Below, piece after piece: positions 1-64,000 of a DNA stretch of 64,000 bases. How positions within the stretch are numbered: position 1 is the stretch's first letter; each line of letters begins with the position of its first letter. The notes under the pieces are model-generated. The model was not told where the DNA came from. It worked only from the letters and a program-made list of their open reading frames with translations, and ran no database searches. This stretch comes from Pyrococcus furiosus DSM 3638 (GTDB lineage: Archaea > Methanobacteriota_B > Thermococci > Thermococcales > Thermococcaceae). The stretch spans positions 1 through 64,000 of the forward strand of contig NC_003413.1 in assembly GCF_000007305.1 (NCBI RefSeq), in the 5' to 3' direction. The translations under genes were made by a program, and so were the position numbers.

Positions 1-93
1 AATTTCTTGTTTTGAGTCATAGTGTAAAGGTATAAATTCAAAATATGTTTGAGGTATTTGTCATGTCCATTTAAGCATCATTTTTGAGTATCT

Positions 94-927
94 TCACACT
101 AATTTACCCATTCCTCCTAAATACAAAACTAGTTCATTAGTGTTATCTACATGGATTAATTTTGCAATATAATCGTCGTAAAAACCACCAATAGAACATA
201 CTCCTAAGTTAAGCATAGATGCGATGAGATAAAAATTTTGCATAATATGGCCAGCTTCAAGGAGTAAATATCTATATCCTCTGTCTCCATACTTCAACCT
301 TATTTTAGAGTAATCCCCTGTAATTATTAATATTAAACCAGCAGTTCTAATCCATTCTTGATTACCAAGAACCTTAACCAACGTATCTAAAAATTCATTT
401 TTTTGTGAAATTTGATACTCTTCAATTTTAATTAATTCATGTGTAAGAGGATCATAATAATAAGATCCAAAAGGTAAGTCATCTACATTGAGCGATATCA
501 AGTATACATGACAAGAATTTAGCCCTCCTGCAGTTGGAAAGGATCTATGATAAATGGAGTGATTTTCTTCATCTTGTATTAAAACAACGCCACTTGAGAG
601 TTTAAGAAGTACAGAAAGTTCATTCAACTTAATTGGTTCATATGAAAATGTTCTGATAGATCTGCGAGTTACAATAGCCCGTACTAAATCATAAGAGAAG
701 CTGGTTACATCAATTCTAGGTAGTTTTATTCTTGTTCTATCTACATACTGTTTAGATGGAAATAAAAATTCATCAATGTTTACTGTTCTGTAAAACTTTT
801 GTATTCTCTCACTTGTTTCTTTGGCATTAGAGGGGTTTATACTTGTGTTCTTGTGAAATAATAACCCCAGATCTAATATGGTAGATTTTTTACGATTTTT
901 TGTTACCTTCACAAAATAATGAACCAT
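94..927 (-). CDS. SagB-type FMN-dependent dehydrogenase of the TOMM operon
   Basis: A 277-residue nitroreductase-fold protein of the SagB/ThcOx type. In this family the enzyme uses FMN to oxidise azolines in a modified peptide to azoles. Visible landmarks are RRSIRTF (about residue 88), the usual FMN phosphate-binding start of the domain, GGLNSCHVYLIS (about 134), a YYYDP segment and LLEAGHIMQNFYLIA (about 223), the dimer/flavin helix. The start is preceded by GGTGAT with good spacing. It is the last gene of a six-gene minus-strand operon and begins 11 nt after the YcaO gene, so the peptide product is probably azole rather than only azoline. Base composition is more A+T-rich than the housekeeping genes downstream. 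The family call is secure; activity on this precursor is inferred from context. Confidence 0.85.
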   Translation of the reverse strand: MVHYFVKVTKNRKKSTILDLGLLFHKNTSINPSNAKETSERIQKFYRTVNIDEFLFPSKQYVDRTRIKLPRIDVTSFSYDLVRAIVTRRSIRTFSYEPIKLNELSVLLKLSSGVVLIQDEENHSIYHRSFPTAGGLNSCHVYLISLNVDDLPFGSYYYDPLTHELIKIEEYQISQKNEFLDTLVKVLGNQEWIRTAGLILIITGDYSKIRLKYGDRGYRYLLLEAGHIMQNFYLIASMLNLGVCSIGGFYDDYIAKLIHVDNTNELVLYLGGMGKLV

Positions 928-938
928 TCAGCATCACC

Positions 939-2243
939 TTATGGATATGGATGAGGAATACACCTTAGCTCTTCATAAGAATGACCTGAAAAGTTATACA
1001 ATCGCTTATCACCCAAATACTGAATGTGACCCGCCAGGATACTTAGCAGTGGGGGGATTATTACCTTAACCACATGAATACCTGTTTTCCTGAGAATTTC
1101 CGGAGTGATATCAACTACGATTAAGTCCAGCACTTTGTTTTTTAAAAGTCTTATAAGCATGTTAAGATGCCTCTCTGCGGAGTCGAAGGAATAAACTGCT
1201 GAGGCTAATATTAGTGACTGTAATGAAAGTTCTTCATTACTATTTATAAAATCGATAAAATGGATGTACATTTTCGGATCTAAATATAAGGCTACGTGAT
1301 CAGTAAAATTTTCTAATTGTTGTTTTGGACTTGGTTGTGTTAGTAGTTTCCATAGATATGTATGAAATGCCTCAGTTATTGCTTTTTTTAAACCATTAAT
1401 TGGATTAATGTTAGAAGAAAGACCAGTAACAACGCTCTTTCTATTATTTTTTCCAATTATTATTGATGCCATAAATGTAGGTATATTAAGATCATTTTCC
1501 ATATATGTGATTATTACCTCTATATCTTTTTTATTTTTGATAAAATCTATAAAGTCCTTAATGTCTTTATTGTCTACTTTTAGTTTGGTTGATCTAAGGT
1601 TCCCATACCAATATATTCTAGCAGTATCTCTCTCAATAACCTCATATATACCATTAATGATAGCCTGAGTTAAATTACTATGCGCAGCACTCCCAGTTGT
1701 TACAGAGGGACTAATTAAATTCTCTCCCCTTTCGGGAATATAGGGAGTTAATACAAAAGATGCAGGAACATAAACTTCCTCGTTTGTAATTAATGATTTC
1801 CCTGGCATCCACTTTATCAAACTATCTTCACAAAATTTAGAATATGGAAAGTCTTTTTGCTGATATTGCCTTTTATGAAACAATTGTATACTATGTGGGC
1901 TGAGCGCATTAAGTCCCATTTTATCTAAATCCCTATAAGTAGCAAAGATCATTTTATCTCTAGCTATAAACTGGTAATACATCCCAATAAAACGTTCTGT
2001 ATATTCTCCAAATGCACGGAGAACAGCTTCTCGTTCAGTTATCCCGACTCCAGAACCACTAAAAGGATAGTCCCAGCAAGATCCCAATAGTCTTTTGACA
2101 TACTTCTTATCTCCTATAACAGTGGCTAAAAAGAGATTTATATCCGTATGATAAGGCTCAAAGATAATAACTTTCTCGACTGGAAGGGGATAATTAGACA
2201 ATTCAAAAACTTCAATATTGCTAACATGACAATTTATCCTCAT
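939..2243 (-). CDS. YcaO-domain cyclodehydratase (TOMM D protein)
   Basis: A 434-residue YcaO protein. YcaO enzymes use ATP to activate the peptide backbone amide so that Cys/Ser/Thr side chains cyclise to azolines. ATP-site signatures are visible: GVGITEREAVLRAFGEYTER (about 65-84) and the NGIYEVIERD segment (about 197-206). The C terminus reads PHPYP, matching the PxPxP tail found in azoline-forming YcaO proteins, whereas the McrA-thioamidating archaeal YcaO family usually lacks it; this argues for peptide heterocyclisation. The start overlaps the stop of the E1-like partner gene by 4 nt (ATGA), implying translational coupling. High confidence in family and in the TOMM assignment; substrate inferred from the adjacent Cys-rich peptide gene. 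Confidence 0.93.
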   Translation of the reverse strand: MRINCHVSNIEVFELSNYPLPVEKVIIFEPYHTDINLFLATVIGDKKYVKRLLGSCWDYPFSGSGVGITEREAVLRAFGEYTERFIGMYYQFIARDKMIFATYRDLDKMGLNALSPHSIQLFHKRQYQQKDFPYSKFCEDSLIKWMPGKSLITNEEVYVPASFVLTPYIPERGENLISPSVTTGSAAHSNLTQAIINGIYEVIERDTARIYWYGNLRSTKLKVDNKDIKDFIDFIKNKKDIEVIITYMENDLNIPTFMASIIIGKNNRKSVVTGLSSNINPINGLKKAITEAFHTYLWKLLTQPSPKQQLENFTDHVALYLDPKMYIHFIDFINSNEELSLQSLILASAVYSFDSAERHLNMLIRLLKNKVLDLIVVDITPEILRKTGIHVVKVIIPPLLSILAGHIQYLGDKRLYNFSGHSYEELRCIPHPYP

Positions 2244-3340
2244 TTAAACCACCTCCCCTCACAGACATTACATTTTGGATCCTTTAAAATAGGGATATAC
2301 CTAATCGTGAGGGTAGGGAGCACCTCAACCAAAATTATTTTATTAAATAATGGAGTTCCTAAACTACCAATTGCTTTACAAACTTCAAGAACTGTAAGAG
2401 CTCCTATAATTTTATCTAGAGGAAATATATAACCAGAAGAACCATAATTATTTATAGCTTTTATTTTATCTTCCATAAAAGTTCCAAAAAATCTCCATGT
2501 TAAGTAACAGTTGAAACATGAAGTATCTGGAGGATAAATAAGAGGACCGATGTACCCCCTTGACCCCTCTATCCAGGCGTACATGTAAGGAGTGCTAATT
2601 TTATACAAGAGATCGTTAAGCTCGCTAAGTAATTTTATATTAAAATGTTCTGAATTTACTATTATAATATCAAAATCACTATCATTTAGATAATTGCTAA
2701 TGTTTATAGTATCTGGTAAATTTTGCACCTCTATTTCAGGAAAGATAGAAGTTAGTTTTTTTCTTAGATAATCTGCCTTCTTCATACCTATTGCATCTTT
2801 AGTGTAAATATCACTTATTTCGGTTGGAGAAATAAAAGTTCTATCAAACAAAATAACTGAACCTACACCAACATTACACAAGTTATATGCAATATTAGCC
2901 CCCAACTTGCCGAGACCTACTATCAAGACCTTGCTCTTCTTTAGATGTTTCTGGTAGTCTGTATATCCTAGACTTTTGAGAAAACATATATGATCATGCA
3001 TTCTAATTAGCTCCTCAAGAGACAATTCGGGCAATAGTCTATCTTTGTTTTCATATATTAAAATGCCCTGCTTAAACATATAGTTAACAACTTCCTTAAT
3101 AATGTTTTTATTATCTGGAAACTCTGTTTCTAGGGACTCTTGTAAGTCTGCAATTGAATAGATTTCATTATTATCTAAAATTTCTTTAATTTTATTAAAA
3201 ATAGTTCTAATATTTTTACCATATAATCTAATTAATTTCCCATTAACATCTCTAAATATAAGTTCATTTGGAGCAGAGAAAATCAAATTAATACCACAGT
3301 TAAACCATATACGTGCATTCTTCCTTTTTGAATTTGCCAT
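2240..3340 (-). CDS. E1-like TOMM cyclodehydratase partner (C protein)
   Basis: About 366 residues related to ThiF/MoeB/E1 proteins, of the TOMM cyclodehydratase C-protein type that recognises the leader peptide and presents it to YcaO. The N-terminal 100 residues look like the winged-helix leader-binding region. A nucleotide-fold motif GLGKLGANIAYNL follows at about 143. A tetracysteine zinc site is formed by CFNC (about 280) and CNVC near the C terminus. An upstream in-frame GTG at 3349 lies inside the Shine-Dalgarno sequence GAGGTGG, so the ATG at 3340 is chosen. It lies 12 nt after the permease gene and overlaps the YcaO start. Classical E1 adenylation of a ubiquitin-like partner is unlikely here because no such partner is nearby. 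Confidence 0.88.
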   Translation of the reverse strand: MANSKRKNARIWFNCGINLIFSAPNELIFRDVNGKLIRLYGKNIRTIFNKIKEILDNNEIYSIADLQESLETEFPDNKNIIKEVVNYMFKQGILIYENKDRLLPELSLEELIRMHDHICFLKSLGYTDYQKHLKKSKVLIVGLGKLGANIAYNLCNVGVGSVILFDRTFISPTEISDIYTKDAIGMKKADYLRKKLTSIFPEIEVQNLPDTINISNYLNDSDFDIIIVNSEHFNIKLLSELNDLLYKISTPYMYAWIEGSRGYIGPLIYPPDTSCFNCYLTWRFFGTFMEDKIKAINNYGSSGYIFPLDKIIGALTVLEVCKAIGSLGTPLFNKIILVEVLPTLTIRYIPILKDPKCNVCEGRWFK

Positions 3341-3352
3341 CTCTACCACCTC

Positions 3353-4126
3353 TTAAATCAACTTATCCTCTATTCTGACTTCTTTCAATCTTTTAAGTGA
3401 CCACACACTTATGAGCTGAAGCACTGTTATATAAAACAGGGAAGTTACTAACAGAAATTCTACAGAAAAGGATAAAATCCCCGAGTAGCCATATATAAGA
3501 AGGCTAAGGATACTGTTTAACGGAGAAAGGAATACTAGTAAAGAAACATCAAGTGACGTATTAACTTGAAGATATCCAAGAAGAAATGTGAGGGATATTA
3601 GGAAGTAGGCTAAATACTCAATTAAATGTGCTTTTTTAAGAAGGGTTGCTATTGCCTGAAGTGAAAATGAAAGTGAAAAATAAAATAGGCCTGCTAGCAT
3701 GGTAAATAGAACCAGCATTAGCAATTTTTTAGGAAATATAATATTTTTTGAAACATATGAATACCCAACTATCGTTGCAAATAGTATTATAAGAGCGTAT
3801 ATTCCAAAGATAACCATCGCTCCCAATGTGCTCTCAAAGTAATATCTGTTTATTGATAGTTTTGAATGCCTGTGAAGGTATATAATCGCTGATGAGCTAA
3901 AATAAATCATCTGCGCTAGTGTCCCACTTACTATGCTAAAAGAAATCAGAATTGCCAAACCATACCAGCGACTGGCATGGTTTAAAACTTTTAGACTATA
4001 ATGTGCAGAATCCGATATAGATAACATGTTTGGTATCAAGGACAGCAAAATAAGGAACAATCCAAAGAAGATTAGACCTCTGCTTCTAAACATGCTTATA
4101 ATAAAGTACTTTAGATACTTAGTCAT
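3353..4126 (-). CDS. ABC-2-type transporter permease of the TOMM operon
   Basis: A 257-residue integral membrane protein with about six hydrophobic segments, the layout of an ABC-2 exporter permease. There are no similarity-specific catalytic motifs. Its ATG overlaps the TGA of the preceding ABC ATPase gene by 4 nt, so the two are probably made together and form a transporter. Placement between the ATPase and the modification enzymes suggests export of the modified peptide or self-immunity, as for SagGHI-like transporters in bacterial TOMM clusters. Substrate is inferred only from gene order. Confidence 0.82.
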   Translation of the reverse strand: MTKYLKYFIISMFRSRGLIFFGLFLILLSLIPNMLSISDSAHYSLKVLNHASRWYGLAILISFSIVSGTLAQMIYFSSSAIIYLHRHSKLSINRYYFESTLGAMVIFGIYALIILFATIVGYSYVSKNIIFPKKLLMLVLFTMLAGLFYFSLSFSLQAIATLLKKAHLIEYLAYFLISLTFLLGYLQVNTSLDVSLLVFLSPLNSILSLLIYGYSGILSFSVEFLLVTSLFYITVLQLISVWSLKRLKEVRIEDKLI

Positions 4127-4926
4127 TCTAGCATCACCCTATATATTTCATCTATACTGGCATAATCTGAAATCTTTTGTCCTATCGGTCTCCTAGTTAA
4201 AATAACATTTTTCTTATCTCCCTGAATCCTAAGAACTATATCTGACTCACCCTCTTCAATATCCGAAAATGTTACATAGCAATTAACAAGGTCAGATGCA
4301 CTCCTAATCGGTCCATATAAGTGACCATTAAATAGGAAATATACTTTAAAAGTGCTAAATTTACTCAGAATATCCAGTCGATGGGTTGTCATGATGATAG
4401 ATGATTTCAGAGAGTTTAGGATTTCAACTGTTTTATTTGTCCGCCAAGGATCGAGACCCTCAAAAGGTTCATCGAGCAATATTAGTTTAGAATCTGTGAA
4501 AAACGCTAAGAGATTCGTTAAGCATTTTTTCTCACCGCTGGATAAATTGTAAAATTTCTTTTCAAGAATATGCTCTAGTTTCATTTCTTTTATAAAATTA
4601 AGAATTTGCTGAGAGGGTATTTCCTTTAAATCACAATAAAGATCAATTAATTCTGATACCTTTATAGAATACACTAATTTGTAAACAGATTCTAGATTTG
4701 TAGAGACTTTCTTTTCTCCAACTACCTTCTCGTAAGGCTTTCCACAGATTTGAATTTTGCCACTTTTAATAGGGATCAATCCCAGTAGTGACTTTAATAG
4801 TGTAGTTTTTCCAGCCCCATTAGTTCCCAATATAATAGCTTTTTCTCCACTATTTAAAGCAAAAGATATGCCCTTTAAAACTTTCACATTATCGTATTCA
4901 ACATTTAGATCTTTAACCACTAACAT
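4123..4926 (-). CDS. ABC transporter ATP-binding protein of the TOMM operon
   Basis: A 267-residue ABC ATPase. Walker A GTNGAGKTT (about 40), an LSSGEKK signature, Walker B LILLDEP and the switch His in TTHR are all present, so the ATPase should be active. A longer frame opens at 5019, but its first 31 codons overlap the precursor-peptide gene and are not ABC-like. The ATG at 4926 has a GGTGG Shine-Dalgarno 6 nt upstream and begins MLVVKDLNVEYDN, a normal ABC N terminus, so this start is chosen. It follows the precursor gene by 46 nt and overlaps the permease by 4 nt. Probable role: export of, or immunity to, the modified peptide. Confidence 0.9.
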   Translation of the reverse strand: MLVVKDLNVEYDNVKVLKGISFALNSGEKAIILGTNGAGKTTLLKSLLGLIPIKSGKIQICGKPYEKVVGEKKVSTNLESVYKLVYSIKVSELIDLYCDLKEIPSQQILNFIKEMKLEHILEKKFYNLSSGEKKCLTNLLAFFTDSKLILLDEPFEGLDPWRTNKTVEILNSLKSSIIMTTHRLDILSKFSTFKVYFLFNGHLYGPIRSASDLVNCYVTFSDIEEGESDIVLRIQGDKKNVILTRRPIGQKISDYASIDEIYRVMLE

Positions 4927-4972
4927 TTTGGCCACCCAAAAATCAAAAAATTTAAAAAAATTAATTAAAAAT

Positions 4973-5131
4973 CTAAGGATTGGGTTTAGTTGAGAAGATT
5001 TTCCAATTGTCCCCTCCACCTCCGCAACAACAGCAAGCTATTATTATGATCGGGTCGTCATCATCTAGTGGTTCTAAAATAGGCCCTTCTTCATACTCCT
5101 CAAATATCTCAAATTTAAATCCTTCCACCAT
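4973..5131 (-). CDS. TOMM/RiPP precursor peptide with tetrad motif (52 aa)
   Basis: A small ORF read directly from the minus strand. It has a strong Shine-Dalgarno (AGGGGTGA, 6 nt before ATG 5131) and is the first gene of the YcaO operon. The N-terminal 22 residues are acidic and aromatic (MVEGFKFEIFEEYEEG...) and look like a leader. Residues 23-40 read DDDDPIIIIACCCCGGGG, followed by DNWKIFSTKPNP. The four consecutive Cys (33-36) are the obvious sites for thiazole formation; Ser47 and Thr48 are weaker candidates. The tetrads are not codon slippage: Cys uses TGC/TGT mixed and Gly uses GGA/GGT/GGG. No cleavage site can be assigned with confidence; cleavage near Asp26-Pro27 or after the Ile run are both possible. 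Identification as precursor rests on position, RBS and composition. Confidence 0.88.
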   Translation of the reverse strand: MVEGFKFEIFEEYEEGPILEPLDDDDPIIIIACCCCGGGGDNWKIFSTKPNP

Positions 5132-5179
5132 CTACTTTCACCCCTCAACAAGTTTTTCATCTACATTTTTAGTGAAACG

Positions 5180-5208
5180 ATAAATAAGTTTTACTGCAAC
5201 TTATTTAT
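5180..5208. promoter_or_regulatory. Perfect 11-bp inverted repeat overlapping the TOMM promoter
   Basis: ATAAATAAGTT (5180-5190) and AACTTATTTAT (5198-5208) are exact reverse complements separated by 7 nt. The right arm overlaps the minus-strand TATA-like element (TTTTATAAATAA, about 5201-5212) and the left arm falls where transcription should start, about 25 nt downstream. That is the position of a repressor operator for the peptide operon. The divergent ABC gene has its own TATA candidate at about 5224-5233 on the plus strand, so one regulator could affect both. The regulator is not identified. Confidence 0.6.
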
Positions 5209-5307
5209 AAAATCCTTGAAACTTTTTTATAAATGTCATGAAACCGTAATTAAAGAAAAAAGAGCAATAGTTATAAGTAACTTCATCAAAGGAACTAAGG
5301 GAGCAAA

Positions 5308-6300
5308 ATGATTGAGTCAGTTAACTTGACTAAGTTTTATCCCCCTCCAATAAAATCGCTCTTTGACCTGAAGAGTTTGAGAGACTTTCTTGGAAAACCC
5401 AGAGAGAAAATCCCAGCCCTAATTGATTTAAATTTCAAAGTTAGAGAAGGTGAGATTTTTGGTCTTTTAGGTCCTAATGGTGCTGGGAAGACTACCTTTT
5501 GCAAGATTGCAAATGCTCTGGTGATTCCAACTCGAGGAAATCTTTACATTAATGGTTACGACTCAGTGAAGGAGCATGATAAAATCAAGGGCAAGATTTT
5601 CACAATTTTTGGTGGTGAGAGAAATTTGTTTGGACTCTTTCAATGGCGTGTAAGCGTGGAGAAGAACTTGAAATTTATTGCAGAACTCTGGGGAATTCCT
5701 AAAGGTGAAGCTGAAAAGAGGATTAACTATGCTTTGGAGCTTTTGAATCTCAGGGATAAGAGGGATGAGTGGTATCAAAAGCTTTCCGCCGGAATGAGGC
5801 AGAAAGTCTATCTCGCACTACCGTTTATTATTCAGCCTGAAGTTTTGATTCTGGATGAACCAACTGTCTATCTTGATGTTTTTACAAGGAGGGAAGTCTG
5901 GAATGCTATTTTAGAACTATCCAGAGATTTTGGAACTACAATAATATTAACTACTCATAACTTGAAGGAGGCCGAAACCTTGTGCGATAGAGTCCTGATT
6001 TTCAACAAAAAGAAAATCGCTGAAGGCAAACCAAAAGAACTAATCGAAAAATTTCAAGCTTTAAAAGCAAGGAGAAGGCTTTTAGTCAAAGTTAGGGGGA
6101 AGGTTAAAACTGATGATTTTGAGGGGATTGCAGAAAAGGTTAACATATACAATCAAAATAGTTTAACTTACCTAGAACTCTATATCCAAGAGGAACACAT
6201 TAGAGAAGTTCTTAGGATCTTGGCAAATTACAATGTAGTTGATCTGCAAAATGAAGCCGCAAGTCTTGAGGATGTCTTTACTCAACTTATAAAATGCTAA
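5308..6300 (+). CDS. ABC transporter ATP-binding protein (partner permease truncated)
   Basis: A 330-residue ABC ATPase of the ABC-2 drug/polysaccharide exporter type. Walker A GPNGAGKTT (about 53), LSAGMRQK signature, Walker B VLILDEPT and TTHN switch are present. An N-terminal insertion (residues 10-35, KSLFDLKSLRDFLGKPREK) precedes the nucleotide-binding core, and about 80 extra residues follow it. It is divergent from the TOMM operon with a 176-bp shared promoter region. A permease gene normally follows such a gene, but only a 35-codon hydrophobic frame overlaps its end. Protein function is therefore uncertain: it may pair with a permease elsewhere or be a decaying transporter. Confidence 0.85.
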   Translation: MIESVNLTKFYPPPIKSLFDLKSLRDFLGKPREKIPALIDLNFKVREGEIFGLLGPNGAGKTTFCKIANALVIPTRGNLYINGYDSVKEHDKIKGKIFTIFGGERNLFGLFQWRVSVEKNLKFIAELWGIPKGEAEKRINYALELLNLRDKRDEWYQKLSAGMRQKVYLALPFIIQPEVLILDEPTVYLDVFTRREVWNAILELSRDFGTTIILTTHNLKEAETLCDRVLIFNKKKIAEGKPKELIEKFQALKARRRLLVKVRGKVKTDDFEGIAEKVNIYNQNSLTYLELYIQEEHIREVLRILANYNVVDLQNEAASLEDVFTQLIKC

Positions 6301-6401
6301 TGGCATCTTTAATTCTACCTTTAACCCCATTACTCTTTCTTTTACTCTTGCTGAGCATTCATCTTTGCGGGCACTCTTTAAGCTCCCTTTACTTCATATA
6401 G
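6294..6401 (+). pseudogene. Short hydrophobic ORF, probable truncated ABC permease
   Basis: A 35-codon frame starts ATG at 6294 and overlaps the last codons of the ABC ATPase gene (TAA 6298-6300), as permease genes of such operons usually do. It encodes MLMASLILPLTPLLFLLLLL and then loses hydrophobicity before a TAG. The overlap and composition suggest the first membrane segment of a lost permease; it could also be a genuine single-span small protein. No other frame nearby continues a permease. Confidence 0.4.
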
Positions 6402-6463
6402 CCACAAAATCTATTAAACTCTAATGCATTACAGTTTTATGCATAAAACTATAAGGTGGTATC

Positions 6464-7951
6464 ATGTTCGTAAATAGAAGGGCGGAATTGAAGATACTAC
6501 ACTCCGCTTACGAGTCGTTAAAAAGAGGAGAAAAGGTTAACGTTGCAATTATTGGGCCGAGGAGAATCGGAAAGACGGAGCTCCTTCTAAAATTCAAGGA
6601 GGAAGTCAATGGAGTGGTTCCATACTTGAACCTACAACGCATCGGGAGCTTAGAGTCTTTTATCTTTGCATACACGAGGGAACTTCTCTACGAGATCGCC
6701 AAAGTTGTGGGAATGAGCATTGAGAGGAGTGACCTCTTAACGTGGGACGATCTACTAATCCTTTCGGCAAAGCTTGACCTTGAAAGAGAGGTTAAGGCCA
6801 TCAGAGATGGAACTCTTGAGACCCTCTTTGAAATGCAGGAGGCAATTTTAGAGAAAACGGGGCAAAAGGCCGTTTTCATATTGGACGAGTTCCAGGAAGT
6901 CGTTAACTTCAAAGGCTTCCTAGAGACGATGCGTGCTGTCACGGAAAAGCAGAGAAACATTGCGTACTTTATTTCTGGTTCTGCCGTGAGGATGATGGAA
7001 GAAATCTTAGCTCCAAAGAATCCTTTCTTTGGCCAGTTTAAGCGAGTTTATCTCAGAGGATTGCCAAAAGAGGACACAATAGAACTCGCAAAGACAACGT
7101 TGGAGAGGGCAGGAATAGAGGCAACTCACTCGGCGCTTGAGTTGATATATAAACTCACTCAGGGGCATCCATTCTATGTTTTGGCCCTCTGTAGGCGTCT
7201 AATTGAAGAGGGATTTGAGAAAGTTAAGAGTAGAGATGTTTACTATGCCTTTCTCACCGAACTCTTGAGCGAGAAGGGTGACATCTACATGCACCTTGAG
7301 TATCTCTTCAACGAGTCACTATCGAGGGCCTATAAAGGGCCGATACACAAGCAAATTCTACTCATACTGGCTCAAGAGGAAGGTCTAAGGCTCTCAGAAA
7401 TCGCAAGACGCTTGAACAAGCCCAGCGGTGAGGTGTCGAACTATCTAAAGTTCCTTCTGAGGACGGATCTAATATTAAAGCAGGGGGAGAGGTATTACTT
7501 CACCGATAAGCTCATGCGTTTTTGGCTTGCAAAGACCTACCTTGGCATCACCGAGCTTGAGCTTAGGCGGGAGAGATTCTTGGAAGAGTTAGTTAGGGAG
7601 CTTGAAGAGAAGTACCTCAAGGCGAAGAAAGAGCTTGGAATTGCAAAGGAAGCAATGATCAGGGAGAGGATGAGGGAAATTTTTGACATAGATTTCAAGC
7701 CCTATAGGAGGGGCGATGTCGAGTTTGATGGCGTCGCCTTTAGAGATGGGGTCTACGTGCTCGAGATCAAGTGGAGGAACAGACCTGCAACTTATAAAGA
7801 TGTGAAGGATTTCATCAGGAAAGTCAAAGGTGAGTTTGGATCTGCGACGATGTTCTTCTTCTCAAGATCTGGCTTCACCGAGAAGGCTAAAGAGCTATGT
7901 GAGAAGGAAGGGGTTAAGATGCTTACGCCTAAAGACTTGGGAATTTCATGA
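6464..7951 (+). CDS. Archaeal ATPase with C-terminal DUF234/nuclease-like domain
   Basis: A 495-residue member of the archaeal AAA-like ATPase family. The N-terminal Walker A is IGPRRIGKTELL (about 29) and the Walker B VFILDEFQE lies at about 140. A winged-helix segment (about 300-345, EGLRLSEIARRLNKPSGEVSNYLKFL) follows. The C-terminal DUF234-like region contains DVEFDGVAF...VLEIKW, resembling a PD-(D/E)xK nuclease core (D, ExK). The start has AAGGTGG upstream. Such proteins are common multicopy genes in Thermococcales with no settled role; some are linked to mobile elements or membrane/DNA processes. G+C content is higher than the TOMM region. It stands alone between two intergenic gaps. 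Confidence 0.85.
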   Translation: MFVNRRAELKILHSAYESLKRGEKVNVAIIGPRRIGKTELLLKFKEEVNGVVPYLNLQRIGSLESFIFAYTRELLYEIAKVVGMSIERSDLLTWDDLLILSAKLDLEREVKAIRDGTLETLFEMQEAILEKTGQKAVFILDEFQEVVNFKGFLETMRAVTEKQRNIAYFISGSAVRMMEEILAPKNPFFGQFKRVYLRGLPKEDTIELAKTTLERAGIEATHSALELIYKLTQGHPFYVLALCRRLIEEGFEKVKSRDVYYAFLTELLSEKGDIYMHLEYLFNESLSRAYKGPIHKQILLILAQEEGLRLSEIARRLNKPSGEVSNYLKFLLRTDLILKQGERYYFTDKLMRFWLAKTYLGITELELRRERFLEELVRELEEKYLKAKKELGIAKEAMIRERMREIFDIDFKPYRRGDVEFDGVAFRDGVYVLEIKWRNRPATYKDVKDFIRKVKGEFGSATMFFFSRSGFTEKAKELCEKEGVKMLTPKDLGIS

Positions 7952-8053
7952 GAAATAAGAATCGAAAGGCGTAAATAAATGCAAGGAGCTGTATCGAGAA
8001 GCATGCCTAAATCCTTTTAAAAATAAATAATATTCCTAAAATCGGGTGGTGAG

Positions 8054-8548
8054 ATGAAGATACTGTGGGCCCCATGGCGAATTGAGTACATAAGGGCACC
8101 GAAGCATGAAGGTTGCATATTCTGCGACTTTCCCAGGGAGAACAGGGACAGGGAAAGGCTCATCCTCTACAGGGGGAAGCACGCGTTCATCATAATGAAC
8201 AATTACCCATACAACCCAGGGCACGTTATGGTGGCTCCTTACAGGCACGTTGCTAGTGTAGAGGACCTAACCGATGAGGAGATGTTAGAAATAATGAAGC
8301 TCGCTGCACTTATAATGAAGGCAATAAGGAAAGTTATGAAGCCAGATGGCTTTAACCTCGGCTTCAACATAGGGAAGGTTGCAGGGGCAGGAGTTGATGG
8401 ACATGTTCATCTTCACATAGTTCCCAGGTGGAATGGAGATACAAACTTCATGCCAGTAATAGCGGACACAAAAGTAATTCCTGAGTCACTGGAGCAAGCA
8501 TATGAAGAGCTCAAGAAAGCTTTAGAGGAGATAGAAAATGCTGAGTGA
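8054..8548 (+). CDS. HIT-family nucleotide hydrolase/transferase
   Basis: A 164-residue HIT protein. The defining histidine triad reads HVHLHIVPRW (about residues 116-125). An N-terminal CIFCDF (about 20) resembles half a zinc site of AP4A-phosphorylase-like HIT proteins. The family hydrolyses or phosphorolyses dinucleoside polyphosphates and nucleoside phosphoramidates. The start is preceded by GGTGGTGAG. Its last codons overlap the start of the E1-like gene by 11 nt, so the pair forms a small operon. The precise substrate cannot be read from sequence. Confidence 0.9.
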   Translation: MKILWAPWRIEYIRAPKHEGCIFCDFPRENRDRERLILYRGKHAFIIMNNYPYNPGHVMVAPYRHVASVEDLTDEEMLEIMKLAALIMKAIRKVMKPDGFNLGFNIGKVAGAGVDGHVHLHIVPRWNGDTNFMPVIADTKVIPESLEQAYEELKKALEEIENAE

Positions 8549-9230
8549 AAGAGAGCTTGAGCGATACGACAGACAGATAATGATCTTCGGCATTGAAGGA
8601 CAGGAAAAGCTGAAAAAAGCCAATGTTGCTGTTGTTGGAGTAGGAGGACTAGGCAGCCCTGTCGCCTATTACCTAGCTGCTGCCGGAGTTGGAACAATTC
8701 TCTTAATAGACGAGCAGACTCCAGAGCTCAGCAACTTAAACAGACAGATACTCCACTGGGAGGAGGATATTGAGAAAAACCCCAAACCAATATCCGCAAA
8801 GTGGAAACTTGAAAGGTTCAACTCGAACATAAAAATTGAGACATTTGTTGGGAGGTTAAGTGAGGAGAACATCGACGAAGTTCTCTCCGGGGTTGATGTA
8901 ATCGTTGATTGCCTGGATAACTTTGAGACAAGATACTTACTTGATGATTTTGCACACAAGAAGGGAATACCCCTCGTTCACGGGGCCGTAGAGGGGTTTT
9001 ATGGACAAGTAACTACAATAATCCCAGGAAAGACAAAGAGACTCAGAGAAATATTTCCCAAGGTTAAAAAGAAGGGCAAATTCCCAATAGTCGGGGCAAC
9101 CGCTGGAGTAATAGGAACTATCCAGGCAAGTGAGGTAATAAAGCTAATTACAGGATATGGCGAGCCACTTGCAAATAAGCTTTTGATTATAGACTTGGCG
9201 AACAACACCTACGAAATAATCGAAATTTAA
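8538..9230 (+). CDS. MoeB/ThiF-family E1-like adenylyltransferase lacking zinc cysteines
   Basis: A 230-residue E1-like protein with a clear nucleotide-binding fold: GVGGLGSPVAYYLAAAGVG (about 34-52), the aspartate LLIDEQ, and ELSNLNRQILH (about 65). Family members adenylate the C-terminal Gly of ubiquitin-like sulfur carriers (MoaD/ThiS/SAMP). Unlike typical MoeB or UbaA, the crossover region (GKTKRLREIFPKVKKKGKFPIVG, described here only by its position at about 155-177) has no cysteines, so both the tetracysteine zinc site and the usual catalytic Cys are missing. The only nearby Cys is in VDCLDN. It may catalyse adenylation without thioester transfer. Coupled to the HIT gene by overlap. Confidence 0.85.
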   Translation: MLSERELERYDRQIMIFGIEGQEKLKKANVAVVGVGGLGSPVAYYLAAAGVGTILLIDEQTPELSNLNRQILHWEEDIEKNPKPISAKWKLERFNSNIKIETFVGRLSEENIDEVLSGVDVIVDCLDNFETRYLLDDFAHKKGIPLVHGAVEGFYGQVTTIIPGKTKRLREIFPKVKKKGKFPIVGATAGVIGTIQASEVIKLITGYGEPLANKLLIIDLANNTYEIIEI

Positions 9231-9231
9231 A

Positions 9232-9300
9232 TTAGGGCTCAGCCACTCTGGGGCCAATCATCGCCTTTGCTCAGCATTGGATTCAGTCGTCATCGCCTAA
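9232..9300 (-). ncRNA. C/D-box sRNA candidate (2'-O-methylation guide)
   Basis: Read on the minus strand the stretch shows the archaeal C/D order: C box GCGATGA, 15 nt, D' box CTGA, 6 nt, C' box GCGATGA, 15 nt, D box CTGA. The flanks TTAGG and CCTAA can pair into a terminal stem around C and D. Such RNAs direct fibrillarin to methylate RNA opposite the fifth guide base before D or D'. Guides end ...CAGAGTGG before D and ...GAATCCAATG before D'. It lies directly after and antisense to the 3' flank of the E1-like gene. Guides of 15 nt are slightly long and no clear promoter is seen. Confidence 0.72.
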
Positions 9301-9540
9301 GTGAAAATACTTGATAGCACTTGAAAAATCTTTCCAAAAAGAAAAAGAAGAGAAACTTCCCCAAAATTTTACCTCACAACCTATATTTTACCACCCAAGC
9401 CTTATTTTAGCCCACCATGGTAGAAGTTTGGTTTTTATAAGATTTATCAAAAAGAATTTGGATAAATTTCAATTTTCTAGCTGGAAATAAGAAGGGTATT
9501 TGAAAGATAATCCAAAACATAAGTGTGGGAACACCAAAAG

Positions 9541-9549
9541 TTTATATAC
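9541..9549 (+). promoter_or_regulatory. TATA/BRE promoter of SRP RNA
   Basis: TTTATATAC preceded by CCAAAAG (a BRE-like purine tract) lies about 25 nt upstream of the G+C-rich SRP RNA start. It is a textbook strong archaeal promoter. Confidence 0.8.
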
Positions 9550-9566
9550 TCCTCAGAAAATGTATG

Positions 9567-9892
9567 AGTGGCGGCGGGCTAGGCCGGGGGGTTCGGCGTC
9601 CCCTGTAACCGGAAACCGCCGATATGCCGGGGCCGAAGCCCGGGGGGCGGTTCCCAAAGCCGCTCCCAGAAGCCGAGGTCGAACGATGAGTCCTCGTCCC
9701 GCGGGGTGCCCGGTGGGGGAGGCACGGCTGAAGGGCCGTGCTAACCCCCTTTGGGCCCCGAACCCCGCAAGGCCCGGAAGGGAGCAGCGGTAGGGGCCAC
9801 GGAGCACGCTCGCGGGGGTGCGGGGATGAGATAGGCCTCGGTGGATGGGAGCGGTGGAGGGTTCCCACCCTCGGGCGTGCCCGCCGCCGCTA
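9567..9892 (+). ncRNA. ffs: Signal recognition particle 7S RNA
   Basis: A sharply G+C-rich block of about 325 nt in an A+T-rich setting, with a strong promoter in front and a T-containing tail behind. The two ends pair (AGTGGCGGCGGGC at the start with GCCCGCCGCCGCT at the end), the helix 1/5 closing stem of archaeal SRP RNA. An internal block with GGCCCGGAAGGGAGCAGCGG resembles the helix 8 region with its GNAR-type loop and asymmetric bulge, the SRP54 site. It acts as the scaffold of the ribonucleoprotein that targets secretory proteins. Ends are judged from pairing and may be off by a few nt. ORFs inside it are artefacts. Confidence 0.93.
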
Positions 9893-9915
9893 GAAATTTT
9901 ATATGGGTGGTAACT

Positions 9916-10905
9916 ATGCATCCAAAAGTTCAATCTCTTCTATCAAAATTCCCTAGAGTTGAATTAATCCCATGGGAAACACCAATTCAATATTTGCCTA
10001 ACATAAGCAAACTTGTAGGGGCTGATATTTACGTCAAAAGGGACGACCTCACAGGGCTTGGAATCGGAGGGAACAAAATTAGAAAACTGGAATACCTGCT
10101 GGGAGATGCAATAATAAGAAAAGCCGATGTAATAATAACTGTAGGTGCTGTACACTCAAACCACGCGTTTGTAACAGGCTTGGCAGCAAAAAAGTTAGGG
10201 TTTGATGTAGTTCTAGTTTTAAGAGGAAAGGAAGAATTAAGGGGAAACTACCTGCTGGACAAAATCATGGGGATAGAAACGAGAGTTTATGAAGCTAAAG
10301 ATTCTTTTGAACTTATGAAATATGCTGAGGAAGTTGCCAAAGAACTAGAAGAAAAGGGAAGAAAGCCATATATAATACCTGTCGGAGGAGCTTCTCCGGT
10401 CGGAACATTGGGTTATGTTAGAGCTAGTGGAGAGATCGCAGAGCAGGGAAATAGAATTGGAGTTAACTTTGACAGCATTGTCGTTGCAACGGGTAGCGGA
10501 GGTACACTAGCTGGACTATCTGTAGGATTGGCAATTTTAAGGAAGGAAACAAGGGCAATTGGTATGGCAGTTGGAAAGTTTGGAGAGACGATGGTTAATA
10601 AAGTGGAAGAACTTGCAAAAGCAACTGGAGAGTTCATCGGAGTGAAAAATTTAAAGCTAAAAATTGAGCTCTATGATTACAGCTTTGGAGAATATGGAAA
10701 AATAACAAGGGAAGTTGCAGAAACCATTAGGCTAGTCGGAACAAAAGAAGGGGTAATCTTAGACCCTGTCTATACTGGAAAAGCATTCTACGGATTACTT
10801 GATCTCGCTAAAAAAGGAGAATTAGGGGAGAAAATACTGTTTATTCACACCGGAGGAATCTCTGGAACATTCCATTATGGGGACAAGATACTCTCATTCC
10901 TTTAG
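9916..10905 (+). CDS. PLP enzyme, ACC deaminase / D-cysteine desulfhydrase family
   Basis: A 329-residue fold-type II PLP enzyme. The Lys-containing motif GIGGNKIRKLEYLLGDA (about 49) and HSNHAFVTGLAAKKLG (about 83) match the ACC deaminase / D-cysteine desulfhydrase family; SGGTLAG (about 200) binds phosphate. Archaeal members annotated as ACC deaminase more probably release H2S, pyruvate and ammonia from D-cysteine. The frame is open back to 9841, but that extension is SRP RNA; the ATG at 9916 follows GGGTGGT. It follows SRP RNA by about 24 nt and has its own promoter-like AATTTTATAT sequence. Confidence 0.88.
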   Translation: MHPKVQSLLSKFPRVELIPWETPIQYLPNISKLVGADIYVKRDDLTGLGIGGNKIRKLEYLLGDAIIRKADVIITVGAVHSNHAFVTGLAAKKLGFDVVLVLRGKEELRGNYLLDKIMGIETRVYEAKDSFELMKYAEEVAKELEEKGRKPYIIPVGGASPVGTLGYVRASGEIAEQGNRIGVNFDSIVVATGSGGTLAGLSVGLAILRKETRAIGMAVGKFGETMVNKVEELAKATGEFIGVKNLKLKIELYDYSFGEYGKITREVAETIRLVGTKEGVILDPVYTGKAFYGLLDLAKKGELGEKILFIHTGGISGTFHYGDKILSFL

Positions 10906-10955
10906 TAGTCTCAGACAACCGAGTGCTCATCATCATTCAGATAGTGCCGGTTTCG

Positions 10956-11762
10956 TCATCGACAGACAATTTGAAGCACCATCTGGGCAGGATCCCTTAT
11001 TGCAGGACCAAGTCCCAGGATGTAGATTGCAAGATACCAGTAGTTCCTCTCATCCTGATCTGGAACGAAGTACTTTAAGATGTAATATACAGCCACAAGT
11101 ATAAGAGTTATCCATGGGTAGTAAACATAAGCTCCGAAGATACTTGTAAGGTGATGCTCCACCCAGTGCACTTCCCTATAGTTGTAGAAGTGAATTGCAA
11201 CAACGGTGGAGGCAATGTCATAATAATGGGCCAACACGGGATAAAGATAAAGTCTGTCAAATCCCTTAAACTTGTAGAAAGCCAAAACCACAGCAAAGCT
11301 TACACCTGTGTGGAGCAAAGTTAATTCATAAGGCTTCCAACACTTGGCGTTGGTAAATAATAGGTAATTCACATAAACTGCCAATATACTTCCCCAGAGA
11401 ATTGTAAGCTTGGGGTAAAGCCTACCTTTAACATCAACTACTAGAACGGGGACGATAAGGAAAAATGCCGTAAAGAATATCCCAGGAGTCAGAATCCAAG
11501 GATTTGGCTCAACAACACCACCATCAACCAAAGCTCTTAGAGTAGCCCCAAAAATCGTCATCGGAGTTACTGCAAGAAATAATCTCTCATCAACTTTTAT
11601 TTTAAGGGGCTTGATAATATACTTGTACGTGTAGATTACCGCAAACCCAAAAATTAGGGCATAAACGACTGTATTTATAGGGTTATATCCCTCTCTCGTA
11701 TACATCGGTCTAATAAAATATTCCCACAGAAACTCCTTTACATCAACCACTGACTTCACCAC
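10956..11762 (-). CDS. DUF63-family membrane protein
   Basis: A 268-residue polytopic membrane protein with roughly eight hydrophobic segments, starting MVKSVVDVKEFLWEYFIRPM. It matches the archaeal DUF63 family (conserved in Euryarchaeota, function unknown). A conserved-looking segment HYYDIASTVVAIHFYNYREVHWVEHH carries several His/Asp residues in a membrane context that could bind metal; residues beyond that are not diagnostic. It is convergent with the PLP enzyme gene and divergent from nucS (47-nt gap). Confidence 0.8.
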   Translation of the reverse strand: MVKSVVDVKEFLWEYFIRPMYTREGYNPINTVVYALIFGFAVIYTYKYIIKPLKIKVDERLFLAVTPMTIFGATLRALVDGGVVEPNPWILTPGIFFTAFFLIVPVLVVDVKGRLYPKLTILWGSILAVYVNYLLFTNAKCWKPYELTLLHTGVSFAVVLAFYKFKGFDRLYLYPVLAHYYDIASTVVAIHFYNYREVHWVEHHLTSIFGAYVYYPWITLILVAVYYILKYFVPDQDERNYWYLAIYILGLGPAIRDPAQMVLQIVCR

Positions 11763-11809
11763 TATCTAACACCACAGCTTAATTTTTAACCTTTCTATCC
11801 GAGGATAAC

Positions 11810-12613
11810 ATGGAAATGACGAAAGCAATAGTAAAAGAAAATCCCAGGATTGAAGAGATAAAAGAGTTATTGGAAGTTGCAGAGAGTAGGGAAGGGTTAC
11901 TTACAATTTTTGCTAGGTGTACCGTTTATTATGAGGGAAGGGCCAAGAGTGAGCTTGGAGAAGGAGACAGGATTATAATAATAAAGCCTGATGGAAGCTT
12001 CCTTATCCACCAGAAGAAGAAAAGGGAGCCTGTCAATTGGCAACCCCCTGGGAGTAAAGTAAAAATGGAAGGAAACTCCTTAATTAGCATTAGAAGGAAC
12101 CCAAAAGAAACACTCAAAGTTGATATAATTGAAGCATATGCAGCAGTTCTTTTCATGGCAGAGGACTATGAGGAGCTAACCCTAACTGGAAGTGAAGCAG
12201 AGATGGCTGAGCTCATTTTCCAAAATCCCAATGTTATCGAGGAAGGATTTAAACCAATGTTTAGAGAGAAGCCAATAAAGCATGGAATAGTTGATGTACT
12301 TGGCGTGGACAGAGAGGGAAATATAGTAGTTCTAGAACTGAAAAGGAGGAGGGCCGATTTACACGCGGTTAGTCAGTTAAAGAGGTACGTAGATGCACTA
12401 AAAGAAGAACATGGAAATAAAGTAAGAGGAATATTGGTGGCACCTTCTCTAACGGAAGGAGCTAAAAAGCTTTTAGAGAAACTTGGGCTAGAGTTTAGAA
12501 AGTTAGAACCTCCTAAAAAAGGTAAAAAGAAAAGTTCAAAGCAAAAAACTCTAGACTTCCTCAACGATACTGTTAGGATAACTGGGGCATCACCTCCTGA
12601 AGCCATTCAGTAA
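11810..12613 (+). CDS. nucS: Endonuclease NucS, C terminus altered by IS insertion
   Basis: A 267-residue NucS/EndoMS endonuclease that cuts mismatched or branched DNA and works with PCNA. The N-terminal DNA-binding domain is followed by the RecB-like nuclease core VDVLGVDREGNIVVLELKRR (about 165-184) and SQLKRY, giving the D-ExK-QxxxY signature. A PCNA-interacting QKTLDFL motif ends the natural protein. The IS element begins right after codon 252 (Asn): the last two codons (Pro-Tyr) and stop of the ancestral gene lie beyond the IS at 13355-13363. The present frame instead reads 15 codons into the IS end (DTVRITGASPPEAIQ). The PIP motif is intact, so function probably survives. Confidence 0.93.
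   Translation: MEMTKAIVKENPRIEEIKELLEVAESREGLLTIFARCTVYYEGRAKSELGEGDRIIIIKPDGSFLIHQKKKREPVNWQPPGSKVKMEGNSLISIRRNPKETLKVDIIEAYAAVLFMAEDYEELTLTGSEAEMAELIFQNPNVIEEGFKPMFREKPIKHGIVDVLGVDREGNIVVLELKRRRADLHAVSQLKRYVDALKEEHGNKVRGILVAPSLTEGAKKLLEKLGLEFRKLEPPKKGKKKSSKQKTLDFLNDTVRITGASPPEAIQ
12566..12581 (+). repeat. Left terminal inverted repeat of the IS
   Basis: GATACTGTTAGGATAA; exact inverted match to the right end. It is translated as the first codons of the new NucS tail. Confidence 0.95.
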
Positions 12614-13274
12614 CATCACCAGGCGGATCACCAAAACTAGAATGAATTCTGACAAAATTATACCAGAAGGCAAACAGAAAAACAAACCTATGAACCCTCC
12701 TCCAGTCTTTACCCCTGAAATTATTCCAGAAACGCTTCGTCCTCTCCTTCAACGTCCTAAACCAGCGCTCAACACTGTTCCTCGGCCCGAAAGTCACATG
12801 CAGATAACCCAACCTCAAACTCTTAAAAGCAGACTTATACCAGCTCGCCCTGTCAACCAGAAAGACAGGCTGCCCTTCACACGACTTTAAAACAACCAGA
12901 ATGAAATCCCTGGCAACCCACCAGTTTCTAACAGTCGTAATCCAGACTGCTAAAACTTCCTTGCTCTCAACGTCAATTGCAGCCCAGAGGTATCTTTTCT
13001 TCCCGTTGATTTTTATTACTGTTTCGTCAACTGCGATGAAGTTTCGCTGTTTTTTGACTGCGAGGATTTTTGGCTTGTAAACTGCTTCTGCGAGTTTTTG
13101 GACTGCCTCCCAGACTGTTACGTGACTGATTTTGAGTATTCTGGCGGTTTGCCGGTAACTGAGGCCTCGCAGGTATAATTCTACTCCCCTGATTTTCTTT
13201 TCTGGTGGGATTTTGTTGCGACGAAAGGGTTTTAAGGCTGAAACCACCCAGTAAATAATGGTTTCAGACTTCAT
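12573..13274 (-). CDS. IS6-family DDE transposase
   Basis: A 233-residue transposase. An N-terminal helix-turn-helix (GLSYRQTARILKISHVTVWE, about 39-58) precedes the DDE core: D in FIAVDETVIKI (about 83), D in FLVDRASWY (about 145), and E in NSVERWFRTLKERTKRFWNNF (about 171). The open frame extends to 13322, but the ATG at 13274 (MKSETIIYW) gives the standard length for ISPfu-type transposases. It is intact, so the element may still move. Confidence 0.93.
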   Translation of the reverse strand: MKSETIIYWVVSALKPFRRNKIPPEKKIRGVELYLRGLSYRQTARILKISHVTVWEAVQKLAEAVYKPKILAVKKQRNFIAVDETVIKINGKKRYLWAAIDVESKEVLAVWITTVRNWWVARDFILVVLKSCEGQPVFLVDRASWYKSAFKSLRLGYLHVTFGPRNSVERWFRTLKERTKRFWNNFRGKDWRRVHRFVFLFAFWYNFVRIHSSFGDPPGDVTEWLQEVMPQLS

Positions 13275-13330
13275 GTTCCCCCTTCTTTTTCTAAAGTACT
13301 GCCAGTAACTTAAACCTGACACCCCACAGC

Positions 13331-13346
13331 TTATCCTAACAGTATC
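13331..13346 (-). repeat. Right terminal inverted repeat of the IS
   Basis: Reads GATACTGTTAGGATAA on the minus strand, identical to the left end; the 8-bp target duplication starts at 13347. Confidence 0.95.
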
Positions 13347-13349
13347 TCC

Positions 13350-13736
13350 TCAACCCATACTGATTTCATGATGCAGCATTTCTCTAACCTTAACAAAAAC
13401 CACCCCATTCTTTTCCTGAACTTCCACAACTCTTCCCAAACCTACAAGCTTTAGCTGAACCCTACAAATACTTATCTCCCTTTCATCGCTCTCCTCCCAG
13501 GGGACTCTCTGGTGACTTTTTTCCATTCTTGTAACCATTGCAATTATTCCCTCAGTCCCTCTCATTACATCCTCCAACGATTCATAGGTTAGAAAAACTA
13601 AATCCCCTTCTTTGACTTTCTCAAGGGTCATGTAATTTCTAGCGTTTCTAATTTCCACTGTTCTAATTGGATTTCTCATTAGGGCATCAAGAGTTCTCCT
13701 CGCTATACCCGATAATAGGGGAATTTCAACCACCAT
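13350..13736 (-). CDS. Conserved hypothetical protein, 128 aa
   Basis: A basic/acidic mixed soluble protein starting MVVEIPLLSGIARRTLDALMRNP, with a beta-rich middle (KEGDLVFLTYESLEDV, VQLKLVGLGRVVEVQEKNGVVFVKV). The composition would fit a small barrel, but no family is recognised. It has a good GGGGTGG Shine-Dalgarno. Its stop codon lies within the 8-bp IS target duplication, so the IS left the protein unchanged. Before the insertion its 3' end overlapped the convergent nucS end by about 12 nt. The upstream PbaA gene is 14 nt away on the same strand, so the two are probably cotranscribed. Confidence 0.75.
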   Translation of the reverse strand: MVVEIPLLSGIARRTLDALMRNPIRTVEIRNARNYMTLEKVKEGDLVFLTYESLEDVMRGTEGIIAMVTRMEKSHQRVPWEESDEREISICRVQLKLVGLGRVVEVQEKNGVVFVKVREMLHHEISMG

Positions 13737-13750
13737 ATTTCCACCCCAGC

Positions 13751-14479
13751 CTAGAGGTACATGGTCTCATACTGTCTCTCCATCTTCCTTCTAGCTTCTT
13801 CCATCTGTTCGTGCATCCTTCTAAGCTGCTCCTCTATCATTTCGGCCTCTTTAAGTAAGGGCTCCACTGATACATTTAATCCAAGCATTTTATTCAAAAC
13901 CTCCACAACATTTGCTGCCGCCCTGGGATCAGGCCTATCCCCAAAAGTCTCACCAAGTAGAACATAGCTTTTGAGTCCAGCTCTAGAGGCCTCCCACAGC
14001 AATTTTCCACTCATTCCAGTTATTGAACCATACTTGAGGATCTTCACTCCCAGGCTTTCCAATTCTTTGTTTTCTTCCTCACTTCCACCAATGCCCCACA
14101 CTTCAAAAGTGTCCTTAAAGAATCCAATTCCCATCCCTGCTAAAGAGATTACTTTCTCTGCGTTAACCTTCTTGAGATAGTTGACGATCTCCTTTGCAAT
14201 TTCGTTAACTAGTGTAGGTGGAAGAAATATGTCTGCAATTGCAATTATTATGTTATTCTTTCCGTAGAATCTAAGGGGAGGAGTTGGCCTACCCTCCAAG
14301 ATGAGGCTCATGGGGGGGATAAAGAGGCTATCAACGTAACCAATGAGATCCATGTCGAGCTCCTTAGCTAAAAAATTAGCGGCAATATGCCCGACTAGTC
14401 CAACCCCTGGGTATCCCTCTATAAAAATCGCATTCTCGACCTCAGGGAGAACGAGATTAACTGGCTTTTTCTCTTCCAT
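13751..14479 (-). CDS. pbaA: PAC2-family proteasome assembly chaperone homologue (PbaA)
   Basis: About 242 residues, PAC2/DUF75 family. The N-terminal sequence LVLPEVENAIFIEGYPGVGLVGHIAANFLAKEL is typical, and the C terminus is a charged helical region (EAEMIEEQLRRMHEQMEEARRKM) ending in hydrophobic MYL, like HbYX-type proteasome-docking tails. P. furiosus PbaA is known as a homopentamer that can bind proteasome or PAN-like partners. An upstream ATG at 14491 is possible, but GGTGG sits 5 nt before the ATG at 14479. It is the first gene of a pair with the 128-aa unknown. Confidence 0.82.
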   Translation of the reverse strand: MEEKKPVNLVLPEVENAIFIEGYPGVGLVGHIAANFLAKELDMDLIGYVDSLFIPPMSLILEGRPTPPLRFYGKNNIIIAIADIFLPPTLVNEIAKEIVNYLKKVNAEKVISLAGMGIGFFKDTFEVWGIGGSEEENKELESLGVKILKYGSITGMSGKLLWEASRAGLKSYVLLGETFGDRPDPRAAANVVEVLNKMLGLNVSVEPLLKEAEMIEEQLRRMHEQMEEARRKMERQYETMYL

Positions 14480-14580
14480 ACCGCCCACCATTGTTAATTT
14501 AGTTCCAAAAGGTTATTAAAGTTTTGGACTTTAAAGTAACCCTTATATTCTCCTAAATACCAATTAAGACGGTGATAACT

Positions 14581-15354
14581 ATGCCCAAGATAGGGATAAT
14601 CGGTGGTTCTGGAGTTTATGGAATTTTTGAACCGAAGGAAACAGTTAAAGTACACACACCCTATGGAAGACCCTCAGCTCCAGTGGAAATAGGGGAAATA
14701 GAGGGAGTCGAAGTTGCATTTATACCCAGGCACGGAAAGTACCATGAGTTCCCACCCCATGAAGTCCCCTACAGGGCCAATATATGGGCTCTTCACGAGC
14801 TTGGAGTTGAGAGGGTCATAGCGGTAAACGCCGTGGGTTCTCTAAAGGAGGAATACAAACCTGGAGACATAGTTATAATCGACCAATTCATTGACTTCAC
14901 AAAGAAGAGGGAATACACATTCTACAATGGACCAAGAGTTGCTCACATCAGTATGGCCGATCCATTCTGTCCAGAGCTAAGAAGAATTTTCATCGAGACT
15001 GCAAAGGAGCTCAACCTGCCCGTTCATGAAAAGGGAACGTACATCTGTATAGAAGGACCGAGGTTCTCAACTAGGGCCGAGTCAAGAATGTTCAGACAGT
15101 TTGCAGATGTTATAGGAATGACTCTAGTTCCAGAGGTCAACTTGGCTAGAGAGTTGGGAATGTGTTACGTAAACATTTCAACGGTAACTGACTACGATGT
15201 TTGGGCCGAAAAGCCAGTTGATGCTCAAGAAGTTCTTAGAGTCATGAAGGAGAACGAAGAGAAAGTCCAAAAGCTTTTAAAAAGAGCAATTCCAAAGATT
15301 CCAGAAGAGAGAAAATGTGGTTGTGCAGATGTTCTCAAGACGATGTTTGTGTGA
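14581..15354 (+). CDS. mtnP: S-methyl-5'-thioadenosine phosphorylase
   Basis: A 257-residue purine nucleoside phosphorylase-family enzyme cleaving methylthioadenosine (and often adenosine) with phosphate in methionine/polyamine salvage. Visible motifs are [11 protein letters not shown] at the N terminus, FIPRHG (about 46), [13 protein letters not shown] and TDYDVWAE (about 205). The C terminus has KCGC, matching the CXC disulfide known in P. furiosus MTAP thermostability. The upstream GTG at 14572 is part of the GGTGAT ribosome site, so the ATG at 14581 is used. It borders the replication origin. Confidence 0.95.
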
Positions 15355-15459
15355 ACTTTTTTATCTCCTATTTACTTTGTAACTTTGTAGCTGCAAACCA
15401 CCTGGGATGCTAAATTTTTCAGCAAAATATAGAAACGTTTCTATGTTGATCTTAAAAAC

Positions 15460-15484
15460 CCCCCAGAGTTTCATTTCCACTGGA
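15460..15484 (-). promoter_or_regulatory. ORB1, Orc1/Cdc6 binding site
   Basis: A 25-nt element with core TTTCCACTGGA and a C-run (CCCCCAGAG) at one end, the G-string of the archaeal origin recognition box. It is an exact inverted copy of the element at 15746-15770. A 12-bp palindrome AGAAACGTTTCT lies just before it (15431-15442). Confidence 0.9.
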
Positions 15485-15745
15485 ACCAGGTTTTGAAAGG
15501 TAAGCAATTTTCACGAGTATTACATAAGCCAACGCAAAACTTATAAAGAATTTTACATTTATCTAATGAACATTTATTCAGTAATTAGCCATAATAACTT
15601 GTAAAAAAATGAAAAAACTTTCATTATTTTCTGCTTTCTGTTATAAATACGTTCAAAGAAAAATATTTAAATATGCAGTCTACTTAATATGGGAGAGTGT
15701 TTGTCACCAGAAAAAATTTATTTTTTCTGGTGTTTGCCGCCCGGC

Positions 15746-15770
15746 TCCAGTGGAAATGAAACTCTGGGGG
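15746..15770 (+). promoter_or_regulatory. ORB2, Orc1/Cdc6 binding site
   Basis: TCCAGTGGAAATGAAACTCT followed by five G. It is an exact inverted copy of ORB1; the pair brackets the A+T-rich unwinding region. Confidence 0.9.
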
Positions 15771-15878
15771 ACTTCACTTCTGTTTAATAATTGGAAAATG
15801 TTAAACAAATTAGATTAATCTAATGAACTAAAAGGTGCAATAATGAACAAATTTTAATGACCATAAATGTTCATTTTG

Positions 15879-16229
15879 TCTCCACAGGAAATCTGAAGTT
15901 CCTGTAGAAATATGTAAACATCAAATGTCCAAAGATGTTCATTCGCTTATCTCATTTCCTGTGGAAGTTTTGGGCTGGGTGTGGAACTTCCACTGGAAAA
16001 TATTGACATGTTTTTGTCAAGCAAAGGATAAAAACTCAACAGTTAAAGGAATAGTTGCCTTTCCAATGTTTCCTCTATTTCCAATGGAGATACTATATAT
16101 CTATGGCATTTATCATAACTAAATTATTACATTTAGTTATATGGATGGGGGAAAAATTAACAACATGTGTTATGTTTCCTCTGGAAAATTGATCTATAAT
16201 AATCTAGGAGCACAATTTCCAATGGAGGG
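15879..16229 (+). repeat. Mini-ORB cluster
   Basis: Seven short near-palindromic elements with core TTCC-NN-TGGA or close variants: about 15879-15892 (CTCCACAGGAAA), 15897-15912 (TTCCTGTAGAAA), 15954-15969 (TTCCTGTGGAAG), 15986-16001 (TTCCACTGGAAA), 16077-16092 (TTCCAATGGAGA), 16174-16189 (TTCCTCTGGAAA) and 16214-16229 (TTCCAATGGAGG). The last overlaps the cdc6 ribosome-binding region, which would allow initiator autoregulation. Confidence 0.82.
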
Positions 16230-16235
16230 TCATCA

Positions 16236-17498
16236 ATGAACGAAGGTGAACATCAAATAAAGCTTGACGAGCTATTCGAAAAGTTGCTCCGAGCTAGGAA
16301 GATATTCAAAAACAAAGATGTCCTTAGGCATAGCTATACTCCCAAGGATCTACCTCACAGACATGAGCAAATAGAAACTCTCGCCCAAATTTTAGTACCA
16401 GTTCTCAGAGGAGAAACTCCATCAAACATATTCGTTTATGGGAAGACTGGAACTGGAAAGACTGTAACTGTAAAATTTGTAACTGAAGAGCTGAAAAGAA
16501 TATCTGAAAAATACAACATTCCAGTTGATGTGATCTACATTAATTGTGAGATTGTCGATACTCACTATAGAGTTCTTGCTAACATAGTTAACTACTTCAA
16601 AGATGAGACTGGGATTGAAGTTCCAATGGTAGGTTGGCCTACCGATGAAGTTTACGCAAAGCTTAAGCAGGTTATAGATATGAAGGAGAGGTTTGTGATA
16701 ATTGTGTTGGATGAAATTGACAAGTTGGTAAAGAAGAGTGGTGATGAGGTTCTCTATTCATTAACAAGAATAAATACTGAACTTAAAAGGGCTAAAGTGA
16801 GTGTAATTGGTATATCAAACGACCTTAAATTTAAAGAGTATCTAGATCCAAGAGTTCTCTCAAGTTTGAGTGAGGAAGAGGTGGTATTCCCACCCTATGA
16901 TGCAAATCAGCTTAGGGATATACTGACCCAAAGAGCTGAAGAGGCCTTTTATCCTGGGGTTTTAGACGAAGGTGTGATTCCCCTCTGTGCAGCATTAGCT
17001 GCTAGAGAGCATGGAGATGCAAGAAAGGCACTTGACCTTCTAAGAGTTGCAGGGGAAATAGCGGAAAGAGAAGGGGCAAGTAAAGTAACTGAAAAGCATG
17101 TTTGGAAAGCCCAGGAAAAGATTGAACAGGACATGATGGAGGAGGTAATAAAAACTCTACCCCTTCAGTCAAAAGTTCTCCTCTATGCCATAGTTCTTTT
17201 GGACGAAAACGGCGATTTACCAGCAAATACTGGGGATGTTTACGCTGTTTATAGGGAATTGTGCGAGTACATTGACTTGGAACCTCTCACCCAAAGAAGG
17301 ATAAGTGATCTAATTAATGAGCTTGACATGCTTGGAATAATAAATGCAAAAGTTGTTAGTAAGGGGAGATATGGGAGGACAAAGGAAATAAGGCTTAACG
17401 TTACCTCATATAAGATAAGAAATGTGCTGAGATATGATTACTCTATTCAGCCCCTCCTCACAATTTCCCTTAAGAGTGAGCAGAGGAGGTTGATCTAA
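16236..17498 (+). CDS. cdc6: Orc1/Cdc6 replication initiator
   Basis: A 420-residue AAA+ initiator. Walker A is GKTGTGKTVTVKF (about 68), Walker B is IIVLDEIDKL (about 155), sensor 1 lies in VIGISND (about 188), and a C-terminal winged helix (about 330-410, DLPANTGDVYAVYRELCEY...RRISDLINELDMLGI) binds ORB DNA. It loads MCM at the adjacent origin. The ATG follows GGAGGGTCATCA, and a mini-ORB (TTCCAATGGAGG) covers this ribosome site. Its TAA shares one base with the DP1 ATG, so initiator and replicase are cotranscribed. Confidence 0.97.
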   Translation: MNEGEHQIKLDELFEKLLRARKIFKNKDVLRHSYTPKDLPHRHEQIETLAQILVPVLRGETPSNIFVYGKTGTGKTVTVKFVTEELKRISEKYNIPVDVIYINCEIVDTHYRVLANIVNYFKDETGIEVPMVGWPTDEVYAKLKQVIDMKERFVIIVLDEIDKLVKKSGDEVLYSLTRINTELKRAKVSVIGISNDLKFKEYLDPRVLSSLSEEEVVFPPYDANQLRDILTQRAEEAFYPGVLDEGVIPLCAALAAREHGDARKALDLLRVAGEIAEREGASKVTEKHVWKAQEKIEQDMMEEVIKTLPLQSKVLLYAIVLLDENGDLPANTGDVYAVYRELCEYIDLEPLTQRRISDLINELDMLGIINAKVVSKGRYGRTKEIRLNVTSYKIRNVLRYDYSIQPLLTISLKSEQRRLI

Positions 17499-19339
17499 TG
17501 GATGAATTTGTAAAATCACTTCTAAAAGCTAACTATCTAATAACTCCCTCTGCCTACTATCTCTTGAGAGAATACTATGAAAAAGGTGAATTCTCAATTG
17601 TGGAGCTGGTAAAATTTGCAAGATCAAGAGAGAGCTACATAATTACTGATGCTTTAGCAACAGAATTCCTTAAAGTTAAAGGCCTTGAACCAATTCTTCC
17701 AGTGGAAACAAAGGGGGGTTTTGTTTCCACTGGAGAGTCCCAAAAAGAGCAGTCTTATGAAGAGTCTTTTGGGACTAAAGAAGAAATTTCCCAGGAGATT
17801 AAAGAAGGAGAGAGTTTTATTTCCACTGGAAGTGAACCACTTGAAGAGGAGCTCAATAGCATTGGAATTGAGGAAATTGGGGCAAATGAAGAGTTAGTTT
17901 CTAATGGAAATGACAATGGTGGAGAGGCAATTGTCTTTGACAAATATGGCTATCCAATGGTATATGCTCCAGAAGAAATAGAGGTTGAGGAGAAGGAGTA
18001 CTCGAAGTATGAAGATCTGACAATACCCATGAACCCCGACTTCAATTATGTGGAAATAAAGGAAGATTATGATGTTGTCTTCGATGTTAGGAATGTAAAG
18101 CTGAAGCCTCCTAAGGTAAAGAACGGTAATGGGAAGGAAGGTGAAATAATTGTTGAAGCTTATGCTTCTCTCTTCAGGAGTAGGTTGAAGAAGTTAAGGA
18201 AAATACTAAGGGAAAATCCTGAATTGGACAATGTTGTTGATATTGGGAAGCTGAAGTATGTGAAGGAAGATGAAACCGTGACAATAATAGGGCTTGTCAA
18301 TTCCAAGAGGGAAGTGAATAAAGGATTGATATTTGAAATAGAAGATCTCACAGGAAAGGTTAAAGTTTTCTTGCCGAAAGATTCGGAAGATTATAGGGAG
18401 GCATTTAAGGTTCTTCCAGATGCCGTCGTCGCTTTTAAGGGGGTGTATTCAAAGAGGGGAATTTTGTACGCCAACAAGTTTTACCTTCCAGACGTTCCCC
18501 TCTATAGGAGACAAAAGCCTCCACTGGAAGAGAAAGTTTATGCTATTCTCATAAGTGATATACACGTCGGAAGTAAAGAGTTCTGCGAAAATGCCTTCAT
18601 AAAGTTCTTAGAGTGGCTCAATGGAAACGTTGAAACTAAGGAAGAGGAAGAAATCGTGAGTAGGGTTAAGTATCTAATCATTGCAGGAGATGTTGTTGAT
18701 GGTGTTGGCGTTTATCCGGGCCAGTATGCCGACTTGACGATTCCAGATATATTCGACCAGTATGAGGCCCTCGCAAACCTTCTCTCTCACGTTCCTAAGC
18801 ACATAACAATGTTCATTGCCCCAGGAAACCACGATGCTGCTAGGCAAGCTATTCCCCAACCAGAATTCTACAAAGAGTATGCAAAACCTATATACAAGCT
18901 CAAGAACGCCGTGATAATAAGCAATCCTGCTGTAATAAGACTACATGGTAGGGACTTTCTGATAGCTCATGGTAGGGGGATAGAGGATGTCGTTGGAAGT
19001 GTTCCTGGGTTGACCCATCACAAGCCCGGCCTCCCAATGGTTGAACTATTGAAGATGAGGCATGTAGCTCCAATGTTTGGAGGAAAGGTTCCAATAGCTC
19101 CTGATCCAGAAGATTTGCTTGTTATAGAAGAAGTTCCTGATGTAGTTCACATGGGTCACGTTCACGTTTACGATGCGGTAGTTTATAGGGGAGTTCAGCT
19201 GGTTAACTCCGCCACCTGGCAGGCTCAGACCGAGTTCCAGAAGATGGTGAACATAGTTCCAACGCCTGCAAAGGTTCCCGTTGTTGATATTGATACTGCA
19301 AAAGTTGTCAAGGTTTTGGACTTTAGTGGGTGGTGCTGA
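17498..19339 (+). CDS. polB: DNA polymerase D small subunit DP1 (3'-5' exonuclease)
   Basis: A 613-residue DP1. The N-terminal helical domain (1-70) is followed by a low-conservation acidic linker (about 75-200), an OB fold (about 245-330) and a calcineurin-like phosphoesterase domain. Metal-site motifs are all present: ISDIHVGSKEF (about 350), GDVVDGVG (about 395), GNHDAAR (about 445), AHGRGIED (about 490) and GHVHVYD (about 560). So Mre11-like proofreading should be active. The linker-coding DNA contains several ORB-like elements (listed separately). Its TGA overlaps the DP2 ATG (19339). Confidence 0.97.
   Translation: MDEFVKSLLKANYLITPSAYYLLREYYEKGEFSIVELVKFARSRESYIITDALATEFLKVKGLEPILPVETKGGFVSTGESQKEQSYEESFGTKEEISQEIKEGESFISTGSEPLEEELNSIGIEEIGANEELVSNGNDNGGEAIVFDKYGYPMVYAPEEIEVEEKEYSKYEDLTIPMNPDFNYVEIKEDYDVVFDVRNVKLKPPKVKNGNGKEGEIIVEAYASLFRSRLKKLRKILRENPELDNVVDIGKLKYVKEDETVTIIGLVNSKREVNKGLIFEIEDLTGKVKVFLPKDSEDYREAFKVLPDAVVAFKGVYSKRGILYANKFYLPDVPLYRRQKPPLEEKVYAILISDIHVGSKEFCENAFIKFLEWLNGNVETKEEEEIVSRVKYLIIAGDVVDGVGVYPGQYADLTIPDIFDQYEALANLLSHVPKHITMFIAPGNHDAARQAIPQPEFYKEYAKPIYKLKNAVIISNPAVIRLHGRDFLIAHGRGIEDVVGSVPGLTHHKPGLPMVELLKMRHVAPMFGGKVPIAPDPEDLLVIEEVPDVVHMGHVHVYDAVVYRGVQLVNSATWQAQTEFQKMVNIVPTPAKVPVVDIDTAKVVKVLDFSGWC
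17697..17832. promoter_or_regulatory. ORB-like elements inside the DP1 coding sequence
   Basis: TCCAGTGGAAACAAA (17698-17712) is followed by six G and then its exact inverted copy TTTGTTTCCACTGGA (17720-17734), a 15-bp perfect inverted repeat. The first half with its G-run has the full ORB layout. A third copy, GAGTTTTATTTCCACTGGAA, at 17813-17832 closely matches the origin ORB. Further weaker cores occur at about 17899 and 18519. They lie in codons for a poorly conserved linker. Confidence 0.68.
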
Positions 19340-22300
19340 TGGAGCTTCCAAAGGAAATTGAGGAGTATTTTGAGATGCTTCAAAGGGAAATTGACAAAGC
19401 TTACGAGATTGCTAAGAAGGCTAGGAGTCAGGGTAAAGACCCCTCAACCGATGTTGAGATTCCCCAGGCTACAGACATGGCTGGAAGAGTTGAGAGCTTA
19501 GTTGGCCCTCCCGGAGTTGCTCAGAGAATTAGGGAGCTTTTAAAAGAGTATGATAAGGAAATTGTTGCTTTAAAGATAGTTGATGAGATAATTGAGGGCA
19601 AATTTGGTGATTTTGGAAGTAAAGAGAAGTACGCTGAACAGGCTGTAAGGACAGCCTTGGCAATATTAACTGAGGGTATTGTTTCTGCTCCACTTGAGGG
19701 TATAGCTGATGTTAAAATCAAGCGAAACACCTGGGCTGATAACTCTGAATACCTCGCCCTTTACTATGCTGGGCCAATTAGGAGTTCTGGTGGAACTGCT
19801 CAAGCTCTCAGTGTACTTGTTGGTGATTACGTTAGGCGAAAGCTTGGCCTTGATAGGTTTAAGCCAAGTGGGAAGCATATAGAGAGAATGGTTGAGGAAG
19901 TTGACCTCTATCATAGAGCTGTTTCAAGGCTTCAATATCATCCCTCACCTGATGAAGTGAGATTAGCAATGAGGAATATTCCCATAGAAATCACTGGTGA
20001 AGCCACTGACGATGTGGAGGTTTCCCATAGAGATGTAGAGGGAGTTGAGACAAATCAGCTGAGAGGAGGAGCGATCCTAGTTTTGGCGGAGGGTGTTCTC
20101 CAGAAGGCTAAAAAGCTCGTGAAATACATTGACAAGATGGGGATTGATGGATGGGAGTGGCTTAAAGAGTTTGTAGAGGCTAAAGAAAAAGGTGAAGAAA
20201 TCGAAGAGAGTGAAAGTAAAGCCGAGGAGTCAAAAGTTGAAACAAGGGTGGAGGTAGAGAAGGGATTCTACTACAAGCTCTATGAGAAATTTAGGGCTGA
20301 GATTGCCCCAAGCGAAAAGTATGCAAAGGAAATAATTGGTGGGAGGCCGTTATTCGCTGGACCCTCGGAAAATGGGGGATTTAGGCTTAGATATGGTAGA
20401 AGTAGGGTGAGTGGATTTGCAACATGGAGCATAAATCCAGCAACAATGGTTTTGGTTGACGAGTTCTTGGCCATTGGAACTCAAATGAAAACCGAGAGGC
20501 CTGGGAAAGGTGCAGTAGTGACTCCAGCAACAACCGCTGAAGGGCCGATTGTTAAGCTAAAGGATGGGAGTGTTGTTAGGGTTGATGATTACAACTTGGC
20601 CCTCAAAATAAGGGATGAAGTCGAAGAGATACTTTATTTGGGAGATGCAATCATAGCCTTTGGAGACTTTGTGGAGAACAATCAAACTCTCCTTCCTGCA
20701 AACTATGTAGAGGAGTGGTGGATCCAAGAGTTCGTAAAGGCCGTTAATGAGGCATATGAAGTTGAGCTTAGACCCTTTGAGGAAAATCCCAGGGAGAGCG
20801 TTGAGGAAGCAGCAGAGTACCTTGAAGTTGACCCAGAATTCTTGGCTAAGATGCTTTACGATCCTCTAAGGGTTAAGCCTCCCGTGGAGCTAGCCATACA
20901 CTTCTCGGAAATCCTGGAAATTCCTCTCCACCCATACTACACCCTTTATTGGAATACTGTAAATCCTAAAGATGTTGAAAGACTTTGGGGAGTATTAAAA
21001 GACAAGGCCACCATAGAATGGGGCACTTTCAGAGGTATAAAGTTTGCAAAGAAAATTGAAATTAGCCTGGACGACCTGGGAAGTCTTAAGAGAACCCTAG
21101 AGCTCCTGGGACTTCCTCATACGGTAAGAGAAGGGATTGTAGTGGTTGATTATCCGTGGAGTGCAGCTCTTCTCACTCCATTGGGCAATCTTGAATGGGA
21201 GTTTAAGGCCAAGCCCTTCTACACTGTAATAGACATCATTAACGAGAACAATCAGATAAAGCTCAGGGACAGGGGAATAAGCTGGATAGGGGCAAGAATG
21301 GGAAGGCCAGAGAAGGCAAAAGAAAGAAAAATGAAGCCACCTGTTCAAGTCCTCTTCCCAATTGGCTTGGCAGGGGGTTCTAGCAGAGATATAAAGAAGG
21401 CTGCTGAAGAGGGAAAAATAGCTGAAGTTGAGATTGCTTTCTTCAAGTGTCCGAAGTGTGGCCATGTAGGGCCTGAAACTCTCTGTCCCGAGTGTGGGAT
21501 TAGGAAAGAGTTGATATGGACATGTCCCAAGTGTGGGGCTGAATACACCAATTCCCAGGCTGAGGGGTACTCGTATTCATGTCCAAAGTGCAATGTGAAG
21601 CTAAAGCCATTCACAAAGAGGAAGATAAAGCCCTCAGAGCTCTTAAACAGGGCCATGGAAAACGTGAAGGTTTATGGAGTTGACAAGCTTAAGGGCGTAA
21701 TGGGAATGACTTCTGGCTGGAAGATTGCAGAGCCGCTGGAGAAAGGTCTTTTGAGAGCAAAAAATGAAGTTTACGTCTTTAAGGATGGAACCATAAGATT
21801 TGATGCCACAGATGCTCCAATAACTCACTTTAGGCCTAGGGAGATAGGAGTTTCAGTGGAAAAGCTGAGAGAGCTTGGCTACACCCATGACTTCGAAGGG
21901 AAACCTCTGGTGAGTGAAGACCAGATAGTTGAGCTTAAGCCCCAAGATGTAATCCTCTCAAAGGAGGCTGGCAAGTACCTCTTAAGAGTGGCCAGGTTTG
22001 TTGATGATCTTCTTGAGAAGTTCTACGGACTTCCCAGGTTCTACAACGCCGAAAAAATGGAGGATTTAATTGGTCACCTAGTGATAGGATTGGCCCCTCA
22101 CACTTCAGCCGGAATCGTGGGGAGGATAATAGGCTTTGTAGATGCTCTGGTTGGCTACGCTCACCCCTACTTCCATGCGGCCAAGAGAAGGAACTGTGAT
22201 GGAGATGAGGATAGTGTAATGCTACTCCTTGATGCCCTATTGAACTTCTCCAGATACTACCTCCCCGAAAAAAGAGGAGGAAAAATGGACGCTCCTCTTG

Positions 22301-23130
22301 TCATAACCACGAGGCTTGATCCAAGAGAGGTGGACAGTGAAGTGCACAACATGGATGTCGTTAGATACTATCCATTAGAGTTCTATGAAGCAACTTACGA
22401 GCTTAAATCACCAAAGGAACTTGTGGGAGTTATAGAGAGAGTTGAAGATAGATTAGGAAAGCCTGAAATGTATTACGGAATAAAGTTCACCCACGATACC
22501 GACGACATAGCTCTAGGACCAAAGATGAGCCTCTACAAGCAGTTGGGAGATATGGAGGAGAAAGTGAAGAGGCAATTGACATTGGCAGAGAGAATTAGAG
22601 CTGTGGATCAACACTATGTTGCTGAAACAATCCTCAACTCCCACTTAATTCCCGACTTGAGGGGTAACCTAAGGAGCTTTACTAGACAAGAATTTCGCTG
22701 TGTGAAGTGTAACACAAAGTACAGAAGGCCGCCCTTGGATGGAAAATGCCCAGTCTGTGGAGGAAAGATAGTGCTGACAGTTAGCAAAGGAGCCATTGAA
22801 AAGTACTTGGGGACTGCCAAGATGCTCGTAGCTAACTACAACGTAAAGCCATATACAAGGCAGAGAATATGCTTGACGGAGAAGGATATTGATTCACTCT
22901 TTGAGTACTTATTCCCAGAAGCCCAGTTAACGCTCATTGTAGATCCAAACGACATCTGTATGAAAATGATCAAGGAAAGAACGGGGGAAACAGTTCAAGG
23001 AGGCCTGCTTGAGAACTTTAATTCCTCTGGAAATAATGGGAAGAAAATAGAGAAGAAGGAGAAAAAGGCAAAGGAAAAGCCTAAAAAGAAGAAAGTTATA
23101 AGCTTGGACGACTTCTTCTCCAAACGCTGA
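19339..23130 (+). CDS. polC: DNA polymerase D large subunit DP2, catalytic
   Basis: A 1263-residue PolD catalytic subunit, family D, with the double-psi-beta-barrel active site. The catalytic aspartates lie in NCDGDEDSVMLLLDALLNF (about 954), here uninterrupted; several Pyrococcus species carry an intein in this gene, and none is present. Zinc modules are visible: CPKCGHVGPETLCPECG (about 700), CPKCGAEYT...CPKC (about 722-750) and CVKCNTKY...CPVCG (about 1120). The C terminus ends KKKVISLDDFFSKR, a PCNA-interacting-like tail. The ATG at 19339 overlaps the DP1 stop; a frame opening at 19330 adds only ribosome-site codons. Confidence 0.97.
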   Translation: MELPKEIEEYFEMLQREIDKAYEIAKKARSQGKDPSTDVEIPQATDMAGRVESLVGPPGVAQRIRELLKEYDKEIVALKIVDEIIEGKFGDFGSKEKYAEQAVRTALAILTEGIVSAPLEGIADVKIKRNTWADNSEYLALYYAGPIRSSGGTAQALSVLVGDYVRRKLGLDRFKPSGKHIERMVEEVDLYHRAVSRLQYHPSPDEVRLAMRNIPIEITGEATDDVEVSHRDVEGVETNQLRGGAILVLAEGVLQKAKKLVKYIDKMGIDGWEWLKEFVEAKEKGEEIEESESKAEESKVETRVEVEKGFYYKLYEKFRAEIAPSEKYAKEIIGGRPLFAGPSENGGFRLRYGRSRVSGFATWSINPATMVLVDEFLAIGTQMKTERPGKGAVVTPATTAEGPIVKLKDGSVVRVDDYNLALKIRDEVEEILYLGDAIIAFGDFVENNQTLLPANYVEEWWIQEFVKAVNEAYEVELRPFEENPRESVEEAAEYLEVDPEFLAKMLYDPLRVKPPVELAIHFSEILEIPLHPYYTLYWNTVNPKDVERLWGVLKDKATIEWGTFRGIKFAKKIEISLDDLGSLKRTLELLGLPHTVREGIVVVDYPWSAALLTPLGNLEWEFKAKPFYTVIDIINENNQIKLRDRGISWIGARMGRPEKAKERKMKPPVQVLFPIGLAGGSSRDIKKAAEEGKIAEVEIAFFKCPKCGHVGPETLCPECGIRKELIWTCPKCGAEYTNSQAEGYSYSCPKCNVKLKPFTKRKIKPSELLNRAMENVKVYGVDKLKGVMGMTSGWKIAEPLEKGLLRAKNEVYVFKDGTIRFDATDAPITHFRPREIGVSVEKLRELGYTHDFEGKPLVSEDQIVELKPQDVILSKEAGKYLLRVARFVDDLLEKFYGLPRFYNAEKMEDLIGHLVIGLAPHTSAGIVGRIIGFVDALVGYAHPYFHAAKRRNCDGDEDSVMLLLDALLNFSRYYLPEKRGGKMDAPLVITTRLDPREVDSEVHNMDVVRYYPLEFYEATYELKSPKELVGVIERVEDRLGKPEMYYGIKFTHDTDDIALGPKMSLYKQLGDMEEKVKRQLTLAERIRAVDQHYVAETILNSHLIPDLRGNLRSFTRQEFRCVKCNTKYRRPPLDGKCPVCGGKIVLTVSKGAIEKYLGTAKMLVANYNVKPYTRQRICLTEKDIDSLFEYLFPEAQLTLIVDPNDICMKMIKERTGETVQGGLLENFNSSGNNGKKIEKKEKKAKEKPKKKKVISLDDFFSKR

Positions 23131-23181
23131 CCACAACTTTTAAGTTCTTTCTTGAGAATAAATTCCCAGGTGGCTTAGAGA

Positions 23182-23814
23182 ATGAAGATTGTGTGGTGTG
23201 GTCATGCCTGCTTCTTGGTGGAGGATAGGGGGACTAAGATACTAATCGATCCATACCCAGACGTTGATGAAGACAGAATAGGCAAGGTCGATTACATTCT
23301 AGTTACCCACGAGCACATGGATCACTACGGTAAGACCCCACTAATAGCAAAGCTCAGTGATGCCGAGGTTATAGGGCCGAAAACAGTTTATCTCATGGCA
23401 ATAAGTGATGGGCTAACAAAGGTCAGAGAGATAGAGGTGGGACAGGAAATCGAGCTGGGAGATATTAGGGTTAGGGCATTTTTCACAGAGCATCCAACAA
23501 GCCAGTATCCCCTGGGATATCTAATTGAAGGAAGCAAAAGAGTGGCTCACTTGGGAGATACATACTACAGTCCAGCTTTTACAGAGTTGAGGGGAAAGGT
23601 TGATGTTCTTTTGGTTCCAATAGGTGGGAAGTCCACCGCTAGTGTAAGGGAGGCTGCGGATATAGTGGAGATGATAAGGCCCAGGATAGCAGTTCCAATG
23701 CACTATGGAACGTACAGCGAGGCCGATCCTGAAGAGTTCAAGAAGGAGCTCCAAAAAAGGCGCATATGGGTTTTAGTAAAGGATCTTAAGCCCTATGAGG
23801 GTTTTGAAATCTGA
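23182..23814 (+). CDS. UPF0173 metal-dependent hydrolase (metallo-beta-lactamase fold)
   Basis: A 210-residue MBL-fold protein starting [14 protein letters not shown]. The metal motif reads [10 protein letters not shown] (about 42), followed by FFTEHPTS (about 97), [10 protein letters not shown] (about 118) and [12 protein letters not shown] (about 173). It belongs to the UPF0173/YtkL-like group; substrate unknown. It follows DP2 by 51 nt and its 3' end is 10 nt before the RadB start, so it probably belongs to the replication/repair operon. Confidence 0.9.
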
Positions 23815-23824
23815 AGGTGTTTCA

Positions 23825-24502
23825 ATGCTAAATACTGAGCTCTTAACCACTGGAGTCAAGGGGTTAGATGAGCTTTTAGGTGGTGGAGTTGCTAAGGGAG
23901 TAATACTCCAAGTTTACGGGCCATTTGCCACCGGGAAGACAACTTTTGCAATGCAGGTTGGATTATTGAATGAGGGAAAAGTGGCTTATGTTGATACTGA
24001 GGGGGGATTCTCCCCCGAAAGGTTAGCTCAAATGGCAGAATCAAGGAACTTGGATGTGGAGAAAGCACTTGAAAAGTTCGTGATATTCGAACCTATGGAT
24101 TTAAACGAGCAAAGACAGGTAATTGCGAGGTTGAAAAATATCGTGAATGAAAAGTTTTCTTTAGTTGTGGTCGACTCCTTTACGGCCCATTATAGAGCGG
24201 AGGGGAGTAGAGAGTATGGAGAACTTTCCAAGCAACTCCAAGTTCTTCAGTGGATTGCCAGAAGAAAAAACGTTGCCGTTATAGTTGTCAATCAAGTTTA
24301 TTACGATTCAAACTCAGGAATTCTTAAACCAATAGCTGAGCACACCCTGGGGTACAAAACAAAGGACATCCTCCGCTTTGAAAGGCTTAGGGTTGGAGTG
24401 AGAATTGCAGTTCTGGAAAGGCATAGGTTTAGGCCAGAGGGTGGGATGGTATACTTCAAAATAACAGATAAAGGATTGGAGGATGTAAAAAACGAAGATT
24501 AG
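23825..24502 (+). CDS. radB: RadB recombinase
   Basis: A 225-residue RecA-core protein without the N-terminal HhH domain of RadA, the hallmark of RadB. Walker A is [13 protein letters not shown] (about 32); Walker B is LVVVDSF (about 104). RadB modulates strand exchange and Holliday-junction processing and interacts with PolD DP1 in Pyrococcus, which fits the gene order. The frame opens at 23795, but AAGGTG lies just before the ATG at 23825. It is convergent with FAU-1 and overlaps it by 4 nt. Confidence 0.94.
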
Positions 24503-25908
24503 AGCCTGTCGTAGACCTCCTGGGCAATCCTCAGCGTTGCCTTATAGAGCTTCTCACTAATAATTCCCTCCTCGTAGTGTTCCTTTAGCTTCTCCTTATC
24601 TATGATCTCCTTCTTTCCGTCTGGCCACCTCACTATGTCGACCTCTAGATCCACATATCTTGCCTTATCTGGATAGATCTCCACAGGGGTGTTGATGTTG
24701 TAGAACTCTCCCTTAAGGTTGCCATCTTTATCATAGTATCTGTGAACAAACCACCACTTTCCAGCCTCTATTTCAGTTATTGCGTAATCTCCACTCTCTA
24801 TTGGCACTTCCAGTCCATCATAGAACTTTCCTGGCCTTAGATATCTCTTTATTGTCACTTTTAAAGGATCCGTGGATACCTCTATTACTTCCCCTGGGCC
24901 AATCTTTATTATCTGCCCATCAGGTTTCACGTGGTTCAGCGTGAATATCCAACCAACCTTTGGTCCTTTACTGGTAATTATAGCTTCTAGAAATCCTTTA
25001 CTTATCTTCTGCCTCTGGGACGGGAGTTTTGCCAGAATCCCCTCTGCGACATCTACAGCTAATGTAAACTCTGGGTCGTAGGACTTGAACTGGTGGTGCC
25101 CTTCAATTGTGGGAACAACTTCATTCCTAATCTCATCAAGCTTTTTCTTGACTCCACCACCGAATTCAATCTCGTAAATTTCCCTCCCCTCTATTATCTC
25201 TGCTGGAGCTGAGAACTTCTCTGCCTCCTTCAGCTTATCTGCAATTTTTGAAAGCCTCACTAGTTCATCCCTTAACGTGTTCCAATCCTTGTAAGCGGCA
25301 GCAGTTCTCCAGAGAACACCCCACTCTCCAAGATCAACACTTAGTCCCAGGATTCTCAACCTTTCCCTTTCCTCGGGATCCTTTATCTTTCTGGAAATCT
25401 TCACGTGTCTCTGAACTCCTATGGGCTTTGGAATCAGCACTGCATAGTCACCCGGGATTGTTATTAAGGTGCTTAGGTGTGGGAGGACGTTGTGCTTCTT
25501 CACTTGAACAACAACTTCATCCCCTTCGGCAGCATCTGGAAGCTCCTCTATGAGAACCGTTCCAATAACATTCCCAATATCTACATAAACAAACCTGTCA
25601 TCTCTTTTCACCACAAGCCCCTTGTAAATTCCATGGAGCTTATAGGGGAGCTTTCTAAAAAAGACGTCAATAAACTCCTCCTCAAAGACCTTCTTCACCG
25701 CCTCCACTTTGGTTCCAACGATTGTCACACCGTGGTTTTTGTCGTAGATGTCGACGTCAAAGTCCTCATAGCTCTTCTCAATTCCAAACCTCTCAGCTAT
25801 CACGTCGCTTGGCTGTACTATCTTGAAACCCCTGTCCATTAGGAGCTTTGTTAGGGCCGTGCTATATATTCCCCTTATCCTCACCGCTATTTCTGATTCT
25901 GTAGACAC
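24499..25908 (-). CDS. fau-1: RNase E/G-type RNA-binding protein FAU-1
   Basis: About 469 residues matching FAU-1, the AU-rich RNA-binding protein first isolated from P. furiosus, later reported to have RNase E/G-like activity and a role in 5S rRNA maturation. An S1-like RNA-binding stretch ([28 protein letters not shown], about 90-117) precedes the catalytic-like domain; the C-terminal part is DUF402-like ([28 protein letters not shown]). The start is uncertain: GTG at 25917 opens the frame, but GGGGTGGTGA sits directly before the GTG at 25908. It overlaps the upstream gene by about 47 nt. Confidence 0.9.
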
Positions 25909-26569
25909 TTTCACCACCCCTATTCATCTTTTCCACGACTCCAATGAGCGTGAGTCCCTCTAGGATCTCTTCCAGTTCTTCTCTCTTGATACCAGTTTCT
26001 CTCTCCAAATGCCTTATTTCAACCCATCTAAGCCCAAGCTGATTAAGACTCCTTAAGGAGGTTTCCACCTTGAAAAGTGCCGATGGCTTATTGTAGAGTA
26101 TGCTTAAGAATTTTACCAAAACTCCAATTTTTTCACTTACTTCCTCGGCTTTCATTATCCTGTTAAGAATCGGTTCTGGGATTCCCCCCTCTTTTTGGAG
26201 AAGATCTGAAAATTCTGCATAGAGAAGGAGAGAACTGAGATTTTCTGTTACGAGGTAGTCATAGTTTCTGTTGAAGTTTGCAAGAGTTTTGATGTAAACA
26301 TCGGGATCTTCCATGTTCCTTATTATGTCTTCTATTATTCCCTTCATCCTGGATTCTAATCTAAGCATCTCCTTGACGAGATTTTCAAACTCTCTTCCGA
26401 TTTTTGGGCTCTCACTCAAGAGGTCAAAAAGAATCCTAATTTTCTTGTTTTCAATTTCATAAGCTGATCTGCAGATGTCTTTTATGTCCTTTTCGAGAAG
26501 AAGTCGGGGGATTAAATCTTCAAAGTCCCTATGGAGACTTTGGAGTTCTTTGACCTTCTCAGATAGCAT
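25862..26569 (-). CDS. Hypothetical helical protein with C-terminal winged-helix-like region
   Basis: About 235 residues, mostly charged amphipathic helices ([20 protein letters not shown]...), with a C-terminal segment ([38 protein letters not shown]) that reads like a winged helix. No named family is recognised. GGGGAT lies before the ATG at 26569; the frame opens further back at 26638. It overlaps the FAU-1 start by about 47 nt, so the two are translated from one message and may act together in RNA metabolism, which is inference from context. Its promoter side abuts the CRISPR leader, which runs the other way. Confidence 0.75.
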
Positions 26570-26579
26570 TTTATATCCC

Positions 26580-27090
26580 CATAATATATCTTCCAGGGAA
26601 TATTTAAGGATAGTTATATTGAAGATTTTTCGGTACACGATGTTTGGGCTTATTTTTTGATTCTTGGTTTTCTTTGAGCTTTATTCTTGAAATAAAGGTT
26701 TTTAAGGGGTTAGGATTTAATTTAGTAACTTGAAGTTATTATTTGCAGCATGTTACAGTTTTGCTACTTATTTGTTACGAAAGTTTTTCGAAATTTTTTG
26801 AATAGCATGCTAAATATAGATTTTTGTAAGAAGTTTGAGAGATTCTGTTGGATTATTATAATTAGGTAGGAGTTTGCTTGGTTGAGTTAGTTAGGTATTC
26901 CTCTGGGATAGGGTGTGAAAAGGGTTGATTTTTCCCAGGGTTACCCTGGGAGTATTTTTGATTTAGGGTCTCAGGGGGCGTTGGTTTGTTTATAAATGGG
27001 GGGTTGCTGGGTAAGTTGGATGCCCCGTAAAGGTTATAAATTCGAGTGATATAGTTACTCCGTAGGAGTATTGGGGCGAAAAAGCCCCCT
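26580..27090 (+). promoter_or_regulatory. CRISPR leader
   Basis: About 500 gene-free bp precede the first repeat. A TATA-like TTATAAA (27034-27040) lies about 50 nt before the array and would start transcription near 27065. Three hairpins are visible: TCCCAGGG-TTA-CCCTGGGA (26933-26951), ACTCC-GTA-GGAGT (27057-27069) and GGGGC-GAAAAA-GCCCC (27073-27088), the last ending 2 nt before repeat 1. The A+T-rich leader carries the array promoter and spacer-integration signals in this family; the left border is approximate. Confidence 0.85.
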
Positions 27091-30000
27091 GTTCCAATAA
27101 GACTAAAATAGAATTGAAAGTTATATGATTCATTTCTTGTCTTAAGCAATCTGATCTGACCAGAGCTGGTTCCAATAAGACTAAAATAGAATTGAAAGTA
27201 AAGTTTATAAACTTTTCGTGTATAGAAAAGTGCAGTTCCAATAAGACTAAAATAGAATTGAAAGCCGGTTCTGCACCCGAAACTTTCATACCAAAATACT
27301 CCGTTCCAATAAGACTAAAATAGAATTGAAAGGGTCATACTTTACTGCTACAACCCGCTCTGGGTCGAGTTCCAATAAGACTAAAATAGAATTGAAAGCT
27401 CTTATGCTGAATTTTTCTGAATCTTCGGATACTGGCAAGTTCCAATAAGACTAAAATAGAATTGAAAGGCGTTAATGAACAATAAGCCTGACACGAACAT
27501 AAACAGTTCCAATAAGACTAAAATAGAATTGAAAGGGAAATGTGCGTAAAGGTTTTCTTCCCAGGCTTTCGCTGTTCCAATAAGACTAAAATAGAATTGA
27601 AAGGTAGTGAGGCGTTGAACTTGACCCACCACCAGCCCTGTTCCAATAAGACTAAAATAGAATTGAAAGCACTACTGTCCTCTCGACAATTGACGTTATT
27701 ACAGTCGAGTTCCAATAAGACTAAAATAGAATTGAAAGTCAAAACTTTACAAAAGTAAAGAAAAAATTGAACGGGTGTTCCAATAAGACTAAAATAGAAT
27801 TGAAAGGCGTGCCGTGTGTTTTTATAACTGCTCTAATGTGTCTGTTCCAATAAGACTAAAATAGAATTGAAAGTTGCTGCATATCCAGTGTGGTTGGTCT
27901 TGAGGTATATGTTCCAATAAGACTAAAATAGAATTGAAAGAGACATTAGGAGACAGTATAGGCCAGAACTTGCCCAGGTTCCAATAAGACTAAAATAGAA
28001 TTGAAAGTTAGCAAATTGCCGATTACTGCACATAAAAAAAATAGTTCCAATAAGACTAAAATAGAATTGAAAGTTTTTTTGCCCGTTTTTTCTTTTCCCT
28101 CACCGCTTTTGTTCCAATAAGACTAAAATAGAATTGAAAGAGAATCTATAAGGGATTGAAAGGTCAAGGGTATACTATGTTCCAATAAGACTAAAATAGA
28201 ATTGAAAGACGAACCTCTTTGATCGTAAAAATTTCAATCATCTCTGTTCCAATAAGACTAAAATAGAATTGAAAGCTCCTATGCGGTCATTAGACCCCCG
28301 CCGGGGGCCGGCAGGTTCCAATAAGACTAAAATAGAATTGAAAGTGAGTTGTTTAGTCTAACTCTTACACCATCAGAAATAAGTTCCAATAAGACTAAAA
28401 TAGAATTGAAAGACAAATTAGTCAGAACCCCCCGCAATGAAAAATTTTTGGTTCCAATAAGACTAAAATAGAATTGAAAGGACAGCGTGGACACGGTGAA
28501 CGGGCTCTGGAAGGAGTTCCAATAAGACTAAAATAGAATTGAAAGTGCGCTATTCTCGGGTCAAGCCTCCCAGCCTGAACCTGTTCCAATAAGACTAAAA
28601 TAGAATTGAAAGAGCGGTCTGAGCCTGAGCCGTCGCTCCCTCAAGCGAGTTCCAATAAGACTAAAATAGAATTGAAAGTTATTCCTGATAGAACCTTTGC
28701 CACTGTTGAATTCCAGGTTCCAATAAGACTAAAATAGAATTGAAAGCTGTATTTCTTGCGGTAATACCCCCCAAATAGTTCCTGTTCCAATAAGACTAAA
28801 ATAGAATTGAAAGCATACTTGCGGATACGGATCCAGTCAAAACTTGACTGTTCCAATAAGACTAAAATAGAATTGAAAGAACACTTTCCTTAACTCTGGG
28901 TCGTCTATGTTTTTGAGTTCCAATAAGACTAAAATCGAATTGAAAGCTGGAGCGTTGGGCACAAGCATGGGGATGATTGTGGAGGTTCCAATAAGACTAA
29001 AATAGAATTGAAAGAGGGTTGGGTTCTCAATGGTGTATGGAGCGTTTCTTAGTTCCAATAAGACTAAAATAGAATTGAAAGCTATTAAACGCAATCCGCT
29101 CAGCCAAACATCACCCCTCGTTCCAATAAGACTAAAATAGAATTGAAAGTGATGGAGTAGATGAAATTCCTGGGGTGTCTTGGGAAGTTCCAATAAGACT
29201 AAAATAGAATTGAAAGGGTCTCATCTCGTGCAGCCTTTCTTCCCTCAACCCACGTTCCAATAAGACTAAAATAGAATTGAAAGGGAGCTAGAATTGATGA
29301 AGGAGGTTGCTCAAGTAGTGCGTTCCAATAAGACTAAAATAGAATTGAAAGCACAAAGTTCTTCCATTCTACTAGTCCAGCTCTCTGTGTTCCAATAAGA
29401 CTAAAATAGAATTGAAAGCTGTCTCCCTAAGAGCATACAATCCTCTGTACTCTATGTTCCAATAAGACTAAAATAGAATTGAAAGGGAGTAGAAATGCCC
29501 AAATTCCCCTTAGGGACAAGATGGTTCCAATAAGACTAAAATAGAATTGAAAGCACCACCACGATGAAGGTACCGTTCTCAACGTCTACTTCAGTTCCAA
29601 TAAGACTAAAATAGAATTGAAAGAATCAACCCCAAACCTTGCAAGGGTTGCCTCAACTGGGTTCCAATAAGACTAAAATAGAATTGAAAGAACTTCCTCT
29701 CCAACTCCCTCACCTCCTCATCCGACAAGTTCCAATAAGACTAAAATAGAATTGAAAGACTGGATTGAGAGCAACTTGTCGAATTATGTCGTCAAGCTCG
29801 TCATTGAGTTCCAATAAGACTAAAATAGAATTGAAAGGATAATGCTAGGTTATTATATAGGTATAAGGCAAGGTGTCCAGTTCCAATAAGACTAAAATAG
29901 AATTGAAAGGTTTCCAAGCCATTCCAACCACCCCACATGTGTTGTTTTCATGTTCCAATAAGACTAAAATAGAATTGAAAGTTTGTGATAGTGTTCTTTG

Positions 30001-30619
30001 CAACGAAGAGCTTGCTGGTCAGTTCCAATAAGACTAAAATAGAATTGAAAGGAACATTGTCCCCTCCTCCAAACAGTTTTTCATGTCTGTTCCAATAAGA
30101 CTAAAATAGAATTGAAAGTAGAGTGCGGCGATTATTTTGGTTCTCAGCGTTGCTCGTTCCAATAAGACTAAAATAGAATTGAAAGTCAGCAGTTACGTCG
30201 TTCTTCCAGGTGAGAATACCATGTTCCAATAAGACTAAAATAGAATTGAAAGAATAATCAGCAAAATCACGGGACATAGAAGGCTAGACTACATCCTACA
30301 CGTTCCAATAAGACTAAAATAGAATTGAAAGAGAGAATCTGGTAAGGAGACAGTAAACTGATCATGCAATGTTCCAATAAGACTAAAATAGAATTGAAAG
30401 GAGTTTCCAAGATGAGTGCCCCGAGCCGGGGGCTCGGGGCATGGTTCCAATAAGAACTAAAATAGAATTGAAAGAGAGGCCCCCACATCTGATTTAATCT
30501 GAGATGGAACTTCCACAATTGTTCCAATAAGACTAAAATAGAATTGAAAGACGGTTGGCCTTGATACACTGGCCAAAAGAAATCTACGGTTCCAATAAGA
30601 CCAAAAATAAAATTGAAAA
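27091..30619 (+). CRISPR. CRISPR array, 52 repeats and 51 spacers, P. furiosus type
   Basis: The 30-nt repeat runs from GTTCCAATAAGAC to ATAGAATTGAAAG; the last 8 nt ATTGAAAG are the known 5' tag of P. furiosus crRNAs made by Cas6, so transcription is rightward. I count 52 copies by position. Spacers are mostly 36-40 nt. Exceptions are the first (48), several near the far end (49, 42, 42, 49, 43, 56) and the last (28). Variant repeats: 28917 (one A to C), 30444 (one extra A) and the terminal 30589 copy, which is degenerate (GACCAAAAATAAAATTGAAAA). No cas genes lie in this window, so effectors act in trans. ORFs over the array are artefacts. Confidence 0.99.
30589..30619 (+). repeat. Degenerate terminal CRISPR repeat
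   Basis: The last repeat keeps GTTCCAATAAGA but diverges in its 3' half and ends ATTGAAAA instead of ATTGAAAG. This marks the leader-distal end. The 190 bp that follow (30620-30811) are A+T-rich with T-runs, and I see no gene in them. Confidence 0.9.
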
Positions 30620-30811
30620 AGCACATTTATTTTTCAAAGGTGGAAGAGACACATGCTCGGATATTTGAATGTGAGGTCTGATAAGATATGTGTTCGATGT
30701 TTTTAACACGAGTTTTTAAATTAATGAAAATACGAGATATTTTTCTATTCTTTGTTTAAAATTGTTTCTAATAAAAATTTTTAAACTAGAAATTAGAAAA
30801 ATTCTAAAGAT

Positions 30812-32152
30812 CTAAAGAATCACGGCAATCATCATGGAATTAACGTTCGTTCTCGTGGGCCCAGTTATAACAAGAGCCTTCGCCCTCTTCAGCGCCTCAT
30901 AGGCGTTGTGTCTCTTTAAGTATTCCTCAACGTCAATGTTCTCTTTTTTAAGAACCTCCAATGTGTAGCTATCTACCAATCCTCCAGCAGCATCTGTGGG
31001 CCCGTCAGTTCCGTCGGTATCTATGACCAGCACGGCAACTCCTCTAAGCCCTGCTATCTTCCTCGCTATACTTAGGGCAAGCTCCTGGTTAGGCCCACCA
31101 AGCCCAGCTTCCCCCTGTATTGTAACTGTAGTTTCACCTCCAGCAATTAGAACACATGGCCTCTTGAAGGGTCTGTTTCTGTGGTAAACCTCTTCGATTA
31201 TAGAACCAAGAGCAATCCCCACTTCTCTGGCCTCCCCCTCAAGTGTTGTTGTTAGTATATAAGCATTTAAGCCAAGCTCTTTAGCCTTTCTTTCAACGGC
31301 TTCGCAGGCCAACGCGTTACTGGCAATGAGAAAGTTGTGAACATTTGGCAAATCCTCCTTTAATGTCTCTTCAACCTTCCCCTCAAGACCAAGCTCTATA
31401 TATCTCCTCACGCTCTCTGGAATCTTATCCCAAAGGTTGTAGAGCTTGAGGATCCTATATGCATCCCTAAACGTTGTTGGGTCTTTCACCGTTGGCCCAG
31501 AGGCTATTGCTTCCAGGGGATCACCTACAACATCTGAAACAATCAAGCTTATCAGTGTTCCTTTGACGAGCTTTGCCAGTTTTCCTCCTTTAACCTTTGA
31601 GATGTGCTTTCTAACTGTGTTTATTTCATATATCTTCGCCCCACTCTTGAGGAGGAGCTCATTTGTCTTGATCTTGTCCTCGAGGCTTATTCCATCTTCG
31701 GGGAGTGTGAACAAGGCCGACCCTCCTCCAGAAATCAGAACCAATAGAATATCGTTTTCTTTCACCTTTTTCGCGAGTTCAACTCCAAGCTTAGCCCCTT
31801 TCACTGAGTTTTCATCTGGAATTGGGTGTCCTGCTTCAATGACCCTTATCTTCTTTATTAGAGGTAGGGAGTAGCCGTACTTTGTTACCGCTATTCCTTC
31901 CCTTATCCTATCTCCTAAAATCTCTTCCACGGCCTTTGCCATTGAACATGCGGCCTTCCCAAAGGCCAACACGTAAATATCTCCTTTTATTTGAAACTCT
32001 TTTCCGTTAACTATGAGCTTATCCCCCTCAATTCTGAGTACTCTCTTTACGGCCTCATAAGGATCCGCGCTCTTTATTGCTTCTTCCATCATTGCAAGTG
32101 CTATTTCTTTTGTCCTAACATCTCCCTGGGAGAGTAGGTCCTCCCTGTTCAT
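30812..32152 (-). CDS. Glycerate 2-kinase (DUF4147/MOFRL family)
   Basis: A 446-residue glycerate kinase of the DUF4147-MOFRL type, phosphorylating glycerate to 2-phosphoglycerate with ATP and feeding the modified glycolysis of Thermococcales. Landmarks: AFGKAACSMAKA (about 60), LVLISGGGSALFTLP (about 135), EINTVRKHISKVKGGKLA (about 180) and the C-terminal MOFRL motif DGTDGPTDAAGGLVD (about 375). GGTGAG lies 5 nt before the ATG at 32152, preferred over 32164. Divergent from the amidotransferase gene with only about 54 nt between starts, so the promoters must overlap. Confidence 0.9.
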   Translation of the reverse strand: MNREDLLSQGDVRTKEIALAMMEEAIKSADPYEAVKRVLRIEGDKLIVNGKEFQIKGDIYVLAFGKAACSMAKAVEEILGDRIREGIAVTKYGYSLPLIKKIRVIEAGHPIPDENSVKGAKLGVELAKKVKENDILLVLISGGGSALFTLPEDGISLEDKIKTNELLLKSGAKIYEINTVRKHISKVKGGKLAKLVKGTLISLIVSDVVGDPLEAIASGPTVKDPTTFRDAYRILKLYNLWDKIPESVRRYIELGLEGKVEETLKEDLPNVHNFLIASNALACEAVERKAKELGLNAYILTTTLEGEAREVGIALGSIIEEVYHRNRPFKRPCVLIAGGETTVTIQGEAGLGGPNQELALSIARKIAGLRGVAVLVIDTDGTDGPTDAAGGLVDSYTLEVLKKENIDVEEYLKRHNAYEALKRAKALVITGPTRTNVNSMMIAVIL

Positions 32153-32206
32153 TTCACTCACCATAAAGATATAAGGTTTGGAGAATATTAAATTAAGGTG
32201 GATTCA

Positions 32207-32998
32207 ATGTGCAGAATTCTTCTTGCGGTTGGTGAGGGTCAAAGGATTGTCCCCTGGATTGAAGCCTTTGTTAAAGCCTCTGAAAATGATCCTTATAAAG
32301 AGGCTAGGGGAAAGGGAAGGAGCCACAAGGATGGCTGGGGTTATGTTTTAATAACTGAGGATTACGTTAAGCACTACAAGTCAAGAAGGCCAGTATTTGA
32401 GGATGAAGAAGTTGATGAGCTGAAGGGGAGTATCTCTAATTTCTCAGTTTTAATGGCTCACTCTAGGGCAGCTAGTCAGGGAAGTGTGGAAACATTCAAC
32501 GCTCAGCCCTTCTCATTTGGAAGTCCTCACGGCTATCAGCTTTACTTCATGCACAATGGCGACTTAAACAAGTCAATGCTTTTAGAGGCCCTGAAGCTTC
32601 CAGCAGAGAAGTTTTTGAACGTTTCCGATTCCTACGTTGCAGGGATGTATGCATCTCTTTTCATAACTTCCCAGGAAGATGAGGAAATAGTTAAAGCTAT
32701 CTCGGCTTTAAAGGAAGTTGTTAATACCTCCCTCAACGTTGGAATGATCTTGGCCTCCCCTGGGAAGTTAAAGGTTGTTGGAGTAGCGTACATGAGGGAA
32801 GAATTCCTGGAGAGAAAGGCGGAGAGGGATTATATGAGGTTGATAAGCTTTCCAGACTCTGATCTCTTCGTCTTGGCCTCCTCGACACTGGAGCTGTACA
32901 CCTACTTCCCAGTGGACGATGTTCCCAATGCCACCCTCTTTGCTCTGGATGTTAATTTAAAAGAGAAGGAGTTTGAGGTTAGGAAGTACTCCTTTTAA
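32207..32998 (+). CDS. Class II glutamine amidotransferase-like protein
   Basis: A 263-residue Ntn-hydrolase. Translation from the ATG at 32207 gives Met-Cys-Arg-Ile, placing the nucleophile Cys at position 2 as in GATase II domains; earlier in-frame codons are the GGTGG ribosome site. Conserved parts include KDGWGYVLI (about 45), HSRAAS (about 85), NAQPFSFG (about 97) and FMHNGDLNKS (about 112). It has no attached synthetase domain and resembles YafJ/Gat-like stand-alone proteins of unknown substrate. It is convergent with cca (20-nt overlap). Confidence 0.88.
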   Translation: MCRILLAVGEGQRIVPWIEAFVKASENDPYKEARGKGRSHKDGWGYVLITEDYVKHYKSRRPVFEDEEVDELKGSISNFSVLMAHSRAASQGSVETFNAQPFSFGSPHGYQLYFMHNGDLNKSMLLEALKLPAEKFLNVSDSYVAGMYASLFITSQEDEEIVKAISALKEVVNTSLNVGMILASPGKLKVVGVAYMREEFLERKAERDYMRLISFPDSDLFVLASSTLELYTYFPVDDVPNATLFALDVNLKEKEFEVRKYSF

Positions 32999-34340
32999 CG
33001 TTGAACTTTTCCCTAGAGAGGAATAGATAGGCCTCATTTGCAAGGGGCTTTGGTACAAAATCTATTAGAATATCAGAACTTTTTATTACCTCTTTTACGT
33101 TCTTCCCAGCTGAAAACTGACCCTTTTTGAATATCTCTTCGAGAACTTCCACTATAAACCCACCAACCTTCTTTTCAGCCATTAAATCCTTCCCCTCTAT
33201 CCACACCTTCTCATTCTTCTCGTAAAATCTCCTTCCGTGAGAAGTAAAGTAGAGGGGCCCTCTCTTTATCTCAATCCTGGGTTTTTCTACTCTATCAACT
33301 TCTAGAAATATGAAGTTCCTTCCGTAATCAATGCCAAATACTTTGAAGCCTTCAATCTCCAGGGCCTTTGCTAGGCCTTTAGCTGTTTTCTCAACTTGGG
33401 GGAGTAGGAGATCATCCACTAACTTCGGGGGTGTGAAGAGTAAGGTAACTAAGTGTGTTCCCTTTCTCTTGAGTTCTTCCCTGTAATTTCCCCTCTTCTC
33501 CCCTGGGAAGAAAAATTCTAGGGAAGGTTTCTCTAAGAACTGCATTGATGAGAAGTAGAAGAGGCCAAATCTCTCCCAGCTTAAGTTGGCCGCAACGTTT
33601 CTCCTTGGGTCAACTGGATCTATAACTATCAAGGGTTTATCCTCTTCGGCTTCCCTCTTTATTGTTTTCATAGTTATTTCGCTTTCCTTCTTCATCCACT
33701 TTCCAGTGTCAATTATCTTCTTTTTAAGCATAAAATCTGCCTTCTCCAGCACGCTTAGAAATGACCCAAATTCTATGACAAGTATTTCGGCAAGATAGCC
33801 CGAGAATCCCCTCACATATATTTCGCTTCCATAGGCTTTTATTCCCTTTAAAAAGCGTTTGAAAAGCCTTACCTCATTGTTCTTCCCCTTTAAATTTTCA
33901 ATAACCCATTTCGTATGGAGTATCGACCTGTCAACTGCCGTCCTTACATCCTTCCAGCTTTTAACGTCATAGCATGGAACTATGTCCACCTTAACTCCCT
34001 TATATTCGGCTCTAACGTAGGGATGCTCGGCATAGGCTAATTCATACCTTCCAAGCTTTTTCCCTAAAACCTTTCCTGCTTCTAATCCTTTCTCCCTAAG
34101 CTTTTCTAAGCTTGTATCCAGGGGAAATGCAATGAAGAGATCTAAATCGTGGTCTCCAGCGAGATAAGTGTTCTTTGCCAGAGAACCAACGAAGTATGGC
34201 TTAGCGTTGAGGTTGAGCTCCTCAATTGTCTCTCTGGCCTTTTCCTCAATTTCACTCATAAGTGTTTTGACAAACCTCTCTTCTTCTTCCTTTGGGACTA
34301 TTTTCTGGAGAGCTTCTTCAATGACTTCTTCAATATCCAT
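32979..34340 (-). CDS. cca: CCA-adding tRNA nucleotidyltransferase (class I)
   Basis: A 453-residue archaeal CCA-adding enzyme that builds or repairs tRNA 3' CCA ends without a nucleic acid template. The nucleotidyltransferase motif GSLAKNTYLAGDHDLDLFIAFP (described at about 52-73) has the catalytic DxD, and the third carboxylate lies in YKGVKVDIVP (about 113). Poly(A)-polymerase-like middle and tail domains follow, at normal length. It probably shares a transcription unit with nothing else; the 203-bp gap upstream (34341-34544) shows no gene. Confidence 0.95.
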   Translation of the reverse strand: MDIEEVIEEALQKIVPKEEEERFVKTLMSEIEEKARETIEELNLNAKPYFVGSLAKNTYLAGDHDLDLFIAFPLDTSLEKLREKGLEAGKVLGKKLGRYELAYAEHPYVRAEYKGVKVDIVPCYDVKSWKDVRTAVDRSILHTKWVIENLKGKNNEVRLFKRFLKGIKAYGSEIYVRGFSGYLAEILVIEFGSFLSVLEKADFMLKKKIIDTGKWMKKESEITMKTIKREAEEDKPLIVIDPVDPRRNVAANLSWERFGLFYFSSMQFLEKPSLEFFFPGEKRGNYREELKRKGTHLVTLLFTPPKLVDDLLLPQVEKTAKGLAKALEIEGFKVFGIDYGRNFIFLEVDRVEKPRIEIKRGPLYFTSHGRRFYEKNEKVWIEGKDLMAEKKVGGFIVEVLEEIFKKGQFSAGKNVKEVIKSSDILIDFVPKPLANEAYLFLSREKFNVKRSTS

Positions 34341-34544
34341 GTTTGCACATGCCCTTAGGAAGTATTTTACCCTTTTGCTTTTGTCTCACAAAAAATAGAA
34401 GGTATGCTATAGGGTGCACTGAGAACTTTCATCTCCCGAGAGATCCCCATGAGCAATCCTTATGTTGGAGGAAAGCAATATGATCTAACTTAACGATGGA
34501 GTGGTGCCATCACGTTAATGTTCGAAAATAATTCAAAAATTTCC

Positions 34545-35099
34545 CTATTCGCTTAATTCGAATCTTGCTAGTGTTTCATATATTGGGCCCTTGGGGGTTA
34601 GAGTGCTCTTTTTTAGTTCAATTGCCTCAACTATGAAGGAACCGAAGTCTTCATTTGCGAGTTCCTTAAGCTTCATGGCAAGGCCGAGCTTGTCTTTAAC
34701 AAACTTTACCCTTCCAAGGGTTATGTGGGCCACAAAGTTGCCCTCCTTTTTAAAGCCGAGTTTTGCTAGCTCATCATCTATTTCCTTGGCGATCTTCTTT
34801 ATTATTTCATCATTTTCAACTCCAGCCCAGATAACTCTCACATAATTGGGATTTGGAAAGACTCCTATTCCCCTAACATTGACTTCGTGCTTCTTGTACT
34901 TTTTGGCAATTTTCTCAAGGATTTTCTTGATTTCTTCTGCCTGCTCTTCTGTGATTTCTCCCAGAAACTTTAGAGTTATGTGAAAGTTTTCCCTCTCGAC
35001 GAACTTTATCTTGGCTTCCTTTGATCCTATGTAGTCTTGAGCCCTAACAAGTGCATCCCTAACGCTCTCACTAACGTCTATAGCTATAAACGCCCTCAT
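34545..35099 (-). CDS. thpR: RNA 2',3'-cyclic phosphodiesterase ThpR (2'-5' RNA ligase family)
   Basis: A 184-residue 2H phosphoesterase. The two catalytic HxT motifs are HITLKFLGE (about 45) and HITLGRVKF (about 126). The family hydrolyses 2',3'-cyclic phosphates and can join 2'-5' tRNA half-molecules; the P. furiosus enzyme has been crystallised. The start [11 protein letters not shown] is typical. The promoter lies in the 35100-35140 stretch, next to a gene relic. Confidence 0.93.
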
Positions 35100-35140
35100 G
35101 TTTGTGAGTAGTCTTGGGGAGTTATAATTCTTTTCACTTT

Positions 35141-35314
35141 CTACTCCTGTGATAGTGGGGGGAAGGCATAATGAGTTATCTCATAGCTAAAACTTCCCTT
35201 TTCGTGGTCAAAGGTTGTTCTTTTGCTGGTTTCTTTTTTAGAGATATCGAATGTGAACGGGAGTGTGAAACCAACTGCATTGATCACAACTGGTAGCGAA
35301 AACGGTATAGATCC
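35141..35314 (-). pseudogene. Relic of a secreted-protein gene (C-terminal part)
   Basis: A 57-codon open stretch without a start, closed upstream by an in-frame TAA (35315-35317) and ending TAG at 35141. It reads ...PFSLPVVINAVGF, TLPFTFDISKKETSK and [19 protein letters not shown]. The segment FSYEITHYA aligns with FSYDTFSGDLTYYA in the frameshifted secreted-protein gene at 40.2-40.98 kb, so both derive from one family. Alternating hydrophobic residues suggest beta strands. With no start and stops upstream it is a decayed fragment; the 35318-35385 remainder shows nothing further. Confidence 0.6.
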
Positions 35315-35385
35315 TTAAATCATGCATCCTACACCCTCGATTGATGATTCATCACCATTTGAGCTAGTAATAGAGGAAAATCGTC

Positions 35386-35838
35386 TTAGATAGGCTTTTC
35401 CATTATCAGTGCTCTCGCTTTGTACCCTCTCTCCTCATACCATTTAACAGCTGGATTGTCAATCTCAACCCTTAGAACAATCTTTTTTGCTCCTCTCTCT
35501 TTTGCCCATTCTTCAGCTTTTCTTAAAAGAGCGGAACCTATTCCCAATCCCCTAGCCCATTTAACCACCTCGATATCATATATGTATGCTATCTTAACGT
35601 AATCCACTGTGTCGAGGGTTATGCAGATCCATACATGTCCTAGAAGCTCACTCCTTTCGTTAAGGGCAACGAAGAACTTGTGCTCTCCTTGTGAAAGTAA
35701 ACTTTCAAATAGCTCTTCATGCCTCTCCTCGTATTCCTCGTAAGAAATAGGAAAACGAACAAAGGAATAGCTTATCTCCCTATCGAGTTTCTTAATCTCT
35801 TCTATATACTCCTCACCGTCAACTATTGTGTATTCCAT
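35386..35838 (-). CDS. GNAT-family N-acetyltransferase
   Basis: A 150-residue GNAT acetyltransferase. The acetyl-CoA loop motif A reads VVKWARGLGIGSALLRKAEEWAKERG (about 90-115, with the RGxGxG/A pattern), and the family-typical end is WYEERGYKARALIME. It is the last gene of a four-gene minus-strand operon and starts inside the end of the PP-loop gene (20-nt overlap), with GGAGG in that overlap as ribosome site. The substrate may be an amine made by the upstream enzymes; that is inference from coupling. Confidence 0.88.
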   Translation of the reverse strand: MEYTIVDGEEYIEEIKKLDREISYSFVRFPISYEEYEERHEELFESLLSQGEHKFFVALNERSELLGHVWICITLDTVDYVKIAYIYDIEVVKWARGLGIGSALLRKAEEWAKERGAKKIVLRVEIDNPAVKWYEERGYKARALIMEKPI

Positions 35839-37252
35839 GGAGGGCTTCCTCCTTAGTTATTTCGACCCACTCATCTCCCCTTAAGTACACGTATCCCTTT
35901 GTATACTGCTCGAAGATTGAGTATATCTTTTCCCTGAACTCTGAAGGTATGTTGTCGAAGTGCGAGTTTCTGTCGTCAAAGTGAATCATCTCAACGTGAT
36001 CCCTTCTTTCTCCCCTAAGCGGAAAATCCGGATTTCTCTGTTTTATTAAATAAAGGGAATGCTTGAGCTCATCCTCATCGAGTCTAACTTTTCCCTTAGC
36101 TATCCTCTTGGGTAAGGTTTCTATATGTTCCCTTTTATATTTAATCAGCGTTGGATCTATTCCATTAGCTAACAAAAAAGTTAGTATTCCATTGCATTTG
36201 AAGCAGGTTCCGCATGGCACGTAATCATCTCCCTCTTTGTGCACCGAGTGACAGCTCCTTTGAAGCTTGAATAGCTCTGGATAGCGATTGTAGAGGATCC
36301 TCTCAACTATGAGTCCAGTTATTGGTCTCACAGCGGACCACTGTCTTATGTTTAACCCTCTCTCAGCGAACCATCTCGTCATATATTTATCGAAGAATTG
36401 GCTCTGGTCTAGAACGGCGTAGAAGTGAGGTATCCCGTGAAACTCATAGGTGAGTCCCCTAGGGTCATCGTATTCATTTCCAAGCAAAACATTTCCTATG
36501 TTGTACTTCTCGATTAATGGGAGGAAAGAAAAGACGTAATGCTCGAAGAAGAATAATCTAATTGGGTAGATCTCTGCCCTTGGTTTCCCAACATTTTGGA
36601 GTATCTTCATGTTCCTTTCTATAAAGGTGTAAAGCCTGTCAACGTTGCTCCATACTTTTTTAGTGTTGGATTCGTTCTCTTTGAACCATTTATAGGCAGT
36701 TAGTGCCACTTTCCAGTGGCCTCCGGACTCGTTGAAGAAGAAGGGATAAACATTACATCCTATCTCCTTTAGTATTCCATAGGTAAGAAGACTCTCTTTC
36801 CCACCGCTGAGCATTACTGCACATTTATTATAGTCTGGATTCAACTCGATGTCTTCCATTTCAATTCCTTCTGGAGTGACCTTTGCAAGAGGTTGAGGCC
36901 TTATCTCCTTTGGAATAAATTCCTCCTTCACATATCCTGTTCTCTTGTATATCCTATTCACCAGGATATCGTTAGCTGTGAGCTCCATCATCTCTGTAAA
37001 AAATTTCAGATCTCTGGGATCGAGTGGAAAGTTAAAGAGTATCTCTGGCGTGAAGAGCCCATAATTTATTGCAGGGGTTATAACCATTAGCTTGGCGAAA
37101 ACTTCATTTTTAGGTATCTTTTCTTTGTAGGTGTGAATTAGCTTGAACTTCTTCTCTTCCCCATCAATGGATATGGTATAAAGAGAAGAGATTCTCCTGG
37201 AGGAGATCTTTGGTTTCTCAATAACTATGTAGTCAAAGCACTTGAGAAGCAT
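35819..37252 (-). CDS. PP-loop ATPase-like protein with Cys motif
   Basis: A 477-residue protein with an N-terminal domain of unknown type (1-135) and a PP-loop (N-type ATP pyrophosphatase) domain: MLSGGKESLLTYGIL (about 147). A CxxCGTCFKCNG-like cluster (HSVHKEGDDYVPCGTCFKCNG, about 347) probably binds zinc; FFFNESGGHWKVALTAY follows the loop. PP-loop enzymes adenylate a carbonyl or thiocarbonyl for amidation or thiolation. Its overlaps (20 nt each) with the DUF1611 and GNAT genes indicate a committed pathway. It is not a recognised tRNA thiolase or QueC; the product is unknown. Confidence 0.8.
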   Translation of the reverse strand: MLLKCFDYIVIEKPKISSRRISSLYTISIDGEEKKFKLIHTYKEKIPKNEVFAKLMVITPAINYGLFTPEILFNFPLDPRDLKFFTEMMELTANDILVNRIYKRTGYVKEEFIPKEIRPQPLAKVTPEGIEMEDIELNPDYNKCAVMLSGGKESLLTYGILKEIGCNVYPFFFNESGGHWKVALTAYKWFKENESNTKKVWSNVDRLYTFIERNMKILQNVGKPRAEIYPIRLFFFEHYVFSFLPLIEKYNIGNVLLGNEYDDPRGLTYEFHGIPHFYAVLDQSQFFDKYMTRWFAERGLNIRQWSAVRPITGLIVERILYNRYPELFKLQRSCHSVHKEGDDYVPCGTCFKCNGILTFLLANGIDPTLIKYKREHIETLPKRIAKGKVRLDEDELKHSLYLIKQRNPDFPLRGERRDHVEMIHFDDRNSHFDNIPSEFREKIYSIFEQYTKGYVYLRGDEWVEITKEEALHGIHNS

Positions 37253-38330
37253 TTACGGCCCCCTCTTGTGGTACTGTAACTTTTATGCGCTCTACCTCCT
37301 CTAAAATAGCCTTAACTATATCATCCACACCTTCATACAGAGGTACTCTCGTGAGAATTCCATAAGTTTCTTCTATCTCTCTGGCTTTTTGCAGGGCTTC
37401 CTCTTTTGTAAGTCCTTCTGAGTTTATCGTAATTGCTATCGGCTTTTTCCCTGATAAAAGCTCTATTAGCTGTATGTACTTTTCCAATGGAGGAATTTCA
37501 TATTGTGGAAAATCATCAAAGAACTTTCTAGCCGGGGCGTGTTGGAGGATTATATAGTCAGGCCTACCTGCGGCGATTAGCTCAAATCCCCCAGGATACG
37601 CTGGATGGAGTAGTGAACCCTCACCGTGGGTAACGATGACGTCTGGATTCTCCTCCTTCCATGCTCTCCAGATGACGTCTTCAATTGCTCCTACAACGAA
37701 GTCGTTGATTATGGAATCCATAACTATGCAGTATTTTGCTCCTTGCATCCATCCAGTTTGTCCCATAGCCACGAAAACGCTCTTCTTTCCAAAGCGCTCA
37801 AAGGCTTCGTGAAGCATTATTGCGGTAGTTCTCTTTCCAATAGCTGCATCAGTTCCCAGCACGGCTATTTTTATGGCCCTAACCTCCTTGATCTTTCCGG
37901 TAAATGGGATCTTTAAATCCCTGTACATTTTCCTAACGTCAATTAACTGAACCTTGTACCTCTTTGCTAGCCGGGAGAACTCAGGATCATCGCTGAGGAA
38001 GTTGTGGAGACCGTTAACTATATTTATTCTTTTCTTTATCGCCTTCTTTATGATCTCCCTATAAAGAGGAGGTAGGTATCCCCCAGGAGTTGCCACTCCA
38101 ATTATGAGGTACTTAACATCTGGATGCTCTGCAAGGGCTTCTTCAAGACTTCCATATATGGGGATTCCTCTGTATATTCCATCAAGAATTTCTCCAGCAT
38201 CCCTTCCAGCTAAGGTAGAGTCTATCACCCCAACAATTTCAAATCTCTTGGAGTACCTAACGAGGCCGTGGGCAGTTTTTCCATCCGTAGTTTTGTACCT
38301 TCCCTCGGCTAGGATTAGGGCCTTTTCCAT
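37233..38330 (-). CDS. DUF1611-family P-loop protein
   Basis: A 365-residue DUF1611 protein: Rossmann-like N-terminal domain (1-150, with IGVATPGGYLPP at about 75), then a P-loop domain with VLGTDAAIGKRTTAIML (about 165) as the Walker A-like motif and VTHGEGSLLHPAYPGG (about 237). In bacteria relatives (DgcN) are encoded next to a Glu epimerase and act on amino acids. Here the partner is a PLP enzyme. GGAGGGAT lies before the ATG at 38330; the frame opens at a TTG 6 nt earlier. It is tightly coupled to both neighbours. Confidence 0.85.
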   Translation of the reverse strand: MEKALILAEGRYKTTDGKTAHGLVRYSKRFEIVGVIDSTLAGRDAGEILDGIYRGIPIYGSLEEALAEHPDVKYLIIGVATPGGYLPPLYREIIKKAIKKRINIVNGLHNFLSDDPEFSRLAKRYKVQLIDVRKMYRDLKIPFTGKIKEVRAIKIAVLGTDAAIGKRTTAIMLHEAFERFGKKSVFVAMGQTGWMQGAKYCIVMDSIINDFVVGAIEDVIWRAWKEENPDVIVTHGEGSLLHPAYPGGFELIAAGRPDYIILQHAPARKFFDDFPQYEIPPLEKYIQLIELLSGKKPIAITINSEGLTKEEALQKAREIEETYGILTRVPLYEGVDDIVKAILEEVERIKVTVPQEGAVNASQVL

Positions 38331-38332
38331 TT

Positions 38333-39235
38333 TCAAATCCCTCCAGTTAGGAGCAACACAAAATTCTCATTATTCACGCCAAATTTTCTCACAAATTTAA
38401 CAAGTCCAACTAAAGTTAGAGTGGAAGCTGGAAGTGCTTTTATCCCCTCACTCATCTCCAAAATCTTTGCATATTTTAATGCTGTATCATCACCAAAACC
38501 AAAAATATAGCCGTTAGAATCTTTTATGGCTTCGAGCGCATTCTGCAAATCGAAGGATATCGAGGAAACGAGGGGCTCATTAAAATCAGTCTCAACGAAG
38601 TCTTTTACTTCTTCAACTCTTCCTGTATAGAAAGCGTTGAGCACTTGGTTTCCATAGCTAGTTGTGACCCCAATTATCCTAGGCATAACTCCATATTTTT
38701 TGAATCCATAATAAATTCCAGCTAGTGTGGAGCCGTTTCCTACGGGAACAAATACCGCATATGGCTCTATTTCTTCCAGGATTTCCTTTGAAATTAAGGA
38801 ATAAGCTTCATAATCAACTGCAGGCTGTGTTCCTGGGTTTGCATCGTAATAGTTCATAGTTTTTGCAAATATTTTGCTCATGAGAACTGCCTCTTCGTAC
38901 GCTCCATCTACAAATATGACATCTGCTCCATACTCCTTCATTTCTTCTACCCTTGAATTCCTATACTGCCTTGGAACAAAAATTACCGCTTTTATCCCTT
39001 CCTTCTTAGCAAAGTATGCTATAGCTACTCCGTAATTACCACAAGTTCCTACAGTAATTCCAGAAAAGCCAAGATCTTTCGCCTGCTTAACGTGAGCTTT
39101 AGCTATTCTATCTTTGTGAGTTCTCGTAGGATTGTGCATTTCAAGTTTTAAGTATATCTTGGAGATGTTCAGTTTCTCCTCTAACTTCATAGCCCTCAAT
39201 AATGGGGATCCTTCGGGATCTGTCTCGTTATCCAT
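38333..39235 (-). CDS. Threonine-synthase-like PLP enzyme
   Basis: About 300 residues of fold-type II PLP enzyme. The PLP lysine lies in NPTRTHKDRIAKAHV (about 37-51), substrate loop TCGNYGVAIAYFAKKEG (about 64), and the phosphate-binding loop PVGNGSTLAGIYYG (about 165). Related enzymes are threonine synthase, cysteate synthase and diaminobutyrate/diaminopropionate-type beta-replacement enzymes. It is much shorter than ordinary threonine synthase. First gene of the four-gene operon; GGTGT lies 6 nt before the ATG at 39235. The real reaction is unassigned. Confidence 0.85.
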   Translation of the reverse strand: MDNETDPEGSPLLRAMKLEEKLNISKIYLKLEMHNPTRTHKDRIAKAHVKQAKDLGFSGITVGTCGNYGVAIAYFAKKEGIKAVIFVPRQYRNSRVEEMKEYGADVIFVDGAYEEAVLMSKIFAKTMNYYDANPGTQPAVDYEAYSLISKEILEEIEPYAVFVPVGNGSTLAGIYYGFKKYGVMPRIIGVTTSYGNQVLNAFYTGRVEEVKDFVETDFNEPLVSSISFDLQNALEAIKDSNGYIFGFGDDTALKYAKILEMSEGIKALPASTLTLVGLVKFVRKFGVNNENFVLLLTGGI

Positions 39236-39292
39236 ATATGACACCATATTTCTCTATTTTTAAATTTGAGTGCTTATTTTTCTTTTTTTAAG

Positions 39293-39340
39293 CCTTACAA
39301 TGGTTTCTTTTCTGTATTATTGAGGTAGAGCATTGTAAGG
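39293..39340. promoter_or_regulatory. 10-bp perfect inverted repeat in a divergent promoter region
   Basis: CCTTACAATG (39293-39302) and CATTGTAAGG (39331-39340) are exact inverted copies with a 28-nt spacer. On the minus strand the element sits just upstream of the A+T-rich promoter-like tract of the PLP operon; on the plus strand TATATAAAC follows at 39352. Possible looping operator or relic terminal repeats; no evidence separates these. Confidence 0.4.
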
Positions 39341-39457
39341 TTGAATATGGGTATATAAACTTTTCTCCTTAGGTATAACTGTTATTCTCGATTAACATTG
39401 TTATTCTGGCCTAATAATTTTAGATTTTTGACGAGATGGGAAAGATCGCATCGAAAA

Positions 39458-39501
39458 GTTTATAAATTCGTGGTTTCTTTATGTAGTGCCCCAATAGGGG
39501 C
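39458..39501 (+). promoter_or_regulatory. Promoter and leader hairpin of the acidic miniprotein gene
   Basis: AAAAGTTTATAAATTC (TATA box at about 39457-39470) is followed by a hairpin GCCCC-AATA-GGGGC (39488-39501) that ends 2 nt before the ribosome site GGGAGGTG. A hairpin so close to the ribosome site could tune translation. Confidence 0.55.
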
Positions 39502-39515
39502 GGGAGGTGTGAAGT

Positions 39516-39689
39516 ATGCAACCCCCAAAGAAAAAGAAGAAAGTTGAAGACTATGAAGAAGAAAAAGAAATCCAAGAGGAAGATTGGGACGAAGAATTTG
39601 AATTTGAGGAAGAAGATGAGGAAGAAGAGGAGTACGAAGATTGGGACGAAGAAGAGGAAGATTGGGACGAGGAAGAAGACGATTGGTGA
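39516..39689 (+). CDS. Extremely acidic 57-aa miniprotein with EDWDEE repeats
   Basis: A short ORF with a strong promoter and GGGAGGTG 5 nt before ATG. It starts MQPPKKKKKVEDYEEEKEIQ and continues almost only with E, D, W, F and Y; the unit EDWDEE occurs three times (about residues 22, 42 and 49) and the protein ends DEEEDDW. About half of the residues are Glu or Asp, after a basic N-terminal pentalysine. Such a tail could mimic DNA or bind a basic protein; that is inference. A competing basic frame (39544-39738, Lys-rich) is a shadow of the GAA/GAG-rich codons and has no ribosome site. A pyrimidine-rich terminator-like tract follows. Confidence 0.72.
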   Translation: MQPPKKKKKVEDYEEEKEIQEEDWDEEFEFEEEDEEEEEYEDWDEEEEDWDEEEDDW

Positions 39690-39724
39690 TCTCTCTTCTC
39701 CTTTCCTTTCTTCTCCCCCTTATA
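39690..39724 (+). terminator. Pyrimidine-rich terminator-like tract
   Basis: A T/C-only run (CTCTCTTCTCCTTTCCTTTC...) directly after the miniprotein stop, of the kind that ends archaeal transcripts without a hairpin. Confidence 0.4.
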
Positions 39725-39734
39725 GGGGATTAAA

Positions 39735-40215
39735 ATGAAGATTTCTCACAAAAGGGAAGACATATCCCTAAGAACACTTGAAGATTCTGCTTTATTCGCT
39801 CATCTCAAAAAGTCGAAGATCAAGTGGTTCTATGCATTTGTTCCTTTCAAGATTTCAACTGGACGAACTTCTACTTTAATCCCCCTTCTAACATTAGAAA
39901 ACGGAGGTTCCTCCCAGGAAGTGAGCATAGTAAATGCTGTTGGAAGCTTAGCTTCCATGATCGGGGGCATATTTTGGGAAAACTCTCCGACAAGTTGCTT
40001 AAGAGGAAACCTTTCCTAATATTAGGGTTCCTTGGAACGTCGATTTTCGCTTTCTTAATGGCTTTTTCGAGGAGTGTCCACCAGGTAGTTATCCTTAACT
40101 TTTTATTCGTTGCGACAACCATTTCAATTCCAGTCATACTCATCGCTAGGATCTTGAAGAGAAATCAACTAGATTATGGGATTGCAAAATTTAACGAGAT
40201 AGGTGGATGGGGTGG
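39735..40215 (+). pseudogene. Frameshifted, truncated MFS transporter
   Basis: The first frame (39735-about 39977) encodes the start of a major facilitator: KWFYAFVPFKISTGRTSTL, then IPLLTL and SIVNAVGSLASMIGGIFW. A one-base loss in TTTTGGGAAAA (about 39976) then shifts the frame, and the protein continues as GKLSDKLLKRKPFLILGFLGTS in the next frame through two more membrane segments to about 40205. Only about the first third of a normal 12-span MFS protein remains; the rest is replaced by the end of the convergent secreted-protein gene. Nonfunctional unless programmed frameshifting occurs, which I do not see. Confidence 0.8.
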
Positions 40216-40983
40216 GTTGCTGGACGTCATTTGTGGAGATGGAGTATCCGGCGGAGGCATAATAAGTTAAATCACCACTGAATGTGTCGTAGCTAAAGCT
40301 TTTCTCCTCATAATACTGTGTTTGAGGGCCTCCATGACCGAAGGGCAAAAAGTCCTCAAACCATGCATCTTGAATGGGCACATTTACTTGTGTGTAGAGC
40401 TCTTTTAGGGCGAAGTATTTCCTATCCATGTCCCCAATATGGGAAATCTCAGCGAGGTATGCGTATTGTCCAGAGTGGAAGCTGTGTAATAGTACTTGAT
40501 CCTTATTGCATGATACACCTGGCCTCCATATTGGGAGGCGTACCTGACTTTCCAAGTAGTGCTCCCTATGAATTTCCAGCCTCTATTTACTCCCTTTATT
40601 TCAAGAGGTTCCTTAAGAAATGCACTTCTTTCCACTAAGAATTCTCTAATGTCGTTAATATTATATCTTCCCTCTACTATGTATAGCATCGTTATATATC
40701 TCCTCCCAAAAGGTCTTACTGCAATTCCTACAAAAGATATATTCCTTTTGAGATCTGAGAGATTAAGAGAGATAGTCACGTCTTTTTCTAACTTCTCTAA
40801 AACTTCTTGAGCAAGTTTAATTGATTCATTTCCTTTAAAAATCAAGTATCCCTCTTCTCTTAGTTGGCGGAGAAAGAAATCTTGTGAGATATTGGGAGGT
40901 GTAGGTGTGGCTTTTGTATCAGCCTTTGCCATACCTACTGTAATAAGTATTCCAAGTATTATTGCTGCAATTCTCCTTAGCAT
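40216..40983 (-). pseudogene. Frameshifted secreted-protein gene
   Basis: Starts MLRRIAAIILGILITVGMAKADTKATPTPP, a signal peptide followed by a Thr/Pro linker, then a mixed alpha/beta domain (RRYITMLYIVEGRYNINDIREFL). Near 40505 the frame shifts: after STTWKVRYASQYGGQVYHA the natural continuation (NKDQVLLHSFHSGQYAYLAEI) is one frame over, reaching FSYDTFSGDLTYYASAGYS near 40230. Its original 3' end is lost at a junction with the MFS fragment; translation now runs on to a stop at 40169. A fragment of a relative lies at 35141-35314. Unknown function; extracellular location is likely from the signal peptide. Confidence 0.75.
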
Positions 40984-41108
40984 TACGAAGTCACCATAAG
41001 TATTTTTTATTGAGTCTTTGTTATTTAAAATTTTTCTAATAAATAAAACTAATACAACTATACAAAAGAGTTTTAAAATGGTGGGATGTATCTAGATGGG
41101 GAACAATC

Positions 41109-42077
41109 ATGACAATGGTGGATGTAATAAGCGTCACAAAGACGTTCTCAACCCCAAAGGGTAAAGTTGTGGCAGTTGATAATCTAAGCTTCAAAGTTAA
41201 GAGGGGACAAGTATTTGGAATACTTGGGCCCAATGGGGCTGGAAAGACAACTACGTTAAGGATGATGGCGACCATATATCGCCCAGACAGTGGAAGAATA
41301 CTTATCGACGGAATAGATGTTGTTGAGAACCCAAATGAGGCCAGAAAGAGAATGGCTTACATGACACAGGAGCCAGACCTTTCTCCCACTCTCTCTGTTC
41401 GGGATTACATCACCTATTACTTTAGATTTAGAGGCCTTAGTAAGCGAGAGGCTAGAGAAAGGTGCAGTTATGCCCTTAAAACTTTCAACCTGGAAGAGCA
41501 TGCGAACAAAAAGCCATTTCAATTAAGTACAGGATTAAAGAGGAGAGTACAGCTTGCCTGTGTGCTTTCAAGTGATGCTCCGCTCGTGTTCCTTGACGAA
41601 CCTACGGCGGGAGTTGACCCGAAAAGCAAGAGAGATGCATGGGAGTTAATTGGAGAGATGGTTAGAGAGAAGGACATGACGATTATCTTGAGCAGTCATG
41701 ACCTATACGAAGTTGAGTATTTGGCAGATGAGGTGCTGATTATAAACTATGGGAAGGCTGTTGCTCAAGGAAGGCCTTCAGAGCTAAAAAGGAGATTTGG
41801 AAAAACTCTTAGAATTGTAACAAAGAACCCAATACTTGATTTTGAAAAGTTGAGAGATACTCTCACGAGCATTGAGATGGTAGAAAATGTTCGGGCAATA
41901 ACAAAAAATTCCTTTGAAGTTAAATTGAACTCTTTAGACGCTCCTATAAATGATGTTCTTCAAGCTACGATGTCCTTAGGTTTGGAAATAGTTGATGCAT
42001 TCACGGCCACTCTAACTTTTGAGGATGTATACCTGAGCATAGTGGACGTTGGAGGTGAAATCAATGGGAAGAGGTAA
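41109..42077 (+). CDS. ABC transporter ATP-binding protein
   Basis: A 322-residue ABC ATPase of the ABC-2 (DrrA/NodI-like) exporter type. Walker A GPNGAGKTT (about 40), signature LSTGLKRRVQ (about 138), Walker B LVFLDEPTAG and SSHD switch are complete; an extra C-terminal domain of about 90 residues follows as in DrrA. The signature Gly-Leu replaces the usual Gly-Gly/Gln. Its end overlaps the permease start region (14 nt). An ATG two codons later (41115) is also possible. Confidence 0.9.
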   Translation: MTMVDVISVTKTFSTPKGKVVAVDNLSFKVKRGQVFGILGPNGAGKTTTLRMMATIYRPDSGRILIDGIDVVENPNEARKRMAYMTQEPDLSPTLSVRDYITYYFRFRGLSKREARERCSYALKTFNLEEHANKKPFQLSTGLKRRVQLACVLSSDAPLVFLDEPTAGVDPKSKRDAWELIGEMVREKDMTIILSSHDLYEVEYLADEVLIINYGKAVAQGRPSELKRRFGKTLRIVTKNPILDFEKLRDTLTSIEMVENVRAITKNSFEVKLNSLDAPINDVLQATMSLGLEIVDAFTATLTFEDVYLSIVDVGGEINGKR

Positions 42078-42855
42078 AGAGTTCCTCTCATCCTTCTATG
42101 TTGCAATGTCTAGGGAGACGAAAGTTGGGATAGATTTGGAATTCTGGCTGGGGACAATGTTTGAGCCGTTAATTTATGTCCTGCTTTTCGGCCCTCTAAT
42201 GGAAAAGCTCGTTGGGGGAGTAAACGTTGGAGGAGAGGAAATTTCCTATTTAGCTTTCATGTTCCCAGGAGTGCTGACCTTAGTTGGCATAAATCAAGGA
42301 TTTAGGGGGGCGACAACCTTCATTAGAGACAGATTTTATGGAGGGCTAGAGACCCTCTTCACTCTCCCAGTATCAAGGTCAGTTTTGTTCATGGCCAAGA
42401 TACTAGGGGCGTGCATAAGGGCTTTTGTAGCTATGGCGACATTGTCGGTTTTGGTCATTATAGTTGAGGATGTTTCACTAACTCCACTGAGCTTTATTCA
42501 GAGCTTTCTTGTCAACTCTACACTTGTCGTGATGCTCTCAAGCTTAATGATTTGGCTACTCTCTAAGGGAGAAAATCCGAATCTTCCAGTGGCAATATCT
42601 GGAATAATAATGCTCCCAATGATGTTCCTTTCGACAATCTTCTATCCAAAGGAAGTGTTTGAGGGTAGTAGAGTGATGAGCTTAGTAGTATCGTTGAATC
42701 CAATGACCCACGCTTCAACACTCACTAGGAGCTTCCTATATGGAATTTCCCTTCCACTATCGGAAGTTGGCATATCCTTAGCATATCTTGCTGCTTTACG
42801 CTTCTTAGGCTTCGTCCTGGGATTAAGAGGATTTACCAGGGCCTTAGAGAGGTGA
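42064..42855 (+). CDS. ABC-2-type permease
   Basis: A 263-residue membrane protein with six hydrophobic segments and the ABC-2 signature region (FRGATTFIRDRFYGGLETLFTLPVSRSVLFMAKIL, about 82-116, shown here by position). GGAGGTGA lies 6 nt before the ATG at 42064; a TTG-started frame from 42049 is that ribosome site. It pairs with the preceding ATPase as an exporter. Substrate is unknown. The following 370 bp (42856-43227) between convergent genes show no credible gene. Confidence 0.88.
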   Translation: MGRGKEFLSSFYVAMSRETKVGIDLEFWLGTMFEPLIYVLLFGPLMEKLVGGVNVGGEEISYLAFMFPGVLTLVGINQGFRGATTFIRDRFYGGLETLFTLPVSRSVLFMAKILGACIRAFVAMATLSVLVIIVEDVSLTPLSFIQSFLVNSTLVVMLSSLMIWLLSKGENPNLPVAISGIIMLPMMFLSTIFYPKEVFEGSRVMSLVVSLNPMTHASTLTRSFLYGISLPLSEVGISLAYLAALRFLGFVLGLRGFTRALER

Positions 42856-43227
42856 TTTCATTTTCCCTATCCCCATGTTTTTAGTGCAACTGTAAAGTCT
42901 TTGTAACTCTCTATCATATGCGAATTGCATACTCGCATTCTGATGTAATCTCTTGTCAGCAGTATAGAATTCAGAGGCATTTATTCGCTTTACAGATTCA
43001 ATTTAAATTGCATATTTGCTTATGTCTCTTTTTTCTTCCGCAGCTTCTTTCTTTATTTTCCAGTATAAATAAGCCTCTATATTTTTCCCATAGTGATCAC
43101 CTTTCGGTAATTGCTGAAACATATTTAAGGATTCCTCCTATCCTTGTACTGAAAATAGAACTGCACTCTTTCCTTAGAATCCCAATGCTTATTTCTTGTG
43201 GAGAGGCCTAATGCACTTTCAAAATTA

Positions 43228-44922
43228 CTACTTTGGCAAGATTACAATATCCCTCATTCTTTCAGCCAACAAATCTAAAAGATGAAGTATTGCCTTTTGA
43301 AGCTCTTGAGGAACTTCTTCAGATTTCTTTAGCATTATCAATTTCTCCACTAAACTTTTTAGCTTTGGAAGATCCTTCTTAGCCATAGTTTCTGCAAGGG
43401 ATTGTAGTGTTAGTACTATTTCAACTGTTATATGACCTTTCTCTATGAGTTCTTCTATTCTTCTCAGCACAATATCCGCAACCTGCTCATCATACTTCTC
43501 AAGAAAGTAATAGCTGAAGAACGTAAGGGCCACTTCGAAGTTTTGTGAGTGTAAATATTTTATGAAGTGCTCAACTATGTCTTTTCCAAAATCTGCCTTT
43601 GCCGCTAACTTTGCCAAAGCCTTTATAGCTCTGAGCCTTGCCCATCTATTTCTTTCACACTGTGCTATTTCAAACAAAGGTTGTACTGCCAGTTGAAATA
43701 TCTCCAATCTTTTCCCATCCAGGGATTCTATGGCCTTCAAAATTGCCCAAAGTGCGTCCATTCTCTCAAATTTATCTTCACTTTTCAGCTTCTTGATAAG
43801 GTCAAATACGAGCTCTGGGTTTTTCGTAAGCAGTGAGGTAACTTCGTCTATATCCTCACTTTCTATGGCCTTTTTTAAGGTCTCGCTGTACACCTCTTTT
43901 GGGGGTTTTAGATCCTTTAATGTCATTGGCTTTAAGGTTTTCATTTCTCCAGTTCTAACTTTTTGCCCTACAACTTTTGGCCTTGGAATCACCCTTTCAT
44001 TTATTTCAATGGTCTTTTTCTCAAGCTTTTCGAGAACATCAGCTAACCACTTCAGAATGTACGTGTCTCCTATTGCAAGAGCAAGGTCTATTGCCTCATA
44101 GAATTTTTCCTCTTTCAAAAGCTCATTTATTTTTCTCTTAGCTTCTTCCAAGTTGTTCTTGTAGAATTCTCTGAGGTTTTCTTCTATCTTTTCTGCTATG
44201 ACTTTAGCCCTTTCGCGAAATTCAGGAGGACCGTAGAGGGCTATGTTTTTTACCCTAGTTAATATTGCTATGAAATCATCCAAAGTCTCTTGAGTTATTT
44301 TGACGTTTGATATCTCTTCCAAAATATCCAAACCCAATTCAAGAACAAACTTATCTTTGCTTGGAATTATAAACGTAAGTTCCCTTAAAACGTCTTTTAC
44401 TTCATGAGAGATGTTGAGGAAGAGTCTAAGACCAATGGTTTTAAGCTGGATGTTTCTAGACTTTAGAAGCCTGGATAGTATATCATGAACTGAAGGGCTC
44501 TTTGACAACACCCTAAGAGACTTTACTACTTCAGCCAGCTCAAAGAGGATTAACTCGTTTGGCTTGGACTTTATAATATCCTTAATTGCATGTCCCAATC
44601 TGACAAAGCACTTGGGAGTTATAGGGATTCCTGCAATTAAAGTGTTCAGGCATTTTGTAGCCCTTAAGATTATTCTCTCGTCCTTCTCTTTTTCGAGAAT
44701 CTTCACTAGGGTTGGGAGAATCTTCTCAATACTCCTTAATCTTTCAATATCGTTCATCTGCTTGAGGACATTCTCGAGGACAATAAGCCCCCTGTAAACT
44801 ATTTCCCTATCCTTAGCTTGGGAAATTATTGAAAGGAGTTCGTTTAGCTTTTCCTCTGAACCTTTTACTTCCTCTTCAGCCTTTTTTAGCTCCCAAAATT
44901 TGAGATATTCCAGAAGTGTCAT
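43228..44922 (-). CDS. HEAT/ARM-repeat protein, 564 aa
   Basis: A long all-helical protein with recurring paired-helix units (VLEKEKDERIILRATKCLNTLI, ...CERNRWARLRAIKALAKLAAKAD...), the look of HEAT repeats across most of its length, broken by a Pro/Lys-rich linker at about 300-340 (VIPRPKVVGQKVRTGEMKTLKP). No catalytic motif is seen, so it probably is a binding scaffold. Its ATG overlaps the TGA of the MBL-hydrolase gene by 4 nt, indicating coupling. The partner is unknown. Confidence 0.8.
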   Translation of the reverse strand: MTLLEYLKFWELKKAEEEVKGSEEKLNELLSIISQAKDREIVYRGLIVLENVLKQMNDIERLRSIEKILPTLVKILEKEKDERIILRATKCLNTLIAGIPITPKCFVRLGHAIKDIIKSKPNELILFELAEVVKSLRVLSKSPSVHDILSRLLKSRNIQLKTIGLRLFLNISHEVKDVLRELTFIIPSKDKFVLELGLDILEEISNVKITQETLDDFIAILTRVKNIALYGPPEFRERAKVIAEKIEENLREFYKNNLEEAKRKINELLKEEKFYEAIDLALAIGDTYILKWLADVLEKLEKKTIEINERVIPRPKVVGQKVRTGEMKTLKPMTLKDLKPPKEVYSETLKKAIESEDIDEVTSLLTKNPELVFDLIKKLKSEDKFERMDALWAILKAIESLDGKRLEIFQLAVQPLFEIAQCERNRWARLRAIKALAKLAAKADFGKDIVEHFIKYLHSQNFEVALTFFSYYFLEKYDEQVADIVLRRIEELIEKGHITVEIVLTLQSLAETMAKKDLPKLKSLVEKLIMLKKSEEVPQELQKAILHLLDLLAERMRDIVILPK

Positions 44923-45509
44923 TTTTCTCTCTCCAAAGCCTCTACCAATTCTTTAACCTTCTTCCTTGCATTTTCTAGAACTGGTTCTCCGTGGGCTGGG
45001 TAGATTGACTTAAATTCGATGTTTAAAATATCCTTGATTCTTTCTCTGTTCATCATGGGATCCTCTGAATATCGGTGTGGAACTTCGTAAAGTTTTCCAT
45101 CCCTTTCAATCATTATGTCCCCCACAAAAAGAGCACCACTTTCCTCGTCAAGTAGGCATATGCTCCCCTTTGTGTGCCCAGGCATGTGGAATACCTTAAG
45201 TCCTTCAATAACGTCTCCATCTTTAACTGGAACGTCAACCTTAACTCTTGTCCTCTCCTCTATAACCTCCACTTCCTCCTCATGAGCCACAACCTTTGCT
45301 CCCGTCGCATCTTTCACGCACTTTAAGGAGCCAGTGTGATCTAAGTGGTGGTGGGTAATAATAATTGTTTTCAGGGGCTTTTTAAGTTCCTTAATTTTAC
45401 TTAGTATTTTCTCGCATGTTCCCTCTATTCCTGTGTCTATAAGAACGAGATGGTCTCCCCTGTCAATAATGTACACGTTAACAAAACCATCTTTAATCCT
45501 GTAGATCAT
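44919..45509 (-). CDS. Metallo-beta-lactamase-fold hydrolase
   Basis: A 196-residue MBL-fold protein. Metal ligands lie in IITHHHLDHTGS (about 50), HMPGHTKGSICLLD (about 108), FVGDIMIE (about 130) and IYPAHGEPV (about 170), a glyoxalase-II-like set. The true substrate is unknown. It is cotranscribed with the HEAT-repeat protein by a 4-nt overlap. Confidence 0.9.
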   Translation of the reverse strand: MIYRIKDGFVNVYIIDRGDHLVLIDTGIEGTCEKILSKIKELKKPLKTIIITHHHLDHTGSLKCVKDATGAKVVAHEEEVEVIEERTRVKVDVPVKDGDVIEGLKVFHMPGHTKGSICLLDEESGALFVGDIMIERDGKLYEVPHRYSEDPMMNRERIKDILNIEFKSIYPAHGEPVLENARKKVKELVEALEREK

Positions 45510-45551
45510 TAAGTTTCACCAACATTAATATGAAGGGAAAGAACAAAAAAG

Positions 45552-46013
45552 TTACTCTCTTTCAATTACTGGGAACTCTTCCCAGGGGAAGACTATCCAC
45601 TTTTCAGTTCTAAACACGTAGTAATCTGGAACTACAGACGTCCAAGGTTTCATTGCAAGGCAGGCAACTTTAACTTCTTTCGCTCCTAACTTCTTAACTT
45701 CCTCTATGACAACCTCGAGGGTTTTCCCCGTATCACTTACGTCATCAACGATAACGACTTTCTTGTCTTTTAAGTCTCCATGAATCGGTATCGTTATTAC
45801 TGGTTTTTCTCCTCTCTCCTCAATCCCCTTGTAGAACTTCACGTCTATTACCTTGAGGGGAATATCTCCTAGGATGTGGCTAAGCCTGACCGCTGGAATT
45901 AGTCCTCCTCTTGCAATTCCCACGATGACGTCTGGCTTGTACTCTCTCAGCTTTTCGGCGAGTGCGAAGATTGCTCTATCAACCTGCCACCAGGTAAGAT
46001 AGACCTTGTCCAT
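45552..46013 (-). CDS. Purine phosphoribosyltransferase
   Basis: A 153-residue type I phosphoribosyltransferase. The PRPP loop reads KVVIVDDVSDTGKTLE (about 80), with IVGIARGGLIPAVRLSH (about 34) as the PPi loop. The size and the terminal WIVFPWEEFPV resemble archaeal hypoxanthine/xanthine-guanine salvage enzymes (Gpt-like). GAGGTGA lies before the ATG at 46013; a GTG at 46022 belongs to that site. The exact base is not decided by sequence alone. Confidence 0.88.
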   Translation of the reverse strand: MDKVYLTWWQVDRAIFALAEKLREYKPDVIVGIARGGLIPAVRLSHILGDIPLKVIDVKFYKGIEERGEKPVITIPIHGDLKDKKVVIVDDVSDTGKTLEVVIEEVKKLGAKEVKVACLAMKPWTSVVPDYYVFRTEKWIVFPWEEFPVIERE

Positions 46014-46037
46014 TTCTCTCACCTCTTGCTTAGCCCT

Positions 46038-46613
46038 TCACTTATCCACTTTAAAAAAGATGCGCTGTGTTAGGAGATATACCCAGGGGCCGAGGAAAAG
46101 GCTAAACAATACATCGCTGAACCAGTGAACGTGAAGTATGAGTCTAGTTAGGGCAATTCCAACAGCCCAAGCCCACCAGAGTATTCTATATCTAGGAAAT
46201 TCCCTAGAAAGGTACATTGCAAGGATGGAAGCTCTAGCTGTGTGGCCCGAAGGAAAAGCGAATTTATCTGCTTGGAGGATTGCCTTTATAAGTGGAACCT
46301 TTGTTCCAGGATTTCCAGGCCTTGGAACTTGGAGGGTTGCCTTTAATCCCCCAACTATCACCGTTCCCAAGATTAGAGATAAGATAAGAGTTTTGGTCTC
46401 AAGCGAAATTTTCCTGTGCTTTTTCATTTCATAGGTCACGATAATTCCTGCAAGGACAGCGATGCTTAATGAATCAGCCGTTCTCGTTAGGAGTGAGGGA
46501 AAGTACGTTGGAAGATTAATTGAACTGTCTATTAGAGAATTTATTCCGTTAAATGCTCCTAAGACTTGTAACGCGAAAATTGTCAAAAGTATTGCCGTAA
46601 GTATTGCCAGCAT
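46038..46613 (-). CDS. PAP2-family membrane phosphatase
   Basis: A 191-residue membrane protein with about five hydrophobic segments and the phosphatase triad: KATLQVPRPG (about 87), FPSGHTARAS (about 119) and RLILHVHWFSD (about 161), facing one side of the membrane. The family removes phosphate from lipid pyrophosphates such as polyprenyl-PP. Located between the phosphoribosyltransferase and the radical SAM gene on the same strand. Confidence 0.9.
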   Translation of the reverse strand: MLAILTAILLTIFALQVLGAFNGINSLIDSSINLPTYFPSLLTRTADSLSIAVLAGIIVTYEMKKHRKISLETKTLILSLILGTVIVGGLKATLQVPRPGNPGTKVPLIKAILQADKFAFPSGHTARASILAMYLSREFPRYRILWWAWAVGIALTRLILHVHWFSDVLFSLFLGPWVYLLTQRIFFKVDK

Positions 46614-46635
46614 GTTTGTATTTCTCCATAGGAAT

Positions 46636-48378
46636 TTAAAGCTTTACTTTTCCTCTGTACATTTCTCTAGCGTTCTCTGGGAGAAGCGACAGAAACTCCT
46701 GCTCGCTTTTGAATGGCCTTTTTGCTAATATTTTTATTAGGGTCTTCTTCCCGATTCCTGGAAGCCATTTCAAAACTTTCGAGCTTTCCCTATTGATCTC
46801 TATTGGGATTGGTATCCCAGTAACGCTTCTAAGCCCGTGATCAACTATCATCACATCATAGTATTTGTCAAGTTCGACTCTCTTTGGAATTCCCACTATT
46901 AATGGATAGCTTCCAAATTGCCTTCCAAATGTCAGCTCTCCATCATAGATCTCGGCTCTAACATCCCTTAGGATTGTTCCTACTGGAACTACTCTTTTAA
47001 GCATAGGTAAATCTATTTCATGCCTTATCTTGTGCCTATAATGCTCTATCAAAGCCTTGTGCTTCTCTGTCTTCACTTTATCTCTCATATTCCATAGTGG
47101 CGTCCCTGGGAAAACTACCACCTGTCTTATGTTTATTCTTCTAACCATTAACCCGTCATCAAGAATCTTCTTGAGAAACTCATAGGTTAGCTCGTAGGTC
47201 CTTTTTGTCTCCCCAGGGAGTCCGAAGATAATGTTTATCCCAGGGAGAAGCCATGGTAATCCGTTATATCCTCTTCTACCTCCTACCTCGTTGATTATCT
47301 TAACCGCTTCATACGTTTCCTCGGGCGTTGCGTTGAGATTGTTTATCCTCGCAACTTTTGGATCTGCAGTCTCCAATCCAAAAGCCACCACGTTTCCTGG
47401 AGTTCCATATTCAATTATTGCCTTCGCTATTCTCCTCGATTCTTCGGGATAGTTCGCTATAACTGCGGGATTAGCGTTATCTACATGGAGGGTTTTTACA
47501 TTTGGGGCTGCCAATCTTACGGCCTTAAAGAGCTTTTCTACTTCCTCTGGCTTTGGAATTGGAACTCTACCATTAGGCCTGGCCTTGTATGAGAATATAC
47601 AGCTCTGTCTTCCTATTCTAAAATGTCTAATTCCCATGTTGTAGAATGTCTCAACTTCTTGAGCAACATATTCTTGGGGCCTGTTCTCCACAACTTTATA
47701 CCTTACAGGTTCGGTACAGAAGGAACAACCCCCAATTCCCATGGCCTTTGGGCATCCTCTCTGGGTTTCGATCTCCACTAGAACGAACTCTGGATACCCT
47801 GGGAATTGTTTAACCACTTCAGCTCCCAACAATGCATATGGCTGAAGTTCCTCATAGTCTCTAAACCTAAAGGGATCCAGATCTCTTCCCGAGAAGTAGT
47901 CAAAGAGGAAGGCCTCAAGGTCTCCATAAACTATGTGATCAAAGACTTCCTCCGCGAATCTTAACTCTTTCGTTGTTATCTTTATCCCACCCATCTTGGC
48001 AGAGCCCATAAAGGCAGGTCCACCAAGTATCTTCACAGCTCTATATTGTGAGATAAACTTGCTTACCTCTTCAACGCTTCCTGGGACTGCAGAAAGATAT
48101 TTCCCAGGGGTATGGAGTCCTCCTATAAACACAATAACCTCGGCCTTTTCTAATATCTTTTTGACATTGGGGAAGTTTGGTGTCTTGTTTTTTGTCCTTA
48201 TTCCTTGTTCTCCTTCAAAGGTTGCCCTTAAGTCATCAATTGTGAGGTAGAATACATTAGCATCCTTTCTAGCCTTTTTTATCGCCCCATAAGCGTATCT
48301 TGGGTAAAGCCCTATATAGGGAGGAACTCCTAAACCTGCAGGCTCATCTGTGTAGCCATCAATTATCGCAACTATCAT
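46636..48378 (-). CDS. Radical SAM protein with atypical CX8CX2C cluster motif and HhH tail
   Basis: A 580-residue radical SAM enzyme. The first 190 residues resemble a B12-binding-like Rossmann region (VIVFIGGLHTPGKYLSAVPGS). The cluster motif is CPKAMGIGGCSFC (about 214-226), so eight rather than three residues separate the first two Cys. The rest of the TIM barrel is intact, and the C terminus carries a helix-hairpin-helix (LPGIGKKTLIKILAKRPFKSEQEFLSLL). Widespread in Euryarchaeota, function unassigned; the HhH suggests a nucleic acid substrate. It overlaps the amidohydrolase gene by 4 nt. Confidence 0.87.
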   Translation of the reverse strand: MIVAIIDGYTDEPAGLGVPPYIGLYPRYAYGAIKKARKDANVFYLTIDDLRATFEGEQGIRTKNKTPNFPNVKKILEKAEVIVFIGGLHTPGKYLSAVPGSVEEVSKFISQYRAVKILGGPAFMGSAKMGGIKITTKELRFAEEVFDHIVYGDLEAFLFDYFSGRDLDPFRFRDYEELQPYALLGAEVVKQFPGYPEFVLVEIETQRGCPKAMGIGGCSFCTEPVRYKVVENRPQEYVAQEVETFYNMGIRHFRIGRQSCIFSYKARPNGRVPIPKPEEVEKLFKAVRLAAPNVKTLHVDNANPAVIANYPEESRRIAKAIIEYGTPGNVVAFGLETADPKVARINNLNATPEETYEAVKIINEVGGRRGYNGLPWLLPGINIIFGLPGETKRTYELTYEFLKKILDDGLMVRRINIRQVVVFPGTPLWNMRDKVKTEKHKALIEHYRHKIRHEIDLPMLKRVVPVGTILRDVRAEIYDGELTFGRQFGSYPLIVGIPKRVELDKYYDVMIVDHGLRSVTGIPIPIEINRESSKVLKWLPGIGKKTLIKILAKRPFKSEQEFLSLLPENAREMYRGKVKL

Positions 48379-49118
48379 AGCAACACCTTTGCGTTTTCGT
48401 AGAACACTCTCTCCATACCCTTTTCATCCAAACCTGAAGTTAAAACTTTGGCAATCTCAACAACTGGGTGATGGCAAGGTAGGTCTATTCCAAAAACAAC
48501 TCTTTTAGGGGCTACTTTATAAGCTTCAGCTATCTTGCTTGGCATTGGCATCCCTGAAGTTTCCAGATACACATTTTCATTTCTCTCAGCTACTTCTATT
48601 GCCCCTTGAATGTAATAGGCATTTCCATGCCCCATATGCACCATCACAATCTTAACCTCGGGGAACTTTCTAGCTAGCTCTTCAATTTGCCATGGAAGGG
48701 ATGTTGGAGGATGGCCTGAGTGAACTTGAACATGAACGTTGAACTCCTCCGCTATTCTCATAATATCCTCAACTTTGGGATCTGCGGGGGAGAACATGTT
48801 CAGAAGGGGATGGAGCTTTATTCCTCTAAATTCAAACTTTTCGAGGAATTTTTCTGCCTCTTTTATGGAGTTCTTATCCCTGGGATTGGCCCAGTAAATT
48901 CCAACGAGTTTGTCTGGGTATTCTCTAACGATTTTGGCTATGTTCTCGTTGTCCACGTCGCTAATTATCGCGACCTCTATGTTATAGGCTTCCATAAGCG
49001 AAAGAAACTCCTGAGGAGTTATGGAGACGTTAAAGGGATATCCAAGAACTTGAATGTGAGAGTGGACATCTATCTTTCTAAACTTATCTGCGTTTAACTT
49101 AACATCAGTCTTCCACAT
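48375..49118 (-). CDS. Amidohydrolase (TatD/PHP-like TIM-barrel)
   Basis: A 247-residue amidohydrolase-2-like protein. Metal ligands: KIDVHSHIQVLG (about 17, HxH), GIKLHPLLNMF (about 98), VQVHSGHPP (about 130), MVHMGHG (about 158) and FGIDLPCHHP (about 208). The fold suits hydrolysis or decarboxylation of a small molecule. It is translationally coupled to the radical SAM gene (4-nt overlap), so the two probably serve one pathway. Confidence 0.85.
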   Translation of the reverse strand: MWKTDVKLNADKFRKIDVHSHIQVLGYPFNVSITPQEFLSLMEAYNIEVAIISDVDNENIAKIVREYPDKLVGIYWANPRDKNSIKEAEKFLEKFEFRGIKLHPLLNMFSPADPKVEDIMRIAEEFNVHVQVHSGHPPTSLPWQIEELARKFPEVKIVMVHMGHGNAYYIQGAIEVAERNENVYLETSGMPMPSKIAEAYKVAPKRVVFGIDLPCHHPVVEIAKVLTSGLDEKGMERVFYENAKVLL

Positions 49119-49182
49119 TAGCTGACACCAGAGAAATATCCGAAAGGAGTAATATAAACTTTAAAGAAAAGGGGGAAAGACT

Positions 49183-51636
49183 TCAGAAGAGCTCCTCTTC
49201 TTCCTCTTCCTCGAAGAGTTGCTTTCTTGCTGCTTCTAGCATGAGTTTCCTCTCTTCTTGTGCAACTACTTGTCTGATTAGCTGTACTGCATCTGGGTTG
49301 GCTGAGATGCTGTCGATTCCAAGTCTTACCAAGATTCTTGCCATCTTTGGATCACTTCCAGCCTGTCCACAGATGCTGGTCTCGACTCCGTACCTCTTAC
49401 ATACCTTAATGACGTGCTTAATGAGCTTAAGAACAGCTGGGTGGGTCTCGTCGTAGAGCTTGGCAACTCTCTCGTTGTCTCTGTCAATTGCAAGTGTGTA
49501 CTGGGTTAGGTCGTTTGTTCCAAAGCTGACGAAGTCGATTCCTTCCTTGATTAGGTCCTCAATTATGATTGCTGCGGCTGGGACCTCAATCATGACACCC
49601 CATGCAACGTCCTTGTGTGGCTCGAGGCCGACCTCTCTTGCGATTCTCTTAGCTTCTCTTATCTGCTCTGGGTGGCTGACTAGTGGTAGCATTACACCAA
49701 TGTTGTTGTATCCCTTCTCCACTACCTTCTTGATGGCCTTGAACTCAGCTCTTAGTAGCTCTGGTTGATCGAGACCTCTTCTAATTCCTCTCCATCCAAG
49801 CATTGGGTTCCTCTCTTCTGGCTCATCCTCTCCTCCAGGCATCTCTCTGAACTCGTTGGTTGGAGCGTCAAGTGTTCTGTACCAGACTGGCCTTGGATAG
49901 AATGCTGCTGCAACCTTCTCAATACCCTCTGCAAGCTTCTCTACTAGCTCTTCTTCCTTCCCTTCCTTGATGAACTTGATTGGGTGCTGGCCGATGCTTA
50001 GGATCATGTGCTCGGCCCTCAATAGTCCAACACCATCTGCTCCAGTGGCAGCTGCCCTCTCAGCAACCTCTGGCATTGATACGTTGACCTTGACCATTGT
50101 TCCCGTAACTAGTGGGGCTCCTGCAACAACCACCTGTCCTCCTTCAGCCTTGGCCTCTTCCTTCTTCTTGACTAGGCTCTTTACAATTCCCTTGTAAACT
50201 AGACCTCTTGTACCATCAACTGTAACGTACATTCCTGTCTTGAGCTTCTTGGTAGCTTCCTTGGTTCCAACTACACATGGAATTCCAAGCTCTCTTGAAA
50301 CTATTGCCGCGTGGCTGGTTCTTCCACCCTCATCTGTAACTATTGCTGCTGCTCTCTTCATTGCTGGAACCATGTCTGGGTTGGTCATTGTTGTAACTAA
50401 GATGTCTCCTTCCTTGACCTTGTCGATCTCACTTGCGTCAAATATTACAACAACTCTACCTGCACCAATTCCAGGTGAAGCACCAAGACCCTTGAGGATG
50501 ACCTCTGCCTCTTCAACCTCCTCGGCCTCTTCTGCAGTTGCTTCTTCCTTGAGGGTTGTTATTGGCCTGCTCTGGACGATGTAGAGCTTGCCGTCATCCT
50601 TGTCGTAAGCCCACTCGATGTCCTGTGGCCAGCCGTAGTGGTCCTCAATCTTCTGACCCATCTTTGCGACTTCAATTATCTGCTCGTCAGTTAGAACTTG
50701 CTTCTCAACCCACTCTGGGCCGAGGTACTCTGCAACCTTGACCATGACGGTTCCTCTACCTGTCTCTGGGTTCCTTATGACCATAACTTCCTTCTTTGCT
50801 ATGACCTTCTCCTTAATCTTCCAGGTTCCCTTTTCCACGATGTATTCATCTGGAGTAACTGCACCGCTAACTACAGCCTCACCGAGACCCCAGGAGGCGT
50901 TGATCATGATCTCATTTCTGTTGTTTGTAACTGGATTAGCTGTGAACATGACACCGCTCTTCTCACTGTTGACCATCTTCTGGACGACAGCTGAGAGGTA
51001 GACCTTGCTGTGGTCAAATCCTTGCTTGGCTCTGTAGAATGTAGCTCTTGCTGTCCAGAGTGATGCCCAACATCTCTTTACCTTGTCTATAACGTCGTCA
51101 GCACCGAGAACGTCCAAGTATGTCTCCTGCTGGCCAGCGAATGAAGCCTCTGGTAGGTCTTCTGCTGTAGCGGAGGATCTAACTGCAACATAAACTTCCT
51201 CCTGCCCGAATCTCTGGCTGAGCTCCTTGTAAGCCTGCTTAATTTCCTCTGCTATCTCTGATGGCATGTCAAGGCTCTTTATGAGGGTCCTTATTGCCTC
51301 AGTGTTCTCTTGAAGCATCTTTGAATCATCAACATCGGTCTTGCTGATTATGTCCATAATCCAGTCCTGGAGGGGTCTTGGTTCGTCGGGAGCCTGAGCA
51401 AGAACCTCAGAAATTGTTCCCTTGTTAACCTTTTCGCCGAGAATTCTCTTAACGTCTTCCTTACTTACCTTTACGTTTTCAACAAAGTACTTGTAGGCTT
51501 CAGCGGTAACACAGAATCCTGGTGGAACTGGAATTCCAGCATTTGTCATTTCACCAAGATTTGCACCCTTTCCACCAACAAGTGGGACATCATTTTTGCT
51601 TAGCTCCTCAAACCACTTTATGAATCTGTATGCCAT
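49183..51636 (-). CDS. ppsA: Phosphoenolpyruvate synthase
   Basis: An 817-residue PEP synthase converting pyruvate, ATP and water to PEP, AMP and phosphate (or working in the glycolytic direction in P. furiosus). Domains in order: ATP-grasp (VGGKGANLGEMTNAGIP at the start, SSATAEDLPEASFAGQQ at about 153), the swivelling phosphohistidine GGRTSHAAIVSRELGIPCVVG (about 436, described by position), and the TIM barrel with SICGQAGSDP (about 755) carrying the catalytic Cys. It ends in an acidic EEEEEEELF tail. AGGTGA precedes the ATG and an A+T-rich TATA (TTTAAATATAG) lies at about 51682-51693. Strong codon bias fits high expression. Confidence 0.96.
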   Translation of the reverse strand: MAYRFIKWFEELSKNDVPLVGGKGANLGEMTNAGIPVPPGFCVTAEAYKYFVENVKVSKEDVKRILGEKVNKGTISEVLAQAPDEPRPLQDWIMDIISKTDVDDSKMLQENTEAIRTLIKSLDMPSEIAEEIKQAYKELSQRFGQEEVYVAVRSSATAEDLPEASFAGQQETYLDVLGADDVIDKVKRCWASLWTARATFYRAKQGFDHSKVYLSAVVQKMVNSEKSGVMFTANPVTNNRNEIMINASWGLGEAVVSGAVTPDEYIVEKGTWKIKEKVIAKKEVMVIRNPETGRGTVMVKVAEYLGPEWVEKQVLTDEQIIEVAKMGQKIEDHYGWPQDIEWAYDKDDGKLYIVQSRPITTLKEEATAEEAEEVEEAEVILKGLGASPGIGAGRVVVIFDASEIDKVKEGDILVTTMTNPDMVPAMKRAAAIVTDEGGRTSHAAIVSRELGIPCVVGTKEATKKLKTGMYVTVDGTRGLVYKGIVKSLVKKKEEAKAEGGQVVVAGAPLVTGTMVKVNVSMPEVAERAAATGADGVGLLRAEHMILSIGQHPIKFIKEGKEEELVEKLAEGIEKVAAAFYPRPVWYRTLDAPTNEFREMPGGEDEPEERNPMLGWRGIRRGLDQPELLRAEFKAIKKVVEKGYNNIGVMLPLVSHPEQIREAKRIAREVGLEPHKDVAWGVMIEVPAAAIIIEDLIKEGIDFVSFGTNDLTQYTLAIDRDNERVAKLYDETHPAVLKLIKHVIKVCKRYGVETSICGQAGSDPKMARILVRLGIDSISANPDAVQLIRQVVAQEERKLMLEAARKQLFEEEEEEELF

Positions 51637-51759
51637 TTCAGTTCACCTCCGCCTTAAAATAACCGTGAGTGATAAAGGTGAGCTATATTTAAAATTAACG
51701 TGAATCAAGAAGGGGTTTGATGTTCATTATTGTCATAAAACTAAATGATGAGCATTTGA

Positions 51760-53145
51760 CTATCTATTCCTTTCAAAAATTTTGTACAAGCCATCGTAAA
51801 ATGTTTTGACTAATGTATATCTATTGTTGACGTCTCCTTTAAGTCTCTCTCCTTCTAAAATTATAGTCCCGCCCTTAATGATCACGAGGTCATAATAGCC
51901 TTGTTTAATTTTTTCGACAACTTCGTTGTAGTTTCTCTCCGTTATCATTTCTACTTTGGACTCAGGGAAGAAATAGCCAGCATATGTATATAGGTAAGGT
52001 GTTACTAGAACCGTTCTCGCGTTATAATTCTTGGAAGCCCAGGAGAGAACTTCTGTCTCTCCTCTACCAGTTTTGTTCCAAAATTCTTGCAAGTTATATG
52101 AGGCATTGAATAAGAGTATTAAAATGACACCTACCCCAATACCCTCAAAAATTGCCTTATGGGGAATGTTCTTTGTTTTTTCCACAACTCCTTGGATACC
52201 TTTTGCCATTATTAGGGCCATAGCAGGGGTTGTAAATGTTATAAATCTCGTCTCTTTATGTGTCACGGTGAGTATTCCCATTAAGCCCACAAAAAACCAG
52301 GAAAGAACTAGCAACCCTTTTTCATTTCTTTTTGTGAAGAATATTCCCAGGGCCAAAAGGAAAAGGGGGATATAACCTATGTCCTTTACAAGTAGTTCAA
52401 AGAATTCAAAAGTCGAAACTGGCTTGTCAAGTGTCACTACTCTAGAGGCTATCTTAAAGGGCCTAAATGCTCCTCCATAGTGGAGATGGCCAAGATAGAG
52501 CCAGGGAGAGAGAGTAAGAAGTAGTATTAGGAGGCCGATTATATACCTTCTCTCTTTTATCCAATTCCACTCCCTTGTTAGGTATAGGTACACAACAAAA
52601 ACTCCCAGGATCACTAGTCCAGTATATCTCGCTAATATTGTCAGTCCAGCGAAGAAAAACGATAAAACAGTATAAAGTTCCCTATTCTCTCTTTCCCCCA
52701 AATAAAAGAGGTACATGGAAAGCGTAAAGAAGAAAGTGAATTCAGAATGAACGAGGGTTCTCTTAGCCATTGTAAATGCCAAAGGGTTGAAGACATAGAG
52801 AAGTGATGCAATTATTCCAAACTTTCTACTTCCCAATAACATCTTTCCAATTTCATAGGTTAATAGTGCTGTTAGGGTGTAAAACAGAAGGGAGATAATC
52901 CTACTTGCAGGCAGGTGGAAGTCATAGGGAAGGAATTTGAAAAATAAACTTAGAGTATATGGATACAGAGGTGGCCTATACATCATATAAACGCCCTGAT
53001 AAGTAAACCCCTCACCCCGAGCAATGCTCCTTGCAATATTTATATAGAGGGCTCCATCATATGTGAGCGTTGAGTTTGGGGGAAACGTTAAAATTCCTAT
53101 TATCAGGGGGATTACTACCGCTAGTAATCTTATCTTATCTTTCAT
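51760..53145 (-). CDS. Membrane glycosyltransferase (GT39/PMT-like, ArnT group)
   Basis: A 461-residue protein with about 11 membrane segments. The first extracellular loop has TYDGALYINIARSIARGEGFTYQG (about 29, shown by position), containing the acidic residue typical of polyprenyl-phosphate-sugar-dependent glycosyltransferases of the PMT/ArnT group. A soluble C-terminal part (390-461) follows. It is the last of four minus-strand genes for membrane/surface proteins, overlapping the preceding gene by 11 nt. Sugar and acceptor are unknown. Confidence 0.82.
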   Translation of the reverse strand: MKDKIRLLAVVIPLIIGILTFPPNSTLTYDGALYINIARSIARGEGFTYQGVYMMYRPPLYPYTLSLFFKFLPYDFHLPASRIISLLFYTLTALLTYEIGKMLLGSRKFGIIASLLYVFNPLAFTMAKRTLVHSEFTFFFTLSMYLFYLGERENRELYTVLSFFFAGLTILARYTGLVILGVFVVYLYLTREWNWIKERRYIIGLLILLLTLSPWLYLGHLHYGGAFRPFKIASRVVTLDKPVSTFEFFELLVKDIGYIPLFLLALGIFFTKRNEKGLLVLSWFFVGLMGILTVTHKETRFITFTTPAMALIMAKGIQGVVEKTKNIPHKAIFEGIGVGVILILLFNASYNLQEFWNKTGRGETEVLSWASKNYNARTVLVTPYLYTYAGYFFPESKVEMITERNYNEVVEKIKQGYYDLVIIKGGTIILEGERLKGDVNNRYTLVKTFYDGLYKIFERNR

Positions 53146-54169
53146 TCTTCATCACAAAAGCTTTACTAATGAATGCCAATAAAAATATTGTGGTCAATTT
53201 AGGTACATCTAATCCTATCTCAATGAATACTGTTAAAATCGAGAGTAAAAATGCATGAGCCCACTTTACTCCTCGAGCTTCCCTGATTGCAACTCCCAAG
53301 ATTAAACCTTCTAGCAGTCCAAGCACTCCAAAATCAAATGCAGGCTGGCCATAAATTGTGTATGTATACCTAACGTTTGTACCAAAGAATGAGGCTACCT
53401 TGTATCCGGGGATTAGTGTGGGGAGGATAAGCAACTTCCCCCAGGGCATCGTTATGTGGAAAATTCTTTCATAGACGAGATAAGTAAAGGCAGGTCTGCA
53501 GAGAGCTCCTTGAATAAAGTTGTAACTCGGTTCGGCCATTCCCCTGAGTAAAAACGCTACAATGACACCTATCCCCCCGATTACCAATGCTTTTTTGTTA
53601 AGCTTTGGATATGTAGAATAGACATACGCCAATAAAACTAAGAGGGCCACGATTCTAAAGGTTGAGATTGCCGAGATAATTATGCCTAGGACTAGTAAAG
53701 TTAGAGAGGGGTAAATTGAAATTGCGAGAGCTAAGGAATAGCCTGAGAGAACGTAAGAGATTGCAAGGGGCTCAAACCTTTTTTGAGGCTCTAGTATTGG
53801 GACTATCCCATAGAAAGCTGGAATTAGTGGGAGAATAATCGCAATGAGAACAGACAATGTGAAGAGCATTTTGTCTTTTTCTTGAATTTTTTTCTTTGAG
53901 AATAGGAGAAGACAGATTGCTCCAAAAGCTATGAAAGCTATCCATTCAAGCCCTATCTTTATACCAACCAAAATACTCAGAATTATCCATCCATACCTGG
54001 GAAAATTAAAGTTAGACTTAATTCCCAAGATTATTGCTCCTATAAACGCTAGGGCATACAAAAGTGGAAAGATTTTTGGTACGGCATGAAAACAAAGAAC
54101 TTCCCCAATAACAGCTGAAAGAAGAAATAGGAGGTTAAAAAATATGAATGTTTTCTCAAGCTTTAGCAT
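53135..54169 (-). CDS. Polytopic membrane protein, possible polysaccharide-pathway component
   Basis: A 344-residue protein made almost entirely of membrane helices (about ten), with one larger loop (NVRYTYTIYGQPAFDFGVLG at about 267). No diagnostic motif. Its start overlaps the end of the next upstream membrane gene (14 nt) and its end overlaps the GT39-like gene, so it probably belongs to the same surface-glycan unit; it resembles the O-unit/repeat-unit polymerase type in layout only. Confidence 0.7.
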   Translation of the reverse strand: MLKLEKTFIFFNLLFLLSAVIGEVLCFHAVPKIFPLLYALAFIGAIILGIKSNFNFPRYGWIILSILVGIKIGLEWIAFIAFGAICLLLFSKKKIQEKDKMLFTLSVLIAIILPLIPAFYGIVPILEPQKRFEPLAISYVLSGYSLALAISIYPSLTLLVLGIIISAISTFRIVALLVLLAYVYSTYPKLNKKALVIGGIGVIVAFLLRGMAEPSYNFIQGALCRPAFTYLVYERIFHITMPWGKLLILPTLIPGYKVASFFGTNVRYTYTIYGQPAFDFGVLGLLEGLILGVAIREARGVKWAHAFLLSILTVFIEIGLDVPKLTTIFLLAFISKAFVMKNER

Positions 54170-55124
54170 GACTTTCCCTCCAGAAAACTATGAGGGCTAA
54201 AATAAACATCAGATAAACGGGAAGATCCAAAATTCCAGTTTCAACTCCAACTATCCCGTAGGCTAAGGTAGAATAGTAGAGGGCCCTCCCCACATTTGAC
54301 TTCAAATTTTCCATGGCTCCATAATACATTCCCAGGAAAAACATTTCAATTCCCGAAAGGATTCCGAAATCTAGATACATTCCTCCTATGAGAGTTGCCG
54401 TTGTTGTAACTCCAGAAACACCTAAATATCTAGAGATCAGCATCCTGGGCCCTAGTCCTCCAGTTAAGTAAGAGGTTATTCCAGAAAATTGTAGCTCTCC
54501 ATGATAAAACCCTACTAGGCTACACCTTTTCACTATAACGTCGAGAACAGAAGTTGTCCCTTGAATTCGAACTAGGAATTCTGTGCTTCCCCTAAGTATT
54601 GAGAGAAGTAGCGCAACTATGCCTCCTATAACTCCCACTAGGAGACCTTTCTTTATAGTTCCTTCTTTCATCTCATACAAGTATGGGAGGGCTAAGGCTA
54701 TTGCTGAAGTTAGTATAGGAGTTCTATATCCGTAAAGAGCAACTAGAAAAGGAAATGAGAATCCAATCTTTTTTCCCTTTAAAACTAAGTATACTGAGGA
54801 GGGAACTCCAAAGAGATAGGTAAGTGCTGTTAGCTTTGGATTTAGTGAGGTTCTCAAATATGGATGGAAAACTGGTATGTCTCCAACTTTAACGAGATTT
54901 GCAACTATTGCCAGGAGGGAGAGGATTAATCCTATGTATCCCCACCAAACTTCTTCCTTAATGGGATTCAGCTTAAGTTTTCCACCCTTCTTGCTTCCGA
55001 GGTTATATCCATAGACAAACAGAATTGAAAATAAACTAACTACCCCTATGGTCTTAATCCTAGCCAATCCCAGGGAAACAAAGGCCGTGAGGAAAATTGG
55101 AATCGCTAGAGGCAGTCCTCTCAT
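54156..55124 (-). CDS. Polytopic membrane protein, repeat-unit-polymerase-like
   Basis: A 322-residue protein with about nine to ten membrane spans. The motif GYRTPILTSAIALALPYLYE (about 132) followed by an extracellular loop, and a second loop YLTGGLGPRMLISRYLGV, recall oligosaccharide repeat-unit polymerases (Wzy/OrpA type: R residues in facing loops). Paired by overlap with the next membrane gene; the two look like diverged relatives. Assignment is tentative. Confidence 0.72.
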   Translation of the reverse strand: MRGLPLAIPIFLTAFVSLGLARIKTIGVVSLFSILFVYGYNLGSKKGGKLKLNPIKEEVWWGYIGLILSLLAIVANLVKVGDIPVFHPYLRTSLNPKLTALTYLFGVPSSVYLVLKGKKIGFSFPFLVALYGYRTPILTSAIALALPYLYEMKEGTIKKGLLVGVIGGIVALLLSILRGSTEFLVRIQGTTSVLDVIVKRCSLVGFYHGELQFSGITSYLTGGLGPRMLISRYLGVSGVTTTATLIGGMYLDFGILSGIEMFFLGMYYGAMENLKSNVGRALYYSTLAYGIVGVETGILDLPVYLMFILALIVFWRESHAKA

Positions 55125-55792
55125 TAGCTTCTCACCTCTATTAAAGTAAGCTTATGTGTCCTGTTTTCGGAGTTTACAAGCAAGATCCCATAGAAAAATA
55201 CCCTCTTTCCTTTCAAGTTGTCTCTAAGTATCTCTACAGGAACCATGCTGGCAGTTAAAATTGCATTGTTTCCAGAAATTTTATTTATTGTTATTGAGCC
55301 ATAAGTTGTGTAATCGGCAAGGTATTTTAGCTTCCCAATTTCTATTATGCTTATGTTCTCAACGTATATAGTTCCGCTGAACCTCTCTGAGTACGTTTCT
55401 TCCTTTATATATTTAGAGAACTCCTCATATCCCTCTCCCTCAGTTCCTGGGACTTCATAGACGTAAACTTTTCCCCTCTTTATTACCTCTATATGCTTTG
55501 CCCTGAAATTTTCTTTTGTGGCGGCTGGCCCCCCGACTGTTACTCTAGTTCCATTTACAATAATCGTGATCGTTGATCCCTGAGCGGAAAATAATTCTCC
55601 TGAGATAATCTTTCCATCAACAGTTTCAACTTTAATAGTGACGTTAAATCCTCTCACGAGATAATTCATAGCGTCATTTGAAGCCTCGTAAATCTCTCCA
55701 CCCTGATAGTGCTTTACCGAGAGCGTTATGGCAACTCCTACTATTCCAATAATAACTATGGCAATAAGAACTACTTTCGTTAGCTTGTCCAT
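55124..55792 (-). CDS. Single-span exported protein, 222 aa
   Basis: An N-terminal signal anchor (KVVLIAIVIIGIVGVAITLSV, position about 6-26) is followed by an extracellular beta-rich region with many Ile/Thr/Gly (GSTITIIVNGTRVTVGGPAA). First gene of the four-gene operon, sharing one base with the next start. No family is recognised; an accessory role in surface-glycan assembly or a surface protein is possible. Confidence 0.72.
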   Translation of the reverse strand: MDKLTKVVLIAIVIIGIVGVAITLSVKHYQGGEIYEASNDAMNYLVRGFNVTIKVETVDGKIISGELFSAQGSTITIIVNGTRVTVGGPAATKENFRAKHIEVIKRGKVYVYEVPGTEGEGYEEFSKYIKEETYSERFSGTIYVENISIIEIGKLKYLADYTTYGSITINKISGNNAILTASMVPVEILRDNLKGKRVFFYGILLVNSENRTHKLTLIEVRS

Positions 55793-55847
55793 TTACTACC
55801 CCCTATATGGAAAAAGCATAAAAAGATATTAAAACTTAATCATTGCC

Positions 55848-56570
55848 ATGAAACGAAGAGCAGTTGTTCTGTTTTCTGGAGGATTGGATAGTACAGCATG
55901 CCTGTACTGGGCTAAAAAGCAGTATGATGAGGTCATTATGCTCACCGTAAACTATGGAAGCAACGAGGAAAGAGTTACAAACAAGGTAGCGGAGTACTTC
56001 TCAAAAGAGTTAGACGTAAGGTTAAAAATTGTTAAGCTGGATTTTTTGAAGGAATTCTCGGAAATAAGGGGTAGCTCTCTTGTGGGTGGAGAAGTTCCAA
56101 GAGTAACTGCAGAAGAGCTGGAGGATATTGAGAAAGCGAGCGAAACGGCAAGAAGTGTCTGGATTCCAGCAAGAAATCTTGTTTTAATAAGTGTTGCTGC
56201 ATCTCTCCTGGATGCCTTGGGTGGGGGAGATATAATTGTAGGGTTCAATGCTGAGGAAGCTACAACATTTCCAGACAACTCGAGAGAATTCGTGGAAAAG
56301 TTAAACGAGGCTCTAAGGTTTGCAACCCTAAATCCGGTAAAAGTTGTTGCCCCTCTAATAGATTTGGACAAGAGGGGAATTGCAAAGTTGCTTAAAGAGC
56401 TAAATGCGAAGTATGAGTACTCAAACTCCTGTTATAACCCAAAGGGTTTCACTGAAGATGGAAGGCCAATTCACTGTGGAGAATGTGAGAGTTGTGTGAG
56501 AAGGCATAAGGGTCTTATTGAGGGGATTGGAGAAGATAAAACAGTTTATGCAATTACTCCCAGGATATAG
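55848..56570 (+). CDS. queC: 7-cyano-7-deazaguanine synthase QueC
   Basis: A 240-residue PP-loop enzyme turning 7-carboxy-7-deazaguanine into preQ0 for archaeosine in tRNA. PP-loop [14 protein letters not shown] (about 8), zinc cysteines in SCYNP...[12 protein letters not shown] (about 194-219). Length is normal. It is divergent from the exported-protein gene (55 nt) and its 3' end overlaps the convergent methyltransferase by 17 nt. Confidence 0.95.
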
Positions 56571-57459
56571 TCCTAAGCAAGAATTCTGCAATACTCCTTG
56601 CCAGTGGTGGTGGGACAGCTTCTCCTACGCTATCGAACTGTATGTTCCTACCACCGAGGAATACAAAATCGTCTGGAAATCCCATTATCCTCGCCTGTTC
56701 TCTGACTGTTAGTGGTCTATTTTCAAACGGATGAACGAATCTACTACTCCCTCTCACCGTCGGGGCTGACTTGTAGGGATGGAGCCTCACCCAGTTCATG
56801 AATCTTCCAAATCTCTGTGCTCCTTCTCCCCACTTTAGGTAAGGAATTTTTCTTGCCACTTTGGAGGGGGGATTGAATAGCTCGTTGTTGGGGGCATCAA
56901 AGGGAACATCTTTAAGTACATCCCACACTTTCTTAGGCCCTTTAACTTTATCTGGCCTTATCTTAACGTTAGAAATGAAGACTCTTCTTCTAATTTGTGG
57001 AACTCCGTAGTCTAAGGCATTTAAAATGTTAAATTCTATGGGATATCCGGCCTTGTCGAACTCTCTTATGAGGTAATCTTCGAGTTCCATAATCTGGGGG
57101 ACATTCTCCATCACAAAGACCTTTGGCTTTATTTCCTTTACAAACCGTATGAATTCTAAAACTAACCTGCCTATTGGATCTCTGTACAGCCTATCCTTTG
57201 GATTCTCCATTCTTCTGGAATTTATAGCTGTAAATGGCTCACAAGGGGGCCCTCCAATTATAACATCAGCTTTTGGAAAATCTTTGGGGTTTAGAGCCTT
57301 TATATCGGAAACGTACACTTTAACCTCGGGAAAATTAAAGGAGTAAGTCTTGGCTTTTGGCTTAAAATTTTCAACTGCAGAGATAATTTTGAATCCAGCA
57401 AGTTTAAATCCAAGAGAAAAGCCTCCAGCTCCAGCAAAAAGATCAATAACAGAAGGCAT
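56554..57459 (-). CDS. C5-cytosine methyltransferase (DNA-type; no restriction partner seen)
   Basis: A 301-residue m5C methyltransferase with motifs in order: [17 protein letters not shown] (I, about 6), [12 protein letters not shown] (IV, catalytic Cys, about 70), [11 protein letters not shown] (VI, about 117), QIRRRVFIS (VIII, about 152), and a short target region before [18 protein letters not shown] (IX/X, about 247). The target-recognition domain is small. It is the last gene of the helicase-Csl4-DUF2067-RpoL operon and starts at the base next to the RpoL stop. No endonuclease lies nearby. A DNA or RNA substrate cannot be decided from sequence. Confidence 0.88.
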
Positions 57460-57747
57460 TCAGCTCTTCACCGCCTTCTCCCATGCCTCTAAAACTTCTT
57501 TTGCTCTTTCAAAAATCTTCTTTGCTGCCTCTTCTAGGGCTTCTTCTGGCGTTATTTCCCCATCGGTAACTACCCTAAACCTGGGCTTTCTTGCCATTGT
57601 TATTGGGTGTTCTATTGTGTATGCTGTGAACTTTACGTGTGGATTTTCTCTTAGGGTCTCGACCAATAAGTTTGCAAATGTATGGTCTTCTCCTTCCAGA
57701 TAAAATTCAAGCAGATTCTCTTCCTTCTTTATCACTTCTATCTTCAT
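57460..57747 (-). CDS. rpoL: RNA polymerase subunit Rpo11 (RpoL)
   Basis: A 95-residue Rpo11/L subunit that pairs with Rpo3 to nucleate RNA polymerase assembly. The alpha-like motif reads [21 protein letters not shown] (about 18-38), typical of L/Rpb11. The GTG-led longer frame to 57756 is the GGTGAT ribosome site; the ATG at 57747 is used. It starts inside the DUF2067 gene end (41-nt overlap). Confidence 0.95.
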
Positions 57748-58366
57748 CCTTATCACCCTCTAAATACTCTAACAACTCCTTTAGCGCCTGCTCTTTGTTC
57801 TTTACAAGTTCATATTTAAACTTATCTTCCTTATACTCTGCTATTCCCAGGTCAACAAGGAGGTCTAGAAGTTCTTCTGGGTCAATTTTATATGCAACAG
57901 ATACTGGAGCAACAACTTCCCTTATCTGTCTAGTTGTCTGTAGGGCTATTTGAGATAACACTTCATTCAATCTCCTTACAAGCTCAACTATCTCCCTCCA
58001 AGGCATTGAGGATTTTATGTAATCTTCTTTTACTTCCACTCTCTCCCCTAGAAGCTCAAGAGTTTTGATTAGGATTGGGAGTGAAATATTCGCGTTTGCT
58101 TCCCTGAAGATATCTTCGGGATAATATGTGTACAATCCTTTCCTGTCTGGGTATAATCTCCCACGAACCCTCTTGTGGGCATCTCTTATGGCCCTTATTG
58201 CCTCTCTAATTTCTTCTTTTGTTCCTTGGACATTAACCTTTAGAGAGTCTAACTTTCCATGTATGTAAATGAATGCCGAGAGATTGAGCCTCTGAACTTC
58301 TTTCATGAATTCTTCTTTCTCTATATCATCTCTCACGTGAAGCACTATAACTTTCTTGGCCCTCAT
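57707..58366 (-). CDS. DUF2067-family protein
   Basis: A 219-residue archaeal protein of the DUF2067 type. It begins with a KH/ferredoxin-like half ([62 protein letters not shown], up to about 75) suggestive of RNA binding, then a helical part and a charged C-terminal tail ([14 protein letters not shown]). It is coupled by 4-nt overlap to Csl4, so a role with the exosome is plausible. Conserved gene order in Thermococcales supports this but no activity is known. Confidence 0.85.
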
Positions 58367-58956
58367 AGCTTCACCTTCCTATATAGGCTCGATAACTTTC
58401 TGGTCTCCACGTTTCCACACTTAGGACATACCAACTGGTTTCCTCTCCTCACTAAGGGAGTTTTGCATTTTGAACAGAACGCATACACTACTCCAAGATC
58501 TGGATCTTTTGTGGTCAACTGAATTGGACTCTTTTCGTCTGTAATTACTCTTGCCCTCACTATATCACCAATCCTAAATTCATTTCTTAAGTCTTCCACA
58601 AAGCCATCTTTTACTTGAGAGATATGTATCCCAGCCAGCTTTGACATTGCTATTTCCCTGTCTCCCTTTCCCTCAATTTTTATCATCTTCAAGAGGACTG
58701 CTTGTTGCTTAATGTCTATTACCCTTGCATACACGATGTCCCCCACTTTTGGGATTGGTGGAGTACTGGAGGCTGGTTCTAGGCTTATCTCAACTTTATC
58801 TTTATTAATTCTGACCCATCCCGCTCTTGTAGAGTAAAGATTGCCGTCCTCAACTATGACTCCTTCTCCTGGGAGATACTCTTCAATTACTCCGAGATAA
58901 TCCCCTGGAAGTACAAAATCTCCGTCTTTGACTGTTTTCTTCTTTTCTTCTATCAT
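58363..58956 (-). CDS. csl4: Exosome RNA-binding subunit Csl4
   Basis: A 197-residue Csl4. N-terminal beta domain (GDYLGVIEEYLPGEGV), a central S1 domain (VGDIVYARVIDIKQQAVLLKM, about 70-145) and a C-terminal zinc ribbon CSKCKT...CPKCG (about 160-180). It caps the archaeal RNA exosome and recruits substrates and DnaG. The start overlaps the helicase gene end (4 nt). Confidence 0.95.
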   Translation of the reverse strand: MIEEKKKTVKDGDFVLPGDYLGVIEEYLPGEGVIVEDGNLYSTRAGWVRINKDKVEISLEPASSTPPIPKVGDIVYARVIDIKQQAVLLKMIKIEGKGDREIAMSKLAGIHISQVKDGFVEDLRNEFRIGDIVRARVITDEKSPIQLTTKDPDLGVVYAFCSKCKTPLVRRGNQLVCPKCGNVETRKLSSLYRKVKL

Positions 58957-61463
58957 CGTCTCTCACCCTTCAAAATTTTTCCTTCTTCAATTTCCCTTCT
59001 AACCCTGATTGTGTCTTCTACCACTCTTCTCTTATTGAACACTCGGGCTATTCTTTCAATTGCCTCGAGTTTTCTCACAATTCCGTCTAACCATGTAAAA
59101 ACATCTCCAGGGTATAATATTAATGCATAGACCTTCCTAAAGTGCTCAGAGATTTTTGAGGGCTCGTATCCCTCTCTTCTTAAGTCAATGATCTTTCTCC
59201 CAATTCTCTCCATTGCAAACTCCGTACAGTCTTGCTCTGGGCAGTTGAAGAAATCTTGGTATATTAGGAATAGCCTTTCTGCAGCATTTGGGCTTATTTC
59301 GGGTATAATCTTGTCAAGCTCTTCTAGCACTGATGCAAAGGAGCTTGAAAAGATGTTTGAGCTTATCTTTCCTCTAACAGCTGACTCTATTTCCCTCTGG
59401 AGCGATCCTGGGAGGTAAACGTTTTCGAACGGTAGCAGTTTAATTGCTATCTCAATTGGATCAGTGCTCTCCAAGTTATCTCTGATGAACTCTGCCTCCC
59501 TAGGAAGTAGGAAACTCATGCTCACCGCCCTTCCATATGGGGTTGCTTCAACTTTATCTCCATATATTTTGACGAGCCCCTTTTCCATAAGTTTTTCCAA
59601 AACATTTTTAGCACTTTGGTTTGCTCCCAGGCAGAGGGATTGAACTTCTTCAATAACTTTAAGTCTATTAAACACACAGGCATGAGCTAAGACATTATCC
59701 TCTTCAAATTCATCGCTCCACTCAACAATTACTGGTTCTATGGGTGAAGTCAAGAGCTTGAGGGCGACTTCATCTTCAGTTCCCTCCATCTGAGCTGAGT
59801 ACTTTTTCCCAGGCTCGACTATTATGTAAACTTTACCTTTCTCATGGTACTGTGGCCTTCCAGCCCTGCCAAGCATTTGGTGAAACTCCCTAACTGTTAT
59901 CCACTTGTTTCCCATGGCCAAGCTTTCGAAGATGACTTGGGATGCTGGAAAATCAACTCCCGCTCCTAAAGCAGCTGTTGTTACAACTACATCAATCATT
60001 TGAGCTTGAAACTCCATTTCGGTAAGCTTTCTCTGAACATAGGGGAGGCCCGAGTGGTAGGCCTTAGCCTTCAATCCCTGCCCCGTTAGGAATGAGGCAA
60101 GCTCATGGCATCTTCTCCTTGAAAATGTAAATACTATCGTCTGCCCCTTGAATCCCTTCTCGCTCTTTCTCATGGCCTCGGCTTTGCACAGCTTAGCTAT
60201 ATACCTCCACTTCTCACTCTCATTTCTCGCAATTATTAAATGCCTCTCTAAGTCAACGGGCCTTTCATCGTAAAGCACTAGTTTCATCCCTAGCTTCCTG
60301 GCTAACTCCTGAGGGTTTCCTACGGTTGCTGAAAGCCCAATAAATTGGGCATTTGAATAGAGCTTCCTTAACCTTGCAATGAGCCCATCTAGCCTAGCTC
60401 CTCTCTCCTCATCATCGAGCATGTGTATTTCATCTATTACAACCGTTCCAACGTTTCCTATCTTTTTACCAGCTCTGAGAAGGTAGTCTATTCCTTCGTA
60501 AGTCCCCACTATTATGTGTGCATCTGTTCCAGTATCCAGAACTATTGGCTCTTCCTTGGTCTTTATCCTGCTCATTCCGACTCTAATGGCTACTTTTAAT
60601 CCAAGCTTTGAGTATCTTCTCTTGAAGTCCTCGTACTTTTGGTTTGCTAAAGCTACTAGAGGAACTAGGAACAGCATTTTCTTTCCCTTTAGAGCCTTAG
60701 GAATACCTGCAAGCTCTCCGATTAGAGTTTTTCCACTCGCAGTTGCTGAAACCACCAATAAATTCTCCCCCTCTAGGAGGCCGTTTTTAATCGCTAGCAC
60801 CTGAACGGGGAGTAGTTCGTTTATTCCTTCGGCCTTTAGAACTTTTTTGAATTCTTCGGGGATGTTGAGCTCATCTATATGCATCTTCTCGACCCTTATA
60901 TGCTTGGCCTTTAGCTCATCCCATTTTGTTATCTCTGGATGCTTAGTGGGGTCAAAGGATGGATCAAAAATTGAAATCACCTTGTCTAAATCTCTGAATC
61001 TCTCTAAAAGCTTCTTTGCCTGTTCAAGCATTCCTATGGAATTAAATCGAAATCTTAACTCTCTCTTCAACTCCTCCTCGGCACAACTTTCACATATGTA
61101 TTCATCTCTGTATCTTATCCTGTTTCCCTCAGTGAGTACTGTAATCTTCCCATTGAGAAGGCAGAGCCTACAGATGTCAGCTTTTTCAACTCTTTTGTTC
61201 ATTAACCTCTTCTTAAAGTACTCTTCCCACTCGTTGGCATTCACCAGAACTATCCTTGAATTTCTAAGGGCTCTCTCCACTTCCTTTGGATTTAAATACT
61301 GACTTCCTTCAAGAGCTTTAAAAAGTCTATTATCTCTCATTATGAGCCTAACTACCCTATCAGCTTTTAAATTTCTTCTTTGAGAGAGCTTTTCTGGAGG
61401 GTTTTCAATTATAAAAGCCTCGAGCTCATTCTTTTTTCTTCCTGGTCTTACAACTATTAACAT
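58953..61463 (-). CDS. Ski2-like RNA/DNA helicase (ASH-Ski2 type)
   Basis: An 836-residue SF2 helicase with an N-terminal domain carrying a C4 zinc site (CRLCLLNG at about 97 and CESC at about 125). Helicase motifs: VSATASGKTLIGELAG (I, about 238), VIDEIHML (II), IGLSATVGNPQE (III), and QMLGRAGRPQYHEKGK (VI, about 520). ASH-Ski2 in Thermococcales has been reported to work with aRNase J and the exosome, and here the gene is coupled to the Csl4 gene. Distinguished from Hel308 by the zinc N terminus and the absence of a HhH end. The ASH-Ski2 name is from family knowledge and context. Confidence 0.88.
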   Translation of the reverse strand: MLIVVRPGRKKNELEAFIIENPPEKLSQRRNLKADRVVRLIMRDNRLFKALEGSQYLNPKEVERALRNSRIVLVNANEWEEYFKKRLMNKRVEKADICRLCLLNGKITVLTEGNRIRYRDEYICESCAEEELKRELRFRFNSIGMLEQAKKLLERFRDLDKVISIFDPSFDPTKHPEITKWDELKAKHIRVEKMHIDELNIPEEFKKVLKAEGINELLPVQVLAIKNGLLEGENLLVVSATASGKTLIGELAGIPKALKGKKMLFLVPLVALANQKYEDFKRRYSKLGLKVAIRVGMSRIKTKEEPIVLDTGTDAHIIVGTYEGIDYLLRAGKKIGNVGTVVIDEIHMLDDEERGARLDGLIARLRKLYSNAQFIGLSATVGNPQELARKLGMKLVLYDERPVDLERHLIIARNESEKWRYIAKLCKAEAMRKSEKGFKGQTIVFTFSRRRCHELASFLTGQGLKAKAYHSGLPYVQRKLTEMEFQAQMIDVVVTTAALGAGVDFPASQVIFESLAMGNKWITVREFHQMLGRAGRPQYHEKGKVYIIVEPGKKYSAQMEGTEDEVALKLLTSPIEPVIVEWSDEFEEDNVLAHACVFNRLKVIEEVQSLCLGANQSAKNVLEKLMEKGLVKIYGDKVEATPYGRAVSMSFLLPREAEFIRDNLESTDPIEIAIKLLPFENVYLPGSLQREIESAVRGKISSNIFSSSFASVLEELDKIIPEISPNAAERLFLIYQDFFNCPEQDCTEFAMERIGRKIIDLRREGYEPSKISEHFRKVYALILYPGDVFTWLDGIVRKLEAIERIARVFNKRRVVEDTIRVRREIEEGKILKGERR

Positions 61464-61471
61464 CTCACCAC

Positions 61472-61939
61472 CTATAGGAGAGTTACCCCACCTTCTTTAA
61501 AGTTCTCTAGTATTATTGAAACCTTAATCCTCCTTGCCATGTTCTTTAAATAATCTCTCCTAATTTTTTTAAGGAACTCATTTAAGCTATCGACATCTCT
61601 AAATGTTGCTCTAATTGTCAGCTGAAACTCTCCAGTTTTCTTATACACATCCTTAATGTTTTCAAGCTTTAAAATAGGCCTTATAAGCTTTGATAACTCA
61701 TCACTCTCTGGATCTGCTAGCTCAATCTCAATTAGAGCTGTTAGGAACTCGCCTAGAAAGGAGTGATCAATTATTGCAGAATACCCCTTAATTACACCAA
61801 GCTTCTCTAACTTCTCTACTCTATTTTTTATTGCAGCAGGCGTTAATCCAACTTTTCTACTGAGCTCTGTAAGCGTAGCTCTTCCATTTTTACTTAGCTC
61901 TCTTAGGATTATCTCATCAACTTCGTCAATGCTTGGCAT
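61472..61939 (-). CDS. Lrp/AsnC-family transcription regulator
   Basis: A 155-residue Lrp-type protein: winged HTH (DEIILRELSKNGRATLTELSRKVGLTPAAIKNRVEKLEKLGVIKGY, 7-53, by position) followed by an alpha/beta RAM domain (residues 65-150). The ligand is not predictable. It begins 8 nt after the stop of the small HTH gene and ends 8 nt before the helicase start, so it may head the RNA-metabolism operon. Confidence 0.9.
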   Translation of the reverse strand: MPSIDEVDEIILRELSKNGRATLTELSRKVGLTPAAIKNRVEKLEKLGVIKGYSAIIDHSFLGEFLTALIEIELADPESDELSKLIRPILKLENIKDVYKKTGEFQLTIRATFRDVDSLNEFLKKIRRDYLKNMARRIKVSIILENFKEGGVTLL

Positions 61940-61947
61940 GGTCTTAA

Positions 61948-62283
61948 TTATTCATCGTCTTTTAACTCCTTTTCTATCTCCTCTATGTTTCTGAGTATCG
62001 TTTCCTTAATCTTTTTGAGAAGTTCGGATGGAGAAACTGCGGTATATGCATAACCTAGCCACCCTCTTTGGACTAGTGTTCTCTTGAGCAATCCCTTTTT
62101 GTAGAGACTTAGTACATGGGCCCTTACACTTCTCTCACTTATTCCTAGCTCTTTTTGTATCTCTTTAATCATCATATTCTTTTTCTTTTCGAGGAGAAGC
62201 TTATATATCCTGATCTCGTTCTTTTTCAGACCAATTACTTTTAGTAACTCTTCCAGCCTCTCTATACTCTTGTGTTGTCCCAT
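61948..62283 (-). CDS. Winged-helix DNA-binding protein, 111 aa (TrmB/ArsR-like)
   Basis: The protein is nearly only a winged HTH (LKKNEIRIYKLLLEKKKNMMIKEIQKELGISERSVRAHVLSLYKKGLLKR, about 19-67) with a short charged helix at the end. It lacks the sugar-binding part of TrmB. First of a string of closely spaced minus-strand genes, with a promoter-like A/T tract at 62284-62345. Confidence 0.85.
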   Translation of the reverse strand: MGQHKSIERLEELLKVIGLKKNEIRIYKLLLEKKKNMMIKEIQKELGISERSVRAHVLSLYKKGLLKRTLVQRGWLGYAYTAVSPSELLKKIKETILRNIEEIEKELKDDE

Positions 62284-62345
62284 TTTCTCACCTATGAATG
62301 CTTTTCTTCATAGGTTAATTAAGAAAAAAATGGTTAAAAACTTTT

Positions 62346-62714
62346 TTACTCGGCCCATTCATCATCTGGTATGGCTTCCCTTTTTGCTGGGATTATGCAG
62401 ATGAACTCAAATGTTTCGGAATCCTCGTTTTTATATCCGTGTGGTTCATTTGGAGGGATGTAAATGTAACTCCCAGGGACTACCTTAAACCAACTCTTTC
62501 CATCCTTAGTTAGGTATCCTTCGCCCTTAACCACAAATATTTCGTGCTCCCAGTCGTGACTGTGGATGGGTATCTCTCCTCCCTTTTTAATGACAAAATA
62601 TCTCATTGCAAAGTTCTTTGCTCCTATTTTAGGGCTTATAAGCCATCTTATGGTTGTTCCTTCGGCATTTGGGACCTCCTTCTCTGGAGTGTCCTTAACA
62701 TGGCCTATGTACAT
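62346..62714 (-). CDS. Cupin-domain protein
   Basis: A 122-residue single-domain cupin. Motif 1 reads GGEIPIHSHDWEHEIFVVKGEG (described by position at about 49-70) with the H-x-H-x3-E-H metal set, and motif 2 PPNEPHGYKN (about 92). Small metal-binding cupins of this type have varied roles. It stands alone upstream of the HTH gene and divergent from the peptidase gene (71 nt). Confidence 0.88.
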   Translation of the reverse strand: MYIGHVKDTPEKEVPNAEGTTIRWLISPKIGAKNFAMRYFVIKKGGEIPIHSHDWEHEIFVVKGEGYLTKDGKSWFKVVPGSYIYIPPNEPHGYKNEDSETFEFICIIPAKREAIPDDEWAE

Positions 62715-62785
62715 TTCGCATCACCAGGAAATATATCGGGATATATGTATTTAAACTAATCTATGGATATTATTTGGGGTTGCCT

Positions 62786-64000
62786 ATGCAGTTTGATGCA
62801 AAAAATGTATTTTATAATGTTGTTGAAATATCTAAGTTCCACAGAATTCAAGGTTCTAGCGGTTTAGTAGAGGCGGCTAAATACATATATGACAGAGTTA
62901 AGGAACTTGGGTTGGAAGTGGAGTTCTTGGCGGATATTTACGATGGAAAGACAATTCACCTAACTCTCCCCTCTCCAATCGCTTGGGATGTAGTTGAGGG
63001 AGAACTAGAGATTGGTGAAACTAAGCTAACGATAAAAGACTCTCCCCTCCTGGTGATGGCCCATTCCCCAAGTGGCGAATTTGAGGGGGAAGTAGTTCCG
63101 ATTCTAAATGAAGATGACTGGGAAAAGGCTGAAGGAAAAATTGTTTTGGTTGGAGAAAAATGGAGAAATGCCTATGAGAGGGCTAATGAGGTTGGAGCCA
63201 AAGGATTTATAGCATATAGGAAAGGAACTGGGAATGCCTTTCCCTATATAGGGCTCTTTTTAACAAAAGAAGATCTTAAATGGGCCAAAATCCCAGCAGT
63301 TGCAGTTCCTGAAACCATTGCAAATGAGATAATATCAAAGGCCAAGAAGGGAGGAGTAAAAGCTAAAGGTAGGGTAGTTACGGAGATAAAGGACAGAGAA
63401 ATACTCCCAATTGTCTATGCAAAAGTTGGGGAGCCTCCTTATCTGCTCTTCTCTGCCCATATCTGCCATCCAAAGCCAGGAGCCAATGATAATGCTTCAG
63501 GGAGCGCTATGTTAATTGAGATTGCAAGGGTATTAAAAGATAAGTATGGAAGAGTTGGATTTGCATTTCTCTGGATTCCCGAGTATCATGGAACTCAAGC
63601 ATTCATTCCAAGGGCAAATTTAGAGGAAATTTATGCAAACATAAACCTAGATATGGTTGGGGGTAGTGAGGATAGAGCGAAATCCACAATAATGCTTGTA
63701 AAAACGCCTCTTTCACGGTTCTCAGTTATTTCAGGAGTTTTGGAAATGTACCTTGAGAAGTTCAACTCCGGAGGGAAGACATTTTCTGGGAATAAACTCC
63801 CACTAATGAAGCTGAGGACTTATCCATATGAAATGGGCAGTGACCATGACATATTCAACTTCTTTGGAGTCCCTGGGACAATGCCAATAACTTGGCCAGA
63901 CAAATTCTATCACACCTCAGCCGATACTCCAGAAAAGTTGAGCCTCGAGAGCCTTGAGATTATTGGAAAGGCCGTTGTATCGACTGCAGACTTTTTAGCT
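62786..64000 (+). CDS. M28-like zinc aminopeptidase (DUF4910 type), runs off the window
   Basis: The frame is open from ATG 62786 to the window end (405 codons; the stop is beyond). An M28-like peptidase: metal ligands in SAHICHPKPGANDNASG (about 223-239; H and D), PEYHGTQ (about 264, Glu), NLDMVGG (about 285, Asp) and KFYHTSADTPEKL (about 375, His). An inserted PA-like domain (about 80-200, EGEVVPILNEDDWEKAEGKIVLV) sits before the active site. Probably a cytosolic aminopeptidase or a sugar-linked peptide hydrolase. No signal peptide. Confidence 0.88.
   Translation, partial: MQFDAKNVFYNVVEISKFHRIQGSSGLVEAAKYIYDRVKELGLEVEFLADIYDGKTIHLTLPSPIAWDVVEGELEIGETKLTIKDSPLLVMAHSPSGEFEGEVVPILNEDDWEKAEGKIVLVGEKWRNAYERANEVGAKGFIAYRKGTGNAFPYIGLFLTKEDLKWAKIPAVAVPETIANEIISKAKKGGVKAKGRVVTEIKDREILPIVYAKVGEPPYLLFSAHICHPKPGANDNASGSAMLIEIARVLKDKYGRVGFAFLWIPEYHGTQAFIPRANLEEIYANINLDMVGGSEDRAKSTIMLVKTPLSRFSVISGVLEMYLEKFNSGGKTFSGNKLPLMKLRTYPYEMGSDHDIFNFFGVPGTMPITWPDKFYHTSADTPEKLSLESLEIIGKAVVSTADFLA

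Follow-up and report, generated by a model that had tools for sequence, protein, structure and literature searches.

The question raised by this locus is what a short open reading frame with four successive homopolymer tetrads encodes, and why the DNA in front of it recurs at other loci of Thermococcales that carry different genes. The window, i.e. the whole stretch of 64,000 nucleotides of Pyrococcus furiosus DSM 3638 that was analysed, holds this frame on its minus strand, starting with ATG and translating into MVEGFKFEIFEEYEEGPILEPLDDDDPIIIIACCCCGGGGDNWKIFSTKPNP, a peptide of 52 aa in which the runs follow each other as DDDD-P-IIII-A-CCCC-GGGG. The four Cys are residues 33–36 (codons at 5024–5035, those of the Gly run at 5012–5023), one Ser and one Thr follow after them, and residues 1 to about 32 probably make up the leader. 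When homopolymer runs of at least four residues were counted in a control pool of 3486 distinct ORFs of 25–120 aa, taken from the window and 27 loci (L001–L007 and L116–L135), 3323 ORFs had none, 151 had one, nine had two and two had three, and the single ORF with four runs was the frame under study, which confirms the four tetrads described in the initial annotation; of the two ORFs with three runs, one (4980–5183, plus strand) is the shadow of this same frame. The codons within the runs are mixed (GAT GAT GAC GAC, ATC ATA ATA ATA, TGC TGT TGT TGC and GGA GGT GGA GGG), as the initial annotation had pointed out, and this speaks against recent triplet slippage, but the selection on the protein that had been read from it is not proven thereby. 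The rarity claimed for four contiguous thiazoles was overstated, as plantazolicin and YM-216391 are azole RiPPs with five or so contiguous azoles.

Away from the precursor and on the same strand follow genes for an ABC ATPase, a probable permease and SagC-, SagD- and SagB-type proteins, in this order (Table 1). The enzymes that define SagBCD-type azole RiPPs (TOMM/LAP), a SagD-type YcaO protein, an E1-like SagC and a SagB dehydrogenase, are thereby all present, and the small Cys-bearing ORF adjoins the Sag operon as a precursor of this group should. All three enzymes score above curated cut-offs, are co-directional with the ORF and lie downstream of it, so that the earlier suggestion of a RiPP precursor beside azole-forming enzymes holds. 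The SagD-type protein ends with PHPYP and the SagC-type protein contains the Cys pairs CFNC and CNVC; such an end and paired Cys are typical of SagD- and SagC-type enzymes, respectively. Four adjacent Cys could also bind metal, which would make the peptide a small metal-binding protein and not an azole precursor, but the ORF is placed between the module described below and the SagB/SagC/SagD operon, a place that in other genomes is taken by different precursor-like genes, and this reading is highly improbable. Because the complete azole-RiPP enzyme set (ATPase, probable permease, SagC, SagD and SagB) is found on the same strand, the precursor reading is well supported, and the ORF very probably encodes a precursor from which a thiazole-modified peptide is made.

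Table 1. Features around the putative azole precursor, with positions in the window.
Feature	Position	Strand	Basis
SagB-type dehydrogenase (azoline to azole)	94..927	-	TIGR03605 195.3 bits, cut-off 78.4; PF00881
SagD-type YcaO cyclodehydratase	939..2243	-	TIGR03604 353.4 bits, cut-off 219.25; PF02624
SagC-type E1-like cyclodehydratase partner	2240..3349	-	TIGR03603 384.4 bits, cut-off 187.65
Hydrophobic protein, probable ABC permease of the cassette	3353..4126	-	ORF; role from position
ABC transporter ATPase of the azole cassette	4123..4929	-	PF00005 79.6 bits
T-runs of 5-7 T, precursor stop to ATPase start	4930..4972	-	Sequence; putative role
Precursor peptide (very probable), 52 aa	4973..5131	-	ORF call, codons, identical G080 copy, similarity to class-c precursors
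Divergent promoter module (predicted)	5132..5300	.	DNA search; alignment of window copy with 22 of 24 recurrences
Box TTTATAAATAAGTTGCAGTAAAACTTAT, pointing to the precursor	5184..5211	-	TATA-like element 5204-5211 and near-invariant stretch
Exporter ATPase, constant side, divergent from the precursor	5308..6300	+	PF00005; 72-99% identity to 12 other copies

The T-runs that separate the precursor from the ATPase gene would possibly work as a leaky archaeal terminator and may favour a short precursor transcript. The longest ORF of the cassette ATPase begins at a GTG at 5019, and the hydrophobic protein that follows gave no Pfam or NCBIfam match at E 0.01. The window stops 93 bases past SagB, and when looking further on for a SagE-like CAAX protease, as expected of the streptolysin-S-like subgroup, the next gene in the related genome G080 was found to match Peptidase_M1. 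Elsewhere in the window lie an Archaeal SRP RNA (9572–9886), within a GC-rich stretch, and 51 CRISPR-DR6 repeats (27091–30550).

The azole cargo is rare. A SagD homologue at E up to 1e-8 was found in one of 94 Thermococcales genomes, G080, which also encodes the precursor as a protein of 100% identity, the sole clear relative among the 94 genomes. Across the phylum the SagD family exceeded its cut-off in one of 115 genomes, again G080. Over positions 1–5300 a single substitution (1749) and a single indel (5256) set the window apart from G080, a near-identity that indicates recent transfer, and beyond 5300 the sequences diverge. P. furiosus and T. litoralis have an almost identical 16-kb region in common (PMC6640164) and were isolated from the same area, Vulcano (PMC2246101). 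A match to the precursor in G010 was dismissed as chance, being 42% identical over 26 residues (E 0.067) in a 37-aa frame of a genome without the box. Searching IMG/VR with the peptide gave 189 stretches matching a pattern, none of them coding for a relative, and no relative was found among 53 stretches of genome contigs retrieved with SagC. A plasmid tblastn with SagC returned 135 records, all below 60% identity (21–29% among the 15 matches listed). The Thermococcales loci that served as starting points came from a contig scan with the neighbouring HIT-type protein.

The intergenic region between the precursor and the divergent ABC ATPase, here referred to as the module, is far more widespread. 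By DNA search it recurs, the window not included, at no fewer than 24 places in at least 17 of the 94 genomes, a lower bound with the best eight first-look candidates scored in many genomes. When 22 of these places (all but L126 and L134) were aligned to the module of the window, TATA-like elements appeared and, directly downstream from the one on the precursor side, the near-invariant RCAGTAAARCTTAT. The resulting box has the 28-base consensus TTTATAAAnnnRTTRCAGTAAARCTTAT. When searched as the pattern TTTATAAANNNRTTRCAGTAAARCTTAT with up to two mismatches it gave 23 sites in 17 of the 94 genomes, 22 exact and one with a single mismatch, and the reversed pattern, used as control, gave no site in any of the 94. 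All 23 sites coincide with module places, and at the 24th place (G084:C251) the box is kept but the sequence departs from the module at the TATA element. Within the genomes searched the box is thus private to this kind of locus and makes a precise mining handle, every one of its sites lying at such a locus. The module is predicted to act as a promoter. An inverted repeat noticed by eye around the box of the window was set aside, as it is not kept in most module copies.

All 24 places (L090 and L116–L135) were inspected for what follows the module, and 22 remain when L122 and L126, whose contigs end before a precursor could be read, are removed. Right after the module a small precursor-like ORF of 23–77 aa is found at 19 of the 22, and by eye these fall into seven classes: (a) the azole precursor, at one place, in G080; (b) peptides with EFEIIE-like leaders and mostly a Cys-rich core, at seven places, one of merely 23 aa; (c) KIEILKVENGK...GCGGGG, at four places, one truncated; (d) ...FELLKLGGDIIIERGRCG, at two places; (e) YxPPxGGE, at two places; (f) EWxxxP with spaced Cys, in tandem, at two places; and (g) the peptide of L133, at one place. 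The three modules without a precursor are the second copy in L116, which runs into a fragment that resembles the terminal part of a radical SAM protein, that of L132, leading to a gene that resembles DUF4932 proteins, and that of L134, leading to an ABC transporter gene as judged from the ORF list. The putative maturases scanned from nine non-azole cassettes (one each from L116, L118, L119, L120, L123, L125, L128 and L130 and two from L133) are radical SAM proteins in ten cases out of ten. Several cassettes are accompanied by Peptidase_M1 and DUF4932 proteins, and a class-d cassette contains a PPDK_N / PEP-utilizer protein.

Some further observations concern the same loci. Proteins with PPDK_N and PEP-utilizer regions are encoded in or near cassettes at L118:4954–6462 (family scan) and, alike by eye, at L127:348–1841 and L135:10206–11702. 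In L130 (~9266–9626) and L131 (~2227–2587) tandem precursor-like ORFs with EWIVEP/EWIIRP starts and regularly spaced Cys precede radical SAM enzymes. The tandem ORFs of L123 (~8720–9057) and L128 (~8690–9035) have YxPPxGGE-like N-termini and Val/Ala-rich ends and adjoin a radical SAM enzyme, beside which lies a small protein that gave no match in L123 and a sub-threshold match to PqqD in L128. The region L117:7963–9239 looks decayed: its ATPase gene is spread over two frames, and of a class-b-like precursor a remnant of 23 aa is left.

On the opposite side of the module little changes. Among 13 copies of the exporter ATPase the median pairwise identity is 77% (minimum 68.5%, none of the 78 pairs without a match), against a median of 27% for the maturases, one from each of 13 cassettes, where 13 of 78 pairs gave no match and were scored as 0. 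In the maturase set SagC stands for the window. The loci sampled coincide in part between the two sets; those whose ATPase gene is split, incomplete or missing from the retrieved DNA (e.g. L117, L126, L129 and L135) do not enter the ATPase set. A constant transporter combined with variable peptide cargo, the mark of a cargo-swapping bacteriocin locus, is what these values (77% versus 27%) describe. Against TIGR01188 the ATPase of the window gave 224.4 bits, below the cut-off of 312.45. A permease partner for the constant ATPase was sought in G011 and G077 and found in neither, and none adjoins the ATPase of the window, so that the exporter on the constant side may be incomplete there. In L090 the exporter permease stands next to a gene (1567–1863) for a 98-aa MarR-like winged-helix protein, to which similar DNA occurs in L118, L119, L120 and L121; this protein is a candidate regulator acting on the box.

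Gene order, compared by eye from translations, places many of the loci at three chromosomal sites, whose flanking genes we take to be HIT- and MoeB-like (window and G011), Hel308-like helicase (G080, G077, G089 and G086) and purQ-like (G057, G062, G070, G002, G026 and G046), and the cargo varies at one same chromosomal site. The Hel308-like helicase gene of G080 (L174:3989–6575) appears as three ORFs, and as one ORF in L117 and L119.

Traces of a probable exchange of cargo are seen at the locus itself. Positions 5140–8954 of the window match G011 at 95.5% with the same gene order, and instead of the azole operon G011 has a class-b radical-SAM cassette, which shares 96% identity with its class-b counterpart in G080. 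In a three-way alignment (window, G080 and G011) of 5132–6290, 14 columns up to 5171 agree with G080 and 185 with G011, the first of these being a homopolymer (5256) and the others lying from 5418 onward; five columns to the right of 5418 run against the pattern by agreeing with G080 (5444, 5445, 5451, 5582 and 6141). With no informative column in 5172–5417 except the homopolymer at 5255–5256, the window is a mosaic whose cargo is almost that of G080 and whose exporter flank follows G011, with the seam inside this interval, which covers module sequence and the opening 110 bp of the ATPase gene. The 246-bp tract devoid of informative columns, the homopolymer apart, is compatible with homologous recombination. 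Since G080 equals the window and G011 in the seam region, and G084, with the ATPase closest to that of G080 (97%), is only 91% alike over the 171 bp compared, a Pyrococcus-like donor and a recipient in the G080 lineage appear the likelier direction of transfer.

Remnants of a permease start, 43–48 bp long, follow a module in both G080 and G011 (L090 and L116), and in G080 two cassettes separate the permease and the MarR-like gene from the ATPase, a displacement because of which the cassettes seem to have been stacked within the exporter operon. The 3' ends of the M1-like genes are 74–84% alike between cassettes, over about 450 bp in most comparisons. That the mapped seam falls where it does, that remnants such as repeated exchange would leave are present and that the ATPase is kept while the cargo differs fit poorly with the view that this is an ordinary TOMM (azole-RiPP) cluster acquired through transfer, in which case the promoter would be shared through common ancestry of the exporter locus and would not be a preferred recombination seam. 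This reading we regard as doubtful, although the Sag enzymes belong to known families, conservation of the promoter could follow from the exporter gene beside it, the column-by-column mapping covers one seam, and an IS240-type DDE transposase gene lies at 12573–13322, about 7.4 kb from the precursor, in an organism described in PMC6640164 as prone to rearrangement via IS elements.

The precursors behind the module were also compared with each other by shuffle tests. The window peptide at full length gave p 0.0005 and 0.00135 against two class-c peptides, scores that are aided by shared poly-Gly, and its leader alone gave p 0.008 and 0.009 (20000 shuffles for each of these values), or about 0.003 each with a shorter leader; these two class-c precursors adjoin radical SAM enzymes. 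For class b one of seven peptides fell below 0.05 (p 0.028) and the remaining six ranged from 0.11 to 0.69, while the leader pairs b–c and c–d were not significant (p 0.16–0.68). A likeness to the class-d leaders was rejected, the shuffle test being not significant. Taken over 11 peptides the values were p 0.022 for the best score and p 0.037 for the sum, and the observed sum was reached by two of 3477 background ORFs. The motif [KED]F[EDK][IL][IFL]E, chosen after the peptides were seen, occurs within the first 14 residues of four of the 3486 ORFs, namely the window peptide and three class-b precursors. Descent of the azole precursor from a class-c-like precursor is a lead suggested by these leader comparisons.

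The explanation that we favour, with good confidence, is that an azole-RiPP cassette lies in a cargo-swapping peptide locus, where the shared promoter is the place of exchange by homologous recombination. SagC would bind the leader and present the core, SagD (YcaO) would cyclise the Cys of the CCCC run, SagB would oxidise the rings and the ABC transporter of the cassette would export the product. The precursor and its operon would be a single item of cargo, exchangeable as a whole, at a peptide locus of the Thermococcales whose divergent module would drive expression both ways, towards the ABC-2 exporter and towards a variable cassette of precursor and maturase. Being common to all the loci, the module could double as a homology arm through which homologous recombination would replace cassettes or stack them, with the conserved 3' ends of the M1-peptidase genes as a possible second arm. 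More tentative, and by our estimate somewhat short of an even chance, is the wider proposal of a dedicated peptide-exchange system of the Thermococcales, in which the module would be control element and seam for entire cassettes with at least seven kinds of precursor, azole as well as radical-SAM, and the azole precursor would have come from class c, its leader kept and its chemistry replaced. The product is likely to act antagonistically between Thermococcales, judging from the diversity of the cargo, the three successive cassettes in G080 and the recent transfer, which look more like a competition locus than like the source of a signalling or self-acting regulatory peptide; the latter is unlikely, even if the small winged-helix (MarR-like) gene by the exporter permease in L090, the similar DNA in L118–L121 and the peptidase-like genes beside several cassettes would suit it.

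What merits attention in this locus is its setting, in which one promoter would be common to peptide chemistries that are swapped among Thermococcales and would also be their seam. If true, it would constitute a bacteriocin-like exchange locus in hyperthermophilic archaea, with entire RiPP chemistries swapped behind one promoter. P. furiosus is genetically tractable, and product, function and exchange are therefore directly testable.

In the open literature no title or abstract start among the matches listed describes these loci or this precursor, and no paper was found that combines RiPP, archaea, Thermococcus and radical SAM. PMC9867215 and PMC8277102, in which terms of both fields occur, deal with unrelated matters in the passages concerned. 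A P. furiosus cluster was reportedly listed by Lee et al. in 2008, for which reason the azole enzyme cluster itself may not be new; the 52-aa peptide would be a new or little-described azole RiPP. With the SagBCD-type clusters described in PMC4603692, in the main text of which the word Pyrococcus does not occur, the locus shares SagB, SagC, SagD, an ABC transporter and an adjacent small precursor, but it differs in the acidic leader, in the runs of four, in being cargo of a promoter-linked exchange locus and in the Peptidase_M1-matching gene beyond SagB in G080. The Cys-rich radical SAM/SPASM systems (CefB, Clo7bot and TIGR04463) provide the models that the maturases of L116 and L130, which stand behind the same module, match best, though with scores below the curated cut-offs; no radical SAM gene occurs in the azole cassette as far as it lies within the window.

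Related leaders that feed different chemistries are also known from the NHLP and Nif11 leader families, where they are used with several maturases, while the leader relation found here rests on two class-c peptides with modest p-values. A parallel in organisation is offered by blp of pneumococcus and pln of Lactiplantibacillus, cargo-swapping bacteriocin loci with a constant transporter, a shared promoter element and variable peptides; the loci described here likewise have a constant transporter and variable peptides, together with a shared box that would be a promoter element. Unlike these, the present loci are archaeal, and the maturation chemistry is swapped along with the peptide.
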